Shown: piece by piece, positions 1 to 64,000 of the stretch
Layout: each line of letters starts with the position of its first letter
How positions within the stretch are numbered: position 1 is the stretch's first letter
Assembly: GCF_000974445.1 (NCBI RefSeq)
Contig: NZ_BBOJ01000018.1
Coordinates: forward strand, 62,001 to 126,000
DNA length: 64,000 nt
From: Lentzea aerocolonigenes
Lineage (GTDB): Bacteria > Actinomycetota > Actinomycetes > Mycobacteriales > Pseudonocardiaceae
Reading direction: 5' to 3'
The notes under the pieces: generated by a model
Database searches by the model: none
What the model saw: the letters and a program-made list of their open reading frames with translations, nothing else
What the model was told of the DNA's origin: nothing
Position numbers and translations under genes: made by a program

Positions 1-345
1 GTGGCGTCGAGCTGTGCCGTGCCACTGGTGTGGCCGCCCGTCACGATCGACGGTCACCGGTACATGGACGGCGGCATGCGGTCGGTGGCCAACGTCGACC
101 TCGCCGCCGGGTACTCGCGGGTCGTGGTCGTGGCGCCGTTGACGCGGTCGGCCAGTCCGGCGGCGACCCCGCAGGCGCAGGCCGCGAAGCTCGGCGTGCC
201 GTCGATCGTCGTGAGCCCGGACCAGGCCGCGCTGGCGGCGATCGGGCCGAACCTGCTGGATCCCGCGCGCCGCCGACCGGCCGCCGAGGCGGGCCTGGCG
301 CAGGCCGCGTCGGTCGCCGAGGCGGTTCGCCAGGTCTGGAACTGA
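1..345 (+). CDS. patatin-like phospholipase, C-terminal part (cut by window start)
   Basis: The frame is open from base 1 and stops with TGA at 343-345, so about 114 residues of the C-terminal end are visible; the GTG at base 1 is probably an internal codon. The Asp-Gly-Gly motif in YMDGGMRSVANVDLA (residues 21-35) matches the catalytic-aspartate DGG/A box of patatin-like acyl hydrolases, and the following strand (SRVVVVAPL) fits the core sheet. The family hydrolyses acyl esters of phospholipids with a Ser-Asp dyad; the nucleophile Ser (GxSxG) would lie upstream of the window. No signal peptide or partner gene can be judged from this fragment. The family call is fairly secure, the substrate unknown. 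Confidence 0.75.
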   Translation: MASSCAVPLVWPPVTIDGHRYMDGGMRSVANVDLAAGYSRVVVVAPLTRSASPAATPQAQAAKLGVPSIVVSPDQAALAAIGPNLLDPARRRPAAEAGLAQAASVAEAVRQVWN

Positions 346-458
346 TCACTGTTCGAACGTGCAACAACTGGTCGGTATCTCTTGTCCAGGGGTGATGACC
401 TGCTTACCGTCGCCGGACTCGCATTGTCAGCTTTGTTAACCAATTGCTGGAGGCGGTC

Positions 459-2153
459 GTGGGCGGCAGAAGGTTGGCGTTGGGAGCGCTCGGGCTCGTG
501 CTCGGCCTCCTCGCGGCAGGGACGATCAGTGCATCGGCGGCGGATCCACTGGTCTCCCGCGGCAAGGCGGTGACGGCATCCTCGGTCGAGGGGGCCGGGT
601 TCGAGGCGAGCAAGGCGGTCGACGGCAGCACCTCGACCCGCTGGGCCTCGCTGGAGGGGCACGATCCCGAGTGGCTGCGCGTCGATCTCGGCACCGCCCA
701 CACCATCAGCAGGGTCAAGCTGAACTGGGAGGCCGCGTACGCCAAGGCCTACCGCGTGCAGACGTCACCGGACGGGTCGGCGTGGACCGACATCTACTCC
801 ACCACCACAGGTGACGGCGGCGTCGACGACCTGACGTTGTCTGGTTCGGGTCGCTATGTCCGGATCTACGGCACGGCGCGCGGCACGTCCTACGGCTACT
901 CGTTGTGGGAGCTCGAGGTCTACGGCGTGGACGGCGGAACGACCCCGCCGACGACGACCACGACACCCCCGACGACGACCACGACGCCACCGTCTGGCCT
1001 CGGCTACCCGTTCGGCAGCAGGCAGACCCCGTACGCGGCAGGCATTTTGCGGCCGTCGGGCAGCACGTCCACGCTGGACGCCAAGATCGTCGACTACTAC
1101 CAGGGGTGGAAGTCCGCGTTCGTCAAGCAGAACTGCGGCAACGGCTGGTACCAGATCATCTCGCCGGACGCGAAGTTCCCGTACGTGGCCGAGGCGCAGG
1201 GCTACGGCATGGTGATCACCGCGACGATGGCCGGCGCCGACCCGGACGCGAAGAAGATCTTCGACGGCCTGCTGAAGTACAAGCTCGCGCACCCGTCGGT
1301 CAACAACCCCGACCTGCTGGCCGCCGAGCAGGACACCGCCTGCAAGAGCGTCAACGGCAGCGACAGCGCGACCGACGGCGACATGGACACGGCGTACGGG
1401 CTGCTGCTGGCCGATCGCCAGTGGGGCAGCGCCGGCACGTACAACTACAGGCAGATCGCGCTCAAGAACATCAACGCGATCAAGAAGAGCCTGGTCAACC
1501 CGAACACGAACCTGTTGCTGATGGGCGACTGGTCCGGCCCTGACGACAGCAGGAAGTACTACGGCTCCCGGTCCTCCGACTGGATGTCCGACCACTTCCG
1601 GGCGTTCCGCAAGGCCACCGGAGACTCGGCGTGGGACACGATCCGCACCAAGCACCAGGACCTGATCGCCTCGCTGCAGTCGAAGTACGCCTCGGGCACC
1701 GGCCTGCTGCCGGACTTCGTGCAGGACACCAACTCCACGCCGAAGCCCGCGGTCGGCGAGATGCTGGAGGAGGCCGCCACCGACGGCAAGTACTGGTACA
1801 ACGCGTGCCGGGACCCGTGGCGCATCGGAGCGGACGCGGCGGTGACCGGCGACGCCAAGTCGCTGGCGGCGGCCCGCAAGCTCAACACGTGGATCAAGGG
1901 CAAGACCGGTGGCGACCCGAGCAAGATCGCGATCGGGTACGACCTCAACGGCACGCAGATCAACGCCGGCTCCGACGCGGCGTTCGTGGCGCCGTTCGCG
2001 GTCGCGGCGACGACGGACGCGTCCAGCCAGGCCTGGCTGGACGCGTTGTGGAACAAGATGGTGGCCACGCCGATCTCCACGGACACGTACTTCGGCGCGA
2101 GCATCCAGCTCCAGGTGATGATCACGGTGACCGGCAACCACTGGGTGCCGTGA
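459..2153 (+). CDS. secreted glycoside hydrolase family 8 enzyme with N-terminal CBM32/F5-8C-like domain
   Basis: GTG at 459 is chosen because GGAGG (449-453) lies 5 bases upstream; a TTG at 444 is also in frame. About 564 residues. The order is signal peptide (1-27, ending ASA), discoidin-like sugar-binding domain (about 30-155, with the ASSVEG and YSLWELEVYG signatures), Thr-Pro linker (about 160-180) and GH8 catalytic domain. The family catalytic residues are visible: Glu in VAEAQGYGM (about residue 245) as general acid and Asp in TDGDMDTAYGLLLADRQWG (about 306) as candidate base. GH8 enzymes cleave beta-1,4 glucans, chitosan or xylan; cellulase or chitosanase cannot be separated by eye. 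It is exported and stands alone, followed by a hairpin terminator. Confidence 0.88.
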   Translation: MGGRRLALGALGLVLGLLAAGTISASAADPLVSRGKAVTASSVEGAGFEASKAVDGSTSTRWASLEGHDPEWLRVDLGTAHTISRVKLNWEAAYAKAYRVQTSPDGSAWTDIYSTTTGDGGVDDLTLSGSGRYVRIYGTARGTSYGYSLWELEVYGVDGGTTPPTTTTTPPTTTTTPPSGLGYPFGSRQTPYAAGILRPSGSTSTLDAKIVDYYQGWKSAFVKQNCGNGWYQIISPDAKFPYVAEAQGYGMVITATMAGADPDAKKIFDGLLKYKLAHPSVNNPDLLAAEQDTACKSVNGSDSATDGDMDTAYGLLLADRQWGSAGTYNYRQIALKNINAIKKSLVNPNTNLLLMGDWSGPDDSRKYYGSRSSDWMSDHFRAFRKATGDSAWDTIRTKHQDLIASLQSKYASGTGLLPDFVQDTNSTPKPAVGEMLEEAATDGKYWYNACRDPWRIGADAAVTGDAKSLAAARKLNTWIKGKTGGDPSKIAIGYDLNGTQINAGSDAAFVAPFAVAATTDASSQAWLDALWNKMVATPISTDTYFGASIQLQVMITVTGNHWVP

Positions 2154-2167
2154 CCTGAGCCACTCCG

Positions 2168-2203
2168 CCCTGCCCCGGGGTTGACCTTGACCCAGGGGCA
2201 GGG
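2168..2203 (+). terminator. hairpin downstream of the GH8 gene
   Basis: CCCTGCCCC (2168-2176) pairs perfectly with GGGGCAGGG (2195-2203) across an 18-base loop, 14 bases after the GH8 stop. There is no T-run, as is usual in actinomycete terminators. It also argues against a TTG start at 2181 for the next gene, because that codon would sit inside the loop. Confidence 0.55.
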
Positions 2204-2219
2204 TTCGAGCATTTCCGTC

Positions 2220-3524
2220 ATGAACAACGACTTCGTCGCGGAGACCGCCCGCCACTTCGACATCCCCGGCGCCGCCGTCGGCGTCTTCCACGACGGGCAG
2301 GAGCACTTCTTCTGCCACGGCGTGACCAGCGTCGAGAACCCGTTGCCGGTCAACGAGAACACGCTCTTCCTGCTCGGCTCGGTGACCAAGACCTACACCG
2401 CGACCGCGATCATGCGCCTGGTGGCGGCCGGCCGGATCTCGCTGGACGCCCCGGTGCGCGAGTACGTGCCGGAGCTCGAGCTCGCCGACGACCGCGAGTT
2501 CACCGTGCGGCAGCTGCTCAACCACACGTCCGGCCTCGACTGGGGCACGCTCGCCGACACCGGTGAGGGCGACGACGCGCTGGCCAGGCACGTTGCCGAG
2601 CTGGCGACGCTCAAGCTGGTCGCGCCGGTCGGCGAGCGGCCGTCGTACAGCCAGTCCGGTTTCAACCTGGCCGGGCGGATCATCGAGAACGTCACCGGGC
2701 AGACCTACGAGCAGGCGATCACCGCGTTGCTGCTGGAACCGCTCGGCCTGGGCAACACGCACTTCGACCGGGACGCGGTGATGACCCGCAGGTTCGCCGT
2801 CGGGCACGAGAAGGGCGAGGTCGCGCGGCCGTGGCGGCACTGGCGCGCCAACAACCCCGGTGGTGGCATCGCGGCGTCGGTCGCGGATCTGCTCGCGTGG
2901 GCCCGTTTCCACCTGGGCGACGGGGACGGGATCGACCTCGCCGAGATGCGCCGGCCGACGGCGTCGTTGCGCGGCAGCAACCTCGGTGACGCCATCGGGG
3001 TCGGCTGGTTCCTGCGCGAGATCGACGGTGTTCCGGCGATCGGGCACGGTGGTTCGTCCAACGGCCAGTTCGCGGAGCTGCTGATCGTGCCGTCGAGGAA
3101 CTTCGCCGTGGTGTCGATCGCGAACCAGGGCCCGGACGGGATTCCGTTCAACCAGGCGGTGGTGCGCAGGGCGCTGGAGGAGTGGATCGGTGTGCTGGAC
3201 CGCGATCCCGCGCCGTTGCCGTACAACCCCGTTGCGGCGCAGGAGGTCGCGGGCCACTACGACAACGACGCGATGGTGATGACGATCGGCGACACCGGCG
3301 AGGGGCTGGTGCTGGAGGTGCTGATCCGGCCGGAGATCAGGGAGTCCGCGGAGGTGGAGCTGCCTGCCGACCACGCGCCGTTCCCGATGGGGCTGCTGCC
3401 GCGCGACGAGTACGTGATCACGGACGGCGCGTTCACCGGCCAGCGCGGGTTCTTCACGCGGGACTCGGACGGCGTGGTGATCGGCGTCGATCTCGCCGGT
3501 CGGATGTTCGGCCGGGTGCGATGA
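2220..3524 (+). CDS. serine hydrolase of the beta-lactamase/penicillin-binding (class C-like) fold
   Basis: ATG at 2220 is preferred (434 residues, beginning MNNDFVAETARHFDIPGAAV); a TTG at 2181 is in frame but falls in a hairpin. The catalytic SxxK motif is SVTK in LGSVTKTYTATAI (about residue 57), the second motif is YSQ in PSYSQSGFNLAG, and the third is HGG in GHGGSSNGQ near residue 280, as in class C beta-lactamases, esterases and D-aminopeptidases. No signal peptide is seen, so a cytoplasmic esterase or peptidase is more likely than a secreted beta-lactamase. The C-terminal 110 residues form an extra domain. It ends 7 bases before the MerR gene and is probably co-transcribed with it. Confidence 0.85.
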   Translation: MNNDFVAETARHFDIPGAAVGVFHDGQEHFFCHGVTSVENPLPVNENTLFLLGSVTKTYTATAIMRLVAAGRISLDAPVREYVPELELADDREFTVRQLLNHTSGLDWGTLADTGEGDDALARHVAELATLKLVAPVGERPSYSQSGFNLAGRIIENVTGQTYEQAITALLLEPLGLGNTHFDRDAVMTRRFAVGHEKGEVARPWRHWRANNPGGGIAASVADLLAWARFHLGDGDGIDLAEMRRPTASLRGSNLGDAIGVGWFLREIDGVPAIGHGGSSNGQFAELLIVPSRNFAVVSIANQGPDGIPFNQAVVRRALEEWIGVLDRDPAPLPYNPVAAQEVAGHYDNDAMVMTIGDTGEGLVLEVLIRPEIRESAEVELPADHAPFPMGLLPRDEYVITDGAFTGQRGFFTRDSDGVVIGVDLAGRMFGRVR

Positions 3525-3531
3525 TGCGCGG

Positions 3532-4233
3532 ATGATCACGATCGGCCAGCTCGCCCGGTACGCGGGCGTGACGATCAAGGCGGTGCGGCACTACCACAAG
3601 GTGGGGCTCCTGCCGGAACCCGAGCGCGACCACTCCGGTTACCGCCGCTACCGCGCGCAGGACGCGATCGACCTGGTCAAGATCCGCACGCTGGCCGAGG
3701 CCGGTGTGCCGCTCGCCCGCGTGAAGGAGCTGCTCGCGGCGGGGGAGGAGGAGTTCGCCTCGGCGATCACCGAGATCGACGAGGCGCTGCGGCTGCGGCA
3801 GGAGGAGATCCGGCTCGCGCGCGAACGGGTCGTCCGGCTGAAGGCTGGCAACGGGTTGTTCCTGACCGAGGAGGCCGCGGCGATGCTGGAACGGTTGCGG
3901 GCGCTCGGGGTGAGCGAGCGGGGCGTGCGGATGGAACGCGACGTCTGGGTGCTCATGCAGACCGTCGCACCGCAAGAGGCGTCGATGTGGCTCGCGGACA
4001 AGGCCGAGGCGCTCGCCGATCCCGAGTTCGGGCAGATCTACCTGGCCTACGACGAGGCGTTCGGCTGGTCGCCCGACGACCCGCGGCTGCCCGCACTGGC
4101 CAGGCGCGCGGCGGCGTGGCTGGCGTCGCGGCCGCCGCTGCCGGTGGCGGATCCGGAGATCACCTCGCTCGCGATGTCGGCGGCTGGGGTGTCGTCGCCG
4201 GCGTGGGATCGGATGGCCGTGCTGGCGCGGTGA
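3532..4233 (+). CDS. MerR family transcriptional regulator
   Basis: 233 residues. The N-terminal winged helix-turn-helix is typical (ITIGQLARYAGVTIKAVRHY, residues 2-21), followed by the GLLPEPERDHSGYRRY wing and a long coiled coil (about 75-110). The C-terminal 120 residues resemble a TipAS/antibiotic-recognition style effector domain only in length and helical content; no metal-binding Cys pattern is present, so a small-molecule ligand is more likely than a metal. It starts 7 bases after the serine hydrolase, which it may control in a feedback loop. The last about 60 coding bases are repeated twice downstream (separate entry). Confidence 0.9.
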   Translation: MITIGQLARYAGVTIKAVRHYHKVGLLPEPERDHSGYRRYRAQDAIDLVKIRTLAEAGVPLARVKELLAAGEEEFASAITEIDEALRLRQEEIRLARERVVRLKAGNGLFLTEEAAAMLERLRALGVSERGVRMERDVWVLMQTVAPQEASMWLADKAEALADPEFGQIYLAYDEAFGWSPDDPRLPALARRAAAWLASRPPLPVADPEITSLAMSAAGVSSPAWDRMAVLAR

Positions 4234-4370
4234 GGCGGGTCCTGGCACTGTCGGCGGCGGGGGTCGTCGCCGGCGTGGGATCGGATGGCTGCGCTGGCGA
4301 GGTGAGGCGGATCCCGGGACTGTCACCGGCGGGGGACCGGATGGCCGCGTTGGCGCGGTCAGGCTCCGGC
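4175..4370 (+). repeat. three degenerate tandem copies of the merR 3-prime end
   Basis: A unit beginning TGTCGGCGGC at 4175 (inside the MerR gene) recurs at 4249 and, shortened and more diverged, at 4321, giving periods of 74 and 72 bases. Each copy carries the segment GGATGGCCG..GGCGCGGTGAGG that spans the MerR stop codon. The copies fill nearly all of the roughly 200 bases between the MerR stop and the next gene; no separate gene is seen there. Confidence 0.75.
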
Positions 4371-4439
4371 ATTTGGTAAGCAGAGTCCGCCACTGTTTCA
4401 CTTGAGTCCGGCTTGAGCCGTCGGCCATACGATCGGCCC

Positions 4440-5324
4440 ATGGGGACTCGTCGGGTGTTGTGCATGATCTTGGCCGTCGCGCTGGTGCTGGTCGCTTCCG
4501 GGCCGGCCCGGGCAGGAGACCGGCAGTTGTTGTTCTACAACCACGTTTGGGGAACCTTCGATCGCGCCACCGCGGACGCGGTCGAGCACTCCGCCTACCT
4601 CAAGCAGTTCGCGGACTTCGAGGTGCGCACGACGAGGGGTGCGGACGGCAAGGTGTGGACGGCCCGCTACCTGCGCGGCCAGGAGACCTACCTGGAGATC
4701 TTCGGCCGCGGTGACGTGCCGGGACAGGACGGCCAGCCGGGTTCGGCCGGTCTCGGGCTCTCGACCGAGCACGACGGCGACCTCGGCGTGCTGAAGGCCC
4801 GGTTGCGTGCCGCGGGCTCGACGCCGGAGGAGTCCCTGCAGTCGCGCGACTTCGGTGACGGCAAGCCGGTGCCGTGGTACGACGCCGTGTTCCTGACGGA
4901 GAAGTACGACCGGTTCGGCGCGTGGGCCATGGAATACCGCGACGAGTACCTCAACGACCCGCGCAGCCAGGTCGGGCCTCCGCGGTTCCCCGGCGACGTC
5001 AGCCGTGAGCGCTACCTGCCGGACACCTACCGGGATCGGCTCATGCGCAACGTCACGTTCATCGGTGTCGCCGTCACGGCCGGGGATCTGGCGGTCGCCT
5101 TGCCGTTGCTGCGGGCGGGAGGGTTCGTGCTCTGGACCGAGCCGGGGGCGGTCGTGGCGACGCGGGGCGGCACGACGATGCGGTTCGACGAGGTGCCGCT
5201 GGGCCGGACCGGGCTCAAGCTGGTCGAGTTCGAGCTGAACCGCACCCCGGCGCCGCACGTGGAACGGCTCGGCGCGTCGACGCTGGTCGTGGGGCCGGGT
5301 AAGCGCGCGGTCTGGACGTTCTGA
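4440..5324 (+). CDS. secreted DUF5829-like protein of unknown function
   Basis: ATG at 4440 gives 294 residues with a clear signal peptide (MGTRRVLCMILAVALVLVAS, cleavage near PARAG). A TTG at 4413 is in frame but would add a charged leader. The mature protein begins LLFYNHVWGTFDRATADA and has two halves of about 120 residues with alternating strands, compatible with a glyoxalase/VOC-like two-module fold. From memory this matches actinobacterial DUF5829 proteins, with no known activity. No catalytic residues can be assigned. The last 47 coding bases plus the stop are duplicated directly downstream (separate entry). Confidence 0.65.
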   Translation: MGTRRVLCMILAVALVLVASGPARAGDRQLLFYNHVWGTFDRATADAVEHSAYLKQFADFEVRTTRGADGKVWTARYLRGQETYLEIFGRGDVPGQDGQPGSAGLGLSTEHDGDLGVLKARLRAAGSTPEESLQSRDFGDGKPVPWYDAVFLTEKYDRFGAWAMEYRDEYLNDPRSQVGPPRFPGDVSRERYLPDTYRDRLMRNVTFIGVAVTAGDLAVALPLLRAGGFVLWTEPGAVVATRGGTTMRFDEVPLGRTGLKLVEFELNRTPAPHVERLGASTLVVGPGKRAVWTF

Positions 5325-5380
5325 CACGGCCGACGCTGGTCGTGAGGCCGGGCAAGCGCGCCGTCTGGACGTTCTGACAC
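5278..5380 (+). repeat. tandem duplication of the DUF5829-like gene 3-prime end, including its stop codon
   Basis: The 50-base segment 5278-5327 (starting CGACGCTGGTCGTG, ending TCTGACAC) recurs at 5331-5380 with 3 mismatches by eye; the period is 53 bases. Both copies encode the same C-terminal peptide (TLVV..PGKRAVWTF, then stop). The second copy lies between the gene's own stop and the start of the LuxR regulator at 5390. Confidence 0.9.
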
Positions 5381-5389
5381 AGTTGGGTC

Positions 5390-7876
5390 ATGTCGCTGGT
5401 CGGACGTGAGCGGGAACGGGAGCGGCTGGCCGCGCTGGTCGGGTCGGGCGGGGCGCTGCAGATCGTCGGTGAGCCCGGTGTCGGCAAGTCGGCGCTGTTG
5501 TCCTGCCTCAACGGTCACCGGGTCGTCGGGGTCGAGGCCGAACAGGACCTGCCTTACGCCGGACTGCACCAGGTGCTGCACCCGTTTCTCGATCTGTCCA
5601 CTTTGTCCACCGTGCGGCGCGGTGCGTTGGAGGTCGTGTTCGGACTGTCCGACGGCGCCGTGCCACCGGTGCACCTCGTGGGGCTGGCGGCGCTGGAGTT
5701 GTTGAGCGCGGCCAAGTCCGTCGTGCTGGTCGACGACGCGCAGTGGCTGGACCGGGAGAGCAGGGACGTCCTCGGGTTCGTCGCGCGGCGGCTGTCGGAC
5801 GCCGTGCTCGTCGTGACCGCTTCGGCGCCTGTGTTCGCGGGTGTGCCTGTGCTTTCCTTGGAACCCTTGGATTCTGACGCCGCACGGGCGTTGCTCGACG
5901 CGGTCGCGCCGGAGCTGGACGCCGAGCGCCGGTCGTGGGTGCTCGCGCAGGCCGCCGGGAACCCGTTGGCGCTCAACGAACTCCCGTTCGGCGGCGACTC
6001 GCTGGAGGAGACGTTCGGGGCGCGTGTTCTCGCGTTGCCTGTCGACGTGCGGGCGGAGTTGCTGGTGGCGGCCCTGGGTGGACCGCGGGTCGGAGTGCGG
6101 GCTGCCGGAGTGGTCGACCGGGACGGGGAGTTCCTCCACCCGTTGGTCAGGTCCGCGATCGTGCGGGCGGCCTCCGAAACGGAACGTCAGGAGGCTCACC
6201 GGAGGCTGGCCGCCGCGAGCGACGAGCCGGATCGCCGGGCGTGGCACCTGGCCGCCGCCGTGACCGGCAAGGACGAGAACGTGGCTCGCCTGCTGGAGAA
6301 CACCGCGGACCGGGCACTGCGGCGCGGGGGTGCGGCGGCCGCGGTGAGTGCGCTGGAACGGGCCGCGTTGCTGGGCGACAGGTCTGAGCAGGCCCGGCGG
6401 CTGCTGCGGGCCGCAGAGCTCGCGGCGGAGGCGGGGCGGCGTCCCGACGTCGAGCGGATCCTGCTCGGTGTGCGCGGGCTGGACCTCACGGCGCGGGAGC
6501 GTGCTCTGGTGACGTGGCTGCCCAGCGCGTTCGACGACGGCGTGGGCGAAGGCGCGGCCGGGCCGGGGGAACTGGTGCGGCTGGCCGAGGCCGTGGTGGC
6601 CGACGGTGACGTCGAGCTGGGCCTGCGGATCTTCTGGAGCGTCGCCATGCGGTGCTTCTGGGTGGAGCCGGGCGCCGCCGTCCGCGAACGGATCGCCGCG
6701 GTGGCGCGCCGGTTGCCGATCGACCCGCAGGACCCGCGGATGCTCGCGATGCTGGCCTACGTGTGCCCGGCGTCGCAGGGTGACGTGGTGGTGGCGGGCC
6801 TGCGCGGCTCGTTCGACGTCGTGACGTCGCGCCTGCTCGGCAGCGCGGCCCTCCAGGTCGGCGCGTTCGCGGAGTCCGTGCGCTTCTCCGTTGCGCCACA
6901 ACGGGATTTCCGCGCCCAGGGCCAGTTCGGACTGCTGGCCCGCGCCCTCGCCGTCGAAGCGTGGAGCCGAACCCGCCTGGGCGACATCGCCGCGGCCGAG
7001 CCGGTCGCGTGCGAAGCCCTGCGGCTGGCCGAGGAGACGGACCAGCCGTACATGCGCGGCCTGGCCGAAGCCGTGCGGGCGGAGATCGCCGCCCTGCGCG
7101 GCGACTACGCGGAGTCCGCTTCCCTGGCCGCGTCGGCTGAACGCATCGGCCTGGCCGCCGGTGCCCGCCCGGTGCTGGCGACCGTGCAGCTGGCCCGTAG
7201 CCTCGCCGCACTGGGCGAGGGCCGCTACGCCGACGCGTACGCCGCAATCCGCCGAGTCCACGACCCGGCGGACCCGGCCCATCAGCTCGCTTTGCGCAGG
7301 TACGTGCTCCCGGAACTGGTCGAGGCCGCCATGCGCAGCGGCAACACCGACGAGGCCCGCAAGATCGTGGAGGAACTGGACGCCACCACCCGTTCACCCG
7401 CACTCGCCAGCGGTGTGAGATACGCCCGCGCCCTGCTGGCCGGCGACGACGACGCCGAGGCGCACTTCCAGGCCGCGCTGGACGCCCGCAGCTCGCCGTG
7501 GGACCGCGCACGAACCCAGCTGGCGTTCGGCGCGTGGCTGCGCCGGCAACGTCGTGCCGCGCAGGCCCGCCCGCACCTCAAGGCGGCGGTGGAGGCGTTC
7601 GCGGCCTTCGGTTTCCGCGACTGGGCTGAACGGGCGCGGGAGGAGCTGCGGGCGTCGGGGGAGTCGCGCAACGGGTCCGGCGTGCTGACCGAGCACGAGC
7701 TGACGATCGCGCGGATGGCGGCGGAGGGGCTGACGAACAAGGAGATCGGGGAGCGGCTGCACCTGTCGCACCGGACGGTGAGCACGCACCTGCACCGGAT
7801 CTTCCCCAAGCTGGGGGTGGCGGTGCGCGCGGAGTTGGGGAAAGCGTTGATGACGTACCCCGACACCGTCACCTGA
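5390..7876 (+). CDS. LuxR family transcriptional regulator with N-terminal ATPase (LAL type)
   Basis: 828 residues, the usual size for large ATP-binding LuxR regulators. The P-loop is GEPGVGKS (residues 27-34) and Walker B is VVLVDDAQWLD (about 111-121). A long TPR-like helical region runs about 300-750, and the C-terminal LuxR helix-turn-helix is LTEHELTIARMAAEGLTNKE followed by RTVSTHLHRIFPKLGV (about 765-820). The family uses ATP-dependent assembly and an inducer such as a sugar to activate transcription. It starts 9 bases after a duplicated repeat and lies 40 bases upstream of an exported hydrolase in the same direction, which is a plausible target. The inducer is unknown. Confidence 0.92.
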   Translation: MSLVGRERERERLAALVGSGGALQIVGEPGVGKSALLSCLNGHRVVGVEAEQDLPYAGLHQVLHPFLDLSTLSTVRRGALEVVFGLSDGAVPPVHLVGLAALELLSAAKSVVLVDDAQWLDRESRDVLGFVARRLSDAVLVVTASAPVFAGVPVLSLEPLDSDAARALLDAVAPELDAERRSWVLAQAAGNPLALNELPFGGDSLEETFGARVLALPVDVRAELLVAALGGPRVGVRAAGVVDRDGEFLHPLVRSAIVRAASETERQEAHRRLAAASDEPDRRAWHLAAAVTGKDENVARLLENTADRALRRGGAAAAVSALERAALLGDRSEQARRLLRAAELAAEAGRRPDVERILLGVRGLDLTARERALVTWLPSAFDDGVGEGAAGPGELVRLAEAVVADGDVELGLRIFWSVAMRCFWVEPGAAVRERIAAVARRLPIDPQDPRMLAMLAYVCPASQGDVVVAGLRGSFDVVTSRLLGSAALQVGAFAESVRFSVAPQRDFRAQGQFGLLARALAVEAWSRTRLGDIAAAEPVACEALRLAEETDQPYMRGLAEAVRAEIAALRGDYAESASLAASAERIGLAAGARPVLATVQLARSLAALGEGRYADAYAAIRRVHDPADPAHQLALRRYVLPELVEAAMRSGNTDEARKIVEELDATTRSPALASGVRYARALLAGDDDAEAHFQAALDARSSPWDRARTQLAFGAWLRRQRRAAQARPHLKAAVEAFAAFGFRDWAERAREELRASGESRNGSGVLTEHELTIARMAAEGLTNKEIGERLHLSHRTVSTHLHRIFPKLGVAVRAELGKALMTYPDTVT

Positions 7877-7916
7877 CGCTCGCGACCCTCAAACCCGCAC
7901 TCCTACCGTCGATCTC

Positions 7917-8888
7917 ATGATCAGCAGGCGACAGTTCTCCCGGGCACTGGCGGTCGCGGGCGTGACGGCACCCCTCCTCACCCCCACCGCCACGGCGAAG
8001 CCCTCCTGGGGCGAGATCAAGCAGGTCAGGGCCGGTCTGCTGAACATCGGCTACGCCGAGCTCGGCCCGGCGGACGGCCCCGTCACGATCCTCCTGCACG
8101 GCTGGCCGTACGACATCCACAGCTACCAGGACGTGGCGCCCGCGCTCGCCGCCCGGGGCCGCCGGGTGCTCATCCCGTACCTCCGGGGCTACGGGCCGAC
8201 ACGGTTCCTGCACGCGCGCACGGTGCGCAACGGGCAGCAGGCCGCGTTGGGCAGTGACGTCATCGCGTTCATGGACGCCCTCAAGATCCGCGAGGCGACC
8301 GTGGCCGGGTTCGACTGGGGTGCGCGGACCGCGTGCATCACTGCGGCGCTGTGGCCGGAGCGGGTCAGGGCGCTGGTGTCGGTCAGCGGGTACCTGATCG
8401 TCAACCTGGAGCAGAACCAGGAGCCGCTCAGCCCGCAGGCCGAGCTGGGCTGGTGGTACCAGTACTACTTCGCCACCGAGCGCGGGGTGAAGGGCTACAC
8501 GCAGAACACCTACGAGTTCAACAAGCTCATCTGGAAGCTCGCCTCGCCGCAGTGGAACTTCGACGACGCCACCTATGCCCGCAGCGCCACGGCCTGGCAG
8601 AACCCCGACCACGTCGCGATCGTCGTCCACAACTACCGGTGGCGCCTCCAGCTCGCGGAGGGCGAACACCGCTACGACGGGCTGGAGCGCAGGCTCGCCG
8701 AGAAGCCCGTGATCAGCGTGCCGACGATCACGATCGCCAGCGACTTCGACGGGCCCAACAAGAGCGGTGCCGCCTACCGCAAGCAGTTCAGCGGGCGTTA
8801 CGAGCACCGGGTTCTCGACGGCATCGGCCACAACGTGCCGCAGGAGGCTCCGGAGGCGTTCGCGCGCGCCGTGCTCGACGTCGGCTGA
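7917..8888 (+). CDS. exported alpha/beta hydrolase, epoxide-hydrolase-like
   Basis: 323 residues. A twin-arginine-like leader is present (MISRRQFSRALAVAGVTAPL, cleavage near TATAK). The oxyanion-hole motif is HGWPYD (about 61-66). The nucleophile is Asp in VAGFDWGARTA (about residue 127), as in epoxide hydrolases and haloalkane dehalogenases, not Ser. The general-base His is in GIGHNVPQEAP (about 303). This class opens epoxides or C-halogen bonds through an alkyl-enzyme ester. Tat export is atypical for an epoxide hydrolase, though related Tat-type paralogues occur in actinomycetes. A cap domain with Tyr residues (YQYYFATER) could bind the epoxide oxygen. The substrate is unknown; the upstream LuxR-ATPase may regulate it. 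Confidence 0.82.
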   Translation: MISRRQFSRALAVAGVTAPLLTPTATAKPSWGEIKQVRAGLLNIGYAELGPADGPVTILLHGWPYDIHSYQDVAPALAARGRRVLIPYLRGYGPTRFLHARTVRNGQQAALGSDVIAFMDALKIREATVAGFDWGARTACITAALWPERVRALVSVSGYLIVNLEQNQEPLSPQAELGWWYQYYFATERGVKGYTQNTYEFNKLIWKLASPQWNFDDATYARSATAWQNPDHVAIVVHNYRWRLQLAEGEHRYDGLERRLAEKPVISVPTITIASDFDGPNKSGAAYRKQFSGRYEHRVLDGIGHNVPQEAPEAFARAVLDVG

Positions 8889-8957
8889 CCTCTACGTCCC
8901 GTTCGTCTCATTTTGACGGTCCACAATGGAATTCGCTCGGCATGCCATGATGCGTCC

Positions 8958-11642
8958 GTGGGGGTTGAGTTCGAGGTCCTGGGCGAGATCAGGGCGCGCG
9001 TCGACGGTGTGGTGGCGGACCTGGGGGCGGCGCGGCAACGTGCGGTGCTGGCGGCGCTGGTCCTGGAGCCGGGACGTCCGGTGACGGTGGACCAGCTGGT
9101 CGACCGGGTCTGGGGCGACCACGTGCCGGGCACGGTGCTGACGAGCGTGCGCAGTTACGTGTCCAAGCTCCGGACGATCCTGCGCGGTGTGGACATCGTC
9201 GGGCGGGCCGGGGCGTACACGGTGGACTACGAGCCGCGGGCGTTGGACGCGCACCGCTTCACGGCGCTGCTGACCGAGGCGCGGCAGGCGGCGGACGACG
9301 TCGCGGCGGCGCAGGCGTACCGGGCGGCTCTTCAGCTGTGGCGCGGTGAGCCGTTCGCGGGGCTGGAGACGCCGTGGTTCGCCGGACGGCGGCACGCGGT
9401 GGTCGTCGCGCGGCACACGGCCGTGCTCGACCACATCGACATCCAGCTGAGGCGGGGCGCGCACGCCGAGGTGCTGCCCGAACTCCTCGAGCTCGGGCGT
9501 CAGCACCCGCACGACGAACGGGTCGCCGGTCAGCTCATGCTCGCGCTCTACCACAGCGGACGGCAGGCCGAGGCGCTCGACGAGTTCGACCGGACCCGCA
9601 GGCGTCTCGCCGACGAGCTGGGCACCGACCCCGGTCCGGAGCTGGCGAGGCTGCACGAACGGATCCTGCGGGCCGAGTTGCCCACGGCGGTGTCGTCCGT
9701 GCCGCGGCAGCTGCCCGCACGGCCGCAGGTGTTCGCGGGACGGTTGCGCGAGCTCGACGCGCTGGCCGCTCACCTCGACGGCCGCTCGACGGTGGTCATC
9801 TCCGCGATCGGCGGCGTCGGCGGCGTCGGCAAGACGTGGCTCGCGCTGCACTGGGCCCACCAGCGGCTCGACGCGTTCCCCGACGGCCAGCTCTACGCCA
9901 ACCTGCGCGGTTTCGACCCGCGCACCGAGCCGGTGCGGCCGGAGGTGGTGCTGCGGGCGTTCCTCGAGGCGCTCGGCCTGGAGCCGGACGCGATCCCGGT
10001 GGACGCCGACGCGCAGGCCTCGCTGTTCCGCAGCGAGCTCGCGCGCCGCCGGATGCTGATCGTGCTCGACAACGCCCGTGACGCCGGGCAGATCGTGCCG
10101 CTGCTGCCCGGTGCGGGCCCCAGCCGGGTCGTGGTGACGAGCCGCAACCGTTTGGCAGCGCTGGTCTCCGGACACGGCGCCTACCCGCTGACGCTGGACG
10201 TGCTCGACCGGGCGGACGCGCGCGCCGTGCTCGTCGGGCACCTCGGTGAACGCCGGGTCGCGGCCGAACCGGACGCCGTCGCCGCTGTCCTCGACTACTG
10301 CGCCGGCCTGCCGCTGGCGCTCGGAGTCGTGGCGGCACGGGCGCTGGTGCAGTCGGAACTGTCGTTGGGCGCGCTGGCCGACGAGCTGCGCGACGAGCAG
10401 GCCAGGCTGGACGCGGTCGACACCGGCGACACCGACGTGAACCTGCGCGCGGTGCTGTCGTGGTCGGTGCGCGCGTTGTCGGCGAACGCGCGGAAGCTCT
10501 TCGCACTGCTCGGTCAGGTGCCGGGGGCCGACATCGCGGTGCCCGCCGCGGAGTCGCTGTTCGGCGCGCCGGTCCGCGACCTGCTCGACGAACTGGAGCA
10601 CGCGCACCTGGTCTCGCAGCACGTGCCGGGCCGCTACCGGATGCACGACCTGGTCAAACTCTACGCCGCCGAACAGCCCGTTGCGGCGGAACAAGCCTTG
10701 GACCGGCTCGTCGACCACTACGTGCACACGGCCCATGCGGGCGAACGCGGGTTGTTCCCGGAACGCAGGGACATCGAGATGCCGCAAGCCGCACCCGGCA
10801 CCGTCGTCGAGGACCTCCGGGACACCCCGGCGATCATGGCGTGGTTCCACGCCGAGGAGGAGAACCTGCTGGCGATCGCCCCTTCGGCGGGCAGTCGCGT
10901 GTGGCAGCTCGCCTTCTGCACCACGACCTTCCACACGCGCACCAGCAAGTACACCGACCGTCTGGAACTGTGGCTGGCCGCCCTCCCGCACGCGGACGAC
11001 ATGGACGTGCGAACCCTGACCCTCTCGCACCGTTCGGTGGCCGACGCCTACGCCCACCTCGACCGGCACGACGAGGCGATGCACCACCTCCACCGCGCGC
11101 TGGCCGCCGCCGAGGCGTCCGACGACCGGATCGTGGAGGGGCACGTCCACTACGGCATCAGTGCCGCGTACGAACAACGCGGGGACTACGAGTCCGCGGT
11201 CAAGCACTCGGCCGAGGCGCTCCGGCTGTACTCGACGACCACCAACCAGCTGGCGATCGGACAGGCGCACGCGGCGGTCGGCTGGCACAGCGCGCTGGCG
11301 GAGCGCTACGAGGACGCCCGTGAGCACACCGAACGGGCGATCGACATGTTCACCCAGCTCAACGCGATGCAGAGCCTGGGGTGTGCGGTCGACACGCTCG
11401 GACTGGTGGCCAACAAGACCGGTGACCACGCCAGAGCGGTGGAGCTCGGCCGGGAGGCGGTGCGGATCCTCCGGGAAGCCGGTGACACCGCACGAGGCGC
11501 CGACGTGACGTTGCACCTCGGTGAGGCGCTCATCGCCGCGGGCGACGTCGAAGCCGGCCGTGCCGCACTCGTGCAAGCACACGAGATGCTGGTCAGCCAG
11601 GGTCGCACGACCGAGGCGGAGCGCGTCGCCACACTGCTCTGA
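8958..11642 (+). CDS. AfsR/SARP-type transcriptional regulator (OmpR-like HTH, BTAD, NB-ARC, TPR)
   Basis: GTG at 8958 gives 894 residues beginning VGVEFEVLGEIRARVDG, which is exactly where SARP proteins start; GTG-like codons as early as 8913 are in frame but add an unrelated leader, and no good ribosome site decides the matter. The order is winged-helix DNA-binding domain (1-90), bacterial transcriptional activator domain (about 95-240, with the LYHSGRQAEALDEFDRTRRR signature), and NB-ARC ATPase with P-loop GGVGGVGKTWLALHW (about 285) and Walker B RMLIVLDNARD. NB-ARC is followed by its winged helix and C-terminal TPRs. SARPs activate secondary-metabolite and developmental genes through direct repeats near -35. 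The nearest downstream gene is the giant RHS toxin. Confidence 0.9.
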   Translation: MGVEFEVLGEIRARVDGVVADLGAARQRAVLAALVLEPGRPVTVDQLVDRVWGDHVPGTVLTSVRSYVSKLRTILRGVDIVGRAGAYTVDYEPRALDAHRFTALLTEARQAADDVAAAQAYRAALQLWRGEPFAGLETPWFAGRRHAVVVARHTAVLDHIDIQLRRGAHAEVLPELLELGRQHPHDERVAGQLMLALYHSGRQAEALDEFDRTRRRLADELGTDPGPELARLHERILRAELPTAVSSVPRQLPARPQVFAGRLRELDALAAHLDGRSTVVISAIGGVGGVGKTWLALHWAHQRLDAFPDGQLYANLRGFDPRTEPVRPEVVLRAFLEALGLEPDAIPVDADAQASLFRSELARRRMLIVLDNARDAGQIVPLLPGAGPSRVVVTSRNRLAALVSGHGAYPLTLDVLDRADARAVLVGHLGERRVAAEPDAVAAVLDYCAGLPLALGVVAARALVQSELSLGALADELRDEQARLDAVDTGDTDVNLRAVLSWSVRALSANARKLFALLGQVPGADIAVPAAESLFGAPVRDLLDELEHAHLVSQHVPGRYRMHDLVKLYAAEQPVAAEQALDRLVDHYVHTAHAGERGLFPERRDIEMPQAAPGTVVEDLRDTPAIMAWFHAEEENLLAIAPSAGSRVWQLAFCTTTFHTRTSKYTDRLELWLAALPHADDMDVRTLTLSHRSVADAYAHLDRHDEAMHHLHRALAAAEASDDRIVEGHVHYGISAAYEQRGDYESAVKHSAEALRLYSTTTNQLAIGQAHAAVGWHSALAERYEDAREHTERAIDMFTQLNAMQSLGCAVDTLGLVANKTGDHARAVELGREAVRILREAGDTARGADVTLHLGEALIAAGDVEAGRAALVQAHEMLVSQGRTTEAERVATLL

Positions 11643-11710
11643 CCTGCGAACCAATCTTTCGCCAATCTCCTGAGCCCAAGATCTCCCCGACCCGCCGTCC
11701 GGGGGCGGTG

Positions 11711-11727
11711 GGTCGCGTGTCGCGACC
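11711..11727 (+). promoter_or_regulatory. perfect inverted repeat upstream of the RHS gene
   Basis: GGTCGCG (11711-11717) and CGCGACC (11721-11727) form a perfect 7-bp inverted repeat with a 3-base loop, ending 19 bases before the RHS start codon. It could be the end of a terminator for the SARP gene, an operator, or a translational hairpin occluding the leader. Two CCAATCT direct repeats lie further upstream (near 11650-11670). The function is inferred from position only. Confidence 0.4.
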
Positions 11728-11746
11728 TGGGGCTGGGGGATGAAGG

Positions 11747-14700
11747 ATGAGAACGCGTGGGGTTTGCGCTGCCTTCGTGGCGGTGCTGCTGGTGCTCGGC
11801 CTGGCCTCGTCCGCGGTGCCCGTGCTGCCGCCGCTGCCGCTCGGCGCCACCGCGTCGGCGCCGCGGCAGAACAGCGGGTCGGCGGACGGGCTCGAGCCGC
11901 GGAGCAAGTCCGCTAACACGGCGACGGCGTTGCAGGCGCCCGCGCACGACCAGGCGCGTCCGCCCGGTGCGGTGCCCGACACCGCGGAAAGACCTCCCGC
12001 CGGGCCGCAGCCGGACGTCACCGCGCAAAGGCACGAGAAGCCCGCCGTGGTGCAGAAGCCGGACAAGCCTTCGATCGACGAGAAGGCGAAGGAACGCCCG
12101 CAGGACCGCACCGAGAACACCGAGACGTTCGACAACCCCGACGGCTCACGGACGTTGCGCGTCCACTCAGGACAGTCGAACGTTCGCCGGCCCGACGGTT
12201 CGTGGGCACCGATCGACCTCGCGCTCGGCGAGCGCGACGACCGGTGGCAGCCGAAGAACTCCCCGCACGCCACCAGTTTCGGCCGCACCTCCCGTGACGC
12301 CGAGCTCGCCACCGTCGCGTTCGAGAAAGGCGGGATCTCCTACCGCCTCGACGACGCCGCCGACTCCCGCGGCACCGCCGACCAGCACACGGTCACCTAT
12401 CCCGCCGTGTTCCCCGGCGTCGACCTCAAGCTCACCGCCACCGAACGGGGGGTGAAGGAGGACCTGGTCCTCGCCTCGGCCGAGGCCAGGTCCTCCTTCG
12501 GCTTCACCGTGCGAGCGCGCGATCTGACCCCGCGCCTGGTCAACGGCACGATCGAACTGGTCGACGGCGACAAGGTCATCGCATCGATCGCGCGCGGGTT
12601 CGCGCTGGACGCCAAACAGCAGCGCGTCGACACGAACTACGAGCTCGCCAAGAACGCCGACGGCACCTGGGCGCTGAAGGTCGTGCTCGACCCGAAGTGG
12701 TTGCGCGACCCGGCCCGGTCGTTCCCGGTCGTGATCGACCCGACCATCAACTCGTTCGCCGCCGACGACAGCACCTACGTCACGCCGAGCGGCAACGGCA
12801 GCGGGGCGATCGACCTGCGCACCGGCTACGTCGACGGCCAGCTCTCCCGCTCCTACCTGCACTTCGACCGCAACGCGCTCAACGGCGTACGCAACCAGTT
12901 CGTGCTCGGCGCCGCGCTCGTCGTGGAAGCCGCCTACAGCACGACGTGTGCGGCCCGGTCGGTCTCCGTCTACGAGGTCACGCAGCCGTGGGACGCCGGC
13001 GGCATGCGGTGGCCCGGCGCGCCGGTCGGGAAGTCGTTATCCACCAAGGCCTTCGTGCACGGCGGTCCGTCGTGCCCCGGCGCGGCGTGGGAGAAGCTGC
13101 CGCTCGACTACGACACGATGACCCGCTGGACGCACGGCCAGGCCCTGCAGCACGGTCTTGCGTTGCGCGCCTCGGACGAGACCGACCGCAACGGCATGCG
13201 CTTCGGGTCGGTCAACTCGCCGAACAAGCCGTACCTGGAGATCAGCTACGTCCCCGAGGGCGTCTCGTTCGAGGTGACCGACGTGACGCTCCCGTCGGCC
13301 AGCCGCGCCGGGAACATGAAGGTCAAAGTCACGAACTTCGGCTCCACCACGTGGACCAGCGGCGGTGGCTGGAAGTTCGGCTACATCATCAACCAGGGCA
13401 GCACCAGGATCCGCACCGCCTGCTGCTGGGCGCAGAACGTGGCACCGGGCGCCACGGCGCTGTTCGACGTGCCGATCGACCCGATCAACCCCGGTGACTA
13501 CTCGGTCTTCCTGACCATGTTCAACCCGCAGAACAACGACTTCTTCGTCGCCTACGGGGTTCCCTACGGCCGCTTCGAGATCACCGTCCGCAACACGCCG
13601 CCGACGTCGAACCTGCAACAACCCGGCGGTGGCGCGATCGTCCCGACGACCACCCCGACGCTCTACGCGGAAGGCGTGGACGACGACAGGTACCCCGGGA
13701 AGGGCCTGACCTACAAGTTCATCGTCTGCACCAACGCCGACCTCAACCAGGGCTGCCAGGAGTCGGGCTGGGGCGGGCAGTCGTGGGCGCCGTCCGGGTT
13801 GTTCTGGAACCGCACGTACTTCTGGGGTGTCAAGGTCTACGACACCGTCGACGCCACGCCGTTCTGGGTGAGCGCCAAGGACAACGCGCGGCTCATGTTC
13901 ACCCCGCGCACCCAGCAGCCGGAGATCACCTCGCACCTCGCGGGCAGCCCCAGCACCACGATCGGGCCCGGCCTCGACCCGCAGATCGGCAACTACTCGG
14001 CGGTCGTCGCCGACGCCGACGTCGACACCGTCGGCCCGGACCTCACCGTCGGCCGCACCTACAACAGCCTGGACCCGCGCCGCGACACCGCGTTCGGCGT
14101 CGGCTGGTCGTCCAGAGTGGACATGCGGCTCACCAAGGACCAGGACGGCAGCGAGAACGTCGTCATCACCTACCCGACCGGGCGGCAGGGCAGGTTCGGG
14201 CGCAACCCCGACGGCAGCTTCGCGCCACCGTCCGGCCAGAACGCCGAACTGGTCCTCAACACCGCGACCGGGCAGTACGTGCTGCGTGACGCCAGCGCGA
14301 GCAGGTGGACGTTCGACATCCTCGGCAGGCTCGTCACGATCACCGACCCGGCCGGGCTCACCGAGACCCTGACCTACGACACCGACGACCACGTCACCAC
14401 GATCACCAACGACACCAGCGGCCGCAGCCTCGCGCTGACCTGGCAGGGAAACCACGTCTCGTCGGTGTCGGCCGCGGCACCCGAGACCGGCGGCCAGCCG
14501 CTGACCTGGACCTACACCTACGACGGCGACAAGCTCACCCAGTCCTGCGCTCCCGGCCAGGCCTGCACGACGCTGAAGTACCGCGCCGGATCGCACTACC
14601 GCAGCTCCGTGCTCGACGACAGCCCGTACGGCTACTGGCGGCTCGGCGAGACCAGCGGTGACACGTTCGCGAGCGTCGCGGCCCGCAGGCCGGGGACGGA

Positions 14701-17700
14701 CGCGGGGCAGCGGCACGGCGTCGTGCTCGGCGGTGACGGCGCGCTGGCGGGAAGTTCCGACAAGTCCGGCACGTTCGACGGCGTCAGCAGCTACGTGACG
14801 CTGCCGGACAACATCACCAACCAGACGATGTCGCTGGCGGCCGAGCTGTGGTTCAAGACCACCGCCGAGGGCACGTTGCTGAGCTACGCCGACCAGAGCT
14901 TCCCCACGGCGGCGGGCACGTCCACGCCGATCCTCTACGTCGGCACGGACGGCCTGCTCTACGGCGGGTTCGCGCGCCAGAACGCCTCCGGGCCGAGGCA
15001 GATCGTCACCACCAGGAAGGTCGACGACGGCCAGTGGCACCACGTCGTGCTCTCGGCCGCGATCAACACCCAGACGCTGTACCTCGACGGGTCGGCGGCG
15101 GGAACGCTCGCCGGGTACGTCGACCACGCCAAGCAGGGCAGGCTGACGCTCGGTGGCGGCAGCGGCAAGGACTGGCCCGCCGGCAACAACGCCGACTTCT
15201 ACTTCAACGGCGCCATCGACGAGGTCGCGGTCTACCAGCACACGCTGGGCGCGCACGCCGTCAGCCAGCACTTCGAGGCGGCCAAGTCGGCCGACGAGCT
15301 GACCGAACACCTGCTGCCGCAGGACAACCGCAAGTACGTCACCCTCACCTACGACGACGTCAACGACCGAGTCCGCAGCCTCACCGACCACGAGGGCCGC
15401 ACCTGGCAGCTGGACACCCCCGCACGGCAGGACGCGGTGCGCACGGCCGTGTTGCGAGGACCGGCGGGCTACGGGGCGTGGACGTACACGTTCGACGCGG
15501 ACAACGGCGGCCGGCTCGTCAGCCGCACGCACGACAACGCCACCGCGAAGATCGAGTACAACACCTCCGGCTTCGCGTCCGCGACCGTCGACGAGAACAA
15601 CCACCGCACCGAGTTCACCACCGACGAACGCGGCAACGTCCTGAGCACCAAGCGATGCCGCACCGCCGGATCGTGCAACACCAGCTACGCCACCTACCTC
15701 AAGCCCACCGGCCCGCTCGACCCGCGCGCCGACCGGCTGGAGTCCACTTCGGACGCTCGTTCGTCCGGACCTGCTGACACGCGTTTCCGCACCACCTACA
15801 GCTACGACGCACTCGGCCGCCCGACCGACGTGAAGTACCCGATCCCGGACGGGCTCACCGCGGCGCCGACCGAGAGCACGGCCTACTCCAGCGGCGCGGA
15901 AGACGCCGTGGGCGGCGGAAAGGTGCCCGCGGGTCTGCTGATCCGCAGCACCGGCAAGCGGAACCAGGTCACGTCCCGGCGCTACACCGCCAAGGGCGAC
16001 CTCGTCGAGCTCGTCGACCCGGCCGGGCTGACGCAGCGCTACACCTACGACCTGCTGGGCCGGCAGAAGACCGTCAGCCAGGTCAACTCGGGTGGCGCGA
16101 CGCTCGGCACGTCGACCTACGAGTACACGCCCCGCGGCCTGGTCTCGAAGATCACCTCGCCGACGATCGTCAACGCGGTCACCGGCGTGAGCCACACGTT
16201 GGTCACCACGCACAAGTACGACGCCAACGGCAACACGACCGAGACGACGTACGCGGACACCACACCCGGTGAGACCGCCCGCACCACGAAGTTCGCCTAC
16301 GATGCCAGCGACCGGCTGGTGCGCACCGAGTACGCGGACCAGGGCGTGGAAACCCGTTCCTACACCGACAACGGGCTCACCGAGTCGGTCACCGACGTCC
16401 GCGGCACCAGGTGGACCACGCGGTTCAACGAGTTCAGCAAGCCGCTCACCCGCATCGCCGACGGTCCGGGGGTGAACCCGGAGAACCCGGACGCCACCTC
16501 GCTGACGCTGGAGTCGCGGTCCTACGACCCGGCCGGGCGGCTCGCGTTCGTCACCGACGCCATGGGCAGGCTGACGAAGTACGGCTACTACGACGACGAT
16601 CTGCCGGCTACGACCCAGGTCGCGAACGTGGTGGTGGACCAGCGTTCCTACGACCCGGCGGGCAACCTCGTCGAGCAGGTCGCGGCCGGTGGCGCGAAGA
16701 CGACGTCGGCTCACGACCCGGCGGGCAACCTCGTCACGACCACGTTCGACCCGACCGGGCTGAAGCGGTCGGTGTCGGCGAGCTACGACGCCGACGGCAA
16801 CGCGCTGACGGTCGAACGCCGTGGTGCCGCCGACCCGAACCGCGTCGAGAAGACCGCCTACACCTACGACCTCTCGAACCGCCAGACGCGGGTGGACACC
16901 TACGTCGACGCCACCACCGTGCTGTCGACCTCGGCCACCTACGACGAACGCGGGCTCCTGGTCGAGAGCAACGACCGGCGCGGACTCAAGTCCACCTTCG
17001 AGTACGACCAGTCAGGTGCGCTGTACCGCACCACCTCACCGGGCACGGACGCGTGGGTCGCCGGAGTGCGCACGGCCGGGTTCAAGCGCACGGAAACCAT
17101 GGGCTACAACGTGTTCGGCGAGGTCACGCACTCCCGTGACGCGGCGGGCAACGTCACCACCACCGAACGCGACGTGCTCGGGCGTGCCACGGCGGGTGTG
17201 CTGCCCGACTACACGCCGCCCGGTGGCACGACGATCAAGGGTGCCGCGACCCGCACCGAGTACGACCGCGCGGGCAACCCGGTGAAGACGACCGACCCGT
17301 TGCAGCGTGTCCTGCAGCGGACGTACGACCCGTACGGGCGCGTGCTGACCGTGACGCTGCCGCAGGTCGGGGACAGCCCGAGCGTCGTCACGATGCACTA
17401 CGACAAGGTCGGCGAGCTCGTCTCGCAGACCCGGCCGGGCGGCGTGGAGAGCAGGTACACCTACGACGACCTCGGTCGTCAGGTGACCAGCACGCAGGTC
17501 GACCGCTCGTCGGGCAGGACCGCGTTCTTCACCACGACGACCGGGTACGACGAAGCGAGCAACCCGCTCACCGTCACCAGCCCGCTCAACCACGTCACGT
17601 CCTCGACGTTCAACGCCGCGCGCGAGGTGACGTCCACAAAGGACGCCACCAACCGCGAGACCAGATTCGGCTACGACATCGCCGGGCGCCAGGCCTCGGT

Positions 17701-20563
17701 CACCGACCCGGCGGGCATCACCGCGGCCACGACGTACGACCTCGCCGGACGTCCCGTACGGGCGGCGACCGTCGTCGGCGGGCAGGAGAAGCGGGCGTCG
17801 AGCACGGTGTTCGACCCGGCGGGCAACGTCGTGCAGACCACCAGCGCGCAGGGCCGGGTCGTGACCTACGGCTACGACGAGCTGAGCCGGGTGGTGCAGC
17901 AGATCGAGAAGGTCGACGCGAACCACTCGATCACCACCTCGACCGGCTACGACAAGCTCGGCAACCGCAGCCGGTTCGTCGACGGCAACAGCCACGCCAC
18001 CACGTTCACCTACACGCCGTGGGGCATGCCGGAGTCGGTGATCGACCCGCTCGGCGCGACCTTCACGACGTCCTACGACGCGGCCGGTCAGGCGGTCGCG
18101 ACCAGCAAACCCGGCGGTGTCACGACCGCGAACACCTTCGACGCGCAGGGAAGGCTGACCCTCCAGACGGGTTCGGGCGCGGAGGCGACCTACAACCGCA
18201 CCTTCGGCTACGACCCGGCGGGACGGCTGAGCTCCGCCGGCGGCCCGAACGGCGACAGCACCTACCGCTACGACGACCGCGGCAACCTGCTGGAGACCCA
18301 CGGCGCGGGCGGCGAGGCGAGTTTCACCTACGACGCCGACGGCATGATGATCGGCCGCGTCGACGTCACCGGCACCGCGACGTTCGCCTACGACGCGGCC
18401 GGCCGGCTCGCCACGGTGCAGGACCCGCTGACCGGCCGGACCGCCGACTACGGCTACGACCTCGGCGGCAGGCTGTCCTCCGTCGCCGACCGCGTGGTGG
18501 CGGCCAAGACGTCCCGCGTCATCACCTACGACGAACTGGGCCGCACGGCGAAAGACAGGGTCGTGCAGTCCATCGACGTCGGCGTGCCGCCGCGCACGCT
18601 GATCGGCACCGACTACGGCTACGACCTCGACAACAAGATCACGTCGAAGAACGGCAACACCTACTCCTACGACGGTGCCGGCCGGCTCGCGTCGTGGACC
18701 AGCGGAACCACCACCACGGCCTACGGCTGGGACGACGCGGGCAACCGCACTTCGGTGGGGGACAAGACGTTCGTCTACGACGAGCGCAACCGCCTGACGT
18801 CCGGCGACGGCGCGACCTACGGCTACTCGGCCCGCGGCACGCTGCAGACGACGACCCGTGGTGGCACCACCACCACGACGAAGCACGACGCGTTCGACCG
18901 CATGACCGCGATGGGCGGGGTGTCGTACACCTACGACAGCCTCGACCGGGTCAGCGACCGCAACGGCACGAAGTTCCAGTACGCGGGCCAGTCGAACGAG
19001 GTGGTGACCGACGGCAGCCGTTCCATCAGCCGGCTGCCGGACGGAAGTGCGTTCTCGGACAAGGGTGCCGGGGTCGCGCGGATGCTCTACACCGACCAGC
19101 ACGGTGACGTGACGGGCCGGTACCTGAGCAACACCGTCGACGGGACGCGCACGTTCGACCCGTTCGGCACGGTCACGGCCTCGTCCGGCGACACGTCTTC
19201 CGTTGGCTACCAAGGGGACTGGACCGACGCGGAGTCGGGCGCGGTCAACATGTCCGCGCGCTGGTACCAGCCGGGGACGGGCGGGTTCGTCAGCCGCGAC
19301 GACGTGACGGTCGATCCTTCGCCGTCCGCGGCGGCGAACCGCTACTCGTACGGCGCGGGCGACCCGATCGCCAACAGCGACCCGGACGGGCACGACTGGA
19401 TCAACAACGTCTGCGACCTCGGCATGAAGCGGACGGGGAAGGCCACCGGGAAGGTGGCGAAGAAGGTCGTGAAGATCGGCGGCGTCGTCACCACCGTCCT
19501 CGACCAGATGATCTGCAACGCCCCGTCGGTGGCCGGGGAGTGCCGCTCCACCATCTACGACTCGATGCACCGCGTCTGCCCCGGCAAGGAGTGGATGGTC
19601 CCGTACTACTGGAAGGGCGGCAACGAGGAGCCCCTCCGCGTCGGTGACTGCCGGACCTTCGTGCACGGCTGCACGACGAGCGCCCCGAAGAGCCCCGGCA
19701 AGCCGACCACCGGACCCGGCGGTCGCGGCAAGGGCCACAAGGTGGTTCCGCCACGCGCCAAGCCGAAGCCCCCGCCGCCACCGCCGTGGGTCGACCTCAT
19801 CGGCCGCCCGCTGCCGCGCCCGCCGCAGGGCGTGGGGCTGGTGCCGGCACCTCCGACCGTCGACCCGACCGGTCCGCTGACCAGGATCTTCGACCTCACC
19901 GGCAAGTTCCTCGAGAACGCCACCCAGGTCACCGGGGTGCTCGTCGGAATCGCCCACGAGATCATCTCGACGATCCAGGACTTCTCGGACCTGCTGCCCG
20001 ATCCGGGGGATGCGAAGGGCGAGGTCGACCAGTTCCAGGACGAGTCGGAGGACTGCTTCGAGTCCACAGGGGACACAGCGGAGAACGACGAGATGGAGAC
20101 GATCAACTACAAGGGCGAGTATCCCGGCAAGGCCTGGGGTTGGCCCGCCCAGCGTGCCACCGGTGGCACCGCCTGCGTCAGCAGCACTGTCCCGTCGAAG
20201 ACTCGCAAGGACCCGCAGCCTCCGGTCGGCCTCGATCCGACCCGGCACCACAAGGGACACCTGATCGGTCACCAGTTCCACGGCACCCACGAGCGCAAGA
20301 ACATCGTGCCGATCGACGCCGAGGTCAACACACCGGACATGCGCGGCGTCGAGATGGAAATCGCCAAGCAAATCAACACGTTCCACGCCCGCATGTACTA
20401 CCGCGTGGTGGCGCACTACGACGGGGACAACCCGGCGGTGCCGACCTCGATCGAGATCCACGCACGAGGAAGCAACGGGTTCAGATGCGACGCCGAGATC
20501 CTGAACCCACGCCCGAAGGGCGGCTATCCGAACGGGAAACCCAATGGCCAACCCAAGTGTTGA
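11747..20563 (+). CDS. giant secreted RHS/YD-repeat polymorphic toxin with C-terminal DNA/RNA non-specific nuclease domain
   Basis: 2938 residues. A signal peptide (1-25) leads into a low-complexity region, a DNRLRE-like domain (about 335-500), a CARDB/Ig-like segment (about 505-610), the start of the RHS shell (about 745), a LamG-like insertion (about 956-1180, [14 protein letters not shown]) and dozens of YD repeats (xxYDxxGR, about 1190-2460). The RHS core ([36 protein letters not shown], about 2470-2520) marks the usual cleavage and encapsulation boundary. After a Pro-rich linker, the last about 120 residues carry [12 protein letters not shown] and [16 protein letters not shown] (about 2835-2870), matching the His/Asn active site of the Endonuclea_NS_2 toxin family. 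Target and delivery route are inferred. The gene overlaps the immunity gene by 20 bases. Confidence 0.9.
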
Positions 20564-21065
20564 CGAGCTCGTCGAGATGACCGGGTGGACCGGCGCGACC
20601 AGCGCCGGTGCCCACTGGGCCTCCGTCGAGGCCCAGCTCGGGCTGCGCCTGCCCACCGATTTCAAGGACCTCGCGGAGAGGTTCCCCAACGGCTACTTCT
20701 CGTCGTACGTAGCGATGTACGGCCCGGTGCCGGGATCGTCAGGACACTCGGCGCTGCTCCTCCAGGGGGAGCAGTCGCTGGAGATCATGCGGTGCCGGGA
20801 GGACCTCCCGCATCCGGTGCATCCCGCGGCCGGCGGGTTGCTGCCGTGGTCGGAGACGATCGAGGGCGACCAGCTCTGCTGGCTCACGGCCGACCCGGAC
20901 CCGGACCGGTGGCCCGTCGTGTTCTGCACCGCCGACTTCCAGCAGTGGGGTGAGCACCCCGGTGGTGCGGCGGCGTTCCTGCTCGACCTGCTGGCCGGTC
21001 GCGTCACGCACGAGATCTTCGCCAGGTACTCAGGCCGTCTGATTCCGCAGTTCAACCCGATCTAG
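20544..21065 (+). CDS. SUKH/SMI1-KNR4-like immunity protein for the RHS nuclease toxin
   Basis: 173 residues starting at ATG 20544, inside the last 20 bases of the toxin gene, so translation is coupled. The sequence has the SUKH pattern: an N-terminal helix, then WASVEAQLGLRLPTDFKDLA (about 25-45, the VE..LG..LP.D...L signature), then GYFSSYVAMYGP, and a later acidic/aromatic stretch (GDQLCWLTADPDPDRWPVVF). SUKH proteins are the most common immunity proteins of nuclease toxins and bind the toxin domain in the cytoplasm. No signal peptide is present, consistent with self-protection. The specific pairing is inferred from position and overlap. Confidence 0.85.
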   Translation: MANPSVDELVEMTGWTGATSAGAHWASVEAQLGLRLPTDFKDLAERFPNGYFSSYVAMYGPVPGSSGHSALLLQGEQSLEIMRCREDLPHPVHPAAGGLLPWSETIEGDQLCWLTADPDPDRWPVVFCTADFQQWGEHPGGAAAFLLDLLAGRVTHEIFARYSGRLIPQFNPI

Positions 21066-21077
21066 GAAATGGACCCG

Positions 21078-24000
21078 ATGATGAGAACACTGCGACGTGC
21101 GGTCATTCTGACCGTTGGGGTCGCGCTTGCGGTGTCCGGTGCGGTCGCGCCGGTGAACGCGGCGCCGAGACCCGCGCTGCCCGTGCACCAGGGGGAGAAG
21201 GTCGCGAAGGACAAGCGCGGCCGCGTCCTGCTGGAGGTGCGGGGCAGCCGGCTCAAGGAAGCGGCGGCGGTGCTCGGGGGCGAGGTGACCGTGCAGCGGG
21301 ACGACCGCGCGCAGATCGCCGTGCCGGAGAACCGCGTGGCCGACCTGGTGAAGAACAAGTCCGTTGTGGACGTTCGCCGGCCGCAACGCGCTGTGCCCAT
21401 GGCGTTGTCCGAGGGTTTCGACGCCTCCGGTGCCCGGCAGTGGGTCACGGCGGGCAAGACCGGGCAGGACGTGAAGGTCGGCGTCATCGACGTCGGGTTC
21501 TCGCGTCTGGACGAGGCGAAGGGCGAGGGTGACATCCCCGCCGACGTGCAGGTCAACAACACCGGTTGTCACGACGCCACCAAGAACGAGGAGCACGGCA
21601 CGGCGGTCGCCGAGGTCGTGCACGACATGGCGCCGGGCGCGAAGCTCTTCCTCGCGTGCATCGACGGGCCGCTGGACTTCGGACCTGCCACGGACTGGTT
21701 GCGGCAGCAGGGTGTTCAGGTCATCACCGCCGCGATCGGGTTCCTGACCTCCGGGCGCGGTGACGGCACCGGTGAGCCCGGCAGCCCCGCCGACGTCGTG
21801 CGGCAGGCGCGTCAGGCCGGCGTGCTGTGGTCGGTCGCGGCCGGCAACCTCGGCCAGAACCACTTCAGCGGCAACGCCACCGACGCCAACGGTGACGGGT
21901 TCGTCGAGTTCAGCGGTTCGGCGCAGAACAACGGGTTCACGCTCGGCGCCGGCAAGACCGCCACGATCGGCCTGCGCTGGGACGCGTGGCCGAAGTCCAC
22001 GGAGGACCTGGACCTCTACGTCATGAAGAGCGCCCAGGCGCCGACCGGGCCGTCCGATCCGCAGATCATCGCGTCGTCGCTGAACAACCAGCGCGACGTC
22101 GTGGGCGGCGCCCTGCCGACCGAGGAGGTGACGTTCACCAACCCGACCACCAGCTCGCAGCCGTACTGGATCTACCTCAAGAACAACACGGCGAAGTTCA
22201 CCACCCGTCTCGACCTCTTCGCCGCGGTCCCTGACAACGATCACCCGCTCGGGTTCAACACCCCGGCCGGCAGCATCACCGAACCCGCGACCTCGCCGTA
22301 CGTGATCGCGGCCGGCTCCACCAACCCCGGCACCGGCGTCGTGCCGACCTACTCCGGCCGCGGTCCGACGATCGACGGCAGGACGAAGCCGGACATCATC
22401 GGGTTCGACAAGGTCACCACCACGATGTACGGCCAGGAGGGCTTCTACGGCACCTCCGCGGCGGCGGCGCACGTGGCGGGCGCGGCGGCGTTGTTCAAGG
22501 GCGCGTTCCCGGCGCTCGACGCCTCGCAGATCCAGACCGAGCTGCAGGCGCGGACCAACCCGCACAAGAACGACAACACGTGGGGCAGCGGCGTGCTGGC
22601 CATGGGATCGCCGAGCAACCCTCCGGCCACCACCGGCTCCGCCTACAACCCGTTGCAGACGTCGGTGCAGATCCAGGGCAGGACGTACGCGGCCAACGAG
22701 GTTTTCACGTTGCCGGTCCCGAACATCACCAACGACGCCACCGCCGTGGTGTTCAACCTGGCGGCGAAGACCGACGGGTCGTCCGAGGTGGAGAGCGGCA
22801 TGGACGTCTTCCCCACGGACCCGGCGTCGTCCACGTCCAAGGCCGCGACGGTGCGCGTGCGGCCGGGCGGTGGGTACGTGTCGACCCTGGTCGTCGCGAA
22901 GATCGGCCCTGACCGCGCCATCCGGTTGCGGGCGGGGGCGGGTCCGGTGAACGTCCAGCTCGACATGCTCGGCTACTTCAGCCCCACGGCGGGCTCGACG
23001 TACGTGGCGAGCCCGCAGCCCGTCCGCGTGCTCGACACCCGCGGCTACAACGGCAGCCCGCGCGCGACCAAGCTCGGTTCCGGCGAGGTGCAGCTCATCA
23101 AGGCCCGTGGTGCCAACGGCATTCCGGACAACGCCACCGCGGTCGTGGTGAACCTGACCGGCAGCGAGTCGACGACCGGCACCGGGTTCGGCCTCTACGC
23201 CCAGGACAACTCGGGCACCTCGCTCAACGTCGGCCGCAACGAACGCCGTTCCAACACCGCCATCGTCACGATCGGCGCGGACGGCAACTTCCGGCTGCGC
23301 AACGGCATCGGCCAGGTGCACGCGATGGTCGACATCCTCGGCTGGTTCGTCGCCGGTGGAGGGGGAGCGCGGTACGTGCCGCTGACCGAGGCGACCCGGA
23401 TCGCCGACACCGCCACGGGAACCGGCGGCCGCACCACCCCGCTGGGCCAGGGCGAGACCACCACGTTCCAGGTGACCGGCGCCGCGGGCATCCCGGCGAA
23501 CGCCACCTCGGCCGTGCTCATGCCGTCGGTGCAGGACGACCTGCTCGGCACCGAACTGTCGGTGGCACCGGCGGAGATCGGCACCTCGCCGGCCTCCGCG
23601 ATCACGACCAGGCAGCGGGAACGCCTGTCCACCACCGCGTTCACGCCGCTGGGCGCGAGCGGCAAGGTGGCCGTGCGCAACGAACGCGGCAGCTCGTTCG
23701 TCTCGCTCGACGCCCAGGGCTACTTCGTCGGCGGGGCACAGGTCGGTGGCGGCGACTGCGCCGCGCCGGTCAACGAACCCGGCTACACCAGCGCGTTCGA
23801 CGGCAGGCTCGAGTCGAACCTGGCGGGGTGGCGGACGGCGGGCACCAACCCGGTGCAGGCGAACGGGTGCGAGCTCATGACGAACTCGTCCCGTGACGTC
23901 ACCTGGTACGCCGCCCGCACGATGGGCATGGACTACACGGTGAAACTGGACTGGATGGTCACCAGCTCGACCGCGGAGTCCGGTGTGGTGGTGCTGTTCA

Positions 24001-25445
24001 ACGATCCGGGATCGGTGGCCACGGCGCCCGTGGACCGGGGTGTGCGGGTGCCGATCTCGTCGCTGTCGACGGGCGCGATCGAACCCGGCAAGAAGCAGGA
24101 CTTCGACGCCGCCAAGCCGGTGGGACAGTGGAACACCTTCGAGATCACCGTCGCGTTCAACACGGTGACCGTGGTGCTCAACGGCCAGCAGGTCAACCGC
24201 CACACGGTCACCGACCTGAACCGCGTGCACAACGACGGCTTCATCGGCCTGCAGAACTCGGGCAGCACCCCGGCCGTCAAGTTCCGCAACGTCAGGGTCA
24301 AGCGCAACACCGCCACGCGCAACGGTGAGATCGTCGGCGTCAACAACCGGTGCCTGGACGTTCCCGGGTACAGCACGTCCGCCGTGCAGCTGCAGATGTG
24401 GGACTGCAACGACTTCCCGAACCAGCGCTGGACGATGCTCGGCGACGGCCGCATCACCAACCTCGGCCGCTGCCTGGCGCTCGAGAACGGTGGCACGGCG
24501 GCGGGCACGGCGGTGACGTTCCAGGGCTGCAGCGCGGAGAACCTGATGCTGTGGGTGGCCCGCCCGGACGGCGCGATCGTCAGCGTCCGCTCGGGCAAGT
24601 GCCTCACGCCCGCCAACACCAACGCCGGCGCGTCGTTGAAGATCCAGGACTGCACGGGCGCCGCGACCCAGGTGTGGCGGATTCCGGACCAGCACGGTCA
24701 GTGGGGCGCGTTCTACGGCCTCGCCGGCAAGTGCCTGGACATCCACAACAACGACGCGAACAACAAGAAGGTCCAGCCGTGGGACTGCAACGCCGGGGCT
24801 GCCCAGTGGTGGAGCATCGTCGGCGACGGCCGGATCGCGTCGTCGGGCCGCTGCCTGGACCAGACGAACGGCGCGGTGTCGCTTCAGGACTGCAACGGCT
24901 CCCGCAACCAGAAGTGGACCGCCCGGCCTGACGGAACCGTGCTGAACGAGGCTTCGAACCGCTGCCTCACGGCCGCGTCCGCCACCAACGGCGCCGCCTA
25001 CACCGTGCAGGACTGCACGCGCACCCCGTTGCAACTCTGGAGGTTCAGTGCCACGGCCCTGTGGATCGGAGTCCTGGAAGGGATCGGCGGCAAGTGCGCC
25101 GACGTCAAGGGTGAGAACCCGGCCAACGGAATCATCTGGCTGTGGACGTGTTTCGGCCCGCCCGGCGAGACCTACGGGGGCATGCCCGACGGCGACCTCC
25201 GCACCATGGGTGTGTGCACCGACGTCGGTGCTCTCACCAACGGCACCGCGGTCGGCGTCGCCAACTGCCACGGCGGCCTGAGCCAGCAGTGGTCGGTCCG
25301 CTCGGATGCCACCATCGTCAACGTCGAGTCCGGCCGATGCATGGACGTGGAGGCGGGGAACACGGCTGACGGCACGAAGATCCAGCTGTGGGACTGCGTC
25401 GGCACCCCGCAGCAACGGTGGTCGGTTCCGCTGAGCGCGAGCTGA
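21078..25445 (+). CDS. secreted S8 subtilisin-like protease with DUF1080-like domain and three ricin-B lectin domains
   Basis: The start is set at ATG 21078 (21081 equally possible) because AGGA at 21064-21067 suits it; ATG 21069 is too close to that site. About 1455 residues with a Sec signal (TLRRAVILTVGVALAVSGAV). The catalytic triad is Asp in VGVIDVGF (about 137), His in EEHGTAVAEVVHDMAPGA (about 173) and Ser in YGTSAAAAHVAGAAA (about 458), with the oxyanion Asn in AAGNLGQ (about 256). Three repeats of about 120 residues ending LDMLGYF, VDILGWF and LDAQGYF follow (about 525-890), then a DUF1080-like jelly roll (about 898-1078) and three ricin-B domains with QxW repeats (about 1083-1200, 1213-1323, 1333-1454). 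It begins about 12 bases after the immunity gene and may mature the RHS toxin. Confidence 0.9.
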   Translation: MMRTLRRAVILTVGVALAVSGAVAPVNAAPRPALPVHQGEKVAKDKRGRVLLEVRGSRLKEAAAVLGGEVTVQRDDRAQIAVPENRVADLVKNKSVVDVRRPQRAVPMALSEGFDASGARQWVTAGKTGQDVKVGVIDVGFSRLDEAKGEGDIPADVQVNNTGCHDATKNEEHGTAVAEVVHDMAPGAKLFLACIDGPLDFGPATDWLRQQGVQVITAAIGFLTSGRGDGTGEPGSPADVVRQARQAGVLWSVAAGNLGQNHFSGNATDANGDGFVEFSGSAQNNGFTLGAGKTATIGLRWDAWPKSTEDLDLYVMKSAQAPTGPSDPQIIASSLNNQRDVVGGALPTEEVTFTNPTTSSQPYWIYLKNNTAKFTTRLDLFAAVPDNDHPLGFNTPAGSITEPATSPYVIAAGSTNPGTGVVPTYSGRGPTIDGRTKPDIIGFDKVTTTMYGQEGFYGTSAAAAHVAGAAALFKGAFPALDASQIQTELQARTNPHKNDNTWGSGVLAMGSPSNPPATTGSAYNPLQTSVQIQGRTYAANEVFTLPVPNITNDATAVVFNLAAKTDGSSEVESGMDVFPTDPASSTSKAATVRVRPGGGYVSTLVVAKIGPDRAIRLRAGAGPVNVQLDMLGYFSPTAGSTYVASPQPVRVLDTRGYNGSPRATKLGSGEVQLIKARGANGIPDNATAVVVNLTGSESTTGTGFGLYAQDNSGTSLNVGRNERRSNTAIVTIGADGNFRLRNGIGQVHAMVDILGWFVAGGGGARYVPLTEATRIADTATGTGGRTTPLGQGETTTFQVTGAAGIPANATSAVLMPSVQDDLLGTELSVAPAEIGTSPASAITTRQRERLSTTAFTPLGASGKVAVRNERGSSFVSLDAQGYFVGGAQVGGGDCAAPVNEPGYTSAFDGRLESNLAGWRTAGTNPVQANGCELMTNSSRDVTWYAARTMGMDYTVKLDWMVTSSTAESGVVVLFNDPGSVATAPVDRGVRVPISSLSTGAIEPGKKQDFDAAKPVGQWNTFEITVAFNTVTVVLNGQQVNRHTVTDLNRVHNDGFIGLQNSGSTPAVKFRNVRVKRNTATRNGEIVGVNNRCLDVPGYSTSAVQLQMWDCNDFPNQRWTMLGDGRITNLGRCLALENGGTAAGTAVTFQGCSAENLMLWVARPDGAIVSVRSGKCLTPANTNAGASLKIQDCTGAATQVWRIPDQHGQWGAFYGLAGKCLDIHNNDANNKKVQPWDCNAGAAQWWSIVGDGRIASSGRCLDQTNGAVSLQDCNGSRNQKWTARPDGTVLNEASNRCLTAASATNGAAYTVQDCTRTPLQLWRFSATALWIGVLEGIGGKCADVKGENPANGIIWLWTCFGPPGETYGGMPDGDLRTMGVCTDVGALTNGTAVGVANCHGGLSQQWSVRSDATIVNVESGRCMDVEAGNTADGTKIQLWDCVGTPQQRWSVPLSAS

Positions 25446-25452
25446 TCACCGG

Positions 25453-25490
25453 CGTGGGAGGCGGGCCAAACCCCAGGCCCGCCTCCCACG
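25453..25490. terminator. strong bidirectional hairpin terminator
   Basis: CGTGGGAGGCGGGCC (25453-25467) and GGCCCGCCTCCCACG (25476-25490) form a perfect 15-bp stem with an 8-base loop, between the convergent subtilase and M28 peptidase genes. It can end transcription from both sides. Confidence 0.88.
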
Positions 25491-25495
25491 TTCCG

Positions 25496-25537
25496 CTACT
25501 TCTGGCAGACGAGGTTCGGCTACCTCTGGCAGGCGAG
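25496..25537 (-). repeat. 24-bp-period duplication of the M28 peptidase gene 3-prime end
   Basis: On the plus strand, CTACCTCTGGCAGGCGAG (25520-25537), which contains the gene's own stop codon, recurs at 25496-25513 as CTACTTCTGGCAGACGAG with 2 mismatches. The offset of 24 bases keeps the reading frame, so the second copy would also end in the same peptide and a TAG. It lies between the gene and its terminator. Confidence 0.75.
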
Positions 25538-26839
25538 CCGGTACGCGGCCGAGCCGATCAGCTCCAGCGACACCTGGAGGCGTTCCGGACTGATGTTGTC
25601 CCGGATCGTGTCCTCCGGCGTGTGGTAGATCGGTTCCAGCTGCGCCGGCCCGCCCTCACCACGCCAGCTGAAGTTGGCCGACGCCATACCCTTCTCGTGG
25701 AACGGCACGTGATCGCTGGACCCGCGCGCCACCGGTCCGTGCACCCGCGGGTCGTACCCGAGCCGTTGCGCCGCGGCGCGCACGGCGGCGGTCGTGGCGT
25801 TGTCGGCGCCGTCCACCGACAGCAGCCAGTACGCCGTCGCCGGGTCGTGGCTCGTGGCGACCATGTCGTTCTGGAAGACGCCCTTGATCCGGGCGATCTC
25901 CTCGGCCGCGAGCTGCGAGACGTAGTGCCGCGACCCGAGCAGACCCTGCTCCTCCGATCCCCACAACGCGAACCGGATCGCCTTGTGCGTCGGCAGGTAG
26001 CGCAACACCCGCGCGAGTTCCAGGCACAGCACCGTGCCGCTGCCGTCGTCGTTGGCGCCAGGTGATCCGGGCACGCTGTCGTAGTGCGCGGTCACCATGA
26101 CAACCCCGTTGTCCCGCCACGGAAAGGTCGCCGGTCGTTCCGCGATCACGTTGTAGGACGTGAGGTTCGGGTGGTGCGTGGTGCTGATCGTCAGCTCGCC
26201 GGACCCCTGCGCGCGCAGCTTTTCGGTGTGCACCTGGGCGAGTCCGATGACCGGCACGGCGACGTTCCGGTCGAGGGTGGGGGAGAACGCGCTGGACTTG
26301 CTAGCCGTCGCGGAGACGCGGCCGAGGATCACGGCCACGGCGCCGCGCTCGATCGCCGCGTGCGTCGGCGCGGGGCCGGCCGGAGCGTTGACGTAGAACG
26401 CGATCTTGCCGGTGAGGTCAGGCAGCTGACCGTCGGTGACCTCGACGAACGGTGCCTTGACCGTGACGCCGAGCGCCCCGAACCGCGAGGCGCCTGCCTG
26501 CCACTGGCCGTTGATCTCGGCGAGGTACTTGTCCGGCACGGTGAACGGCTGGGTCGTCACCTGGTACCGCAACGCCTTGAGCTCGCGCACGAGGTAGTCG
26601 CGTGCCCGGTGCTCGGACTCGGTGCCGCCGATCCGCGGGCCGATCCTGTCGCTCAGCACCTTGAGGTGTTCCAGCGCCTTGCGGGCGCGGACCCGTGCCA
26701 CGACTGGGAAGTCGCCGAGGCCCAGGTCGGGCACGTGCGAGGCACCCGGCTTCTGCCCGGTGGCCGCTCGTGCGCTCGCGGGGTTGGCGACCACGGCGGC
26801 TACTCCGGCCGCTGCGGCGAGGAAGTGACGTCTGCGCAT
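25520..26839 (-). CDS. secreted M28 family zinc aminopeptidase
   Basis: 439 residues from the ATG whose A is 26839, chosen because GGGGGA lies 5 bases upstream; an ATG at 26851 would put a ribosome site directly against the start. The leader is MRRRHFLAAAAGVAAVVANP, with Tat-like arginines. A PA-like insert occupies about 115-230. Zinc ligands and catalytic residues of M28 are visible: AHYDSVPGSPGANDDGSGT (His/Asp, about 265-285), WGSEEQGLLGSRHY (catalytic Glu pair, about 312), SVDGAD (Asp) and SSDHVPFHEKG (His). The family removes N-terminal residues from peptides outside the cell. It faces the subtilase gene across a shared terminator, and the two secreted peptidases could act in sequence. 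Confidence 0.9.
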   Translation of the reverse strand: MRRRHFLAAAAGVAAVVANPASARAATGQKPGASHVPDLGLGDFPVVARVRARKALEHLKVLSDRIGPRIGGTESEHRARDYLVRELKALRYQVTTQPFTVPDKYLAEINGQWQAGASRFGALGVTVKAPFVEVTDGQLPDLTGKIAFYVNAPAGPAPTHAAIERGAVAVILGRVSATASKSSAFSPTLDRNVAVPVIGLAQVHTEKLRAQGSGELTISTTHHPNLTSYNVIAERPATFPWRDNGVVMVTAHYDSVPGSPGANDDGSGTVLCLELARVLRYLPTHKAIRFALWGSEEQGLLGSRHYVSQLAAEEIARIKGVFQNDMVATSHDPATAYWLLSVDGADNATTAAVRAAAQRLGYDPRVHGPVARGSSDHVPFHEKGMASANFSWRGEGGPAQLEPIYHTPEDTIRDNISPERLQVSLELIGSAAYRLACQR

Positions 26840-27014
26840 TTCGTCCCCCATCTCCGGATCTCGTTCGAACGTAGGCAGGCTTGGTGGGGCGGGACAACCG
26901 ACTAGTGGTTGGTTCCGGGCCCTGGGGTTGACGGCACGGCTTCGCCGACCCGGCACATGCCCTCCTTCGTCGGGCGTGTGCCGGACCGAATTTCTGTGGT
27001 CGCCTTGCGGGGGT

Positions 27015-27145
27015 GGTTGCGGGGCGTGGTCCAGTGCCGTGCAGTGGCTGCCGGTTGCGGTGGTGGTCCTTGGGTGCGGGTTGCGGGGCGTGGTCGAGTG
27101 CCGTGCGATGGCCGCAGGTTGCGTGGTGGTTCTTTGGTGTGGGTT
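27015..27145 (-). repeat. 64-bp tandem repeat downstream of the DUF222-HNH gene
   Basis: GGTTGCGGGGCGTGGT begins units at 27015 and 27079 (64 bases apart), and a partial further unit (AGGTTGCGTGGTGG) begins near 27116. The unit includes GAGTGCCGTGC and CGCAACC-type blocks. Together with a short flank this accounts for the roughly 315 bases between the M28 start (26839) and the HNH stop (27154); no gene is supported there. Confidence 0.8.
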
Positions 27146-27153
27146 GTGAATTT

Positions 27154-28284
27154 TCAGAATGGTGGTGGGTCGCCCAGTACCGGTTCGGGTTGGCGTTCGT
27201 AGGTTTTTCCTGCGGGGCTGCGGAAGCAGAACCTGCCGGGTTTCGGTTGGCTCACCTGCCAGGCCGTGCGGTGTTTGACGCGGTGGTGTCTGCGGCAGAA
27301 CGCCCCCAGGTTCGCCGCCGAGGTGGAGCCACGTGGGAACGGGACCGTGTGATCCAGATCCGACTCGTGTGACGGGCGCATGCACCCCGGGAAGCGGCAG
27401 GTCCGATCCCGCGTCCACACGAAGCGACGCAACGCCGCGGGCGGGCGATACGTGCTCGTGCCGAACTCCAGGGCCTCACCGGTAGCCGGGTCAGTCAGCA
27501 GCCGCCGCCACGTCGCGTCCCCGGCCAGGTCACGCGCCAGCTCGGCGGTGATCGGGCCGTAGCCCGCCAACTCGCCCGGCTGCGAAGAAAGGCCCAGCAG
27601 GGTCGCGGCTGAGACGGTCACGTACAGCTCCACCTTCACGGCGCTGGTCTTGTCCGGCGTGGCGAGCAGCAGGTCGGCGAACACGTCCGCGCGGACCTGG
27701 TCCAGCGTGCGCGGATCGGACGGCGTGTGCGCCTGACGCGCGATCGCGTCGACCCGCGCCGAGCACGCCGCCGCCAGCTGCGCGGGCAGGAACGCCCAGA
27801 TCCGCGCCATGTCGTCCTCGACCGAGTCCAGGCCCGTGCAACGCTGCTTGCGGCGCTCCCGCGCCCGTTCCTCGTGGCCCGCGGGGTCGACCTTCATCAC
27901 CACGCGGCGCGTGAGCTGCCGCATCTGGGCGCCGGTCTGGCCCGCGGCCTTGGCCAGCACGCGGGCCTCCACTTCCGCGGCGAGGTCGGCTGAGAGCGGC
28001 ATCGTCTGGTCGTGCAGCACGCGGGCCTTGTAGAAGTCGATCTCCCCCTTCTCCAGGGCATCGAGCGTCTGCGGCAGCCTGGACGCCAGGTCCAGCGCCA
28101 GCGCGATCTGGTCGGTGGTCCAGCGCGACGTCCACCGCATCGCCGCCGCGATCTCGGCGTCGAAGAACTCCTCGCCCTCACACGCGATCGCGTACTCCGC
28201 GAGCACACGCAACGACTGCGCCTGGTGATAGGCGATCTGTTTGTGGTGATAATCGAGAGCATCGAGGACCTCGACCGCTTCCAT
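27154..28284 (-). CDS. DUF222-HNH endonuclease domain protein (REP13E12-like)
   Basis: 376 residues from ATG 28284 (MEAVEVLDALDYHHKQ); an upstream TTG at 28317 is in frame but lacks a ribosome site. The long N-terminal helical DUF222 region (about 10-270) is followed by an HNH nuclease module with zinc-type cysteines: FVWTRDRTCRFPGC, SHESDLDHTVPFPRGSTSA, NLGAFCRRHHRVKH (about 310-355). These proteins are multicopy in many actinobacteria and are often viewed as mobile or repeat-associated. The C-terminus GRFCFRSPAGKTYERQP is typical. Whether it still cuts DNA or moves is unknown; tandem repeats lie directly downstream. No inverted repeats bounding an element were found by eye. Confidence 0.88.
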   Translation of the reverse strand: MEAVEVLDALDYHHKQIAYHQAQSLRVLAEYAIACEGEEFFDAEIAAAMRWTSRWTTDQIALALDLASRLPQTLDALEKGEIDFYKARVLHDQTMPLSADLAAEVEARVLAKAAGQTGAQMRQLTRRVVMKVDPAGHEERARERRKQRCTGLDSVEDDMARIWAFLPAQLAAACSARVDAIARQAHTPSDPRTLDQVRADVFADLLLATPDKTSAVKVELYVTVSAATLLGLSSQPGELAGYGPITAELARDLAGDATWRRLLTDPATGEALEFGTSTYRPPAALRRFVWTRDRTCRFPGCMRPSHESDLDHTVPFPRGSTSAANLGAFCRRHHRVKHRTAWQVSQPKPGRFCFRSPAGKTYERQPEPVLGDPPPF

Positions 28285-28368
28285 GCCCCCAATCTTATTC
28301 GTGATCAAAAACCGCAAAGGGGGCTCAGGGCCTCACGATCGAGTGAAAGTGCTGCCCTGGCAACCAAC

Positions 28369-29367
28369 TCAGTGGCCGGCGTTCACGGCGGCGTGTTCCA
28401 GCACGAGGTCCTCGACCTGCCTGCGCGCGTCCGAACGGGCCTTCTCGACGCACGCCATCAGGTGCGTGGAGAGCACCTCCGGTTCGAGATCGCGCACCGC
28501 CGGGCTGAACGAAACCCCTGTCGTGACACCGTTCGAGTCGACGGTGACGGTGACGCCGCCGCGCGACGCCTCGCCGTTGACGGCCGCGAGCAGTCGTACG
28601 AGCTCGTGGTAGCGCTCCTCGGTGGCGTCGCGACCCTCTTCCCACCAAGCGAGTCGGCGGCGCAGCAACGCCTGGGCGGTGGCCGGGTCGGACACCGGGA
28701 CAGTCCACGCGCCGGACGTGGTGTGCAGCACGATCGCGTTCGCCTGCGCCGTCACGCGCTGGATCCTGGCGAACGTGACTCCGGCGTCGATGCGTCCGCC
28801 CTGCCGCGTGGTCCAGTCGACGCGGTCGCTGCCGATCACCACGCGCGAGCCGTGCCCGTCCAGGACGAGCGGGAACGCGGTCGAGCCGAGTTCGAGGACG
28901 GGCGCCGAGAGCAGTGAGCGGTGGGCCAGCCGGGCCAGTGAGCAGGCCGAGCCCGCGCCGAGAACTCCGGCCGCGCACAACGCCTTCACCGCGATGGCCG
29001 CGCCGGGGCTGAGTCGCAACGCTATGCCCGCGCCCGGCAGCACGCCGAGCACGAGCTGCGTGCCGGTCATCAGGGTGGTGGCGGGCAACCACGAGTGCGG
29101 GTCGCTCAACCCGTTGCGGCGCAACCAGGACAGCAACGCCCACGCGCACGCTGCCGCCGCCACGGCCGGAATCGCCGACCACCACGGCATGATCCGCTGC
29201 CCGGCCGAGGTCATGCCGGCGAGCACGACGCAGACCAGGCCGATCGCGACCGGCAGCACGCCGGTCGACAGCAGGAGCAACGTCCTGGTGCGCCGCCATC
29301 GAGTGGCGAGAGCCCGCACGACCTCGGGATCGTTGATCAGAGGGATGGCGTGGGGTATGAGTGTCAT
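28369..29367 (-). CDS. membrane protein with PH-like and C-terminal YbaB-like domains
   Basis: 332 residues from ATG 29367, preceded by GAGGGG 8 bases upstream. Four hydrophobic segments are visible at roughly 28-50, 60-78, 92-112 and 118-140. A soluble strand-rich region follows (about 155-240, FPLVLDGHGSRVVIGSDRVD), resembling bacterial PH-like modules found after membrane helices. The last about 60 residues (GVTVTVDSNGVTTGVSFSP, then an acidic/basic helix) resemble the YbaB/EbfC nucleoid-associated fold seen in ESX-linked actinobacterial proteins. No ESX gene is nearby. The combination is unusual, so function is not assigned. It stands alone between the HNH and PepSY genes. Confidence 0.65.
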   Translation of the reverse strand: MTLIPHAIPLINDPEVVRALATRWRRTRTLLLLSTGVLPVAIGLVCVVLAGMTSAGQRIMPWWSAIPAVAAAACAWALLSWLRRNGLSDPHSWLPATTLMTGTQLVLGVLPGAGIALRLSPGAAIAVKALCAAGVLGAGSACSLARLAHRSLLSAPVLELGSTAFPLVLDGHGSRVVIGSDRVDWTTRQGGRIDAGVTFARIQRVTAQANAIVLHTTSGAWTVPVSDPATAQALLRRRLAWWEEGRDATEERYHELVRLLAAVNGEASRGGVTVTVDSNGVTTGVSFSPAVRDLEPEVLSTHLMACVEKARSDARRQVEDLVLEHAAVNAGH

Positions 29368-29535
29368 CGGCGCGCCCCTCGTCAGCTCACCGCCGTCACG
29401 CGATGTGACGTGCGGGCCGACCAGGCTTCCCGGCGCACCTGGGCGCAAATATGCCGTAAATGTCCTGATCAAGCAAGCCTTGTCCACAGTGGACGGTGGC
29501 GGCGATGGTCAGGTCGCCACCACCGGTCCGTTGTG

Positions 29536-30838
29536 TCAGGCCGTTTTCGCCCGTCGTCCGAGCAGCAGGTCGATCACCAGGAACGCCACCAGGCTGATCC
29601 CCAGCAACGGTACGAACCACCCGACGACCAGCGTGCCGAGGCCGAGACCCACCAGCGCGGCCGGCGGGACCTTGCGCCACTGGCCGCGCGGTGTCGGACG
29701 GCCGAAGCCGCTGGTCGGCCTGCGCTTCCACCACATCCGGTAGCCGAGCAGGACCAGCGTGACGAGCCCGCCGCCGATGAGCAGCAACAGCAACTGGTTG
29801 GGCCACCCGAACAGCACGCCCATGTGCGCGTCGATGCCCCACCTGCTCAGCTTCGCGGCGATCGGGTAGTCGGCGAAACTCACCGAGCTGACCACGGCGC
29901 CGTCCTGGATCGCCACCGCGTCGACCTGTGTGGGCCAGCTGCGGTCGATCTCGGCGACCTTCCAGGCGCCGTCCGGGGTGGTGGGAAGGCTGATCTCGAC
30001 GGGCTTGGCGTCGATGCCCGAGGTGCGTGCGGCCCACAGCACGGTGTCGATGTCACGGTGCCCGGACCCGGACGAGGTGTGCTCGCCGTGTTCGCCGTGA
30101 TCACCGCCGCCGCTGCCGGGCATCTTCAACGACGGCGTGGTCCAGCCGAGGGTTTCGCGCAGCGAGGCGACGTTCTCCCCGGCGTACGCGGACCACGTGA
30201 GGCCCGTGGCGGACAGGAACAACGCGCCGGCCAGCACCCACACGCCGATCAGTCCGTGCGTGCGGGCGCGCTTGCTCTTGCGCGGCCTGGTGATCCACAG
30301 CACCAGGCCGCCCAGCGCGACGATCCACAGCCAGGAGGCGGCGAGCTCGCTGTAGAGGCGGCCGGGTTCGCCGAGCAGCAGGTTGCGGTGCAGCTGGCTC
30401 AGCGTCATGCGCAACGGCAGGCTGCCGCTCGACCCGTAGACGACGAGGTCACCGGTGACCCTGCCGGTGCCGGGATCGACGAAGACCGCCCGGCGTTCGG
30501 ACTCGCCGAGACCCTTCTCGGAGAACAGGACACGGGTCGTGGCACCGGGTTCGGGTGCGGGCCGGACCGCGACGAGTGAACCCTGCGGCGACGTCGCGAG
30601 CGCGGCGTCGATCTGGGCGGAGAGCGGGAGTTGCTGGGAGGAAACGGGAACGCGGAGCTGGTCGGAGTAGACCCACGACTCCAGCTGCGGAGTGAGGGCG
30701 TAGAGGACGCCGGTCAACGCGGCGATGAGCACGAACGGGCCGACGAGCACTCCGGCGTAGAAGTGCAGGCGCAGGAAGAGTCCCCGCCACGCGAAAGACG
30801 TGCGTGACGGAGTGGCTGTGGTGGCTGTGTCGGACATC
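29536..30838 (-). CDS. PepSY-associated transmembrane protein with His-rich loop
   Basis: 433 residues from ATG 30838 (GGAG about 8 bases upstream); a TTG at 30852 is also in frame. The PiuB/PepSY-TM layout is present: helix 1 (RLHFYAGVLVGPFVLIAAL, about 25-45), a periplasmic PepSY region, helix 2 (WLWIVALGGLVLWITRPRKS), helix 3 (LIGVWVLAGALFLSATGLTW), a second extracytoplasmic PepSY region, and C-terminal helices. The His-rich stretch DHGEHGEHTSSGSGHRD (about 245-265) and the membrane-facing His suggest metal or heme handling. Related proteins lie beside siderophore or copper genes and are proposed reductases. The next gene upstream (30904-31416) is probably in the same operon. Confidence 0.85.
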
Positions 30839-30903
30839 TCGGGACACTCCAAATGGGCGTGAACAGGTGCAGGACCGCTGGTCGGCGGCCCTGTGAAGGG
30901 GAT

Positions 30904-31416
30904 TCAGACCTGTTCAGCCGGAGGACCGCGCCACGACAGCACGTCCAGGAAGACGATCGCGGTCGGCACACGCGCGGGCGTGGCGACGACGAGAGGTGCC
31001 GAGGCGGGCAGCGGCACGTGCCTGCGGGGGAGCACCGACGCGACGGCGCGAGCGAGCGCGAGCACCGTGCGTTCGGCCACAGCGAGCACGGCGACGGTCA
31101 GCGCGGTGGCCACGACGTGCGAGGCGACCATGCGCGACGGGTCGGGTTCGTGCACGTGCCGGGACGCGGCGAGCGACAGCATGAGGTGCATCGCGAGCTG
31201 TCCGCCGCCGACCACGACGAGCAGCCGAGACGGAGTGAGCTCGTGCCGAGCGAACCCGGTCGTCGCCCACGTCAGCAAGGCCACGAGCGAGACGACCAGA
31301 CCGGCGTCCGGCAGGTGACCGTCCGCGTCCGTGTGCGCGAGCACGGCGAGCGCCCCGGTGACGACGCCGACAGCAGCACAGCGCGCACGGCGCAGCGGAG
31401 CTGTCGGCAGGGTCAT
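30904..31416 (-). CDS. small integral membrane protein, likely partner of the PepSY protein
   Basis: 170 residues from ATG 31416 (MTLPTAPLRRARCAAVGV). Four to five hydrophobic helices are visible (about 12-30, 42-58, 65-85, 95-115, 150-165), with conserved-looking His in a loop (ASRHVHEPDPSRMVASHV). It ends 65 bases before the PepSY start and is in the same direction. I do not recognise a named family. His-containing loops and the neighbour suggest a role in metal (copper or iron) transport or reduction; this is inference only. No clear ribosome site precedes the ATG, so a leaderless transcript is possible. Confidence 0.6.
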   Translation of the reverse strand: MTLPTAPLRRARCAAVGVVTGALAVLAHTDADGHLPDAGLVVSLVALLTWATTGFARHELTPSRLLVVVGGGQLAMHLMLSLAASRHVHEPDPSRMVASHVVATALTVAVLAVAERTVLALARAVASVLPRRHVPLPASAPLVVATPARVPTAIVFLDVLSWRGPPAEQV

Positions 31417-31486
31417 GCACCGCAGCCTAGCTGGCAAATCGCCGGAAACCAGCTGTACGAATGTTCGGGAGAAACGGTTCAATGCG

Positions 31487-31888
31487 GTGGTGATCTCGTA
31501 CAACACCGATGTCAGCGAACTCAGTGAGGATGATCTCGCCGGGTTCTTCGTGGGCTGGCCTGCACCGCCGTCACCCGCCCAGCACCTCGCCGTGCTGCGC
31601 GGGAGCTACCGCGTGGTGGTCGCGCGCTCGCAGGACGAGGTCGTCGGCTTCGTGAACATGATCAGCGACGGGGTGCTCACCGCGTTCATCCCGTGGCTGG
31701 AGGTGCGGCCGGAGTTCCAGGGACAGGGCATCGGCACCGAGTTGATGCGCCGGGTCCTCGGCGAGGCGGAGCACCTCTACTCCGTGGACCTCGTGTGCGA
31801 CGAGGAGCTGCGGCCGTATTACGAGCGCCTCGGCATGGTCGCGCTGACCGGGATGATCGTGCGCAACCGCGCCGCGTGTGAAGGCTAG
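31487..31888 (+). CDS. GNAT family N-acetyltransferase
   Basis: GTG at 31487 or 31490 gives 133 residues (VVISYNTDVSELSEDDLAGF); the longer upstream frame has no actinobacterial look. The acetyl-CoA binding motif A is LEVRPEFQGQGIGTELMRRVL (about residues 70-90), with Q/RxxGxG as QGQGIG, and motif B follows (YYERLGMVALTGMIV). GNATs acetylate amines of small molecules or proteins using acetyl-CoA in the cytoplasm. It is divergent from the membrane-protein gene and its TAG stop overlaps the stop of the convergent neighbour through the shared palindrome CTAG at 31885-31888. Confidence 0.85.
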   Translation: MVISYNTDVSELSEDDLAGFFVGWPAPPSPAQHLAVLRGSYRVVVARSQDEVVGFVNMISDGVLTAFIPWLEVRPEFQGQGIGTELMRRVLGEAEHLYSVDLVCDEELRPYYERLGMVALTGMIVRNRAACEG

Positions 31889-32193
31889 ATCCCTTCGAGG
31901 TCCAGCGTCTGCTGGTGCGGGCCGCCGGTGAACGAGCTCGTGAGCAGCCCGGCGGACCGGCACCGCCCGCACGACACGGGTGAGGTCGTCGGCTTGAACC
32001 GGGTGAAGTCCCAGCTGCCCGTGCCGACGTGACAGCCGGGGCCGGGCACCTCCAGCCCGAGCCAGCCCTGCAGCCGCACGGCGTGCACGACGTCGGATCC
32101 GTCGAGATATCCGTTGAGCCGTCCCGCGAACCGGTTGCGCGCCTCCTCCGCGGGCGCGCTGAGTGCCTCCTGCAACACCGAAATGCCGTTCAT
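31885..32193 (-). CDS. small Cys-containing protein of unknown function
   Basis: 102 residues from ATG 32193. Not recognised. The N-terminal half is helical (ALSAPAEEARNRFAGRLNGY). The C-terminal half has Cys at CHVGTGSWDF and a CxxC pair in SCGRCRSAG, which could bind zinc or form a disulfide. It lies 15 bases after the PadR gene in the same direction and is probably in its operon, so it may be under PadR control. Codon use resembles the neighbours, supporting a real gene. Confidence 0.6.
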   Translation of the reverse strand: MNGISVLQEALSAPAEEARNRFAGRLNGYLDGSDVVHAVRLQGWLGLEVPGPGCHVGTGSWDFTRFKPTTSPVSCGRCRSAGLLTSSFTGGPHQQTLDLEGI

Positions 32194-32208
32194 GGACCCG
32201 ATTCAACC

Positions 32209-32781
32209 TCACGGGGACGCGTCGAGCCGCGCACCACGCCGCTCCAGCACCGCGAGGCAGCGCGCGCACCACCGCACGTTGTCCCGCTCGAACGACAAGC
32301 CTCGCAACAACGTCAGGTACGGCCCGACCCGTTCGGCGGTGGTCAGGAACTCCTCCTCGGTGCGGCCGTCGAGCAGTTTGGCCCTGAGGCGTTCGTACCG
32401 CGTGATCTTCGCCTCGGCCCACTGCTTGCGCTCGCGGATCGAGGCCTTCACCGCCTCGGTGTCACCGGAGTCCGCGGCCAGCACCGCCACCAGCAGCTCG
32501 TCGCGGATCGCGGTGGGCTTGTGCGGTTCGCCGGTGAACCTCGTCAGCTCCTCGCGACCCTTGGGTGTGAGGGAGAACAGCCGTTTGTTCGGCCTGCGCT
32601 CCTGCTCGACCGTGCGCGCCGCGACCAGCCCGTCGGCCTCCATCCGGTCCAGCTCGCGGTAGAGCTGCTGCGGCGTGCACATCCAGAAGTTCGCCACGGA
32701 CGCGTCGAACGCCTTGGCCAGGTCGTAGCCGGACGCCTCCCCGTCGAGCAGGGTGGCCATCACGGCGTTGCGCAGCGACAT
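32209..32781 (-). CDS. PadR family transcriptional regulator
   Basis: 190 residues from ATG 32781. The winged helix-turn-helix is typical (MSLRNAVMATLLDGEASGYD, then TPQQLYRELDRMEADGLV) with wing RRPNKRLFSLTPKGREEL. The C-terminal dimerisation domain (Vir_act_alpha_C type, about 90-180) contains the RWCARCLAVLERR end. PadR repressors bind small aromatics or antibiotics and often regulate a divergent gene. Here the divergent partner is an NTF2-like protein, with a palindrome between them (separate entry). Confidence 0.9.
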   Translation of the reverse strand: MSLRNAVMATLLDGEASGYDLAKAFDASVANFWMCTPQQLYRELDRMEADGLVAARTVEQERRPNKRLFSLTPKGREELTRFTGEPHKPTAIRDELLVAVLAADSGDTEAVKASIRERKQWAEAKITRYERLRAKLLDGRTEEEFLTTAERVGPYLTLLRGLSFERDNVRWCARCLAVLERRGARLDASP

Positions 32782-32809
32782 ATCAGCAGGTTACGGTGCT
32801 TCGACCTAG

Positions 32810-32821
32810 TCAACAAGTTGA
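32810..32821. promoter_or_regulatory. candidate PadR operator
   Basis: TCAACAAGTTGA is an inverted repeat (TCAAC-2-GTTGA) in the 57-base gap between the divergent PadR and NTF2-like genes, 29 bases from the PadR start and 18 from the GTG of the other. Position supports a shared operator; binding is not shown. Confidence 0.5.
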
Positions 32822-32838
32822 GTATGTGAGGGTCTGCT

Positions 32839-33234
32839 GTGAACGCATTCCGCAAGGCAGTCGAGGCACGCGACACCGACGCCATGGCGGCCTGCCTGGC
32901 CGAGAACGTGGTGTTCACCAGCCCTGTCGCGTTCGCCCCGTACCCCGGCAAGCCGATCACCGCGGCGATCCTGCGCGGTGTGCTGCGGGTGTTCGAGAAC
33001 TTCCGCTACGAGCGCGAGATCGCCGACGGCGTCAACCACGCGCTCGTCTTCCGCGCCGAGATCGGCGGCAAGGAGATCCAGGGCTGCGACTTCCTGCACC
33101 TCGACGCCGACGGGCTGATCGACGAGTTCACCGTGATGGTGCGGCCGCTGTCCGGCGCGCAGGCACTGTCGGAGGCGATGGCGGCGCAGTTCGAGCAGAT
33201 CAAGGCCGAGGCGATGGAGGCGTACAACTCCTGA
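32839..33234 (+). CDS. NTF2-like/SnoaL-type small protein
   Basis: 131 residues from GTG 32839. The sequence fits the cone-shaped NTF2 fold: an N-terminal helix with FRKAVEARDTDAMAACLAE, then NVVFTSPV, an internal hydrophobic core (YEREIADGVNHALVFRAEIG), and DADGLIDEFTVMVRPL at the last strand. Members act as isomerases, cyclases or ligand binders. Catalytic residues are not conserved enough to pick an activity. It is divergent from PadR and ends in TGATCA, a palindrome holding back-to-back stop codons with the next convergent gene. PadR is a likely repressor. Confidence 0.8.
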   Translation: MNAFRKAVEARDTDAMAACLAENVVFTSPVAFAPYPGKPITAAILRGVLRVFENFRYEREIADGVNHALVFRAEIGGKEIQGCDFLHLDADGLIDEFTVMVRPLSGAQALSEAMAAQFEQIKAEAMEAYNS

Positions 33235-33702
33235 TCAGGTCAGGTGCCGCAGCAGTGCGAGGTCGTGCAGGTCCCGTTCGCGCGGCTCGTAGCCCTGGTG
33301 GAAGTGGAGCTGCTGCTCGGCCGACAGGCACGGCACGGTGACGCCGAGGATCGTGCCGGTGACGAAGCACCTCGCCGGATAGCGGAACGGTTCGCCCGGC
33401 GTGAGCGACGACTGCTCGGCGCTGCCGTCGGCGGCGAACCGCAGCGGGTGCAGGTCGATCTCCCGGCCGGACGGGTCGGTGACCACGAACCGCACCGGCC
33501 GCCACGACAGGGTTTCCGCGAACCCGAGCCTCGCCAGCGCCGCGAGGACCTGGGGTTCCTGCTCCTCGCGGTGCAGGAGGTCGAGGTCCTCGTGCGGGCG
33601 GGTCTGCCTGCCCGCCAACGCGTCGACGCCCCAGCCGCCGGCGACCCGGACGTCGGTGCCGTCCAGCGCCGCCAGGATCTCGAGCACGTCCTCACCGGTC
33701 AC
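33235..33702 (-). CDS. nucleotidyltransferase-fold protein (aminoglycoside/lincosamide adenylyltransferase-like)
   Basis: GTG 33702 gives 155 residues (VTGEDVLEILAALDGTDVRV); an upstream GTG at 33771 adds an unstructured leader. The nucleotidyltransferase signature is GGWGVDALAGRQTRPHEDLD (about 22-41), combining the GG..D and the Asp pair (ExDxD as HEDLDLL) that bind Mg-ATP. The following core (GREIDLHPLRF) supplies the third acidic residue. Relatives nucleotidylate aminoglycosides or lincosamides and are found as chromosomal homologues of uncertain substrate, so resistance is only a possibility. It is convergent with the NTF2 gene. Confidence 0.8.
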   Translation of the reverse strand: MTGEDVLEILAALDGTDVRVAGGWGVDALAGRQTRPHEDLDLLHREEQEPQVLAALARLGFAETLSWRPVRFVVTDPSGREIDLHPLRFAADGSAEQSSLTPGEPFRYPARCFVTGTILGVTVPCLSAEQQLHFHQGYEPRERDLHDLALLRHLT

Positions 33703-33873
33703 GCCTCGGCACGGTAGTGATCCGGGTGGACTTGGCGCACGCGGATTTGCTGCTGCCTTGGGATTCGGCACGAGCTGCGCCGAAGATCCCGTGCTGCTCG
33801 AACACCTTGCCGTGAAGGGGATTCCGCTGGAGGGCCATGGGCACGCGGACGTGCTCGCCGCGGCCTGACCCGG

Positions 33874-33909
33874 CGGTGACCCGCCGGCGAAAACACCGGC
33901 GGGTCACCG
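33874..33909. terminator. hairpin terminator next to the Ig-like gene
   Basis: CGGTGACCCGCCGG (33874-33887) and CCGGCGGGTCACCG (33896-33909) form a perfect 14-bp stem with loop CGAAAACA, 5 bases past the stop of the minus-strand Ig-like gene. The gap 33703-33914 otherwise holds only an open stretch ending near 33868 that I could not support as a gene. Confidence 0.88.
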
Positions 33910-33914
33910 TGAAC

Positions 33915-36242
33915 TCACTGCTGTGGCACGAAGTACGACCGTTCGAGGTTGCCCGAGACGACACCGTCGGACGTCCGGCTCGACACGGTCAGGGAGAACG
34001 TTCCGCTGGACGACAGCGTCACGGTGAACCGCGCCTTGCCGTCCTCACCGACCGGAACGACCTGCGGCTGGTTGAACGCGATGTTCCACAGGACCTCGCG
34101 CGACCCGGCCAGCGCCGGTGTCACCACGAACTCGATCGGCTCACCCGGCCGTGCCGTCACCGGTCCGCCGTCCGGGTACTGCGGGCTCGTGACGACCGGC
34201 AGCGCCGCCTTCACCTGGAACGCGTAGGACCGCTCGTCCGACTCCACGCCGCCCGCCGTCACACCGATCACGGTCAGGTAGTGGTAACCGGGCTTCTTCG
34301 GTGCCCACTGGACCTGCGTGCCCGTGGTGCTCTGCCACGGCTCGTCGTCGAACTTGTACTTGTACGACACGACAGGCAGCCGCGGCGACGAGAACGTGAA
34401 CGTGCCCGTCTGGCCCGGCGCGCCACCCGGCTCGTACCTGTAGTCGTTGCTCGTCACGTCCGGTGCCGGAGCTTCGGCGAGGAACTCACCGGTGCCCCAG
34501 CCCGAGCGCACACCCGCGGCGTTGAGGCTCGCCACCAGCATGGCGAAGTCGCCCTTCGCGGTGGGCGTGTACTCGAACGTCAGCGACCCGTTCGCGTTGG
34601 CGGGCAACTGCTTCTCCGGTTCGTCACCGACCTTGTACACGTACGACACCACGCCGGTGCGGCGCGTCGTCACGGTGACCGTGCGCGTCTGGCCGACCGT
34701 GCCGTCCCACGGGTCGACGTCGACCTCCGGCCGGAGCTGGTTCACCGAGAACGACCGTTCCGAGACACCGGACCTGGTGCCGGCGGCGTTGACGGTCCAG
34801 ACCTTGATCTCGCGCCGCTCCGCACCCGGTTCGGTGAAGGTGACGGTCTTGCGGCCCGTCCGGTCCTCGGCGACGGGCACGGTCTGCTCGGCGCCGCCGT
34901 CGAGCTGGTAGACGAACTGGGTCGCGCCGTCCTGGTTGGCGGTGAACACGAAGTCGCGCGGCACACCGATCTCGAACAGCGGGACCTGGACGAACGGTGC
35001 TGTCGTGCGCACCCAGAACCGGTAGCTGGTGGTCGGCGAGCGGTGACCCGCCCTGTCGATGCCCGTGACGGAGACGGACAACGGACCGTCCGACGTCGGC
35101 GTGATGCTGACCGTGGCCTTGCCGCCGGGAGCGTCGGCGTTCACCCGGCCCCCGCCGACCCCGACGCCGCTGTACTCGAACGCGACGACGTCCTTGTCGC
35201 CCTTGGCGTCGAAGGTGAAGTCGCCGGGAACGCCCTCGCCGCCGTCACCGGGCGGCCCACCGTTCTCGCGGTAGGTCGTCGACGAGATCGCCGGCGCGGT
35301 GGCGGGCGGCGTGAAGTCGGCGGTGAACTGGCACGGCGCGGACCACTCGGAGGTCGCGAACCCGTCCTCGGTGCGGGCGGCGAACGCGTACACGCCGCCG
35401 TCCTTGACCATGCCCGCCGGGAACCAGCCGTTCAGGTAACCGCTGCCCGCCCACACCAGGCCTGACTCGACCCGTTGCTCGGGCGCGGCCACCGGCCAGA
35501 ACGCCAGCCGGCCCTCCAGCCCGTAGGTGCCGTCGGCGTCGTGCGCGATCGCCGACACGGCCGGCTGAGCGTCGGAGTAGAAGTTCGTTGCAGGGTCACA
35601 TGTTCCGTTGCCGACCTGGAGGTCCGTCGGGACACCGGGCGGCGTGTTGAAGGTCGTGCTGAGCACCGCCGCGGGGTCGTAGGTGCGGCCGTAGGAGACC
35701 TGGCCCTGCACCGGCTCGGCGATCCTCAGCGCGAACGTGATCTCGGTCCGGCCGCGCTCGAGCGCCTTCTTGATCGGCTCGGCGACGTTCCAGGTGACCC
35801 ACGGCGAGACGCAGTCCTGGTTGGCGGTCGGCGCGATGTTCGTGATCTCCCAGGGCTGGTTCGCCCAGGTGATCCGTTCCTGCGGCTTCACGACCCACAG
35901 CTGGGTGGAACGCGGTTTGGTGCAGTCGTTCGCGGCCTTCTCGGGCGTCCTGAGCGATGCCGTGAACAGCTGCGTCCCCTTGAAACGCGACAGGTCGAAC
36001 GTGAAGTAGGACTTGCCGATGTGGTGCCTGTCGTCACGCCAGGCGCCCACCCTCGCATCGCCCGTGGTGATCGACTTGTGCGGCTGCTTGGAGTCCGTGG
36101 TGACCCACCTGGCCGGTGAGAGCGTGGCCCAGTTGGGTTGCTGGGCGGCGTGCGCGGTGCCGGGCACCACCACGACGAGTCCTGCGACGAGCGCGGCGAC
36201 GAGTGCCCCGGCGCCGCGCCAGGGTCTGCCTGAGCTTCTCAT
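33915..36242 (-). CDS. large secreted protein with DNRLRE-like N-terminus and bacterial Ig-like repeats
   Basis: 775 residues from ATG 36242 with GGGGGA just upstream; longer in-frame starts would precede the signal peptide. The signal peptide is GALVAALVAGLVVVVPGTAHA (about 10-30). An N-terminal DNRLRE/CBM96-like domain (about 45-230, RVGAWRDDRHHIGKSYFTFD) is followed by at least five Ig-like modules of about 90-100 residues with repeated motifs such as YRFWVRTTAP, VSYVYKVGDEPE and VSYKYKFDDEPW. The C-terminus SYFVPQQ ends close to a strong terminator. It is probably surface-exposed and adhesive or polymer-binding. The DNRLRE-type domain also occurs in the RHS toxin. It is divergent from an AraC regulator that may control it. 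Confidence 0.8.
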   Translation of the reverse strand: MRSSGRPWRGAGALVAALVAGLVVVVPGTAHAAQQPNWATLSPARWVTTDSKQPHKSITTGDARVGAWRDDRHHIGKSYFTFDLSRFKGTQLFTASLRTPEKAANDCTKPRSTQLWVVKPQERITWANQPWEITNIAPTANQDCVSPWVTWNVAEPIKKALERGRTEITFALRIAEPVQGQVSYGRTYDPAAVLSTTFNTPPGVPTDLQVGNGTCDPATNFYSDAQPAVSAIAHDADGTYGLEGRLAFWPVAAPEQRVESGLVWAGSGYLNGWFPAGMVKDGGVYAFAARTEDGFATSEWSAPCQFTADFTPPATAPAISSTTYRENGGPPGDGGEGVPGDFTFDAKGDKDVVAFEYSGVGVGGGRVNADAPGGKATVSITPTSDGPLSVSVTGIDRAGHRSPTTSYRFWVRTTAPFVQVPLFEIGVPRDFVFTANQDGATQFVYQLDGGAEQTVPVAEDRTGRKTVTFTEPGAERREIKVWTVNAAGTRSGVSERSFSVNQLRPEVDVDPWDGTVGQTRTVTVTTRRTGVVSYVYKVGDEPEKQLPANANGSLTFEYTPTAKGDFAMLVASLNAAGVRSGWGTGEFLAEAPAPDVTSNDYRYEPGGAPGQTGTFTFSSPRLPVVSYKYKFDDEPWQSTTGTQVQWAPKKPGYHYLTVIGVTAGGVESDERSYAFQVKAALPVVTSPQYPDGGPVTARPGEPIEFVVTPALAGSREVLWNIAFNQPQVVPVGEDGKARFTVTLSSSGTFSLTVSSRTSDGVVSGNLERSYFVPQQ

Positions 36243-36346
36243 GTTCCCCCTATGACGAAACGTTCCGTGGATCGTGTCATCCGTCCAACGCCGGGTGGCA
36301 CGGGTTTGTTGATTCCACATCGGACAATTTCGGGAGGTGTCAGCGG

Positions 36347-37309
36347 ATGCGCCCGTCCTGGCGATGGACATCGTCAGGACGGGCGAGGATCGTGCAGCAG
36401 GTGGAGCAAGTCGTCGAAGCGACGGGCTTGGACGCGGCGCATGAGTTGCTGAGCGCGGCATACGGCCGGATGCGGCTCAACGGCGGTGTACGGCGTGCGA
36501 GGCTGCGAATGGCCTCGAGAGCACTCGGGCACGTCCGGTTCGACGAGGTCGACGGTCACATCGGTCTCGAGGTCGACAGCGAGCCGCCCGGTGCGTACCT
36601 GTTCGGGCACCTGGCGGGCGGCCGGATCTGCTACCAGTCGGACGGCGAGGAACGCCGCCTCGTCGCCGGTGACGTGTTCCTCGCGGTTCCTCCGGGCAGC
36701 CCCTACACGGCGACCGCCCAAGACCCGCAGGCGTCGATGGTCGTGCTCAGCCAGGCCGTCGTGGACGAGGTCGCCGAGGACGTCCGGTTCGTGGGCTGCC
36801 GCCCTCTCTCCGCTCGCGCCGCTGCGGCGTGGCGGTCCACCTGCGTCCTCCTGCACAACGAACTGCTGCCGGTGTTCGGAAGCAACCGCCTGGTCGTGGC
36901 GAACGCGACACGTCTGCTGGTGGCCACGACACTGGCCACTTTCCCGAACACCGGGCTGGTGGATCCCACGGCCGCTGATCGGCGCGACGCGCGTCCCCAG
37001 GCTTTGCGGCGCGCCATGGCGTTCATCGAGGACAACGCCGCGTCGGACATCACCGCCGCCGACATCGCGTGCGCCGCCCGTGTGTCCATTCGTGCGATGC
37101 AGCTCGCGTTCCGCCGTCACCTCGACATGACGCCGATGGCCTACCTCCGAAGCGTGCGTCTCTCGTGCGCACACGACGACCTGAAGGCGGGAAACGGTTC
37201 CGTGACCGCGATCGCTGCACGTTGGGGTTACGCCCGTCCGAGTGTCTTCGCGGCCCACTACCGCGCCGCTTACGGCGCTTCTCCGTCGCAAATCCTCCGG
37301 TCACGCTGA
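36347..37309 (+). CDS. AraC family transcriptional regulator
   Basis: 320 residues from ATG 36347, preceded by GGGAGG with a 9-base spacer. N-terminal cupin-like sensing region (about 60-210: GAYLFGHLAGGRICYQSDGE, then LVAGDVFLAVPPGSPY). The C-terminal AraC DNA-binding domain holds two HTHs (TAADIACAARVSIRAMQLAF and SVTAIAARWGYARPSVFAAH, about 235-315), ending with the RAAYGASPSQILR signature. The family activates transcription on binding a small molecule. It is divergent from the Ig-like secreted protein with about 105 bases between starts, so it may control that gene or itself. Confidence 0.88.
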   Translation: MRPSWRWTSSGRARIVQQVEQVVEATGLDAAHELLSAAYGRMRLNGGVRRARLRMASRALGHVRFDEVDGHIGLEVDSEPPGAYLFGHLAGGRICYQSDGEERRLVAGDVFLAVPPGSPYTATAQDPQASMVVLSQAVVDEVAEDVRFVGCRPLSARAAAAWRSTCVLLHNELLPVFGSNRLVVANATRLLVATTLATFPNTGLVDPTAADRRDARPQALRRAMAFIEDNAASDITAADIACAARVSIRAMQLAFRRHLDMTPMAYLRSVRLSCAHDDLKAGNGSVTAIAARWGYARPSVFAAHYRAAYGASPSQILRSR

Positions 37310-37353
37310 CGCGCTTCGCTTTCCCGTGGGTGGGTTCGCTTCCGCTGCTATCG

Positions 37354-37372
37354 CCGCGCTCCGGGAGTGCGG
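37354..37372 (+). terminator. possible hairpin after the AraC gene
   Basis: CCGCGCTC (37354-37361) pairs with GAGTGCGG (37365-37372) with one G-T pair and a 3-base loop. It lies 45 bases after the AraC stop and before the STAS gene. Weak by length, no T-run. Confidence 0.35.
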
Positions 37373-37408
37373 TGAAGTGATGTCCACTTTCTGGCGATGT
37401 GAGGGGTT

Positions 37409-37777
37409 ATGACCGCCTGTGAGACGACTCCGTTCGCCGTGCGGACGCAGCGCTCGGGAACCCGCTTCGTGGCCACCTGCCAGGGCGAGATGGACGTGAC
37501 GACCTGCGACCTGTTCTTCGTCGCGGTGCTGCCCGGCATCACGGACCCGGCCACCGACCGCGTGTCGGTCGACCTGGCCGAGGTGACGTTCCTGTCCGCG
37601 AGCGGCCTGCGCAGCCTCCTGCTCCTGCTGTGCGCCGCGCACTACAACGGCAAGTCGTTCGACCTGCACCGAACCCAGCCCCAGGTGCGCCGAGTGCTGG
37701 ACCTGTTCGGCTTCACCACCTTCAAAGCGGGCCTTGTGTGGGACGCGACCATGTCGCCGAAGGTCCGCCGTCACTAG
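37409..37777 (+). CDS. STAS-domain anti-sigma factor antagonist
   Basis: 122 residues from ATG 37409, with GAGGGG in the leader. The STAS core is VSVDLAEVTFLSASGLRSLL (about residues 50-70), with the phosphorylatable Ser in the SASGL motif, as in SpoIIAA/RsbV homologues. In partner-switching systems an unphosphorylated antagonist binds the anti-sigma kinase and frees a sigma factor. No RsbW-type kinase is adjacent, so its partner is elsewhere in the genome; actinomycetes have many such orphans. Confidence 0.88.
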   Translation: MTACETTPFAVRTQRSGTRFVATCQGEMDVTTCDLFFVAVLPGITDPATDRVSVDLAEVTFLSASGLRSLLLLLCAAHYNGKSFDLHRTQPQVRRVLDLFGFTTFKAGLVWDATMSPKVRRH

Positions 37778-37788
37778 CTTGACCAGCT

Positions 37789-39057
37789 ATGTTGCTTCCG
37801 CTGGTACTCGTACTCGCGTTGACCCCGCCGGCCGCGGTGGTGAAGGTCCCGGGCGCCGAACATCAGCAGCTCGCCCATTTGGCCGACCTCACCACGACCG
37901 GCACCACCGCCACCGGCCACACCGACCCGGCCGACTGGGCGGGCCTGACGAGCGCCGCGCTGCCGGTGCCCGCCGCCGTCCCCGGCCTCCAGATCGACGG
38001 CTACTTCCCGGACAAGTCGTCCACGAACACCAACCACGGCTGGAACCATGACTCCCAGTTCGTGGTGCGCCTGCCCGACCACTGGAACGGCGGTCTGGTG
38101 GTCACCGGCGCACCTGGCGTGCGCGAGCAGTACGCGAACGACCGCGCGATCTCCGACTGGGTCCTGTCCCGCGGCTACGCCTTCGCCTCGACCGACAAGG
38201 GCAACACCGGCGCGCAGTTCTACCGCGACGGCCGCGCGGTGGAGGAGTGGAACCAACGCTTCACCCAGCTGACCGTGGCGGCTCGTTCCGTTGTGGCGCA
38301 ACGCTACGGCCGTGGGCCGCGCCGGACGATCGCCACCGGCATCTCGAACGGCGGCTACCTCGTGCGCTGGCAGCTGGAGAACCGCCCGCACCTCTACGAC
38401 GGCGGCGTCGACTGGGAGGGGACACTGTGGACGGTCGACGGCCCGAACCCGCTGACGTTCCTGCCACCGGTGCTCCGCGCCTACCCTTCCTACGTCGCCG
38501 GTGCGCCAGGCGCGCACGAGGCGATGGTGGCGGCGGGTTTTCCGGACGGCACGGAATTCCTGTGGGACTACCACTACCGCTACTACTGGGATCTGACGCA
38601 GCGGATCTACCGCGAGGAGTTCGACCCGTCTTTTGACGGCGCATTGGAGGCCGGGGTGCCGTTCTGCGCTTCCGGAACGCCGTTGTGCGACGCGGACTAC
38701 TCGTACGCCGAGCGGCGCCGCGTCGCCGGGCCGTTGGTGTCGCGGATCGACCTGACCGGTGTGGTCAAGCGGCCGTTGCTGACGGTGCACGGGACGTACG
38801 ACGTGCTGCTGCCGATCAGTCAGGACTCGGACGTGTACGCGGCCATGACACCTGATCGGTTGCACCGGTACTACCGGGTGGAGCAAGGGACGCACGTGGA
38901 CGGGCTCGTGGACGCGTACCCGGATCGGTTGCGGCCGTTGGCGCCTTGCCACCGTGCGGCGTTCGTGGCGCTGGAGAGGTGGTTGGACGGGGTGGAGCCG
39001 CCGGCGTCGGCGACGTTGGGGCGGCCGGCGGACGTGGCGACCTGTCCGCTGTCGTGA
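37789..39057 (+). CDS. secreted alpha/beta hydrolase, tannase/3HB-oligomer-hydrolase-like
   Basis: 422 residues from ATG 37789, only 11 bases after the STAS stop. The N-terminal hydrophobic stretch (MLLPLVLVLALTPPAAVVKV) is a signal peptide. The nucleophile elbow is GISNGGYLVRWQ (about residue 182, Ser in GxSxG-like G-I-S-N-G). The acid is Asp in VHGTYDVLLPI (about 329) and the base His in VEQGTHVDGL (about 366). The region SQFVVRLPDHWNGGLVVTGAPG is typical of secreted esterases related to tannase and 3-hydroxybutyrate oligomer hydrolases. The four C-terminal Cys can form disulfides. The substrate remains open. Confidence 0.75.
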   Translation: MLLPLVLVLALTPPAAVVKVPGAEHQQLAHLADLTTTGTTATGHTDPADWAGLTSAALPVPAAVPGLQIDGYFPDKSSTNTNHGWNHDSQFVVRLPDHWNGGLVVTGAPGVREQYANDRAISDWVLSRGYAFASTDKGNTGAQFYRDGRAVEEWNQRFTQLTVAARSVVAQRYGRGPRRTIATGISNGGYLVRWQLENRPHLYDGGVDWEGTLWTVDGPNPLTFLPPVLRAYPSYVAGAPGAHEAMVAAGFPDGTEFLWDYHYRYYWDLTQRIYREEFDPSFDGALEAGVPFCASGTPLCDADYSYAERRRVAGPLVSRIDLTGVVKRPLLTVHGTYDVLLPISQDSDVYAAMTPDRLHRYYRVEQGTHVDGLVDAYPDRLRPLAPCHRAAFVALERWLDGVEPPASATLGRPADVATCPLS

Positions 39058-39084
39058 TCCAATCAACCACGTGGGCACCTGCGG

Positions 39085-40068
39085 TCATCGAGCCACAGTG
39101 CTTTCCCGCACCAGCAACGAGAACGGCGTTTCCACGTGCTCCAGGGCCGGCGACTCGGTCTGGCGGTGCAGCAGGTCGACGGCGGCGCGGGCGATGGAGC
39201 CCTTGTCAGGTGCGACGGAGGTCAGGGACGGGGAGCTGTAGACGCTCTCCTCGTTGTTGTCGAAGCCCACGACGGCGAGGTCGGCGGGCACCCGCACGAA
39301 ACGTTCGGCGGCTGCCCGCATCGCGCCGATGGCCAGGAGGTCGTTGAAGCAGAACACGGCGTCCGGCGGGTTTCGCAGGTCCAGCAACGACTTCATGGCG
39401 GCGGCACCGTCGGCGCGGTGGTAGTTCAACGCCGGCACCACCAGTTCGTCCAGGAACGGCAGACCGGCCTCTTCCAACGCCGAACGGTATCCCTCCAGGC
39501 GCAGGGCAGCGGTGCCGCGGTGCGGGTGGGCGCCGATCGCGGCGATTCGCTTGCGGCCCAACGAGATCAGGTGGCGGACCGCAACCCGCGCCGCGGCCAC
39601 GTTGTCGATGCCCACGCGGGAGATCGGGACGTCCACCGCGTGCTCGCCGAGCAGCACGGACGGGACGGAGAGCTGGAAGTCGTCCACGTGCAGGGCTTCC
39701 GGGCTCAGGATCGCGGCGTCGACCAGGTGCGGGCCCAGGGAGGCCAGCGCTGATCGTTCGCCGGAGAGGGTGCCGAAGGTCTGCTCGATGAGCACGTTCC
39801 ACTCGTGTTCCTGGGCCGCGGCGATGACCAGGCCCGTGAGCTCCGCGAAGTAGGGGATCGAGAGCTCCGGCAGGACCAGGGCGATGGAGCCGGTGCGGCC
39901 GCGGCGCAGGTTGCGGGCGCCGAGGTTCGGGCGGTAGCCGGTGGCCTCCAGTGCCTCCTCGACGCGGCGGCGGTTGTCCGGTTTCACGAACGAGTAGCCG
40001 TTGACCACGTTCGACACGGTCTTCACTGAGACGCCCGCCAAACGGGCGACGTCCTTGAGCGTGGCCAA
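39085..40068 (-). CDS. LacI family transcriptional repressor of the sugar import operon
   Basis: 327 residues. TTG at 40068 is the start because GGAGG lies 6 bases upstream and the protein then begins exactly at the LacI HTH (ATLKDVARLAGVSVKTVSNV). The HTH is followed by the hinge (RPNLGARNLRRGRTGSIALV) and a periplasmic-binding-protein-like sensor domain (about 60-327), with a typical DAVFCFNDLLAIGAMRAA segment and VVGFDNNEESVYSSPSLTSV. It is divergent from the sugar ABC operon with a near-perfect operator palindrome at 40122-40140. It likely releases DNA when a galactofuranose- or arabinose-type sugar enters the cell. Confidence 0.92.
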   Translation of the reverse strand: MATLKDVARLAGVSVKTVSNVVNGYSFVKPDNRRRVEEALEATGYRPNLGARNLRRGRTGSIALVLPELSIPYFAELTGLVIAAAQEHEWNVLIEQTFGTLSGERSALASLGPHLVDAAILSPEALHVDDFQLSVPSVLLGEHAVDVPISRVGIDNVAAARVAVRHLISLGRKRIAAIGAHPHRGTAALRLEGYRSALEEAGLPFLDELVVPALNYHRADGAAAMKSLLDLRNPPDAVFCFNDLLAIGAMRAAAERFVRVPADLAVVGFDNNEESVYSSPSLTSVAPDKGSIARAAVDLLHRQTESPALEHVETPFSLLVRESTVAR

Positions 40069-40085
40069 CGCCAGCCTCCAGAGTG

Positions 40086-40107
40086 GTACCGGGAAAAGTA
40101 CCGGGAA
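40086..40107. repeat. two 10-bp direct repeats in the LacI-ABC intergenic region
   Basis: GTACCGGGAA occurs at 40086-40095 and 40098-40107, a 12-base spacing, just upstream of the LacI start. It might be a second regulator's binding site. Evidence is the repeat alone. Confidence 0.45.
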
Positions 40108-40121
40108 GTGTTTCGTCTTTA

Positions 40122-40140
40122 CATCGTTGGAACAACGATG
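40122..40140. promoter_or_regulatory. predicted LacI operator
   Basis: CATCGTTGGAACAACGATG: arms CATCGTTG and CAACGATG are perfect inverted repeats around a 3-base centre GAA. It lies 52 bases upstream of the ABC binding-protein start, where it would overlap the promoter, and 54 bases from the LacI start. Confidence 0.75.
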
Positions 40141-40191
40141 GAAATCTAACTGGTGAGAGCGCGACCACAACAGTCCGGGTAGGAGCCAACG

Positions 40192-41229
40192 ATGTCTCGC
40201 ATGCTGCTCATCGCCGTCACCGCCCTCCTCGTGACAGGGTGCACCGCCAGAGAAGGCGGGGGGACCGCGGCCAGTGGCGGGCCCGCCGCCAGCGCCGCGC
40301 AGCAACAGGCCTCCGGTCCCAGCTGTGCGCGCGCCAGGACCGGATACCCGCAGGTCGACCTCAAGGGCGCGACGGTCGGGTTCTCGCAGTCGGAGAAGGA
40401 AGCGAACCCGTTCCGCACCGCCGAGACGCAGTCGGTCAGGGACGAGGCGGCGAAGCGCGGGGTGAACCTGCTGGTCACGAACGCGCAGAGCGACCTCAAC
40501 AAGCAGATCAGCGACATCAAGTCGTTGCTGGACCGCGGCGCGAAGCTGCTGATCGTGGCACCGCTCAACTCCGACGGCCTGCAGCCCGCGTTCGACGCCG
40601 CGAAGGCCAAGCAGGTGCCGGTCGTGACGATCGACCGCAAGGTGACCTCGCAGCCCTGCACGGACTACCTCACGTTCATCGGCTCCGACTTCGTGGAGCA
40701 GGGCAAACGTGCCGCGAAGCAGATGGTCAAGGCGACCGGCGGCAGCGGCAATGTCGCGATCCTGCTCGGCGCGTCGGGCAACAACGTGACGGTCGACCGG
40801 ACCAAGGGCTTCAAGGACGGCATCGCCGGCACCGGCCTGCAGGTGGTGGCCGAGCAGACGGGCGAGTTCGACAGGTCCAAGGGGCAGGCCGTGATGGAGC
40901 AGCTGATCCAGAGCAACCCCGACATCACCGCTGTCTACGCGGAGAACGACGAAATGGGCGTCGGCGCCGTCACCGCCCTCAAGGCCGCAGGCAAGACACC
41001 GGGCAAGGACATCAAGCTCGTGTCCGTCGACGGCACGCGCAACGCCGTGCAGCTGATCGCGGACGGCAGTTACACCGCGGTGATCGAGTCCAACCCGCGC
41101 TTCGGGCCACTCGCGTTCGACACGCTGGAGAAGTTCGGCAAGGGCGACGAGATCGCGCAGAACATCGTGATCTCCGACGACGAGTACGACACGTCCAACG
41201 CCGCCCAGAAGCTCGACAATGCCTACTGA
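40192..41229 (+). CDS. sugar ABC transporter substrate-binding lipoprotein, YtfQ (galactofuranose)-like
   Basis: 345 residues from ATG 40192 with AGGAG 7 bases upstream. Lipoprotein signal with lipobox LLVTGC (Cys about 17), then a low-complexity Gly/Ala linker. The mature protein resembles E. coli YtfQ, as I remember that sequence, along most of its length: VGFSQSEKEANPFRTAETQS, EAAKRGVNLLVT, GEFDRSKGQAVMEQLI, VYAENDEMGVGAVTALKAAG and ESNPRFGPLAFDTLEKF all have direct counterparts. YtfQ binds galactofuranose. Overlap by 11 bases with the ATPase gene shows operon coupling. Alternatives are other ribose/arabinose-type pentose or furanose sugars. Confidence 0.9.
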   Translation: MSRMLLIAVTALLVTGCTAREGGGTAASGGPAASAAQQQASGPSCARARTGYPQVDLKGATVGFSQSEKEANPFRTAETQSVRDEAAKRGVNLLVTNAQSDLNKQISDIKSLLDRGAKLLIVAPLNSDGLQPAFDAAKAKQVPVVTIDRKVTSQPCTDYLTFIGSDFVEQGKRAAKQMVKATGGSGNVAILLGASGNNVTVDRTKGFKDGIAGTGLQVVAEQTGEFDRSKGQAVMEQLIQSNPDITAVYAENDEMGVGAVTALKAAGKTPGKDIKLVSVDGTRNAVQLIADGSYTAVIESNPRFGPLAFDTLEKFGKGDEIAQNIVISDDEYDTSNAAQKLDNAY

Positions 41230-42709
41230 TCCGGTGATCGAGGTCGCCGGCGTCACGAAGACCTTCGCCGGCGTGCGGGCGCTCGACGACGTGGACTTCA
41301 CCCTGGAGAAGGGCGAGATCCACGCGCTGGTCGGGGAGAACGGCGCCGGCAAGTCCACGCTGATCAAGGTGCTGACCGGCATCCACACCCCGGACGCCGG
41401 ACGCGTCGAGCGGCACGGCCGGATCTCCACGATCTACCAGGAGGTCAACCTCGTCCCGCTGATGAGCGTGGCCGCGAACCTGTTCCTCGGCCGCGAGCCG
41501 CGCACCCGGCTCGGCCTGATCGACCGTGCCCGCCGCGACGCCGACGCCGCCGCGCTGCTCGGTGGCTACGGCATCACGGCGGACGTGCGCAGTCCACTCG
41601 GGACACTCGCGGTCGGCGAGCAGCAGATGGTGGCGCTGGCCAGGGCGGTCCAGGCGGAGGCGGACGTCGTGATCATGGACGAACCGACGTCGTCACTGGA
41701 ACCACGCGAGGTCGAGACGTTGCTCGGCGTCGTCGCGAAGCTGCACGAGGCGGGGATCGCGGTCATCTACGTCAGTCACCGCATGGACGAGCTGTACCGG
41801 ATCTGCGACCGCGTCACCGTGCTGCGGGACGGGAAACGCGTGCACACCGGCTCCCTGGCGGAACTTCCGCGCATCGAGCTGGTCTCGCTGATGCTGGGCC
41901 GCTCGGTCACCGAGATCCGCAAGCACGGCACCACGGCGTTCGGCGAGGACCACCACGCCGACACCGAACCCGTGCTCGAAGCACGCGACCTGACCAGCAC
42001 ACCGCGCATCAACGGGGTCACCGTCTCGATCCGGCCCGGCGAGGTCGTGGGCCTCGCCGGACTGCTCGGCTCCGGCCGCACCGAGACCGCGAAAGCGATC
42101 ATCGGGGCGCTCCCGCTCGACCGCGGCACGGTGCTCGTCGCGGGAAAACCCGTGCCGCGCAACGTGAAAGCAGCCACCAGAGCGGGCATCAGCATGCTCG
42201 CGGAGGACCGCAAGACGGAGGGGATCATCCCGAACCTGTCCGTGCGCGAGAACATCGTGCTGGCCGCGCTGCCCAAGCTGAGCCGGTTCGGCGTGACCAG
42301 CAGGGCGAAGCAGGACCGCATCGTCGACACGTTCGTCAAACGCTTGCGCATCAAGGTGTCCAGCCCGGAGCAGAAGGTCTCCGAGCTGTCCGGCGGCAAC
42401 CAGCAGAAGGTGCTGCTGGCCAGGTGGTTGTGCACCGAGCCCAAGATCCTCCTGCTCGACGAACCGACCCGCGGCATCGACGTCGGTGCCAAGGCCGAGG
42501 TCCAGGCGTTGATCGACGAGCTCGCGCGGGAAGGCCTGGCGGTGCTGCTGATCAGCTCCGAGCTGGACGAGCTGCTCGACGGCGCGGACCGGCTCGTGGT
42601 CCTGCGGGACGGGGCGGTCGCGGGTGAGCTGGAGGGAGCCCGGCTCACCCGCGAGCACGTGCTCGCGGCGATCGCGGCGGAGGTGATGGATGACGCTGAC
42701 AGCCACTAG
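41219..42709 (+). CDS. sugar ABC transporter ATP-binding protein (two-cassette, YtfR/RbsA-like)
   Basis: 496 residues from ATG 41219, starting inside the preceding gene. Two nucleotide-binding halves are present: first P-loop GENGAGKSTLIKV (about 41), a signature region around LAVGEQQMVALARAV and Walker B VVIMDEPTSSL. The second half has a degenerate P-loop GLLGSGRTETAKAI, the signature LSGGNQQKVLLARWL and Walker B ILLLDEPTRGID. This matches the RbsA/MglA/YtfR class, in which one subunit provides both cassettes for CUT2 importers. It energises the two permeases encoded next. It overlaps the first permease by 20 bases. Confidence 0.95.
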   Translation: MPTDPVIEVAGVTKTFAGVRALDDVDFTLEKGEIHALVGENGAGKSTLIKVLTGIHTPDAGRVERHGRISTIYQEVNLVPLMSVAANLFLGREPRTRLGLIDRARRDADAAALLGGYGITADVRSPLGTLAVGEQQMVALARAVQAEADVVIMDEPTSSLEPREVETLLGVVAKLHEAGIAVIYVSHRMDELYRICDRVTVLRDGKRVHTGSLAELPRIELVSLMLGRSVTEIRKHGTTAFGEDHHADTEPVLEARDLTSTPRINGVTVSIRPGEVVGLAGLLGSGRTETAKAIIGALPLDRGTVLVAGKPVPRNVKAATRAGISMLAEDRKTEGIIPNLSVRENIVLAALPKLSRFGVTSRAKQDRIVDTFVKRLRIKVSSPEQKVSELSGGNQQKVLLARWLCTEPKILLLDEPTRGIDVGAKAEVQALIDELAREGLAVLLISSELDELLDGADRLVVLRDGAVAGELEGARLTREHVLAAIAAEVMDDADSH

Positions 42710-43622
42710 AACGCGCTGGCTGCAGGACAACGGTGTCTACGTCGCCGTGGTGGCCCTGCTGCTGTTCAACGCCGTGTTCACGGCCAACTTCCTGACGCTG
42801 GGCAACTTCCGCACCCAGCTCGTCCAGGCGGCGCCGGTGCTGATCGTGGCGCTCGGCATGGCGCTGGTGATCGGCACCGAGGGCGTCGATCTGAGCGTGG
42901 GAGCGGTCATGGCGCTGGCCGCCGCGATCATCCCGCTCTACCTCGGCGCAGGCCCGGTCCCCGCAGTCCTGATGGCGCTCGTGGCCGGCCTGGTCGCGGG
43001 ACTCTTCAACGGGTTCCTCGTCGCGAAGGTGGGCATCCAGCCGATCGTCGCCACCCTCGCGCTGCTCGTGGGTGGCCGCGGCCTCGCACTGGTCATCGCG
43101 AACGGCCAGCTGGTCCAGCTCCACGACCCGGCGTTCCTCGCGCTCGGCACCGGCGACGTCCTCGGCATCCCGATCAGCGTGCTGATCGCGGTCGTGCTGG
43201 CGGTGGCGGTCGCAGCGCTCACGAACCGCACGACGTTCGGCCGGCAGCTCGTCGCGGTCGGCGGCAACCGCAGGGCGGCCGCGCTGGCGGGTCTGCCGGT
43301 CAACCGGGTGCTGATCGGCGTCTACACGATCTGCGGCGTGCTCGCGGCCGTCTCCGGCGTCCTCGCCACGTCCAGGCTCGGCGCCGGCGACCCCGCGGAC
43401 ATGGGCCTGCTGATGGAGCTGTCCGCGATCACCGCTGTCGTCGTGGGCGGAACTCCGCTCACCGGCGGCAAGGTGCGCGTTCTCGGCACGGTGACGGGAG
43501 TGGTGCTGATGCAGCTGGTCAGGGCCACGCTGATCAAGCACGATCTGCCGGACTCGATCGCCCAGATGATCCAGGCCGCGATCATCGTCGCCGCCGTGTA
43601 CGTGGCACGGGAGCGCCGATGA
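42690..43622 (+). CDS. sugar ABC transporter permease 1 (YtfT/RbsC-like)
   Basis: 310 residues, overlapping the ATPase end by 20 bases and the second permease start by 4 (ATGA). Eight or more hydrophobic helices; the CUT2 permease motif is GTEGVDLSVGAVMALAAAI (about 70-90), with further VGGNRRAAALAGLPVNRV and VVVGGTPLTGGKVRVLGTV segments. It forms a heterodimer with the next gene product, as YtfT does with YjfF. The role is membrane translocation of the sugar. Confidence 0.93.
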   Translation: MTLTATRTRWLQDNGVYVAVVALLLFNAVFTANFLTLGNFRTQLVQAAPVLIVALGMALVIGTEGVDLSVGAVMALAAAIIPLYLGAGPVPAVLMALVAGLVAGLFNGFLVAKVGIQPIVATLALLVGGRGLALVIANGQLVQLHDPAFLALGTGDVLGIPISVLIAVVLAVAVAALTNRTTFGRQLVAVGGNRRAAALAGLPVNRVLIGVYTICGVLAAVSGVLATSRLGAGDPADMGLLMELSAITAVVVGGTPLTGGKVRVLGTVTGVVLMQLVRATLIKHDLPDSIAQMIQAAIIVAAVYVARERR

Positions 43623-44569
43623 CGACGTTGACGGCGGCAACGAGAACCAAGGTCCTGCAACGCCAGGGCTCCGCGGTCGCGCTCGTGCTGGTGGTCGCAG
43701 TGTCCTGGCTGGTCTTCCCGCGCTTCGGCAGCCTCGACAACCTCCGCGACCTCGCCCTGCAGGGCTCGTTCCTCGCGGTGATCGCGCTCGGCATGACGTT
43801 CGTGATCATCACCGGAGGGATCGACCTGTCCGTCGGCTCGGTCTACGCGCTGGGAGGCGTGCTCGCCGCCTGGGGCTCGCAGTACGGGTTCCTGGTGGCG
43901 CTCGCACTGCCGTTGGTGGTGTGCGCGGGAATCGGCCTGGTCAACGGGCTGCTGATCGCCCGCACGAACATGGCGCCGTTCATCGTGACGCTGGCGTCGC
44001 TGCTGTTCGCGCGCGGGCTCCTCCTCGCCATCACCGACGAGGGCGCCACCACGTACCAGATCCCGCCCGACAGCGCGTTCGTCGAGCTCGGCCGCGGCAC
44101 CGTGTTCGGCTTCGGCTACCCGATCTTCGTCGCGGCCGCGCTCTGCCTCCTGGGCGGAGTGGTCCTCAACCGCACGAGCTCCGGCCAGAACGTGTTCGCG
44201 ACCGGCGGCGCGGAGCAGTCCGCGATCCTGATGGGCGTTCCCGTGGCCAGGACCAAGATCGGCGTCTACACCGCGAGCGGCACGCTGGCCGGGCTCGCCG
44301 GTGCTCTGACCGCCGCCTACCTGCAGTCGGGCGTCACGGTCATCGGCGTCGGCACCGAGCTCGACGCCATCGCGGTCGTGGTCATCGGCGGCACCCTGCT
44401 GACCGGCGGCACGGGCATGGTCCTCGGCACCGTCATCGGCGTCGGCCTGATCAAGGTCATCCAGAACGTGATCAACCAGATCGGCACCCTCGACAGCAAC
44501 TACCAGTCGGTGGTCAGCGGCGTCTTCCTGCTCGTCGTCGTTGTCCTGCAACGAGTTCTTCGGAGATGA
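43619..44569 (+). CDS. sugar ABC transporter permease 2 (YjfF-like)
   Basis: 316 residues, start ATG 43619 overlapping the previous stop (ATGA). The motif ITGGIDLSVGSVYALGGVLA is typical. The C-terminal stretch VGTELDAIAVVVIGGTLLTG, then GTGMVLGTVIGV and a GTLDSNYQ segment, closely follows E. coli YjfF as I recall it. Two different permeases with one double ATPase and one binding protein is the YtfQRT-YjfF arrangement of galactofuranose importers. The downstream glycosidase gene starts 14 bases after the stop. Confidence 0.93.
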   Translation: MTTLTAATRTKVLQRQGSAVALVLVVAVSWLVFPRFGSLDNLRDLALQGSFLAVIALGMTFVIITGGIDLSVGSVYALGGVLAAWGSQYGFLVALALPLVVCAGIGLVNGLLIARTNMAPFIVTLASLLFARGLLLAITDEGATTYQIPPDSAFVELGRGTVFGFGYPIFVAAALCLLGGVVLNRTSSGQNVFATGGAEQSAILMGVPVARTKIGVYTASGTLAGLAGALTAAYLQSGVTVIGVGTELDAIAVVVIGGTLLTGGTGMVLGTVIGVGLIKVIQNVINQIGTLDSNYQSVVSGVFLLVVVVLQRVLRR

Positions 44570-44582
44570 AAAGGGGGAACCC

Positions 44583-47297
44583 ATGGCCAGACGCGTCCTG
44601 GGCGTGTTGGTCGGAATCCTGATCGCAACCACAACAGTCGTACCGGCAGCGCACGCGGCGGAGTGGGTGCCGAAAACCCCTCCGCTCACGACACCCTGGA
44701 CGTCCCAGGTGTCGCCCTCCAACGCCCTGCCCGAGTACCCGCGCCCGCAGCTCGTGCGCACCGAGTGGCAGAACCTCAACGGTGTCTGGGAGTTCACCGG
44801 AGCACCGAACTTGAACGACCCGCCGATCGGCAGGCCGCTGGCTGAGGGCGTTCTCGTGCCGTACCCGATCGAGTCCGCGCTGTCGGGCATCAAACGGCAC
44901 GAGGACAACATGTTCTACCGTCGCACGTTCACCGTGCCGTCCACTTGGAACGGACGGCACGTGAAGCTCAACTTCGGCGCCGTCACCTGGCAGACCAGGG
45001 TGTGGATCAACGGCAGGGAGGTGGGCGCGCACACCGGTGGCTTCGACGCGTTCTCGTTCAACATCTCGGCGGCGCTGACGCTCGGTGTGAACGAGATCGT
45101 CGTCGGTGTGCACTCACCGGTCGACGGCAGCCGCTACCCGATCGGCAAGCAACGGAAGACGCCGGGCGGGATCTTCTACACCGCCGCGTCCGGCATCTGG
45201 CAGACCGTGTGGCTGGAACCGGTGCGAGCCGAGCACATCACGCGCCTGGACACGACCCCGAACGTCGGCGCGAGCGCGCTCGACCTGGTCGTGCGGAGCA
45301 CCGCCGGGCAGTCCGTCACCGCCGAGGTGCTCAGCGGTGGCCAGGTGGTCGGCAGGCAGACCGGCACAACCGGTTCTTCTCTGCGGATTCCGGTGCCGAA
45401 CGCCAGGTTGTGGTCGCCGGACGACCCGTTCCTCTACGACCTGCGCGTGACACTGGCGGGCGGGGACGTCGTGACCGGTTACTTCGGCATGCGCTCGCTC
45501 GGCAAGGCGATGGTCGGCGGCGTGATGAGGCCGTTGCTGAACGGGAAGTTCGTCTTCCAGATCGGCACGCTCGACCAGGGCTACTGGCCGGACGGCATCT
45601 ACACCGCGCCGACCGACGAGGCGTTGCGCTGGGACCTCGAACGCCAGAAAGCACTGGGGCTCAACATGATCCGCAAGCACATCAAGGTCGAACCCGCGCG
45701 CTGGTTCTACCACGCCGACCGGCTCGGTCTGATGGTGTGGCAGGACATGCCGGCCGTCGACGCGGTGGACGAGGTGCCGAACTCCCACGCCGACTACGAG
45801 GCCGAGCTGCGCCGGATGATCGACCAGCTCAAGGGCATCACGTCGATCGTGCAGTGGGTGCCGTTCAACGAGGGCTGGGGCGAGTACGACGCGGCCAGGA
45901 TCGTCGACCTGGTCCGCGGCATCGACAACACCCGCCTGGTCAACCACAACTCGGGTTCCAACTGCTGCGTCTCCGATCCCGATCCCGGCAACGGCGACGT
46001 GATCGACGACCACGCCTACCAGATCACGACCGCCACCCGGCAGCCCGACGGCAACCGCGTCGCGGTGCTGGGCGAGTTCGGAGGCCTGGGGCGTCGAGTC
46101 GCCGGCCACGAGTACGAGCCGGGCAACGGGTTCGCCTACGGCGCGCTGTACCCGGACGAGCAGTCGCTGACCAAGCGGTACGAGGAGATCACCAAGCAGG
46201 TCGCGCGGATGGTGCACACGCGCGGGCTCTCCGCGTCGGTCTACACCGAGCCGTACGACGTGGAGAACGAGATCAACGGCTTCTACACCTACGACCGCCG
46301 CGTGCTGAAGATGACCGAAGCACGGGTGCGCGACATCAACCAGAAGGTGCTCGCGATCGCGCGCGGCACCGCGGTCGGCCCGGACGACGTGGTCTCGTTG
46401 CGCGTCACCACGAGCGGCTTCACCAACCGGTACCTGCGCCACCAGGACGGGCTGGTCCGCACGGACGAGATCAGCACCGATCTCGGCAGACTGGACGCGA
46501 CGTTCCACGTGCGTCCCGGACTTGCCGACACCGCCTGCCTCTCGTTCGAGTCGCGCAACTTCCCCGGCCAGTTCCTCAGGCACAGCAACGGCCGCATCCG
46601 CAAGGACGTCAACGACGGCACGATCGCGGCCGATGCGACGTTCTGCGCGCGCGAGGGCAGCGGCGGCACCGCGCTGGAGTCGTTCAACCAGCGCGGTTCG
46701 TTCATCAGGCACTACGTCGAGGGCGTCTACCTGGCGCGCAGCGGCGGCCCGAACCCTTGGGACACACCGAACTCGTTCGCCGCGGACACCACGTGGGCGG
46801 TCGGCGTCGCGCTGTGGCGCAGCGGCGCCGACCTGCCGCTGGACCAGGCCAGGTCGTTCCGCGTGACCACACCGGGCTTCACGGACCGCTACCTGCGGCA
46901 CCGCGACGGCCTGGCGCGCACGGACGTCGTTTCCGGCACGAGTGACGACCTGCTGAAGTCCGACGCGACGTTCGTGATCAGACGCGGTCTTGCCGACCAG
47001 ACCTGCTACTCGCTCGAGTCGCGCAACTTCCCCGGCGACTTCCTGCGGCACGCGGACTTCCGCGTCCGCCTGAACGCCAACGACAACACCGACCTGTTCC
47101 GTCGTGACGCCACGTTCTGCGCCCAGCCGGGCACCGGTGGCGTGCGGCTGGAGTCGGTCAACGAGCTCGGCACCAACATCCGTCACTACGCGGAGGAGGT
47201 CTGGGTCGCCTCGAACGGCGGCGCGCACACGTACGACAACCCTGCCTCGTACAACCAGGACGTGAGCTGGGCAGTGAGCTCACCCTGGGCACCGTGA
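44583..47297 (+). CDS. secreted GH2 glycoside hydrolase with two C-terminal AbfB-like (CBM42) domains
   Basis: 904 residues from ATG 44583 with GGGG in the leader. Signal peptide (MARRVLGVLVGILIATTTVV). N-terminal jelly roll (about 30-190, EWQNLNGVWEF and RHEDNMFYRRTFTVP), Ig-like sandwich, and TIM barrel with acid/base Glu in WVPFNEGWGEYD (about 430) and nucleophile Glu in VAVLGEFGG (about 499). Two AbfB-like domains of about 140 residues follow: VTTSGFTNRYLRHQDGLVRT (about 605) and VTTPGFTDRYLRHRDGLART (about 760), each with paired SRNFPGxFLRH motifs. AbfB domains bind arabinofuranosyl side chains. GH2 includes bacterial galactofuranosidases from memory. It likely supplies sugar to the importer next door. 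Confidence 0.9.
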   Translation: MARRVLGVLVGILIATTTVVPAAHAAEWVPKTPPLTTPWTSQVSPSNALPEYPRPQLVRTEWQNLNGVWEFTGAPNLNDPPIGRPLAEGVLVPYPIESALSGIKRHEDNMFYRRTFTVPSTWNGRHVKLNFGAVTWQTRVWINGREVGAHTGGFDAFSFNISAALTLGVNEIVVGVHSPVDGSRYPIGKQRKTPGGIFYTAASGIWQTVWLEPVRAEHITRLDTTPNVGASALDLVVRSTAGQSVTAEVLSGGQVVGRQTGTTGSSLRIPVPNARLWSPDDPFLYDLRVTLAGGDVVTGYFGMRSLGKAMVGGVMRPLLNGKFVFQIGTLDQGYWPDGIYTAPTDEALRWDLERQKALGLNMIRKHIKVEPARWFYHADRLGLMVWQDMPAVDAVDEVPNSHADYEAELRRMIDQLKGITSIVQWVPFNEGWGEYDAARIVDLVRGIDNTRLVNHNSGSNCCVSDPDPGNGDVIDDHAYQITTATRQPDGNRVAVLGEFGGLGRRVAGHEYEPGNGFAYGALYPDEQSLTKRYEEITKQVARMVHTRGLSASVYTEPYDVENEINGFYTYDRRVLKMTEARVRDINQKVLAIARGTAVGPDDVVSLRVTTSGFTNRYLRHQDGLVRTDEISTDLGRLDATFHVRPGLADTACLSFESRNFPGQFLRHSNGRIRKDVNDGTIAADATFCAREGSGGTALESFNQRGSFIRHYVEGVYLARSGGPNPWDTPNSFAADTTWAVGVALWRSGADLPLDQARSFRVTTPGFTDRYLRHRDGLARTDVVSGTSDDLLKSDATFVIRRGLADQTCYSLESRNFPGDFLRHADFRVRLNANDNTDLFRRDATFCAQPGTGGVRLESVNELGTNIRHYAEEVWVASNGGAHTYDNPASYNQDVSWAVSSPWAP

Positions 47298-47328
47298 CTC
47301 CGTTGCTGACCGCCTGATCGGCCGATGC

Positions 47329-47375
47329 CCACCGGGACGTAGACGCGTATTTTCTTCACGTCTGCGTCCCGGTGG
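47329..47375 (+). terminator. hairpin terminator ending the sugar operon
   Basis: CCACCGGGACGTAGACG (47329-47345) and CGTCTGCGTCCCGGTGG (47359-47375) pair along 17 bases with one G-T pair and a 13-base loop, 31 bases after the GH2 stop. Confidence 0.85.
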
Positions 47376-47390
47376 ATCCGAGGTGGTCAC

Positions 47391-47897
47391 GTGTTGGCAG
47401 CCGGTCTGGTGCTCGCAGTGCTGGCGAGCGGTTCTCCGCTGGATCCGAGAGAGCCCGGCGAGCACTCGGTGGTCTACCGGGTCGACACAGTCGTCTCGGC
47501 ACCTGCCGAGCGCATCTACGGCCTGCTCACCGACTTCCCGGGCTACGCGAGCTGGAACCCGTGGGTGACCAGGGCCGTGGGCGGCACCTCGCCCGGCGAC
47601 GAGGTGAAGGTCGACGTCGTCCTCGGCTCGCTGACCATGGCCGCGAAGCACACCGTGCTCAACGGCGTGCCAGGCCGGCGCTTCTGCTGGAAGGACGCGG
47701 GCTGGAACTCGTGGTTCGTCTACGGCCAGCGCTGCCGCACGCTCACCGCGCAGCCCGACGGGACCGTGCTGGTGTCCAACGAGCTGCTGATCGACGGCGT
47801 GCTGTCCGGTGGGGCGGACCACTTCATGGGCAAGGCGATGCGGGATGGCATGCAGGCGGAGAACGCGGCCCTGAAGCGTGTCGCCGAATCGTCGTAG
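47391..47897 (+). CDS. SRPBCC-fold (polyketide-cyclase/START-like) protein with hydrophobic N-terminus
   Basis: 168 residues from GTG 47391 with GAGG upstream. The SRPBCC core is present: DTVVSAPAERIYGLLTDFPG (about 32-51), YASWNPWVTRAVGG and VKVDVVLGSLTMAAKHTVLN, ending with the C-terminal helix AMRDGMQAENAALKRVAESS. The hydrophobic N-terminal stretch LAAGLVLAVLASGSP (about 2-16) resembles a signal peptide or membrane anchor, which is uncommon for this usually cytoplasmic fold. The family binds hydrophobic ligands; no catalytic site is obvious. It lies between two strong boundaries, so it is probably transcribed alone. Confidence 0.75.
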   Translation: MLAAGLVLAVLASGSPLDPREPGEHSVVYRVDTVVSAPAERIYGLLTDFPGYASWNPWVTRAVGGTSPGDEVKVDVVLGSLTMAAKHTVLNGVPGRRFCWKDAGWNSWFVYGQRCRTLTAQPDGTVLVSNELLIDGVLSGGADHFMGKAMRDGMQAENAALKRVAESS

Positions 47898-47976
47898 CCG
47901 CGTGAGTCATGGACAGAAGCTGGTCATCTGACCCACATGAGTGGTCAGGCGATCGGCTCGCGGTGATCCTGGACCG

Positions 47977-50262
47977 ATGAACGACCCGCAACCGACCTTC
48001 CGTTCGGAGATGTCCGGTGTCGCGGGCAGTGTGGTCCAAGCAGGAGATGTGCACGGTGGGCTGCACGTGCATGAAGCCAAGTCCGCTGACGCCGGTACGC
48101 CCCGGCAGTTGCCCGCCGACGTCAGGGGCTTCGTGAACCGGGTCGCTGAGCTGGGCCGTCTGGATCACCTGTTGCGCGACGGCACGCCCGGGCTCGCGGC
48201 TCCTGCTGTCGTGCTCATCGCGGGCACGGCTGGTGTGGGCAAGACGTCGCTGGCAGTGCACTGGGCTCAGCGCGTGCGGAACCGGTTCCCGGACGGTCAG
48301 CTCTACATCAACCTGCGTGGTTACGACCCCGGCGCGCCGGTGACACCCGAGTCGGCGTTGAATCTCTTCCTGCAGGCACTGGGTGTCCGAGCGAGTGCCA
48401 TTCCCGCGGACCCGCAGGCCAAGGCGATGTTGTACCGGTCGCTTGTGGCTGATCGACGTGTACTCGTGGTGCTGGACAACGCTGCGACGGTGAGCCAGGT
48501 CCGTCCGCTGCTTCCCGGCACGGCGAGCTGCCTCGTGCTCGTGACCAGCCGGAACCGCATGCCAGGCCTCGTGTCGAGGGACGGTGCCGTCCGCGTCACC
48601 GTCGACGTGCTGGACGATGACGAGGCGGTCACGTTGCTTCGAAACCTCGTCGAGGATCACCGAGGTGCGGACGACCTGGCAGAGTTGAACGAACTATCCC
48701 AGCTCTGTGCACGCCTACCGCTCGCACTGAGGATCGCGGCGGAGAGAGCGGCAGCCCGTCCCTGGATGGCGCTGTCGGAACTGATCCACGATTTGCGGGA
48801 CGAGTCCGCGTTGTGGGAAGCGCTGTCGAGTGCCGATGACGACGAGGTCGACGCCGTCCGGACCGTGTTCGCTTGGTCGTACAGGGCGCTCCCGGATGCC
48901 GCGGCGCAACTCTTCCGCCGGCTCGGACTGCACCCCGGCGCCGAGTTCGGCTTGGGCGTGGCCGCCGCGTTGGCAGGAGTGACCACGGGCGCTGCCCGTC
49001 ACGTGCTGGACGTGCTGCTCGCCGGTCATCTGCTCGAACAAGTCGGTCCTGACCGGTATCAGCTGCACGACCTGTTGCGTGCCTACGCGATCGACCAGGT
49101 GCGCCACGACGAGCCACCGGAGGGGCAAAGGGCTGCGGTCCACCGAATGCTGAGCTGGTACCTGAGCACTGCGCAGGAGGCTTACCTGGTTGTCGCGCGT
49201 GGTGGCCGCCATCTGAAGATCGACGTGGAGGCCTGTGAGCTGCCCTCGGCACCTGGGCCGTTCGCGAATCGCGCGCAGGCGCTGACCTGGTACTCGAGGG
49301 AGAGAGCCAATCTCATGATGGCGACTCGAACCGCTGCCGCGTGGGGATTCGATCGCATCGCCTGGCAGATACCGGGAGCGCTGGCGGTCATCTACGACAA
49401 CCACGATGCCGCAGACGTGTGGCTGGCCACCGAACAGCTCGCGTTGGAGGCGGCTCGGCGGGTCGGCGACCGGTACGGGCAGGGTGTTGTTCTGGACAGG
49501 CTGGGGATCAAGTTCCGGAGGCTGCGGCGGGTGGACGAAGCGATCGACTGCTTCCGCGACGCTTCGGAGGTGTTCGATTCCCTGGGAATCGGTATCGGCA
49601 AGGCGCGGGTCATCAACGGTATGGGGGTGGTCTACATGGAGGCAGGGCAGCTTCAGGAGGCCCGGACCGCGTTCGAGCGGGCGATCGAGGCCGCTTGGTT
49701 GAACGAGGGTGAAACGTCGTTGCGGGCCCTTTCCACCGTCAACCTCGGTGACACGCATCTGAGACTCGGTTCTCCGGAGAACGCGTTGCGTTGCGCCGCC
49801 GACGCGTTGCCGACGCTGAGGAAGCTCGACGACGTGATCATGGAGTGCGTCGCGACCCGGCTACAGGGTGCCGCCCAGCGTGAACTGGGGATGCTTGAGG
49901 AGTCGCGGATCTCTCTCCAGAGGGCAGTCGAGGCAGTCCGCCGCGCGGGCAACCTCGTCGCGGAGTGTGAAGTCTTCCTCGAGCTCGCGCGGCTCGAGAT
50001 CGCCGAAGGGTCGCCAGCGGACGCACTCGTCTCTGCTCAACGCGCGATTGTCATCGCCCGGCAGTTCGGCGCCGCGACTGTGGAAGCAGAGGCGTTGGAC
50101 GTCACCGGGACCGCCTATCGGAAGCTCGGCCGCCAGACGGACGCAATGCACTTTCACCGCCAGGCTGTGGAGCTTCATCGGTCCACTGGGAATGTCGCCG
50201 GAGTGGATGCGGCGACGCGTCATCTCTCCACCGCGTTGGAAAGCCGGGAAGGTGAGCTGTGA
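47977..50262 (+). CDS. STAND ATPase (NB-ARC) with TPR repeats, no DNA-binding domain
   Basis: 761 residues from ATG 47977 (GGA upstream); longer starts add a leader. The N-terminus SGVAGSVVQAGDVHGGLHVH (about 12-31) is the short valine/glycine-rich module seen in front of Streptomyces-type NB-ARC/TPR proteins. P-loop GTAGVGKTSLAVHW (about 83-96), Walker B RRVLVVLDNAAT, GLP-like RLPLALRIAAER, winged-helix region and TPRs to the end (about 430-760). Unlike the SARP gene at 9-11.6 kb it lacks an HTH. It is followed with a 4-base overlap by a DUF397 gene. Sensor, regulatory or defence roles are possible. Base composition looks slightly less GC-rich than the neighbours by eye. Confidence 0.85.
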   Translation: MNDPQPTFRSEMSGVAGSVVQAGDVHGGLHVHEAKSADAGTPRQLPADVRGFVNRVAELGRLDHLLRDGTPGLAAPAVVLIAGTAGVGKTSLAVHWAQRVRNRFPDGQLYINLRGYDPGAPVTPESALNLFLQALGVRASAIPADPQAKAMLYRSLVADRRVLVVLDNAATVSQVRPLLPGTASCLVLVTSRNRMPGLVSRDGAVRVTVDVLDDDEAVTLLRNLVEDHRGADDLAELNELSQLCARLPLALRIAAERAAARPWMALSELIHDLRDESALWEALSSADDDEVDAVRTVFAWSYRALPDAAAQLFRRLGLHPGAEFGLGVAAALAGVTTGAARHVLDVLLAGHLLEQVGPDRYQLHDLLRAYAIDQVRHDEPPEGQRAAVHRMLSWYLSTAQEAYLVVARGGRHLKIDVEACELPSAPGPFANRAQALTWYSRERANLMMATRTAAAWGFDRIAWQIPGALAVIYDNHDAADVWLATEQLALEAARRVGDRYGQGVVLDRLGIKFRRLRRVDEAIDCFRDASEVFDSLGIGIGKARVINGMGVVYMEAGQLQEARTAFERAIEAAWLNEGETSLRALSTVNLGDTHLRLGSPENALRCAADALPTLRKLDDVIMECVATRLQGAAQRELGMLEESRISLQRAVEAVRRAGNLVAECEVFLELARLEIAEGSPADALVSAQRAIVIARQFGAATVEAEALDVTGTAYRKLGRQTDAMHFHRQAVELHRSTGNVAGVDAATRHLSTALESREGEL

Positions 50263-50444
50263 CGACAGGAGGGGCCCGATGGAGAAAGTCGCGCACCAGC
50301 AACGCGAGCTGCAGCTGTGTCGAGGTGCGTCCGTCGACGACCGGCGTTCACGTTCGTGACAGCAAGCACGTCGAGTCAATGCTGTGGGTTGGTGCTGTCG
50401 GCTGGAAGGTGTTCGTAGGAATGGTCTCAGGGTCCTCTAGGTGA
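50259..50444 (+). CDS. DUF397 domain protein
   Basis: 61 residues from GTG 50259, overlapping the STAND gene stop (GTGA). The DUF397 pattern is clear: RWRKSRTSNASCSCVEV (about 7-23), GVHVRDSKHVESML (about 29-42) and VGWKVFVGMV at the end. DUF397 proteins are small actinomycete proteins that usually sit beside an XRE-type regulator and influence development or secondary metabolism. Here the partner is a STAND ATPase rather than XRE. Its last bases overlap the convergent FAD gene by 8 bases. Confidence 0.88.
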   Translation: MTTGGARWRKSRTSNASCSCVEVRPSTTGVHVRDSKHVESMLWVGAVGWKVFVGMVSGSSR

Positions 50445-51468
50445 ACAAGATCCGTTTGGCCAAGGCCTTGCCCACCGGCGTCCGCAACCCCGCGAACGCC
50501 AGCTCGGCAAGGCCCGGCTCGCGCACCAGCGACAGCCCACGCCGCATCAACGACCGAACCCGGTAGCGCCTCCGCAGCGCCGCGCCGTCGTAGTGCTCCA
50601 GCACGAACCTGTTGCCACTGCGCAGGTAGTCGAACGTGACCGAGGCCGCGAGCTCGGACATCCGCAGGCACGGATCGAGCCCGCCCGCGGTGAGCGGGGA
50701 GACCGCGCCCGCCGCGTCACCGACCAGCAACCCCTGCGGCGACACGATTCTGCGCAGCAGCCCGCCGACCGGGATGGGTCCGCCGCGGCGCTGGACCGGA
50801 CCGGCCGGTTCCGGGGTGGGGAAGCTGTCGCGGAACCGTTGCAGCAGCTGGGGGAGCGGTGCGCGGAACCTGTCCGCGCGGCCGGCCAGGCCCACGTGGG
50901 CGTGTTCGCCGTCGTCGATCACCCACGCGAGGTAGCCGGGGGCGAGGCGCGGGTCAACGACGCAGTGGAACGTGGGCGTCGAGCCGGTCCTGACCGGGTA
51001 GACCTCCTCGATGCCGGTGATCAGCTGCCGGTTGACGTCGAGGCCGAGCTTCTTCGCGACCGTGGAGCGGGCGCCGTCCGCGCCGATGGTGAAGCGCGCC
51101 TTCGTCGACTTCGCGGGATAGCTCGCGTTCAACGTGACCTGCGCGCCTGCTCGTCGTGCGTCCTCGACGGCCTGGGCGTAGATGCCGGCCATGTCGCCGA
51201 CGCGGAACTCGTCGCGGGCGCTGGTGAGCTCGACCGGGTCCCGGTGCGACGGCGGGTAGAGCAGCACGCGCCGGACCGCGGGGCCGAGGTGCGGCAGCGC
51301 GTAGTCGTCGAGAGTGCGCCGGACGAAGATGCCGGTCGTGCGGATGCCTGTCTCGAGGCTCGTCCTGCGCTCGCACACGGCCACGTCGAGACCTGCTTCC
51401 GCGAGCAGGCGCGCGGTGTTGAGACCGGCCAGGCCGGCGCCGACGACGAGCACGTCCACGGTGTCCAT
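50437..51468 (-). CDS. FAD-dependent oxidoreductase, geranylgeranyl-reductase-like
   Basis: 343 residues from ATG 51468 (MDTVDVLVVGAGLAGLNTAR). The dinucleotide motif is GAGLAGLNTARLLAEAG, and the conserved FAD motif near the end of the domain is GDAAGAVSPLTAGGLDPCLR (about 263-282), with RKSGADGARST-like FTIGADGARSTVAKKLG. This pattern matches geranylgeranyl reductase and related flavin monooxygenases of menaquinone and secondary metabolism. The C-terminal helix (RRGLSLVREPGLAELAFAGL) may associate with the membrane. It is 41 bases from the methyltransferase gene and in the same direction; a two-gene unit is plausible. Confidence 0.82.
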   Translation of the reverse strand: MDTVDVLVVGAGLAGLNTARLLAEAGLDVAVCERRTSLETGIRTTGIFVRRTLDDYALPHLGPAVRRVLLYPPSHRDPVELTSARDEFRVGDMAGIYAQAVEDARRAGAQVTLNASYPAKSTKARFTIGADGARSTVAKKLGLDVNRQLITGIEEVYPVRTGSTPTFHCVVDPRLAPGYLAWVIDDGEHAHVGLAGRADRFRAPLPQLLQRFRDSFPTPEPAGPVQRRGGPIPVGGLLRRIVSPQGLLVGDAAGAVSPLTAGGLDPCLRMSELAASVTFDYLRSGNRFVLEHYDGAALRRRYRVRSLMRRGLSLVREPGLAELAFAGLRTPVGKALAKRILFT

Positions 51469-51509
51469 GCCCGACGGTAGAACCGGCCCGCGGTGCTCCG
51501 GCCGCACCT

Positions 51510-52154
51510 TCACGAGATCTGCACAGCATCTCCACAACCCTTGCGCACCAACAGGTACACCTGGTGGAACGGTCGCTCGCCCTCGTGGGGCTCGCGCCGC
51601 ATCCTCCCGACCTCGGTGAAACCGTTCTGGCGCAACAGGTTCACGAGACTGTCCGGCGACCACCGGTAGGCGAGCGCGACCTTGTGGTCGAACGCCTCCG
51701 GTCGCGGATCGTCACCGGCGAAGAAGCCGAGCATCAGATGACCGCCCGGTGCCAGCACGCGTTCGAACTCGGCGAACGCGACCGGCAGCTCGTCCGGTGG
51801 CGTGTGAATGATGGAGAACGACGAGAGAACGCCGCCGAGAACCCCGTCGGCGAGGTCCAGCGCGGTCATCGACCCGATCTCGAAGCGCAGGTCCGGATGC
51901 GCGCGGCGGGCGATGGCGATCATCTCGGGGGACAGGTCGATGCCGAACGCGCTCAGGCCCAGCCCGGTGAGGTGGGCGGTCACGTGGCCCGGCCCGCACC
52001 CGATGTCGGCGACGGGGCCCTGGTCGCGCACGAGATCCGCGAACGCGGCGAGCATCGCGCGTTCCAGCGGCAACGTCCTCAACACGTCGCTGAACAGTTC
52101 GGCGTAGAGGGGTGCGACGGCGTCGTAGGCGGCCCTGGTGTCGAGTTCGGTCAC
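51510..52154 (-). CDS. class I SAM-dependent methyltransferase
   Basis: 214 residues from GTG 52154 (VTELDTRAAYDAVAPLYAEL), with AAGG about 8 bases upstream; longer starts lack support. SAM motif I is VADIGCGPGHVTAHL (about 48-62), motif II FGIDLSPEMIAIARR (about 69-83), motif III LAPGGHLMLGFF (about 137-148). The acceptor is unknown; the compact size resembles small-molecule O- or C-methyltransferases. It is divergent from the Tat-exported lyase-like gene and directly upstream of the FAD oxidoreductase, which suggests a pair modifying one small molecule. Confidence 0.88.
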   Translation of the reverse strand: MTELDTRAAYDAVAPLYAELFSDVLRTLPLERAMLAAFADLVRDQGPVADIGCGPGHVTAHLTGLGLSAFGIDLSPEMIAIARRAHPDLRFEIGSMTALDLADGVLGGVLSSFSIIHTPPDELPVAFAEFERVLAPGGHLMLGFFAGDDPRPEAFDHKVALAYRWSPDSLVNLLRQNGFTEVGRMRREPHEGERPFHQVYLLVRKGCGDAVQIS

Positions 52155-52242
52155 AGTCAGAACCTTGACACATCGGAGGTCTTTCGCTGATCGTGGAGCG
52201 TACCGCCGCCTCGGACCGCCGCCCTGGTTCGAGGAGGAATCG

Positions 52243-53031
52243 ATGGAGTTGTTCAACCGCCGCATGGCAATGCGAGGAGCGCTCGCCATCGCCGCGACGC
52301 CGTTCGCGGCCGGTGCCGCGTCCCCAGGAGCGAGCGCAGACGTGGGATCACTGGCGTTCGTGCAGAAATGGGCGCCGAACCCCGGTTCGGCCGGACTGAA
52401 GGCGTTCGTCGGCATCGAGGACGACCGCGCGAACTCGCACCCGTCCGCCACGCACATCTTCGCCGAGAGCGACCAGTACCGGTTCGTGATGCACAGGTCC
52501 GACCGCGACGGATCGGACCGGCAGCGCCAGGAGGTCCGCGCGATCCAGACCAACGGCACCCGCCACGACATGAAGAAGGGCGAGACCTGGCGCTACACCT
52601 ACCAGATGTACATCCCCAGCTCGTTGAAGGGGACCACCAGCTTCACGCACATCTTCCAGGTCAAGCACACCGGCGTCGCCTCGCCCGTGGTCACCGTGTC
52701 GCTGTTCCGCTCCGGCTCGGCGGAGTCGGTCGAGATGCGGCTCTTCGGTGCCGGCCAGGCGAAACTCGGCAGCACGCCGCTGGCACCGCTGCGCAACAGG
52801 TGGATCGACGTCGAGATCGAGATCAAGGTGGCCGACTCCGGCAGCCTGCGGTTCGCCCTGAGGGACGGCGGCACCACGATCGTCAACGCGTCGCGCTCCG
52901 GTTTCGACACGTGGCTCGGCGGTGACCAGGCGCATCCGAAGTGGGGCATCTACCGGTCTCTCGGCGACTCCGCCCAGCTCCAGGACACCTACCTGCTGCT
53001 GCGGAACATGAAGGCCTACCGGAACGAATGA
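52243..53031 (+). CDS. Tat-exported polysaccharide-lyase-like beta-jelly-roll protein
   Basis: 262 residues from ATG 52243 with GAGGAGG upstream. Tat-like leader NRRMAMRGALAIAATPFAAG. The mature part is strand-rich (AFVQKWAPNPGSAGLKAFVG, then RQRQEVRAIQTNGTRHDMKK, TWRYTYQMYIPSS, TTSFTHIFQVKH), with the pattern of heparin-lyase-I/PL-type secreted jelly rolls, as I recall from actinomycete proteins annotated as such. Candidate catalytic His in THIFQVKHTG (about residue 140). Substrate unknown; alginate or glucuronan types cannot be excluded. It may be divergently transcribed from a promoter shared with the methyltransferase gene; TTGACA at 52165-52170 is a possible -35. Confidence 0.65.
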   Translation: MELFNRRMAMRGALAIAATPFAAGAASPGASADVGSLAFVQKWAPNPGSAGLKAFVGIEDDRANSHPSATHIFAESDQYRFVMHRSDRDGSDRQRQEVRAIQTNGTRHDMKKGETWRYTYQMYIPSSLKGTTSFTHIFQVKHTGVASPVVTVSLFRSGSAESVEMRLFGAGQAKLGSTPLAPLRNRWIDVEIEIKVADSGSLRFALRDGGTTIVNASRSGFDTWLGGDQAHPKWGIYRSLGDSAQLQDTYLLLRNMKAYRNE

Positions 53032-53056
53032 GGTGTTCCCAGGCGACCGTCCAGAG

Positions 53057-53434
53057 GTGAGAATTGTTCGCGTGGGGGACCTACACCGACGCACGGTCGA
53101 GAGCAGGGCCGGTGTCACCGCGTTTCTGGCCGGCGTGTGGCTGATCGCGGCGCCACCGATCCTGCACTTCAGCGCGTCCGCGCACGCCTTCCGGCCGTAC
53201 TGGTGGTCGATGGGTCTGGCCGTCGTGCTCATGCTCCTCGGCATGGTGCGGGCGATGGCGCCGCTGGACGTGCCGTTCGCCCAGCAGGTTACGATCGCGC
53301 TGGCGCTGTGGCTCGTCGTCATGGCACTGCTGGGAGACGACGGGGTGTGGGCCGTTTGGCTCAACCAGCTCGTGGTCGCGGCTGTGATCGCGCTGTCCGC
53401 CGGGCTCGCGCTGCTGATCGGCCTGCGTCGATGA
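53057..53434 (+). CDS. small integral membrane protein
   Basis: About 125 residues from GTG 53057; GTG codons at 53033 and 53072 are also in frame and none is favoured by a clear ribosome site. Four hydrophobic helices are visible (TAFLAGVWLIAAPPI, WWSMGLAVVLMLLGMV, VTIALALWLVVMALL, LNQLVVAAVIALSAGLALLI). Conserved Trp and Pro positions (WLIAAPPILHFSA) resemble SPW-repeat proteins, but I am not sure. It overlaps the next gene by 4 bases (ATGA), so the two work as a pair. Confidence 0.65.
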   Translation: MRIVRVGDLHRRTVESRAGVTAFLAGVWLIAAPPILHFSASAHAFRPYWWSMGLAVVLMLLGMVRAMAPLDVPFAQQVTIALALWLVVMALLGDDGVWAVWLNQLVVAAVIALSAGLALLIGLRR

Positions 53435-53865
53435 GCAAGTGGCACGAGCCGTCCGACAACTGCCTGATCTGCCGCGGCCGGCAGGAGGTCGTCGTCGGCA
53501 TCCGGGAGCGCGGGCCGTACGAGCGGATGCACGACTACACGCGCGTGCTGTTCTGCGCGGCGTGCGACGTCGGCGAGCTCCGGGCGTTCAGCTACGACGA
53601 CTTCGTGGTGTTCGGCGAGGAAGACGACGTCATGGTGTGGTCGGCGGTCCTCGCCTCGGAAGACGTCGGCCGGCTGCGTTCGGGGTTCGCCTGCACGTCC
53701 CCGCTGAACCACGAGTGCCAGTGCGCCCAGCACGTCCGGGCCTACGACACGAGCCTGAGCGCGACCAAGACCCTGCTGCCGGAGTACGGGCCCGCCCGGC
53801 ACAGTCCGGACGGGCGCACCACCGTCACCGTCGAGGTCGTGGACGGGCTGGCGGAGTTCCGCTGA
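53431..53865 (+). CDS. Cys-rich protein of unknown function
   Basis: 144 residues from ATG 53431, coupled to the membrane-protein gene. Two CxxC-type motifs are present near the N-terminus (DNCLICRGRQ, then LFCAACDVGEL), and a third Cys pair later (NHECQCAQHV). This could bind zinc like a rubredoxin-type or zinc-ribbon domain. No named family recognised. The middle acidic region (YDDFVVFGEEDDVMVW) suggests a stable fold. It ends 12 bases before the convergent RidA gene. Confidence 0.65.
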   Translation: MSKWHEPSDNCLICRGRQEVVVGIRERGPYERMHDYTRVLFCAACDVGELRAFSYDDFVVFGEEDDVMVWSAVLASEDVGRLRSGFACTSPLNHECQCAQHVRAYDTSLSATKTLLPEYGPARHSPDGRTTVTVEVVDGLAEFR

Positions 53866-53877
53866 ACCGCCGGTGAA

Positions 53878-54252
53878 TCAGTCGATCACGGCGACCGCTT
53901 CGATCTCGACCAGGTGCTCCGGCACGTCGAGCGCGGCCACACCGATCAACGTGGCAGGAGGCGCCTGCCCCTGCGTCACTCGGGCGATGCCGTCGAGCAG
54001 CTGCGGCATCTTGTCGGGCGTCCAGTCCACGACGTACACGGTCACCTTGACGAGGTCGTGAAGTGTCGCCCCGGCCGCCTTGAGTGCGATGTGGACGTTC
54101 TCGTAGGCCTGCGCGGTCTGGGTGGCTAGGTCCGGCGCGGCGTCCCAAGCGACCTGGCCTGCGACGTAGACCGTCCTGGACCCGCTGGCGACGGCCACCT
54201 GGTGGTAGACGTCGATCTTCGGCAGCTCGTCGGGGTCGATGAAGGTGATCAC
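53878..54252 (-). CDS. RidA/YjgF family protein
   Basis: 124 residues from GTG 54252 (AGGA 7 bases upstream). The RidA fold shows in YVAGQVAWDAAPDLATQTAQ (about 33-52), NVHIALKAAGATLHDLVKVT (about 55-74), VYVVDWTPD and the C-terminal LIGVAALDVPEHLVEIEAVA. RidA hydrolyses reactive enamine/imine intermediates such as 2-aminoacrylate; the classical Arg is not clearly positioned here (the segment GVAAL replaces R-hydrophobic), so the activity may differ. It is divergent from the HxlR regulator, which probably represses it. Confidence 0.85.
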   Translation of the reverse strand: MITFIDPDELPKIDVYHQVAVASGSRTVYVAGQVAWDAAPDLATQTAQAYENVHIALKAAGATLHDLVKVTVYVVDWTPDKMPQLLDGIARVTQGQAPPATLIGVAALDVPEHLVEIEAVAVID

Positions 54253-54349
54253 TGCTCTGTCCTTCGCTCTCTTGTGGTTACTGGCAAACCGTAGGAGAGT
54301 GAACGCTGACCTGGAAGAACGCACTTTTTCGTGAGTGGGGAACCAAAAG

Positions 54350-54712
54350 GTGAGCAAGCAGCTCAGCGGGGATCTGGCGCGGGCGGATTCGTTGGCGCGC
54401 GAGATCTTCTCGGACATCGCGAACAAGTGGGCGCTGCTGATCATCGAGACGATCGGCGACTCCACCAAGCGCTTCACCGAGCTGAAGGTGGAGGTCGACG
54501 GGATCAGCCACAAGATGCTGACGCAGAACCTGCGGCTGCTGGAGCGCAACGGGTTGGTCGTGCGGGTGGTGCATCCGACCGTGCCGCCGCGGGTCGACTA
54601 CACGTTGACCGAGCCCGGGCAGGCGTTGCGGGCGACGGTGGATGCGATGTGTGACTGGACGCAGCGGTATTTGGGGGAGATCGAGGAGGCGCGCAGCCGC
54701 TTCGAGGGCTAG
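54350..54712 (+). CDS. HxlR family transcriptional regulator
   Basis: About 120 residues from GTG 54350 (GGGGA 7 bases upstream); GTG 54335 also in frame. HxlR winged helix: IANKWALLIIETIGDSTKRF (about 22-41), FTELKVEVDGISHKMLTQNL, RLLERNGLVVRVVHPTVPPR (wing), DYTLTEPGQAL. No metal or Cys sensor. It lies divergently about 100 bases from the RidA gene and probably binds in that gap to control it. Confidence 0.88.
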   Translation: MSKQLSGDLARADSLAREIFSDIANKWALLIIETIGDSTKRFTELKVEVDGISHKMLTQNLRLLERNGLVVRVVHPTVPPRVDYTLTEPGQALRATVDAMCDWTQRYLGEIEEARSRFEG

Positions 54713-54717
54713 GCCGA

Positions 54718-55821
54718 TCAGCGGACGCTGTGTTTCTCGAAGAGCGCTTCGAAGGCGTCGAGCACGGCCGGAACGCTGAACTTCGCCGCCGCCGTCCCGT
54801 CGGAGACCGGTGGCTGGTCGCGCAGTGACCGCAACCCCGCGGTGATGGCGGCCGCGTCACCAGGAGGCACGATGAGCCCGAAACCCGTTTCCCGCACAGG
54901 GATGCGCACGCCGGGCAGGTCGCTCGCCAGCACCGGCACCCCCGCGAGCATGGCGACGACCTGCACGATGCCGAACGCCTCGAACGCGTTCACCGACGGA
55001 AGCGCGAACACGTCCAGCGAGGCGTAGAAGTCGCCCAGGTCCTCGTCGGGCACGAACCCGAGCAGCTTGATCCGCGGGTCGCCGTCGATGTGTTCCCGCA
55101 CGCGGGCGATGACACTGCCTCCCGCGACGTTGCCGAAGTCGCCGCCGATCAGCAACCGCGCGGACGGGTCGTTCAACGCGCGGAAGCCGTCGACCAGGTG
55201 CTCGACGCCCTTCTCCTCCACGATCCGGCCGAGGAACCCGACGTGCAGGCCGTCGCCGTCGCGGAACCGCGGTGCGCCTTCCGGAACCGGGCGGCAGGGC
55301 GGCGGCACGGCGGCCATGTGCGGCTGGATCGACGGCCACAGCCTGCTCTCCCGCGCGTAGTCCTCGCTCGTCACCGCGACAGCCGCCGCGCGCCGCATCG
55401 CGAGGCGGCTGGACGCGTCGATCGCCCTGCCCTGAACCGAGTTCACCAGACCGGGCGGGAGGCTGACGTCGCAGTGGTAGGTCACGACGACCGGGCACTT
55501 CGCGAGTGCCGCGACGGGACCGGCCTCGAGCATCGGCAGGTGGAGGTTGAGCACGCGGGCGTTCGCCGATGCCTCCCGCACCATCGCGGTGAACGCCGGG
55601 CTGATCACGCCCTTGCCGAACCGGGCGAGCACCGGCGCACGGCTCACTCGCACGCCGTTGATCGTCTCCTCGTGCGGCAGCAGCGGGTCGTGCCGGGTGG
55701 TGACGATTCGGACGCGTTTCCCGCGCTCGGCGAGCCCCTCCGCGACGTCCCGCGCGAAGTTGGTCAGGCCCGACACGTAGGGCGTGTAGTAGGTCAGGGC
55801 GATGACGAGGTCGTCGAGCAC
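54718..55821 (-). CDS. family-4 glycosyltransferase
   Basis: 367 residues from GTG 55821 (VLDDLVIALTYYTPYVSG) with AGGAG 8 bases upstream. GT-B fold: N-terminal YVSGLTNFARDVAEGLAERG and C-terminal VGFLGRIVEEKGVEHLVDGF (about 218-237), then LLIGGDF and the sugar-nucleotide Glu region PSVNAFEAFGIVQVVAMLAG (about 296-315, ExFGxxxxE-like). Members transfer sugars to glycans or lipids from NDP-sugars. It overlaps the flippase gene by 28 bases in the same operon and lies beside the arabinan cluster, so it may build a lipid-linked oligosaccharide that the flippase exports. Confidence 0.9.
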   Translation of the reverse strand: MLDDLVIALTYYTPYVSGLTNFARDVAEGLAERGKRVRIVTTRHDPLLPHEETINGVRVSRAPVLARFGKGVISPAFTAMVREASANARVLNLHLPMLEAGPVAALAKCPVVVTYHCDVSLPPGLVNSVQGRAIDASSRLAMRRAAAVAVTSEDYARESRLWPSIQPHMAAVPPPCRPVPEGAPRFRDGDGLHVGFLGRIVEEKGVEHLVDGFRALNDPSARLLIGGDFGNVAGGSVIARVREHIDGDPRIKLLGFVPDEDLGDFYASLDVFALPSVNAFEAFGIVQVVAMLAGVPVLASDLPGVRIPVRETGFGLIVPPGDAAAITAGLRSLRDQPPVSDGTAAAKFSVPAVLDAFEALFEKHSVR

Positions 55822-56951
55822 CGTTCGCTCTCCTGTCGTGGGGAAGTGAGCAGCAGGACGCCGGCGAGCCAGCCGACGAGTGATCCGGTGAGGAACGCGA
55901 TCTCCGCGCGCAGCAGCAGGTCCGGGATGAGAGCGAACGTCACCGCCGCCGTCGCGACGCCCGCGAGCCAGCTCCACGCGACCCGGCTGTGCCGAGCGCC
56001 CGCCACGAGCGCCTGCGTGGTGACGATCAACCCGAGGTGGGCGACGACGCCGAGCGCGACCAGCGCCAGGTCCACAGAGGACACGGCGTAGAGAGGGCCG
56101 AACACGAGTCGCACCAGCCACGGGCCGATCGTGAACGCCAGCGCGACGCCGGCAGCACCGATGAGCGCGAGCGCGGCGGCCAGACGTGTCACGACAGCGC
56201 GCTCCGACTTGCCGGTGATCACCGGCAACAGCGCCGTCTGCAGCGGGACCGCGACGAAGAGCGGAACCCTGGCGAGGAGGAAGGCGGCGAGGAACACGCC
56301 GGCCCTGGCACGTTCGTCCGGAGCGGCGACCGCGGTCACCAGCACCGGAATGCCGTTGAGCAGCAGCTGCGCACACACAGATCCGACGAGCAGCGGTGCT
56401 ACCGCGCGCGCGACGTCGCGCACGGGCACCTCACTCTCTCCCTGCCACCAGAGGCCGGCCAGCACGGGCAGGTGGGCGACCGCGACCGCTGCCACGAGCG
56501 TCCACTCGAACTGTGCGCTCGTGGTGGCTCCGAGCCAGCCGGCGAGCAGTGCGAACACCACGCGCAAGGCGGTGTCGACCACCAGCAGGCCGCCGTGCCA
56601 CGCCAGCTTCCCGCTGCCGATCAGCACGCCCCGCACCAGGAACTGCCCCGCGGACAGGAAACACAGCACCACCACGGCCGGGGACACGAACACGGCCAGC
56701 GCGCACTCGACGACCGCCATGGCGAGCGCGACCACGGCGGCCGAACGCAGCGCGCGAGGACCGAGGCGCGCCAGTTCCTGTTCCACCGGAAGGAAAGCAC
56801 CGAACCCGACGAGCAGCGCGATCGACCAGAACGCGCCGAAGTCGCTGTACTCCGCGGGTGAGACGTTGCGCGCGACAACCGCGAGGTAGGCGTTGACCAG
56901 AAGTCCGGACAGGACGACGCACACCCCGACGAAGCTGAGCGCACGGACCAT
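55794..56951 (-). CDS. polysaccharide flippase (MOP superfamily)
   Basis: 385 residues from ATG 56951. About twelve hydrophobic helices (for example ALSFVGVCVVLSGLLVNAYL, LFVAVPLQTALLPVITG, LVALGVVAHLGLIVTTQALV), with the charged KSER cytoplasmic loop in the middle. Layout matches Wzx/MATE-like export proteins of glycan intermediates. It shares an operon with the downstream glycosyltransferase by overlap and is divergent from the Emb-like gene with a 165-base gap holding an inverted repeat. Confidence 0.85.
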   Translation of the reverse strand: MVRALSFVGVCVVLSGLLVNAYLAVVARNVSPAEYSDFGAFWSIALLVGFGAFLPVEQELARLGPRALRSAAVVALAMAVVECALAVFVSPAVVVLCFLSAGQFLVRGVLIGSGKLAWHGGLLVVDTALRVVFALLAGWLGATTSAQFEWTLVAAVAVAHLPVLAGLWWQGESEVPVRDVARAVAPLLVGSVCAQLLLNGIPVLVTAVAAPDERARAGVFLAAFLLARVPLFVAVPLQTALLPVITGKSERAVVTRLAAALALIGAAGVALAFTIGPWLVRLVFGPLYAVSSVDLALVALGVVAHLGLIVTTQALVAGARHSRVAWSWLAGVATAAVTFALIPDLLLRAEIAFLTGSLVGWLAGVLLLTSPRQESERCSTTSSSP

Positions 56952-57014
56952 GGGCGGCACGATATCGGCCACGACTTGGCGATTTTCCCATCGGAAACAC
57001 AAATCCGGGTTATG

Positions 57015-57030
57015 GCAACGCAGACGTTGC
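57015..57030. promoter_or_regulatory. inverted repeat in the flippase-Emb divergent region
   Basis: GCAACG (57015-57020) and CGTTGC (57025-57030) form a 6-bp inverted repeat spaced by 4 bases, about 85 bases upstream of the Emb-like start and 65 from the flippase start. It is a candidate operator for a regulator of both directions; there is no further support. Confidence 0.4.
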
Positions 57031-57116
57031 AAAGCGTGGTTCGCGTGGGCTTCCCGTGTAACGGACGGTGGCTAGCTTCTGACCCCTCGCCCTCCGAAAC
57101 CATAGGACAACGGCGC

Positions 57117-59894
57117 GTGACGACCCAAACGATTCCGTTAGCCCCTGAAGCACCTGCCACGACCATTCGGCCCGGGCCGAGGAGGAGACGGTTGCTGGCC
57201 GTCGCCGTCGTGTCCGGCGCGCTCACCGTGCTGTTGTCGGCGCTGATGCCGCTCGCGCCCGTGACGATCAACGATCCGACCGTCAACTGGCCGGCGGACG
57301 CGTCCGCGCCGCGTTCCACGATGCTCGCGCTCAGCGCCTACCGTCCATTCGAGATGGACGTGAGCTTCGGCTGCGGAACGGTGCGTGCCGCGCAGGCCGC
57401 TGGTGGCGTGGTGTTCGCGACGGTCAACCCTGCCGACTCGGCACGCGGCCTCGTCGTGAAGGCGGAGAACGATCATCTTCGGGTGAGCGGGATCGCCGCG
57501 CTGGACGAGCCGGTGCCTCCCGGCGACTGCAGGTACCAGATCCGCGGCGATCGCGACGGGCTGAGCATTCTGCGCAACGGCACGGAGATCGGCCGGTCCG
57601 CGACCATGCCGGACGTGCACGTGCTGGCGACCTCGATCACCAGCCTGAGCGTTCCCGACCTGTCCGCGCGGATCCGGGTGGACGACCAGTTCAGCACGAG
57701 TCCGGCACCGCTGAAGATCGTGCTGATGGTGCTGCTCGCACTGGCCGCGGCGACCGCGTTCACCTGTCTCGTGCTGCTGGATCGGCGAGTGCACCGCGAG
57801 CCGGGGCGGTTCCGGTTGCGCCTGAGCCTCGTCGACCTGGTCGTGCCCGCGATCATGGTGCTCTGGGTGTTCCTGGCGCCGATGTCCGACGACGACGGCT
57901 ACTACAGCGCGATGGCGAAGAACGTGCCGTTCGAGGGGTATGTCGGCAACTACTACCAGATCCTCAACCAGGGCTTCACGCCGTTCTCCTGGTTCTACTA
58001 CTTCCTGGCCAAGTGGCAGGTCTTCGGCTTCGCCCCGGTGGTTCTGCGCATCCCGGCACTGCTGTTCGGACTCGTGACGTGGTTCGCCGCACGTCGTTAC
58101 GTGTCAGGCAAGTTCAGCGGCAGGTTCAGCGGAGTCGTGCTGGGCGCGGCGTTCCTCGCGTGGTGGCTGCCGCTGGACATGGGGGTGCGGCCCGAGGGCG
58201 TCGTCACCATGTGCGGCATGCTCACGCTGCTGGCCGTGACGATCGCGGTCGAGCGGCAGCGACTCGCGTTGCTCGGCGCGGCCGTGGGTGTCGCGGGCAT
58301 CGGGTTCTTCGCGCACCCCACCGGTTTCACGACGCTGGCGCCACTGCTGGCGGGCCTGCCGTTCGCGTGGAAGCTGCTGACGAAGGACGCGGGCTGGCGC
58401 ACCATCACCGCGAGGACGCTCGCGGTGCTCTCACCCGGCGCGGTCGCGATGATCATGGCGTTCAGCGACGGCACCCTGCGCGACTTCCTGTACGCGCAGG
58501 AGATCTTCAGGAAGATGGCGGGTTCGGAGTCCTGGTACACCGAGTTCGCCCGCTGGATGTTCCTGCTGAACCAGGGCGACGCGATGGCGAACTACGCCAA
58601 GCGGGCGCCGGTGCTCGTGTGCGTCGTCGCGCTGGTCTGGTTCGTCGTGCTGCTCACGGCCGCGCGGGCGCGCCGCATCGAAGTGCCACCGCGGCTCGCA
58701 CTGGCGGGCTGGTCGACGATGTTCGCGTTCTTCCTGCTGTGGTTCACGCCCAGCAAGTGGACACACCACTTCGGCAGTCTCGCCGGCATCGGCTCGGTGT
58801 TCATCGCGTTGATGTTGCTCTGTTCCGTGCCGTTGATCCGTGAACTGACCGCGGACCGCCGCGTGCCGATGCCGGTGCTGCTCGGCGGCATCGTCAGCGT
58901 CGTCGCCATGCTCGGGCTGGCCGGGCACGGCGCCAACAAGTGGCCGTACTCGTGGCACCTCGGGCTGCCCTCCGCGGGCGTGCCACCACACCTGTCGGTG
59001 CTCAAGTTCGACAAGCCGTACTGGTGGCTCCTGCTGCTCGCGGTCGTGGCGTTCGTCCTGTACCGACGGGGCAAGGGTTCCTACGCCCCGGTCATCGCGA
59101 TCCCGATCGTGGTCGTGATGTTCTTCGCGGCCAACATCACCTATCTGGTGGGCGGTTTCGCGGCTGCGACCGTCAGCACGCTGGACACCTGGTCGCCGTG
59201 GGCCGCGAGCGTCCAGGACCCGCTCGCGCGGCGCTGCGTCGCGGCGGACGCGATCGACGTGGCGACACCGCGGCCGCTGACCCCGTTGCGGGACCGCTGG
59301 TTCGCGATCCAGAACGACGAGATCGCGACCGTCGTCACCGGCAAGCCCACGCCGGTCACCTACGAGTACGCGACGTCGAACGCGCAGGTGCTCAGCACCG
59401 GTCAGCTCACCGACAACGTGGACAGCACGCTGCGCCGCACCCTCGTGCTGCCACCGGCACCGGCCGGCGCGACGCAGGTGCGGCTCACCGGCGAGGGAGT
59501 GTTCACCCCGCCCGCCGCGCAGAAGTACCAGCCGCTGCGCGAGTTCCTGCCGCGCGAGTCGGCCGTCGGCGTGGCGTGGCAGATCGCGTTCCTGTTCCCC
59601 TGCCAGCGCCAGCCTCGCATCCAGGACGGCGTGATCGAGCCGATCTCCTACGCCGTGCAGTGGGGTGACACGCCGGCGCTCGGCCTCAGCGACCCGACCT
59701 GGCAACCCGTGCGCGGCGCGCTGTTCGGTGACGTCCTGTCCTCGCAGGAGGTCACCGCGTTGCCGGCGCGACTGCGGGACTTCCCCGGCAACTACCCGAT
59801 CCAGGTGTACCAGACGAAGCCGCTCTACCAGGCCGGTCAGTACACCGTCACCCACCACAGCCAGAACCGCACGGGTTGGGAGGGCATCAGATGA
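57117..59894 (+). CDS. Emb-like arabinosyltransferase
   Basis: 925 residues from GTG 57117 (AGGA 10 bases upstream). A membrane anchor (about 20-45) precedes a periplasmic carbohydrate-binding domain (about 45-205), then about thirteen helices. The catalytic loop has SDDDGYYSAMAKN (Asp at about 258-260), the acidic motif that binds decaprenyl-phosphoryl-arabinose, and the adjacent GYVGNYYQILNQGFTPFSWF is typical of EmbA/B/C. A C-terminal carbohydrate-binding domain (about 700-925) completes the Emb layout. It is shorter than the mycobacterial Embs (about 1100), so a relaxed or single-copy homologue is likely. It is co-transcribed with the PAP2 and UbiA genes (ATGA overlaps), which make its arabinose donor. 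Confidence 0.9.
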   Translation: MTTQTIPLAPEAPATTIRPGPRRRRLLAVAVVSGALTVLLSALMPLAPVTINDPTVNWPADASAPRSTMLALSAYRPFEMDVSFGCGTVRAAQAAGGVVFATVNPADSARGLVVKAENDHLRVSGIAALDEPVPPGDCRYQIRGDRDGLSILRNGTEIGRSATMPDVHVLATSITSLSVPDLSARIRVDDQFSTSPAPLKIVLMVLLALAAATAFTCLVLLDRRVHREPGRFRLRLSLVDLVVPAIMVLWVFLAPMSDDDGYYSAMAKNVPFEGYVGNYYQILNQGFTPFSWFYYFLAKWQVFGFAPVVLRIPALLFGLVTWFAARRYVSGKFSGRFSGVVLGAAFLAWWLPLDMGVRPEGVVTMCGMLTLLAVTIAVERQRLALLGAAVGVAGIGFFAHPTGFTTLAPLLAGLPFAWKLLTKDAGWRTITARTLAVLSPGAVAMIMAFSDGTLRDFLYAQEIFRKMAGSESWYTEFARWMFLLNQGDAMANYAKRAPVLVCVVALVWFVVLLTAARARRIEVPPRLALAGWSTMFAFFLLWFTPSKWTHHFGSLAGIGSVFIALMLLCSVPLIRELTADRRVPMPVLLGGIVSVVAMLGLAGHGANKWPYSWHLGLPSAGVPPHLSVLKFDKPYWWLLLLAVVAFVLYRRGKGSYAPVIAIPIVVVMFFAANITYLVGGFAAATVSTLDTWSPWAASVQDPLARRCVAADAIDVATPRPLTPLRDRWFAIQNDEIATVVTGKPTPVTYEYATSNAQVLSTGQLTDNVDSTLRRTLVLPPAPAGATQVRLTGEGVFTPPAAQKYQPLREFLPRESAVGVAWQIAFLFPCQRQPRIQDGVIEPISYAVQWGDTPALGLSDPTWQPVRGALFGDVLSSQEVTALPARLRDFPGNYPIQVYQTKPLYQAGQYTVTHHSQNRTGWEGIR

Positions 59895-60394
59895 GCGATC
59901 GCGAAGCGGTGGCACTGGTCGCCGTGCAGACGGCGCTCGCGAGAGGACCTGTGGTGCGCGCGGCCCGCGTGCTGTCGTTCTTCGGTGAGCACAGCGGAGG
60001 GTGGCTGGCGCTGGGCGTCGCGGGCGCCGTCCTCGACCGCCGGCGCCGTCCGGAGTGGACGGTCGCGGCTGCTTCCGTGGTGGCCGCGCACGCGGCGTCC
60101 ATCGCGGTGAAGCGCGTGGTTCGCCGCCGGCGTCCGCACCACGCGGACGTCCAGGTGCTGGCGGGAACGCCGAGCAAGCTGAGCTTCCCGTCGTCACACG
60201 CGACCTCCACCACGGCCGCCGCGATCGCCTACGGCGCGCTCACCAACCAGCCGCTGGTGCCGATTCTGGTGCCTCCCATGGCGATCAGCAGGCTGGTGCT
60301 GGGCGTGCACTACCCGACGGACGTGGTGGCCGGCGCCGTGCTGGGTGCCGTGGTGGCACGTGGTGTGCGCCGCATCGTGTGGGGGCGTCGATGA
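59891..60394 (+). CDS. PAP2 phosphatase, decaprenylphosphoryl-5-phosphoribose phosphatase-like
   Basis: 167 residues from ATG 59891, overlapping the Emb-like stop by ATGA. Acid phosphatase signature: KRVVRRRRPHHADVQ (about 77-91), SFPSSHATSTTAAAIA (about 98-113, His catalytic) and SRLVLGVHYPTDVVAG (about 137-152, second His). Several helices. The Mycobacterium tuberculosis equivalent is Rv3807c, which removes the 5-phosphate to make decaprenylphosphoryl-ribose. Order Emb-PAP2-UbiA supports this role. Confidence 0.9.
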   Translation: MSDREAVALVAVQTALARGPVVRAARVLSFFGEHSGGWLALGVAGAVLDRRRRPEWTVAAASVVAAHAASIAVKRVVRRRRPHHADVQVLAGTPSKLSFPSSHATSTTAAAIAYGALTNQPLVPILVPPMAISRLVLGVHYPTDVVAGAVLGAVVARGVRRIVWGRR

Positions 60395-61281
60395 CCGTGG
60401 CGATCGAGACCCGGCAGTCGGTGGTGCGCGGACTGATCAGGACCGCCCGGCCACACCAGTGGGCGAAGAACGTCCTCGTGCTGGCCGCCCCGTTCGCGTC
60501 GAGCAGGATCACGGAAGCGGCCGTGTTGCGCTCGGCCGCGCTGGCGTTCGCGGCGTTCTGCTGCGCGGCCTCGGCGGTGTACCTGATCAACGACGCGAAG
60601 GACGCGGAGGCCGACCGCGCCCACCCGAAGAAGCGCGACCGGCCGATCGCGGCGGGCATCGTGCCCGTGCCACTCGCGTTCGGCACGGCTGGTGTGCTGA
60701 TGGCCGCGTCGCTGGCGATCGGTGAGGTAGCCGGCTGGAAGCTGCTCGTGCTCATGGTCGTCTACCTGGCGGTGCAGCTGGGCTACTGCTTCGGTCTGAA
60801 GCACCAGCCCGTGCTCGAACTGTGCGTGGTCGCCTCAGGTTTCCTGCTGCGCGGCATCGCGGGCGGTCTGGGCGCCGGCATCGTGCCCAGCCAGTGGTTT
60901 CTGCTCGTGACGGCGTTCGGGTCGCTGTTCATCGTGGCGGGCAAGCGGTATGCCGAGATCAAGCTCTTCCACGCCACCGGTGCGGCGATCCGCCACTCGC
61001 TGACCAAGTACTCCGAGACCTACCTGCGGTTCGTCTGGGCCACCTCGGCCGCGGTCATGAACATGACCTACGGCCTGTGGGCGTTCGAGCTGGGGCAGCG
61101 CACCGGTAGCCCGTGGGCCGCCCTCTCGATGGTCCCGTTCGTGATCGCCGTGCTCCGTTACGCCGTCGACGTCGACAGCGGCAAAGCCGGTGCCCCGGAT
61201 GATCTGGCCCGGTCCGATCGCGTCCTGCAGTCCCTTGGTCTCGCCTGGGTGGTCACCGTCGGCCTGGCCATCTACCTGTGA
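60391..61281 (+). CDS. ubiA: decaprenyl-phosphate phosphoribosyltransferase (UbiA superfamily)
   Basis: 296 residues from ATG 60391, overlapping the PAP2 stop by ATGA. The Mg-pyrophosphate motif is YLINDAKDAEADRAHPKKRD (about 64-83, NDxxDxxxD), with the second site SLFIVAGKRYAEIK (about 185). About nine helices. This is the Rv3806c-type enzyme that makes decaprenylphosphoryl-5-phosphoribose from PRPP and decaprenyl phosphate, the first committed step to the arabinose donor. It ends the operon and overlaps the convergent DUF4328 gene by 10 bases. Confidence 0.93.
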   Translation: MTVAIETRQSVVRGLIRTARPHQWAKNVLVLAAPFASSRITEAAVLRSAALAFAAFCCAASAVYLINDAKDAEADRAHPKKRDRPIAAGIVPVPLAFGTAGVLMAASLAIGEVAGWKLLVLMVVYLAVQLGYCFGLKHQPVLELCVVASGFLLRGIAGGLGAGIVPSQWFLLVTAFGSLFIVAGKRYAEIKLFHATGAAIRHSLTKYSETYLRFVWATSAAVMNMTYGLWAFELGQRTGSPWAALSMVPFVIAVLRYAVDVDSGKAGAPDDLARSDRVLQSLGLAWVVTVGLAIYL

Positions 61282-61889
61282 ACGGGAGTGCTTTGGAGTT
61301 CTGATATCTCGCGCACGATTCGAACGGCGAGGACGGCGGCGAGGATGCCCACGACCGCCGAGATGGTGCTGAAGGTCGCGGCGATCAGGAACGAGTCCAT
61401 CGTCAGCCGGCCGTTGACGTAGAACCGGACGTACGCGAAGTCGAAGATCCACATCAGCAGGTACGCCGTCCACCACTTCGAGATCGTCCTGGACGGCGGA
61501 CCGACGGTGCGCCAGATGTCCTCGACGACCTGCTTGGGGTACCAGAGGTTCACGACCGGCACCAACCAGCCCAGCCACACCCAGACGCGGCTGTGGCGGT
61601 GTCCGGTCTCGGGGCTGAGGCGCTCGGCGTTGATGCGCGCGTTGTACACCCACACGAGGAACACGCCGATGGTGACGAGTGTGAGCAGCGTCAGCGGCCA
61701 GTCGACGAGGACGTTGGCCGTGTCGGCGTTCCTGAGGTCGGCGGGTGTCGCGGTGCCGGCCCACAGGTCGCCGGCGGTCGACCAGGTGAACCAGCCCACC
61801 GCCGCCTCGGCGACGTTGCCGAGGGCGGTCAGCCCGATGAGGACGGACGCGGCGAGACCGAGGCCTCGCACCGGTCTGAAGTGCTCCAT
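61272..61889 (-). CDS. DUF4328 membrane protein
   Basis: 205 residues from ATG 61889. Five hydrophobic helices are visible: LAASVLIGLTALGNVAEAAV, LTLLTLVTIGVFLVWVYNAR, VWVWLGWLVPVVNLWYPKQV, WTAYLLMWIFDFAYVRF and the C-terminal STISAVVGILAAVLAVRIVR. The W/P-rich motif WLVPVVNLWYPKQVVEDIWR is typical of actinobacterial DUF4328 proteins. No function is known. It sits beside but not inside the arabinan operon. Confidence 0.85.
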   Translation of the reverse strand: MEHFRPVRGLGLAASVLIGLTALGNVAEAAVGWFTWSTAGDLWAGTATPADLRNADTANVLVDWPLTLLTLVTIGVFLVWVYNARINAERLSPETGHRHSRVWVWLGWLVPVVNLWYPKQVVEDIWRTVGPPSRTISKWWTAYLLMWIFDFAYVRFYVNGRLTMDSFLIAATFSTISAVVGILAAVLAVRIVREISELQSTPVHR

Positions 61890-61921
61890 GCCCGCAAGAC
61901 GCGGGCAGGCGCGGATTTGTT

Positions 61922-61949
61922 GAGTGGCCCGCCGTGCGACGGGCCACTC
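61922..61949. terminator. hairpin terminator downstream of the VOC gene
   Basis: GAGTGGCCCG (61922-61931) and CGGGCCACTC (61940-61949) are a perfect 10-bp stem around an 8-base loop, 7 bases past the VOC stop on the minus strand. Confidence 0.8.
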
Positions 61950-61956
61950 GCGCAAC

Positions 61957-62292
61957 TCAGGCCTTCGGCTCGTAGAGGCTGAACGGCGTGCCCTGGTCGT
62001 CCGAGCAGTGGGCGATGCGGCCGACGTCGGGCACGGTCTGCACGTCGTCGCTCTTGCCGCCGAGCTCGGCGACCTTGCGCACGGACGCGTCGATGTCCGT
62101 GGTGTGGAAGTAGATGCGCGGCTGGGTGAGCTGGCCGTCCTTCGCGGCGATCGCGCCGGCCGCACCGTTGGTGATCACGTGGTAATCCTCGCCCATCGGG
62201 CTGGTTTCCCAGCCGAACACACCCGCGTAGAACGCCCGTGCCCGCGCGGTGTCCTCGGCGGGCAGCTCGAACCAGTTGACCTGTCCGGACAT
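61957..62292 (-). CDS. VOC (glyoxalase/bleomycin-resistance fold) protein
   Basis: 111 residues from ATG 62292, with AGGAG 8 bases upstream. The two beta-alpha-beta modules are visible: VNWFELPAEDTARARAFYAG (about 5-24), FGWETSPMGEDYHVIT, PRIYFHTTDIDASVRKVAEL (about 59-78) and FSLYEPKA at the end. Candidate metal ligands are His and Glu in the strands, but the glyoxalase set is incomplete, so a binding rather than catalytic role is possible. It is cut off from the neighbours by a terminator. Confidence 0.85.
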   Translation of the reverse strand: MSGQVNWFELPAEDTARARAFYAGVFGWETSPMGEDYHVITNGAAGAIAAKDGQLTQPRIYFHTTDIDASVRKVAELGGKSDDVQTVPDVGRIAHCSDDQGTPFSLYEPKA

Positions 62293-62357
62293 CTCGATCG
62301 CTCCTTCGGTTGTCGGTGCTGTGACCGGAGGACGAGCGAACATCCCGGAACTCGACA

Positions 62358-63146
62358 TCAACCTCCGAGAATTTTCCGGCCGGTGTCGTAGTGGTCCAGA
62401 GCAGCGCCAACGGCGGCGGCGACGGTCACCTCGAAGATCTCGTCCTCGGTGTGGTCCTGCCCGAGACGGGCGATGTCGTCGTCGGTGATGTGGTGGGAGG
62501 CCTCGCGCACCGTCGCCGCGAAGGTGCCCCAGGCGTCCCCTGCCGCAGCGGCCCGCCGGAGCTCTGACGGTGTGTGCGCGGGAGCGTCCAGGACGGCGCG
62601 GCGGATTTCGGCGACTGCGCCTTCGCCCGGACCTGTCAGGAAGCGCGGGAAGCGGTAGCCGAACCGGTGCAACGAGCGGGTTCCCGACTTCAGCTGACCC
62701 GGCCGGAGCTGAAAGCCGAACGTGTTGGCGAGCCGGTTCACCACCTGGAAGACGAAGCTGACGTCGAGCGCGCCCACCGCCGCGTCACGGGGCAGGTCCG
62801 TGGGCGTCAGGTCGTCGAGAAACGCCAGCGCGGCCACGAGTTCGGGACGCAGCGGTGAGGGATCACCGGCCAGTTCGATCAGCTCGGTGTGCGTGACGGC
62901 GCAGAACGGGCACCGCAGCCGTTCGGAGGTGGCCCTCGCCAGGTACTCGCGTTCGCCCGCCGTCCAGAACGACGGCCCGCGCATCGCCTTCGCCGTCAGG
63001 TCGAGGAACACCGCGCCGAAGAAGTCCGGGCGGTACAACAGGGCCTTGGGCACGTCCGACATCGGTACCCGCGACACCAGCTCGGTGAAGCCGAAGAACA
63101 TCCGGGCCGGCAGCCGGTGACCGCGGTCGAGCACGGTGAGTCGCAT
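62358..63146 (-). CDS. carboxymuconolactone-decarboxylase/AhpD-like protein
   Basis: 262 residues from ATG 63146, with GGAGG 7 bases upstream. The AhpD-type redox motif is LRCPFCAVTHTEL (about 78-90, CxxCxxxH). Long helices follow (VSFVFQVVNRLANTFGFQL). The C-terminal part (TEDEIFEVTVAAAVGAALDH) holds the usual second CMD half motif. The family includes alkylhydroperoxidase partners and gamma-carboxymuconolactone decarboxylases. Its start codon overlaps the stop of the ECF sigma gene (TGATG), showing translational coupling, so it is likely in the same regulon. Confidence 0.85.
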   Translation of the reverse strand: MRLTVLDRGHRLPARMFFGFTELVSRVPMSDVPKALLYRPDFFGAVFLDLTAKAMRGPSFWTAGEREYLARATSERLRCPFCAVTHTELIELAGDPSPLRPELVAALAFLDDLTPTDLPRDAAVGALDVSFVFQVVNRLANTFGFQLRPGQLKSGTRSLHRFGYRFPRFLTGPGEGAVAEIRRAVLDAPAHTPSELRRAAAAGDAWGTFAATVREASHHITDDDIARLGQDHTEDEIFEVTVAAAVGAALDHYDTGRKILGG

Positions 63147-64000
63147 CAGGGAACCTCCAGGGAACGCAGCCGCCCGGCCAGGAACCGGCGATCCGCGGGA
63201 CTCGTCGCCAGGTCGTGCGCGACCCGGTACGCCGCAACGGCTTCGTCGCGCCGGTCGAGGCGGCGCAGCAGGTCGGCGCGGGCGGAGTGCAGCAGGTGGT
63301 ACGAGTCGAGGCCGGAGATCCCGTCGATCAGCTCGAGGCCCGCCGCGGGTCCGTCGGCCATCGCGACCGCGACCGCGTGGTTCAGCTCGACGACCGGAGT
63401 CGGTGCCACGCTGAGGAGTTCGGTGTAGAGAGCGGCGACGCGGTGCCAGTCGACCGGGTCCTGCACGTGCAGCGCGGCGATCGCGGCGTGCAGCACGTAC
63501 GGGCCGGGCGAGCCGAACCGCAGCGCGCGGGCGAGCAGCGCCACGCCCTCGGAGATCTCGTCGGCGTTCCACAGCGTGCGGTCCTGGTCCTCGAACAGCA
63601 CGACGTCACCGTCCGCGGAGAGCCGGGCGGCGCTGCGCGAGTTGTGCAGCAGCATCAACGCGACCAGGCCGTGCGCCTCGGGTTCGTCGGGCATCAACGC
63701 CGCGACGAGCTTGCCGAGCCGCAACGCCTCCAGCCGCAGCGACGCGTCGGCGGTCGTGTAGCCGCGGGTGAAGATCAGGTAGATCACCGCGAGCACGCCC
63801 TGCAGGCGTTCCGGCAGCAGGTGGTCGGCCGGCACCTCGAACGTGATGCCGGCGTCGCGGATCTTGCGCTTGGCCCGCACCAGCCGCTGGGCCAGCGCGG
63901 GCTCGGCGACGAGGAACGTCCGGGCGATCTGCGCCGCGGTGAACCCGGCGACGGCCTGCAGGGTGAGCGCCACCCGCGCGTCCTCGGCGAGCGCGGGGTG
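63146..64000 (-). CDS. ECF RNA polymerase sigma factor with C-terminal TPR-like domain (cut by window end)
   Basis: The frame is open to 64000, so the N-terminal sigma2 region is missing; about 284 residues are visible. The sigma4 helix-turn-helix is VALTLQAVAGFTAAQIARTF (with FLVAEPALAQRLVRAKRKI). The extended C-terminal part (about 200 residues, including RLQGVLAVIYLIFTRGYTTA and helical repeats to RRLDRRDEAVAAYRVAHDLA) is the DUF6596/ECF42-type extension. In this group the extension is required for activity and no anti-sigma factor gene is needed. The AhpD-like gene follows with overlapping stop and start codons. Confidence 0.88.
   Translation of the reverse strand, partial: HPALAEDARVALTLQAVAGFTAAQIARTFLVAEPALAQRLVRAKRKIRDAGITFEVPADHLLPERLQGVLAVIYLIFTRGYTTADASLRLEALRLGKLVAALMPDEPEAHGLVALMLLHNSRSAARLSADGDVVLFEDQDRTLWNADEISEGVALLARALRFGSPGPYVLHAAIAALHVQDPVDWHRVAALYTELLSVAPTPVVELNHAVAVAMADGPAAGLELIDGISGLDSYHLLHSARADLLRRLDRRDEAVAAYRVAHDLATSPADRRFLAGRLRSLEVP

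Follow-up and report, generated by a model that had tools for sequence, protein, structure and literature searches.

Does the giant RHS gene of the soil actinomycete Lentzea aerocolonigenes form a simple toxin/immunity pair with the small gene that overlaps its end, or does the weapon include a third part? A first-pass annotation of the window (the whole stretch of DNA that was analysed, 64,000 nucleotides of contig NZ_BBOJ01000018.1) had proposed the pair, and had asked for a fold check of the toxin tip and of the small protein and for a comparison of related C-termini for tip swapping. Its interval (11747..21065) ends before the next gene, which encodes a subtilase with lectin repeats. We find that this constant downstream subtilase/lectin gene is the distinctive and new part of the locus. 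Our preferred reading of the sequences and models, to which we give a probability of roughly two in three, is that the three genes form one weapon module, comprising an exported RHS nuclease toxin, a SUKH antidote and a dedicated lectin-subtilase acting on the RHS protein. The features of the locus are:

8913..11642, + strand: SARP-like regulator with BTAD, NB-ARC and TPR domains (Pfam), directly upstream of the RHS gene
11747..20563, + strand: RHS toxin, predicted secreted, 2938 aa (ORF list, Pfam, NCBIfam; N-terminus signal-peptide-like, by eye)
12785..13243, + strand: DNRLRE domain, residues 347-499 (NF033679)
13985..14197, + strand: DUF6531, residues 747-817, start of the RHS shell (Pfam)
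14777..15262, + strand: Laminin-G/ConA-like domain within the shell, residues 1011-1172 (Laminin_G_3)
19154..19393, + strand: RHS-associated core, residues 2470-2549 (Rhs_assc_core TIGR03696, 62 bits, NCBIfam)
19394..19999, + strand: constant pre-toxin linker, cysteine-rich, then a proline run and W (sequence comparison; border with the tip approximate)
19769-19789, + strand: PPPPPPW, residues 2675-2681, within the linker
20000..20560, + strand: exchangeable toxin tip, predicted NucA/EndA-type nuclease domain (Pfam stretch 20189-20467; H2838, N2852, N2861, E2869)
20544..21065, + strand: SUKH-type candidate immunity protein, 173 aa (Pfam SUKH_6)
21069..25445, + strand: subtilase (S8), predicted secreted, 1458 aa, with a 3-keto-disaccharide-hydrolase/ConA-like domain and ricin-B lectin repeats (Pfam, ORF list); by comparison with relatives, the start may be 21078 or 21081

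YD/RHS repeats (18 RHS_repeat stretches in Pfam) and the RHS-associated core precede a variable tip in the 2938-aa protein, the arrangement that defines an RHS polymorphic toxin. The DNRLRE and LamG domains named in the annotation were both recovered; Laminin_G_3 scored 65.3 bits (cut-off 27.6), and NF033679 scored 71.1 bits (cut-off 34) when residues 347-499 were scanned alone, with no match in the whole-protein NCBIfam scan. A T6SS-type Rhs effector was rejected, as no N-terminal PAAR was matched in scans of the whole protein (E 0.1) or of residues 1-740 in three pieces (E 1). The core contains SDPDGH, a type of site at which Rhs proteins usually cleave themselves (see also the available text of PMC12704120 on such motifs). 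This forms the second half of the self-cleavage pattern DPxG-x18-DPxG, while the first half reads RDDVT and the spacer is longer. The protein had been called unusual in size, which comparison does not bear out: the RHS open frames of its clade span 2906-3021 aa at 16 of 17 loci, the remaining one being divided between two frames, and in the Lentzea genome the 150 candidates scored, out of 334, include at least 10 RHS frames, 1093-3931 aa long.

Pfam places Endonuclea_NS_2 at residues 2815-2907 (52.6 bits, cut-off 27, E 6.9e-14), and H2838, N2852 and N2861 fall in the motifs quoted in the annotation. Together with E2869 they are invariant in 9 of 9 and 11 of 11 aligned tips; the G of GH is replaced by S in some tips, and conserved cysteines are also present. 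A profile of the tip matched Spd1 (2xgr, E 2.6e-13), NucA (4qgo, 1.8e-12) and EssD (8guo, 1.7e-4) in the PDB, as well as the solved structure of streptodornase. Its AlphaFold model (pLDDT 80.4) had EndA (3owv, E 2.2e-6) and NucA (4qgo, 5.9e-6) as best Foldseek matches, with a TM of about 0.5. Searched as a single sequence, the tip gave one sub-threshold PDB match, to Spd1 (E 0.65), and a scan of the tip alone against the contigs of the genome found no relative. On the Pfam, profile-to-PDB and AlphaFold/Foldseek matches, chance motif matches were rejected, and a NucA/EndA-type (Tox-NucA) nuclease domain with intact catalytic residues is well supported in silico, in agreement with the earlier proposal. 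The tip shares its fold and catalytic residues with NucA, EndA and Spd1 and with EssD of type VII secretion, but these are free secreted nucleases or sit on another delivery domain.

The next ORF overlaps the RHS ORF by 20 bases, as had been annotated. Its SUKH_6 match just clears the threshold, with 29.0 bits against a cut-off of 27 (E 1.6e-6, Pfam), and upholds the SUKH-type identity first read from the sequence; SMI1_KNR4 reached 23.6 bits, below its own cut-off of 25.4. The best Foldseek match of the AlphaFold model (pLDDT 83.9) was YobK (2prv), a SUKH protein, with a probability of 0.99 and a TM of 0.55-0.62 at an E of only 0.016, and this search gave no match at E ≤0.001. A single-sequence search of the PDB returned no match, and the profile-to-PDB search found no relative, only one chance match to a xylanase.

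Counting our own locus, 41 of the 50 listed tip matches are followed within 1500 bases, on the same strand, by a relative of the 173-aa protein, so that the adjacency of the two goes beyond chance. Tip and SUKH protein also co-diverge in silico, their distances being correlated at r=0.78 over 28 pairs from 33 loci (0 of 5000 permutations), and the SUKH gene also follows the tip on unrelated chassis. The two folds and this co-divergence agree, in silico, with the candidate nuclease-effector/immunity pair of the annotation, which would be used against neighbouring bacteria. The immunity gene is not always adjacent, since at 8 of the 20 clade loci with a nuclease tip the subtilase gene comes directly after the RHS gene, leaving no adjacent antidote candidate. 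L082, whose tip is 45% identical to the Lentzea tip, has no SUKH relative within its 20-kb stretch, and the one SUKH match of its genome lies elsewhere, in a 165-aa protein recurrent in the genus, the Lentzea genome included.

A search of 297 genomes of the family gave 17 RHS loci of the clade and 17 subtilases of this kind, all in the same 14 genomes. The subtilase lies downstream of the RHS gene on the same strand within 2.4 kb at 17 of 17 clade loci, and at none of the 15 sister-clade loci fetched; as only 4-5 candidates were scored per genome in the family search, distant unpaired copies could be missed. In the named set, the subtilase stands beside 13 of 14 loci with at least 52% identity (the remaining one is truncated where its contig ends; six of these loci duplicate ones of the family set, and one belongs to the class-sample genome G427) and beside 0 of 4 more distant loci. 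Among the nine other RHS loci of the Lentzea genome only one, the same-clade locus, has the subtilase, and the linkage is kept in other bacterial families. RHS and subtilase distances correlate at r=0.85, against 0.49 for RHS and tip (20 loci); since the latter are also correlated, shared descent is partly behind these values. In PADLOC the third gene matched a generic subtilase model (E 4.2e-12), and neither the RHS nor the SUKH gene had a match. Within the samples searched, the in silico comparison shows a one-to-one linkage of RHS and subtilase. Toxin, probable antidote and lectin protease together suggest a weapon with more parts than previously known.

The linker between core and tip was also compared. 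The pattern P[PD]P..W was present in 15 of the 16 clade loci inspected, at 115-151 residues beyond the core. It also occurs in 6 of 7 additional named loci and in 1 of 15 sister-clade loci, near the C-terminus there. It is absent from L122 and L147, and a looser match is found in L157, a distant RHS protein without subtilase. For the most part, this pattern goes with the subtilase linkage. Tip swapping was seen at this border: in L106 and L154, where the shells are 80-100% identical and the subtilases 94%, the tips share 33-36%, and identity runs to just past the PPPPPPW-type motif, beyond which the tip is replaced. At 3 of 17 clade loci the tip is of the PIN type and another small gene occupies the slot, with at least two changes on the tree. 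In silico, the tip/immunity cassette is thus exchanged between constant flanks, the RHS gene with its linker upstream and the subtilase downstream.

A protease/lectin gene at every clade locus with a readable next gene, beyond an exchanged toxin cassette, offers a concrete candidate, simple to test, for how giant Sec-exported Gram-positive RHS toxins release or target their tips. In the three-gene module, the Sec-exported RHS protein would fold extracellularly into a shell that includes DNRLRE and LamG domains, carrying the NucA-type endonuclease at its C-terminus, and the SUKH protein would neutralise the nuclease in the cytoplasm of the producer. The secreted lectin-subtilase, constant in the RHS clade, would act on the RHS protein; it may process or open the toxin at the conserved linker, rich in cysteine and proline, that joins core and tip, or dock there, and its lectins may place the protease on a cell surface. 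Export, target, uptake, cleavage and neutralisation are what we infer from these parts. A narrower version, offered only tentatively, would make this a distinct kind of secreted actinomycete protein weapon: bound to a surface, the lectin-subtilase would license the shell in trans by cutting or opening the conserved PPPPPxW linker, so that the tip is freed only where the lectins are bound. The tip/antidote cassette would be common to these RHS proteins and umbrella-type ALF toxins, and two unrelated delivery machines would then use one cassette pool.

It is unlikely, in our estimate about as much as one case in a handful, that the subtilase only binds the RHS protein, leaves it uncut and acts as a targeting subunit with lectins, analogous to the inactive trypsin-like domain of UmbA. 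In the available text of PMC11062931, the trypsin-like fold of UmbA, which has no complete triad, binds its partner and carries lectins, and here too the lectin part is variable (ricin, LamG, both or none). The triad of the Lentzea subtilase (D141, H176, S463), however, is intact as D, H and S in 17 of 17 clade subtilases, so that an active protease is probably kept by selection. We consider improbable a plain two-gene toxin/immunity pair in which the subtilase plays no part in the toxin and is a degradative enzyme inherited along with it, serving nutrition or self-maturation. Actinomycetes commonly secrete subtilases that bear lectin repeats, and one subtilase partner (L105) shows no lectin, which would suit such an enzyme; however, the linkage of 17/17 against 0/15, kept in other families, persists though the intervening cassette is exchanged or lacks the antidote gene, and the linker pattern largely tracks it.

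That the tip is an extracellular DNase (eDNA, biofilm, nutrient use) with no need to enter cells also seems improbable to us, even though its closest solved relatives include the secreted DNases Spd1 and streptodornase, its cysteines are conserved and 8 of 20 loci have no adjacent immunity candidate. The SUKH protein shows no signal sequence by eye, its divergence parallels that of the tip, its gene also lies behind the tip on unrelated chassis, and the same RHS shell bears PIN tips, a family whose RNA targets are intracellular. A eukaryotic target (soil fungi, protists or invertebrates) might be suggested by LamG and ricin-type lectins, which could bind eukaryotic glycans, and by RHS shells in toxins acting on animals, but is very improbable, since 41 of 50 tips have an immunity-type gene next to them and the two co-diverge, which points to bacterial kin at risk.

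Parts of the proposed three-gene module have precedents. Tox-NucA with Imm-SUKH on RHS proteins was already catalogued (Zhang et al. 2012, PMC3482391); as far as its available text goes, the class shares with our locus a C-terminal nuclease with conserved GH, N, N and E, RHS repeats and SUKH immunity. Sec-type export is named there too, as are adhesion domains, among them Laminin-G and RicinB. Subtilisin is given as a protease that processes Sec-exported toxins; it also occurs as Peptidase S8 together with Ntox32, and in mycosin-like form next to Ntox38. A separate subtilase/lectin protein dedicated to one RHS clade does not figure in that text. The umbrella toxins UmbA/UmbB/UmbC, in the available part of PMC11062931, are secreted actinomycete toxins that likewise have an exchangeable tip and a partner that joins a protease fold to variable lectins, but have ALF repeats in place of an RHS shell and an inactive trypsin-like domain in place of a subtilase with an intact triad. 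No ALF repeat was matched in the whole RHS protein or in residues 1-740 in pieces, and with a subtilase of complete triad as partner, membership of the Umb family was rejected. In relatives, ALF-repeat proteins bear a tip of this kind accompanied by a SUKH gene (4 of 4 tested), and this cassette kind joins two delivery architectures in one bacterial family. WapA of Streptococcus suis (available text of PMC12704120) resembles the proposed module in being a giant Gram-positive RHS toxin with dedicated partner genes; it is Sec-exported and is cleaved near DPxG-type motifs. Its partners, SrtB sortase and a SecF-like protein, lie upstream, whereas the subtilase/lectin gene lies downstream of the cassette here. 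The literature searched, with subscription literature mostly outside its scope and PMC3482391, PMC11062931, PMC13274773 and PMC12704120 represented by their available text, held no RHS/subtilase module.

No terminator-like site was found between the three genes on the + strand, and the promoter scan gave 0 sites (0.2 expected from shuffles). When 13 flanking genes of the window were compared with 13 loci, one gene besides the SARP-like one was matched, at a single locus. A homologue of the SARP-like gene lies upstream in 4 of the 13 loci examined, and this weak association makes it a possible regulator of the module.

The toxin, candidate antidote and subtilase genes follow one another on the forward strand.

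Genes and domains of the toxin locus (all + strand)
11747..20563, +: RHS protein (toxin), 2938 aa, with RHS repeats
RHS protein N-terminus, +: signal-peptide-like start, read by eye
RHS protein residues 347-499, +: DNRLRE domain
RHS protein residues 747-817, +: DUF6531
RHS protein residues 1011-1172, +: LamG domain
RHS protein residues 2470-2549, +: RHS-associated core
RHS protein residues 2815-2907, +: Endonuclea_NS_2 domain (in the C-terminal tip)
20544..21065, +: 173-aa candidate immunity protein
21069..25445, +: secreted subtilase with a ConA-like domain and ricin-B lectin repeats

The overlap of toxin and 173-aa genes described in the first-pass annotation was found as claimed, both frames being present with 20 bases in common. 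The subtilase starts 3-15 bases past the SUKH stop, depending on the choice of start codon, and no terminator-like site separates the three genes on the + strand. Scoring 150 of 334 candidates in the genome found at least 10 RHS frames, 1093-3931 aa long. A SARP-like regulator with NB-ARC and TPR (8913-11642) lies immediately upstream of the RHS gene, with a homologue upstream in 4 of 13 loci.

Comparison of related loci argues that the subtilase is a third part of the toxin module. Residues 741-1200 of the RHS protein, searched against 297 family genomes, returned 17 loci sharing 55% identity or more (the clade) in 14 genomes, and the next matches fell to about 50% and lower. Querying with subtilase residues 1-527 (matches up to E 1e-40, scoring four candidates in each genome) likewise returned 17 loci, and these fell in the same 14 genomes. 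At all 17 the subtilase lay downstream of the clade RHS gene on the same strand, 19 to 2374 bases separating the RHS stop from the start of the subtilase match; the longest gap holds SUKH genes. Among nine other RHS loci of the window's genome, the subtilase was present only beside the one of the same clade. When a class-wide sample of 394 genomes was searched for both proteins, a single genome besides the window's, G427, had the subtilase, and it also had the RHS protein (54% identity). The two are on separate contigs; about 110 bases upstream of the G427 subtilase lies a frame's cut end, which begins proline-rich and linker-like and carries a different tip. G539, from the same sample, had an RHS protein at 50% identity and no subtilase match.

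A named genome set yielded 14 RHS loci of at least 52% identity, from Lentzea, Nocardia sp. NRRL S-836, Solihabitans, Saccharothrix, Virgisporangium, Paractinoplanes, Actinoplanes, Nonomuraea, Micromonospora and Amycolatopsis; six repeat family loci, the Nonomuraea one is that of G427, and seven are additional. The subtilase was downstream in 13 of these, the fourteenth (Nonomuraea) ending at a contig edge. It was absent from all four named-set RHS loci of at most 47% identity, and from the following 9 kb or more at all 15 fetched loci of the sister clade. Across 20 loci, RHS distances correlated with subtilase distances at r=0.85 and with tip distances at r=0.49. In five distant RHS proteins without the subtilase (L135, L137, L152, L153, L157), HINT-like stretches were seen by eye ahead of the tip, which would be an alternative way of tip release.

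The catalytic triad (D, H, S) is invariant in 17/17 subtilases, and the enzyme looks active, as a prediction. The lectin domains differ between the eight partners scanned.

Lectin domains of the subtilase partners
Window, L081: ricin and ConA-like domains
L148: ricin and ConA-like domains, cut by the locus end
L147, L149: additional LamG
L138: two LamG stretches
L151: one LamG stretch
L105: no lectin domain found in the scan

Between the RHS shell with its linker and the subtilase, the cassette of tip and antidote gene is swapped. Tip swapping among related RHS C-termini, for which the first-pass annotation had suggested a check, is borne out by two loci with closely similar shells, L106 and L154, the latter from Amycolatopsis orientalis. 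Per 100 columns they are 80-87% identical up to column 400 and 84-100% beyond it, across the shell, core, cysteine-rich stretch and proline linker; past the linker identity drops via 72% to 33-36% in the tip, and the subtilases are 94% identical. In three of the 17 clade loci the tip is of PIN type and the slot is taken by another small gene, which resembles a zinc ribbon only through matches below cut-offs; on the RHS tree this distribution requires no fewer than two changes. At L143, an additional locus, neither the tip nor the 137-aa slot product is assigned. Of 16 clade loci read, 15 have the linker pattern P[PD]P..W 115-151 residues past the core (at least five prolines in 13, PDPDW in two, L122 lacking the pattern), as do 6 of the 7 additional named-set loci. 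The pattern was seen in 1 of 15 sister-clade proteins, close to the extreme C-terminus, and of the four distant named loci one, L157, fits it more loosely, 199 residues past the core.

The window's genome also holds a paralogue (L115 7721-16780, G000:C52) whose shell is about 65% identical over residues 741-1200, with the same subtilase type, a PIN-domain tip and, in the antidote slot, a 119-aa frame whose zinc-ribbon-like matches stay under the cut-offs. In Lentzea indica (L119, L140), a clade RHS gene in two frames ends in a PIN-type tip and is followed by a subtilase frame; the split reflects either sequencing error or decay.

The tip is, by profile and model, a predicted nuclease, and the nuclease fold expected by the first-pass annotation was recovered among EndA/NucA-type enzymes. 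A profile of 11 tips matched Spd1 (E 2.6e-13), NucA (E 1.8e-12), EndA (E 9.4e-8), streptodornase D (E 1.1e-7) and, weakly, EssD (E 1.7e-4). The AlphaFold model (pLDDT 80.4, below 50 in the first 19 and last 7 residues) matched EndA (E 2.2e-6) and NucA (E 5.9e-6) at TM ~0.5. H2838, N2852, N2861 and E2869 are invariant in two alignments (9/9 and 11/11 tips), fitting the GH, N, N, E signature that the consulted portion of PMC3482391 gives for Tox-NucA.

The SUKH type suggested earlier for the 173-aa protein also holds at profile and model level: SUKH_6 matched at 29.0 bits, barely above the cut-off of 27, and the model (pLDDT 83.9) was closest to YobK (2prv; probability 0.99, modest E 0.016, no match reaching 0.001). 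It is most likely the antidote to the tip, as predicted from gene pairing. Tip relatives occur in 39 and relatives of the 173-aa protein in 89 of the 297 family genomes, both counts including the window's. Among 50 tip matches listed, 41 had a same-strand 173-aa relative within 1500 bases downstream (median 95 bases) and nine did not, one of which (G147) showed a weak SUKH match in a locus scan. Tip and SUKH distances correlated at r=0.78 (28 pairs from 33 loci), a value reached by 0/5000 permutations; part of it is due to shared descent. At L093 and L101, strings of SUKH genes stand behind the tip on other chassis, resembling the polyimmunity loci in the portion of PMC3482391 consulted.

Twenty clade loci were counted as NucA-tipped by Pfam, similarity or alignment. 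The slot holds a SUKH gene in 12 and no gene in eight (L082, L098, L099, L105, L122, L147, L149, L151); thus the antidote is not obligate in the slot, unlike the subtilase. At these eight, either the toxin is inactive in the producer's cytoplasm, an option based on conserved cysteines in the aligned tips, or the antidote is elsewhere, or some systems are degenerate.

Beyond the anatomy, conservation and exchange observed here, we infer how the module might act. The toxin would be exported via Sec, its shell folding outside the cell, where DNRLRE, LamG and the subtilase's lectins may position it on the surface. The subtilase might then process or open it at the linker, the nuclease would be delivered into a neighbouring cell, and the SUKH protein would protect kin. 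Going by the consulted portion of PMC3482391, the kinds of tip, antidote and RHS shell are all known, and so is their combination. The portions of the literature searched showed no dedicated subtilase/lectin partner with the cassette flanked by two constant genes; this is the element new to them.

Non-RHS proteins of about 1425-1592 aa also carry this kind of tip and are accompanied by a SUKH gene. ALF repeats scored above the Pfam cut-off in all four N-terminal parts scanned separately, a whole-protein scan of L085 having missed them; in L085, the one protein read by eye, they precede a long alanine-rich, coiled-coil-like stretch. The layout recalls UmbC as depicted in the consulted part of PMC11062931, and these NucA-tipped proteins with their SUKH genes (L085 9747-14168, - strand; L088, L091, L094) may be regarded as umbrella-like toxins within the family. 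Several have a neighbour of about 1070 aa on the opposite strand whose ricin-type matches are weak; that of L085 has LGFP, ALF and ricin-B domains.
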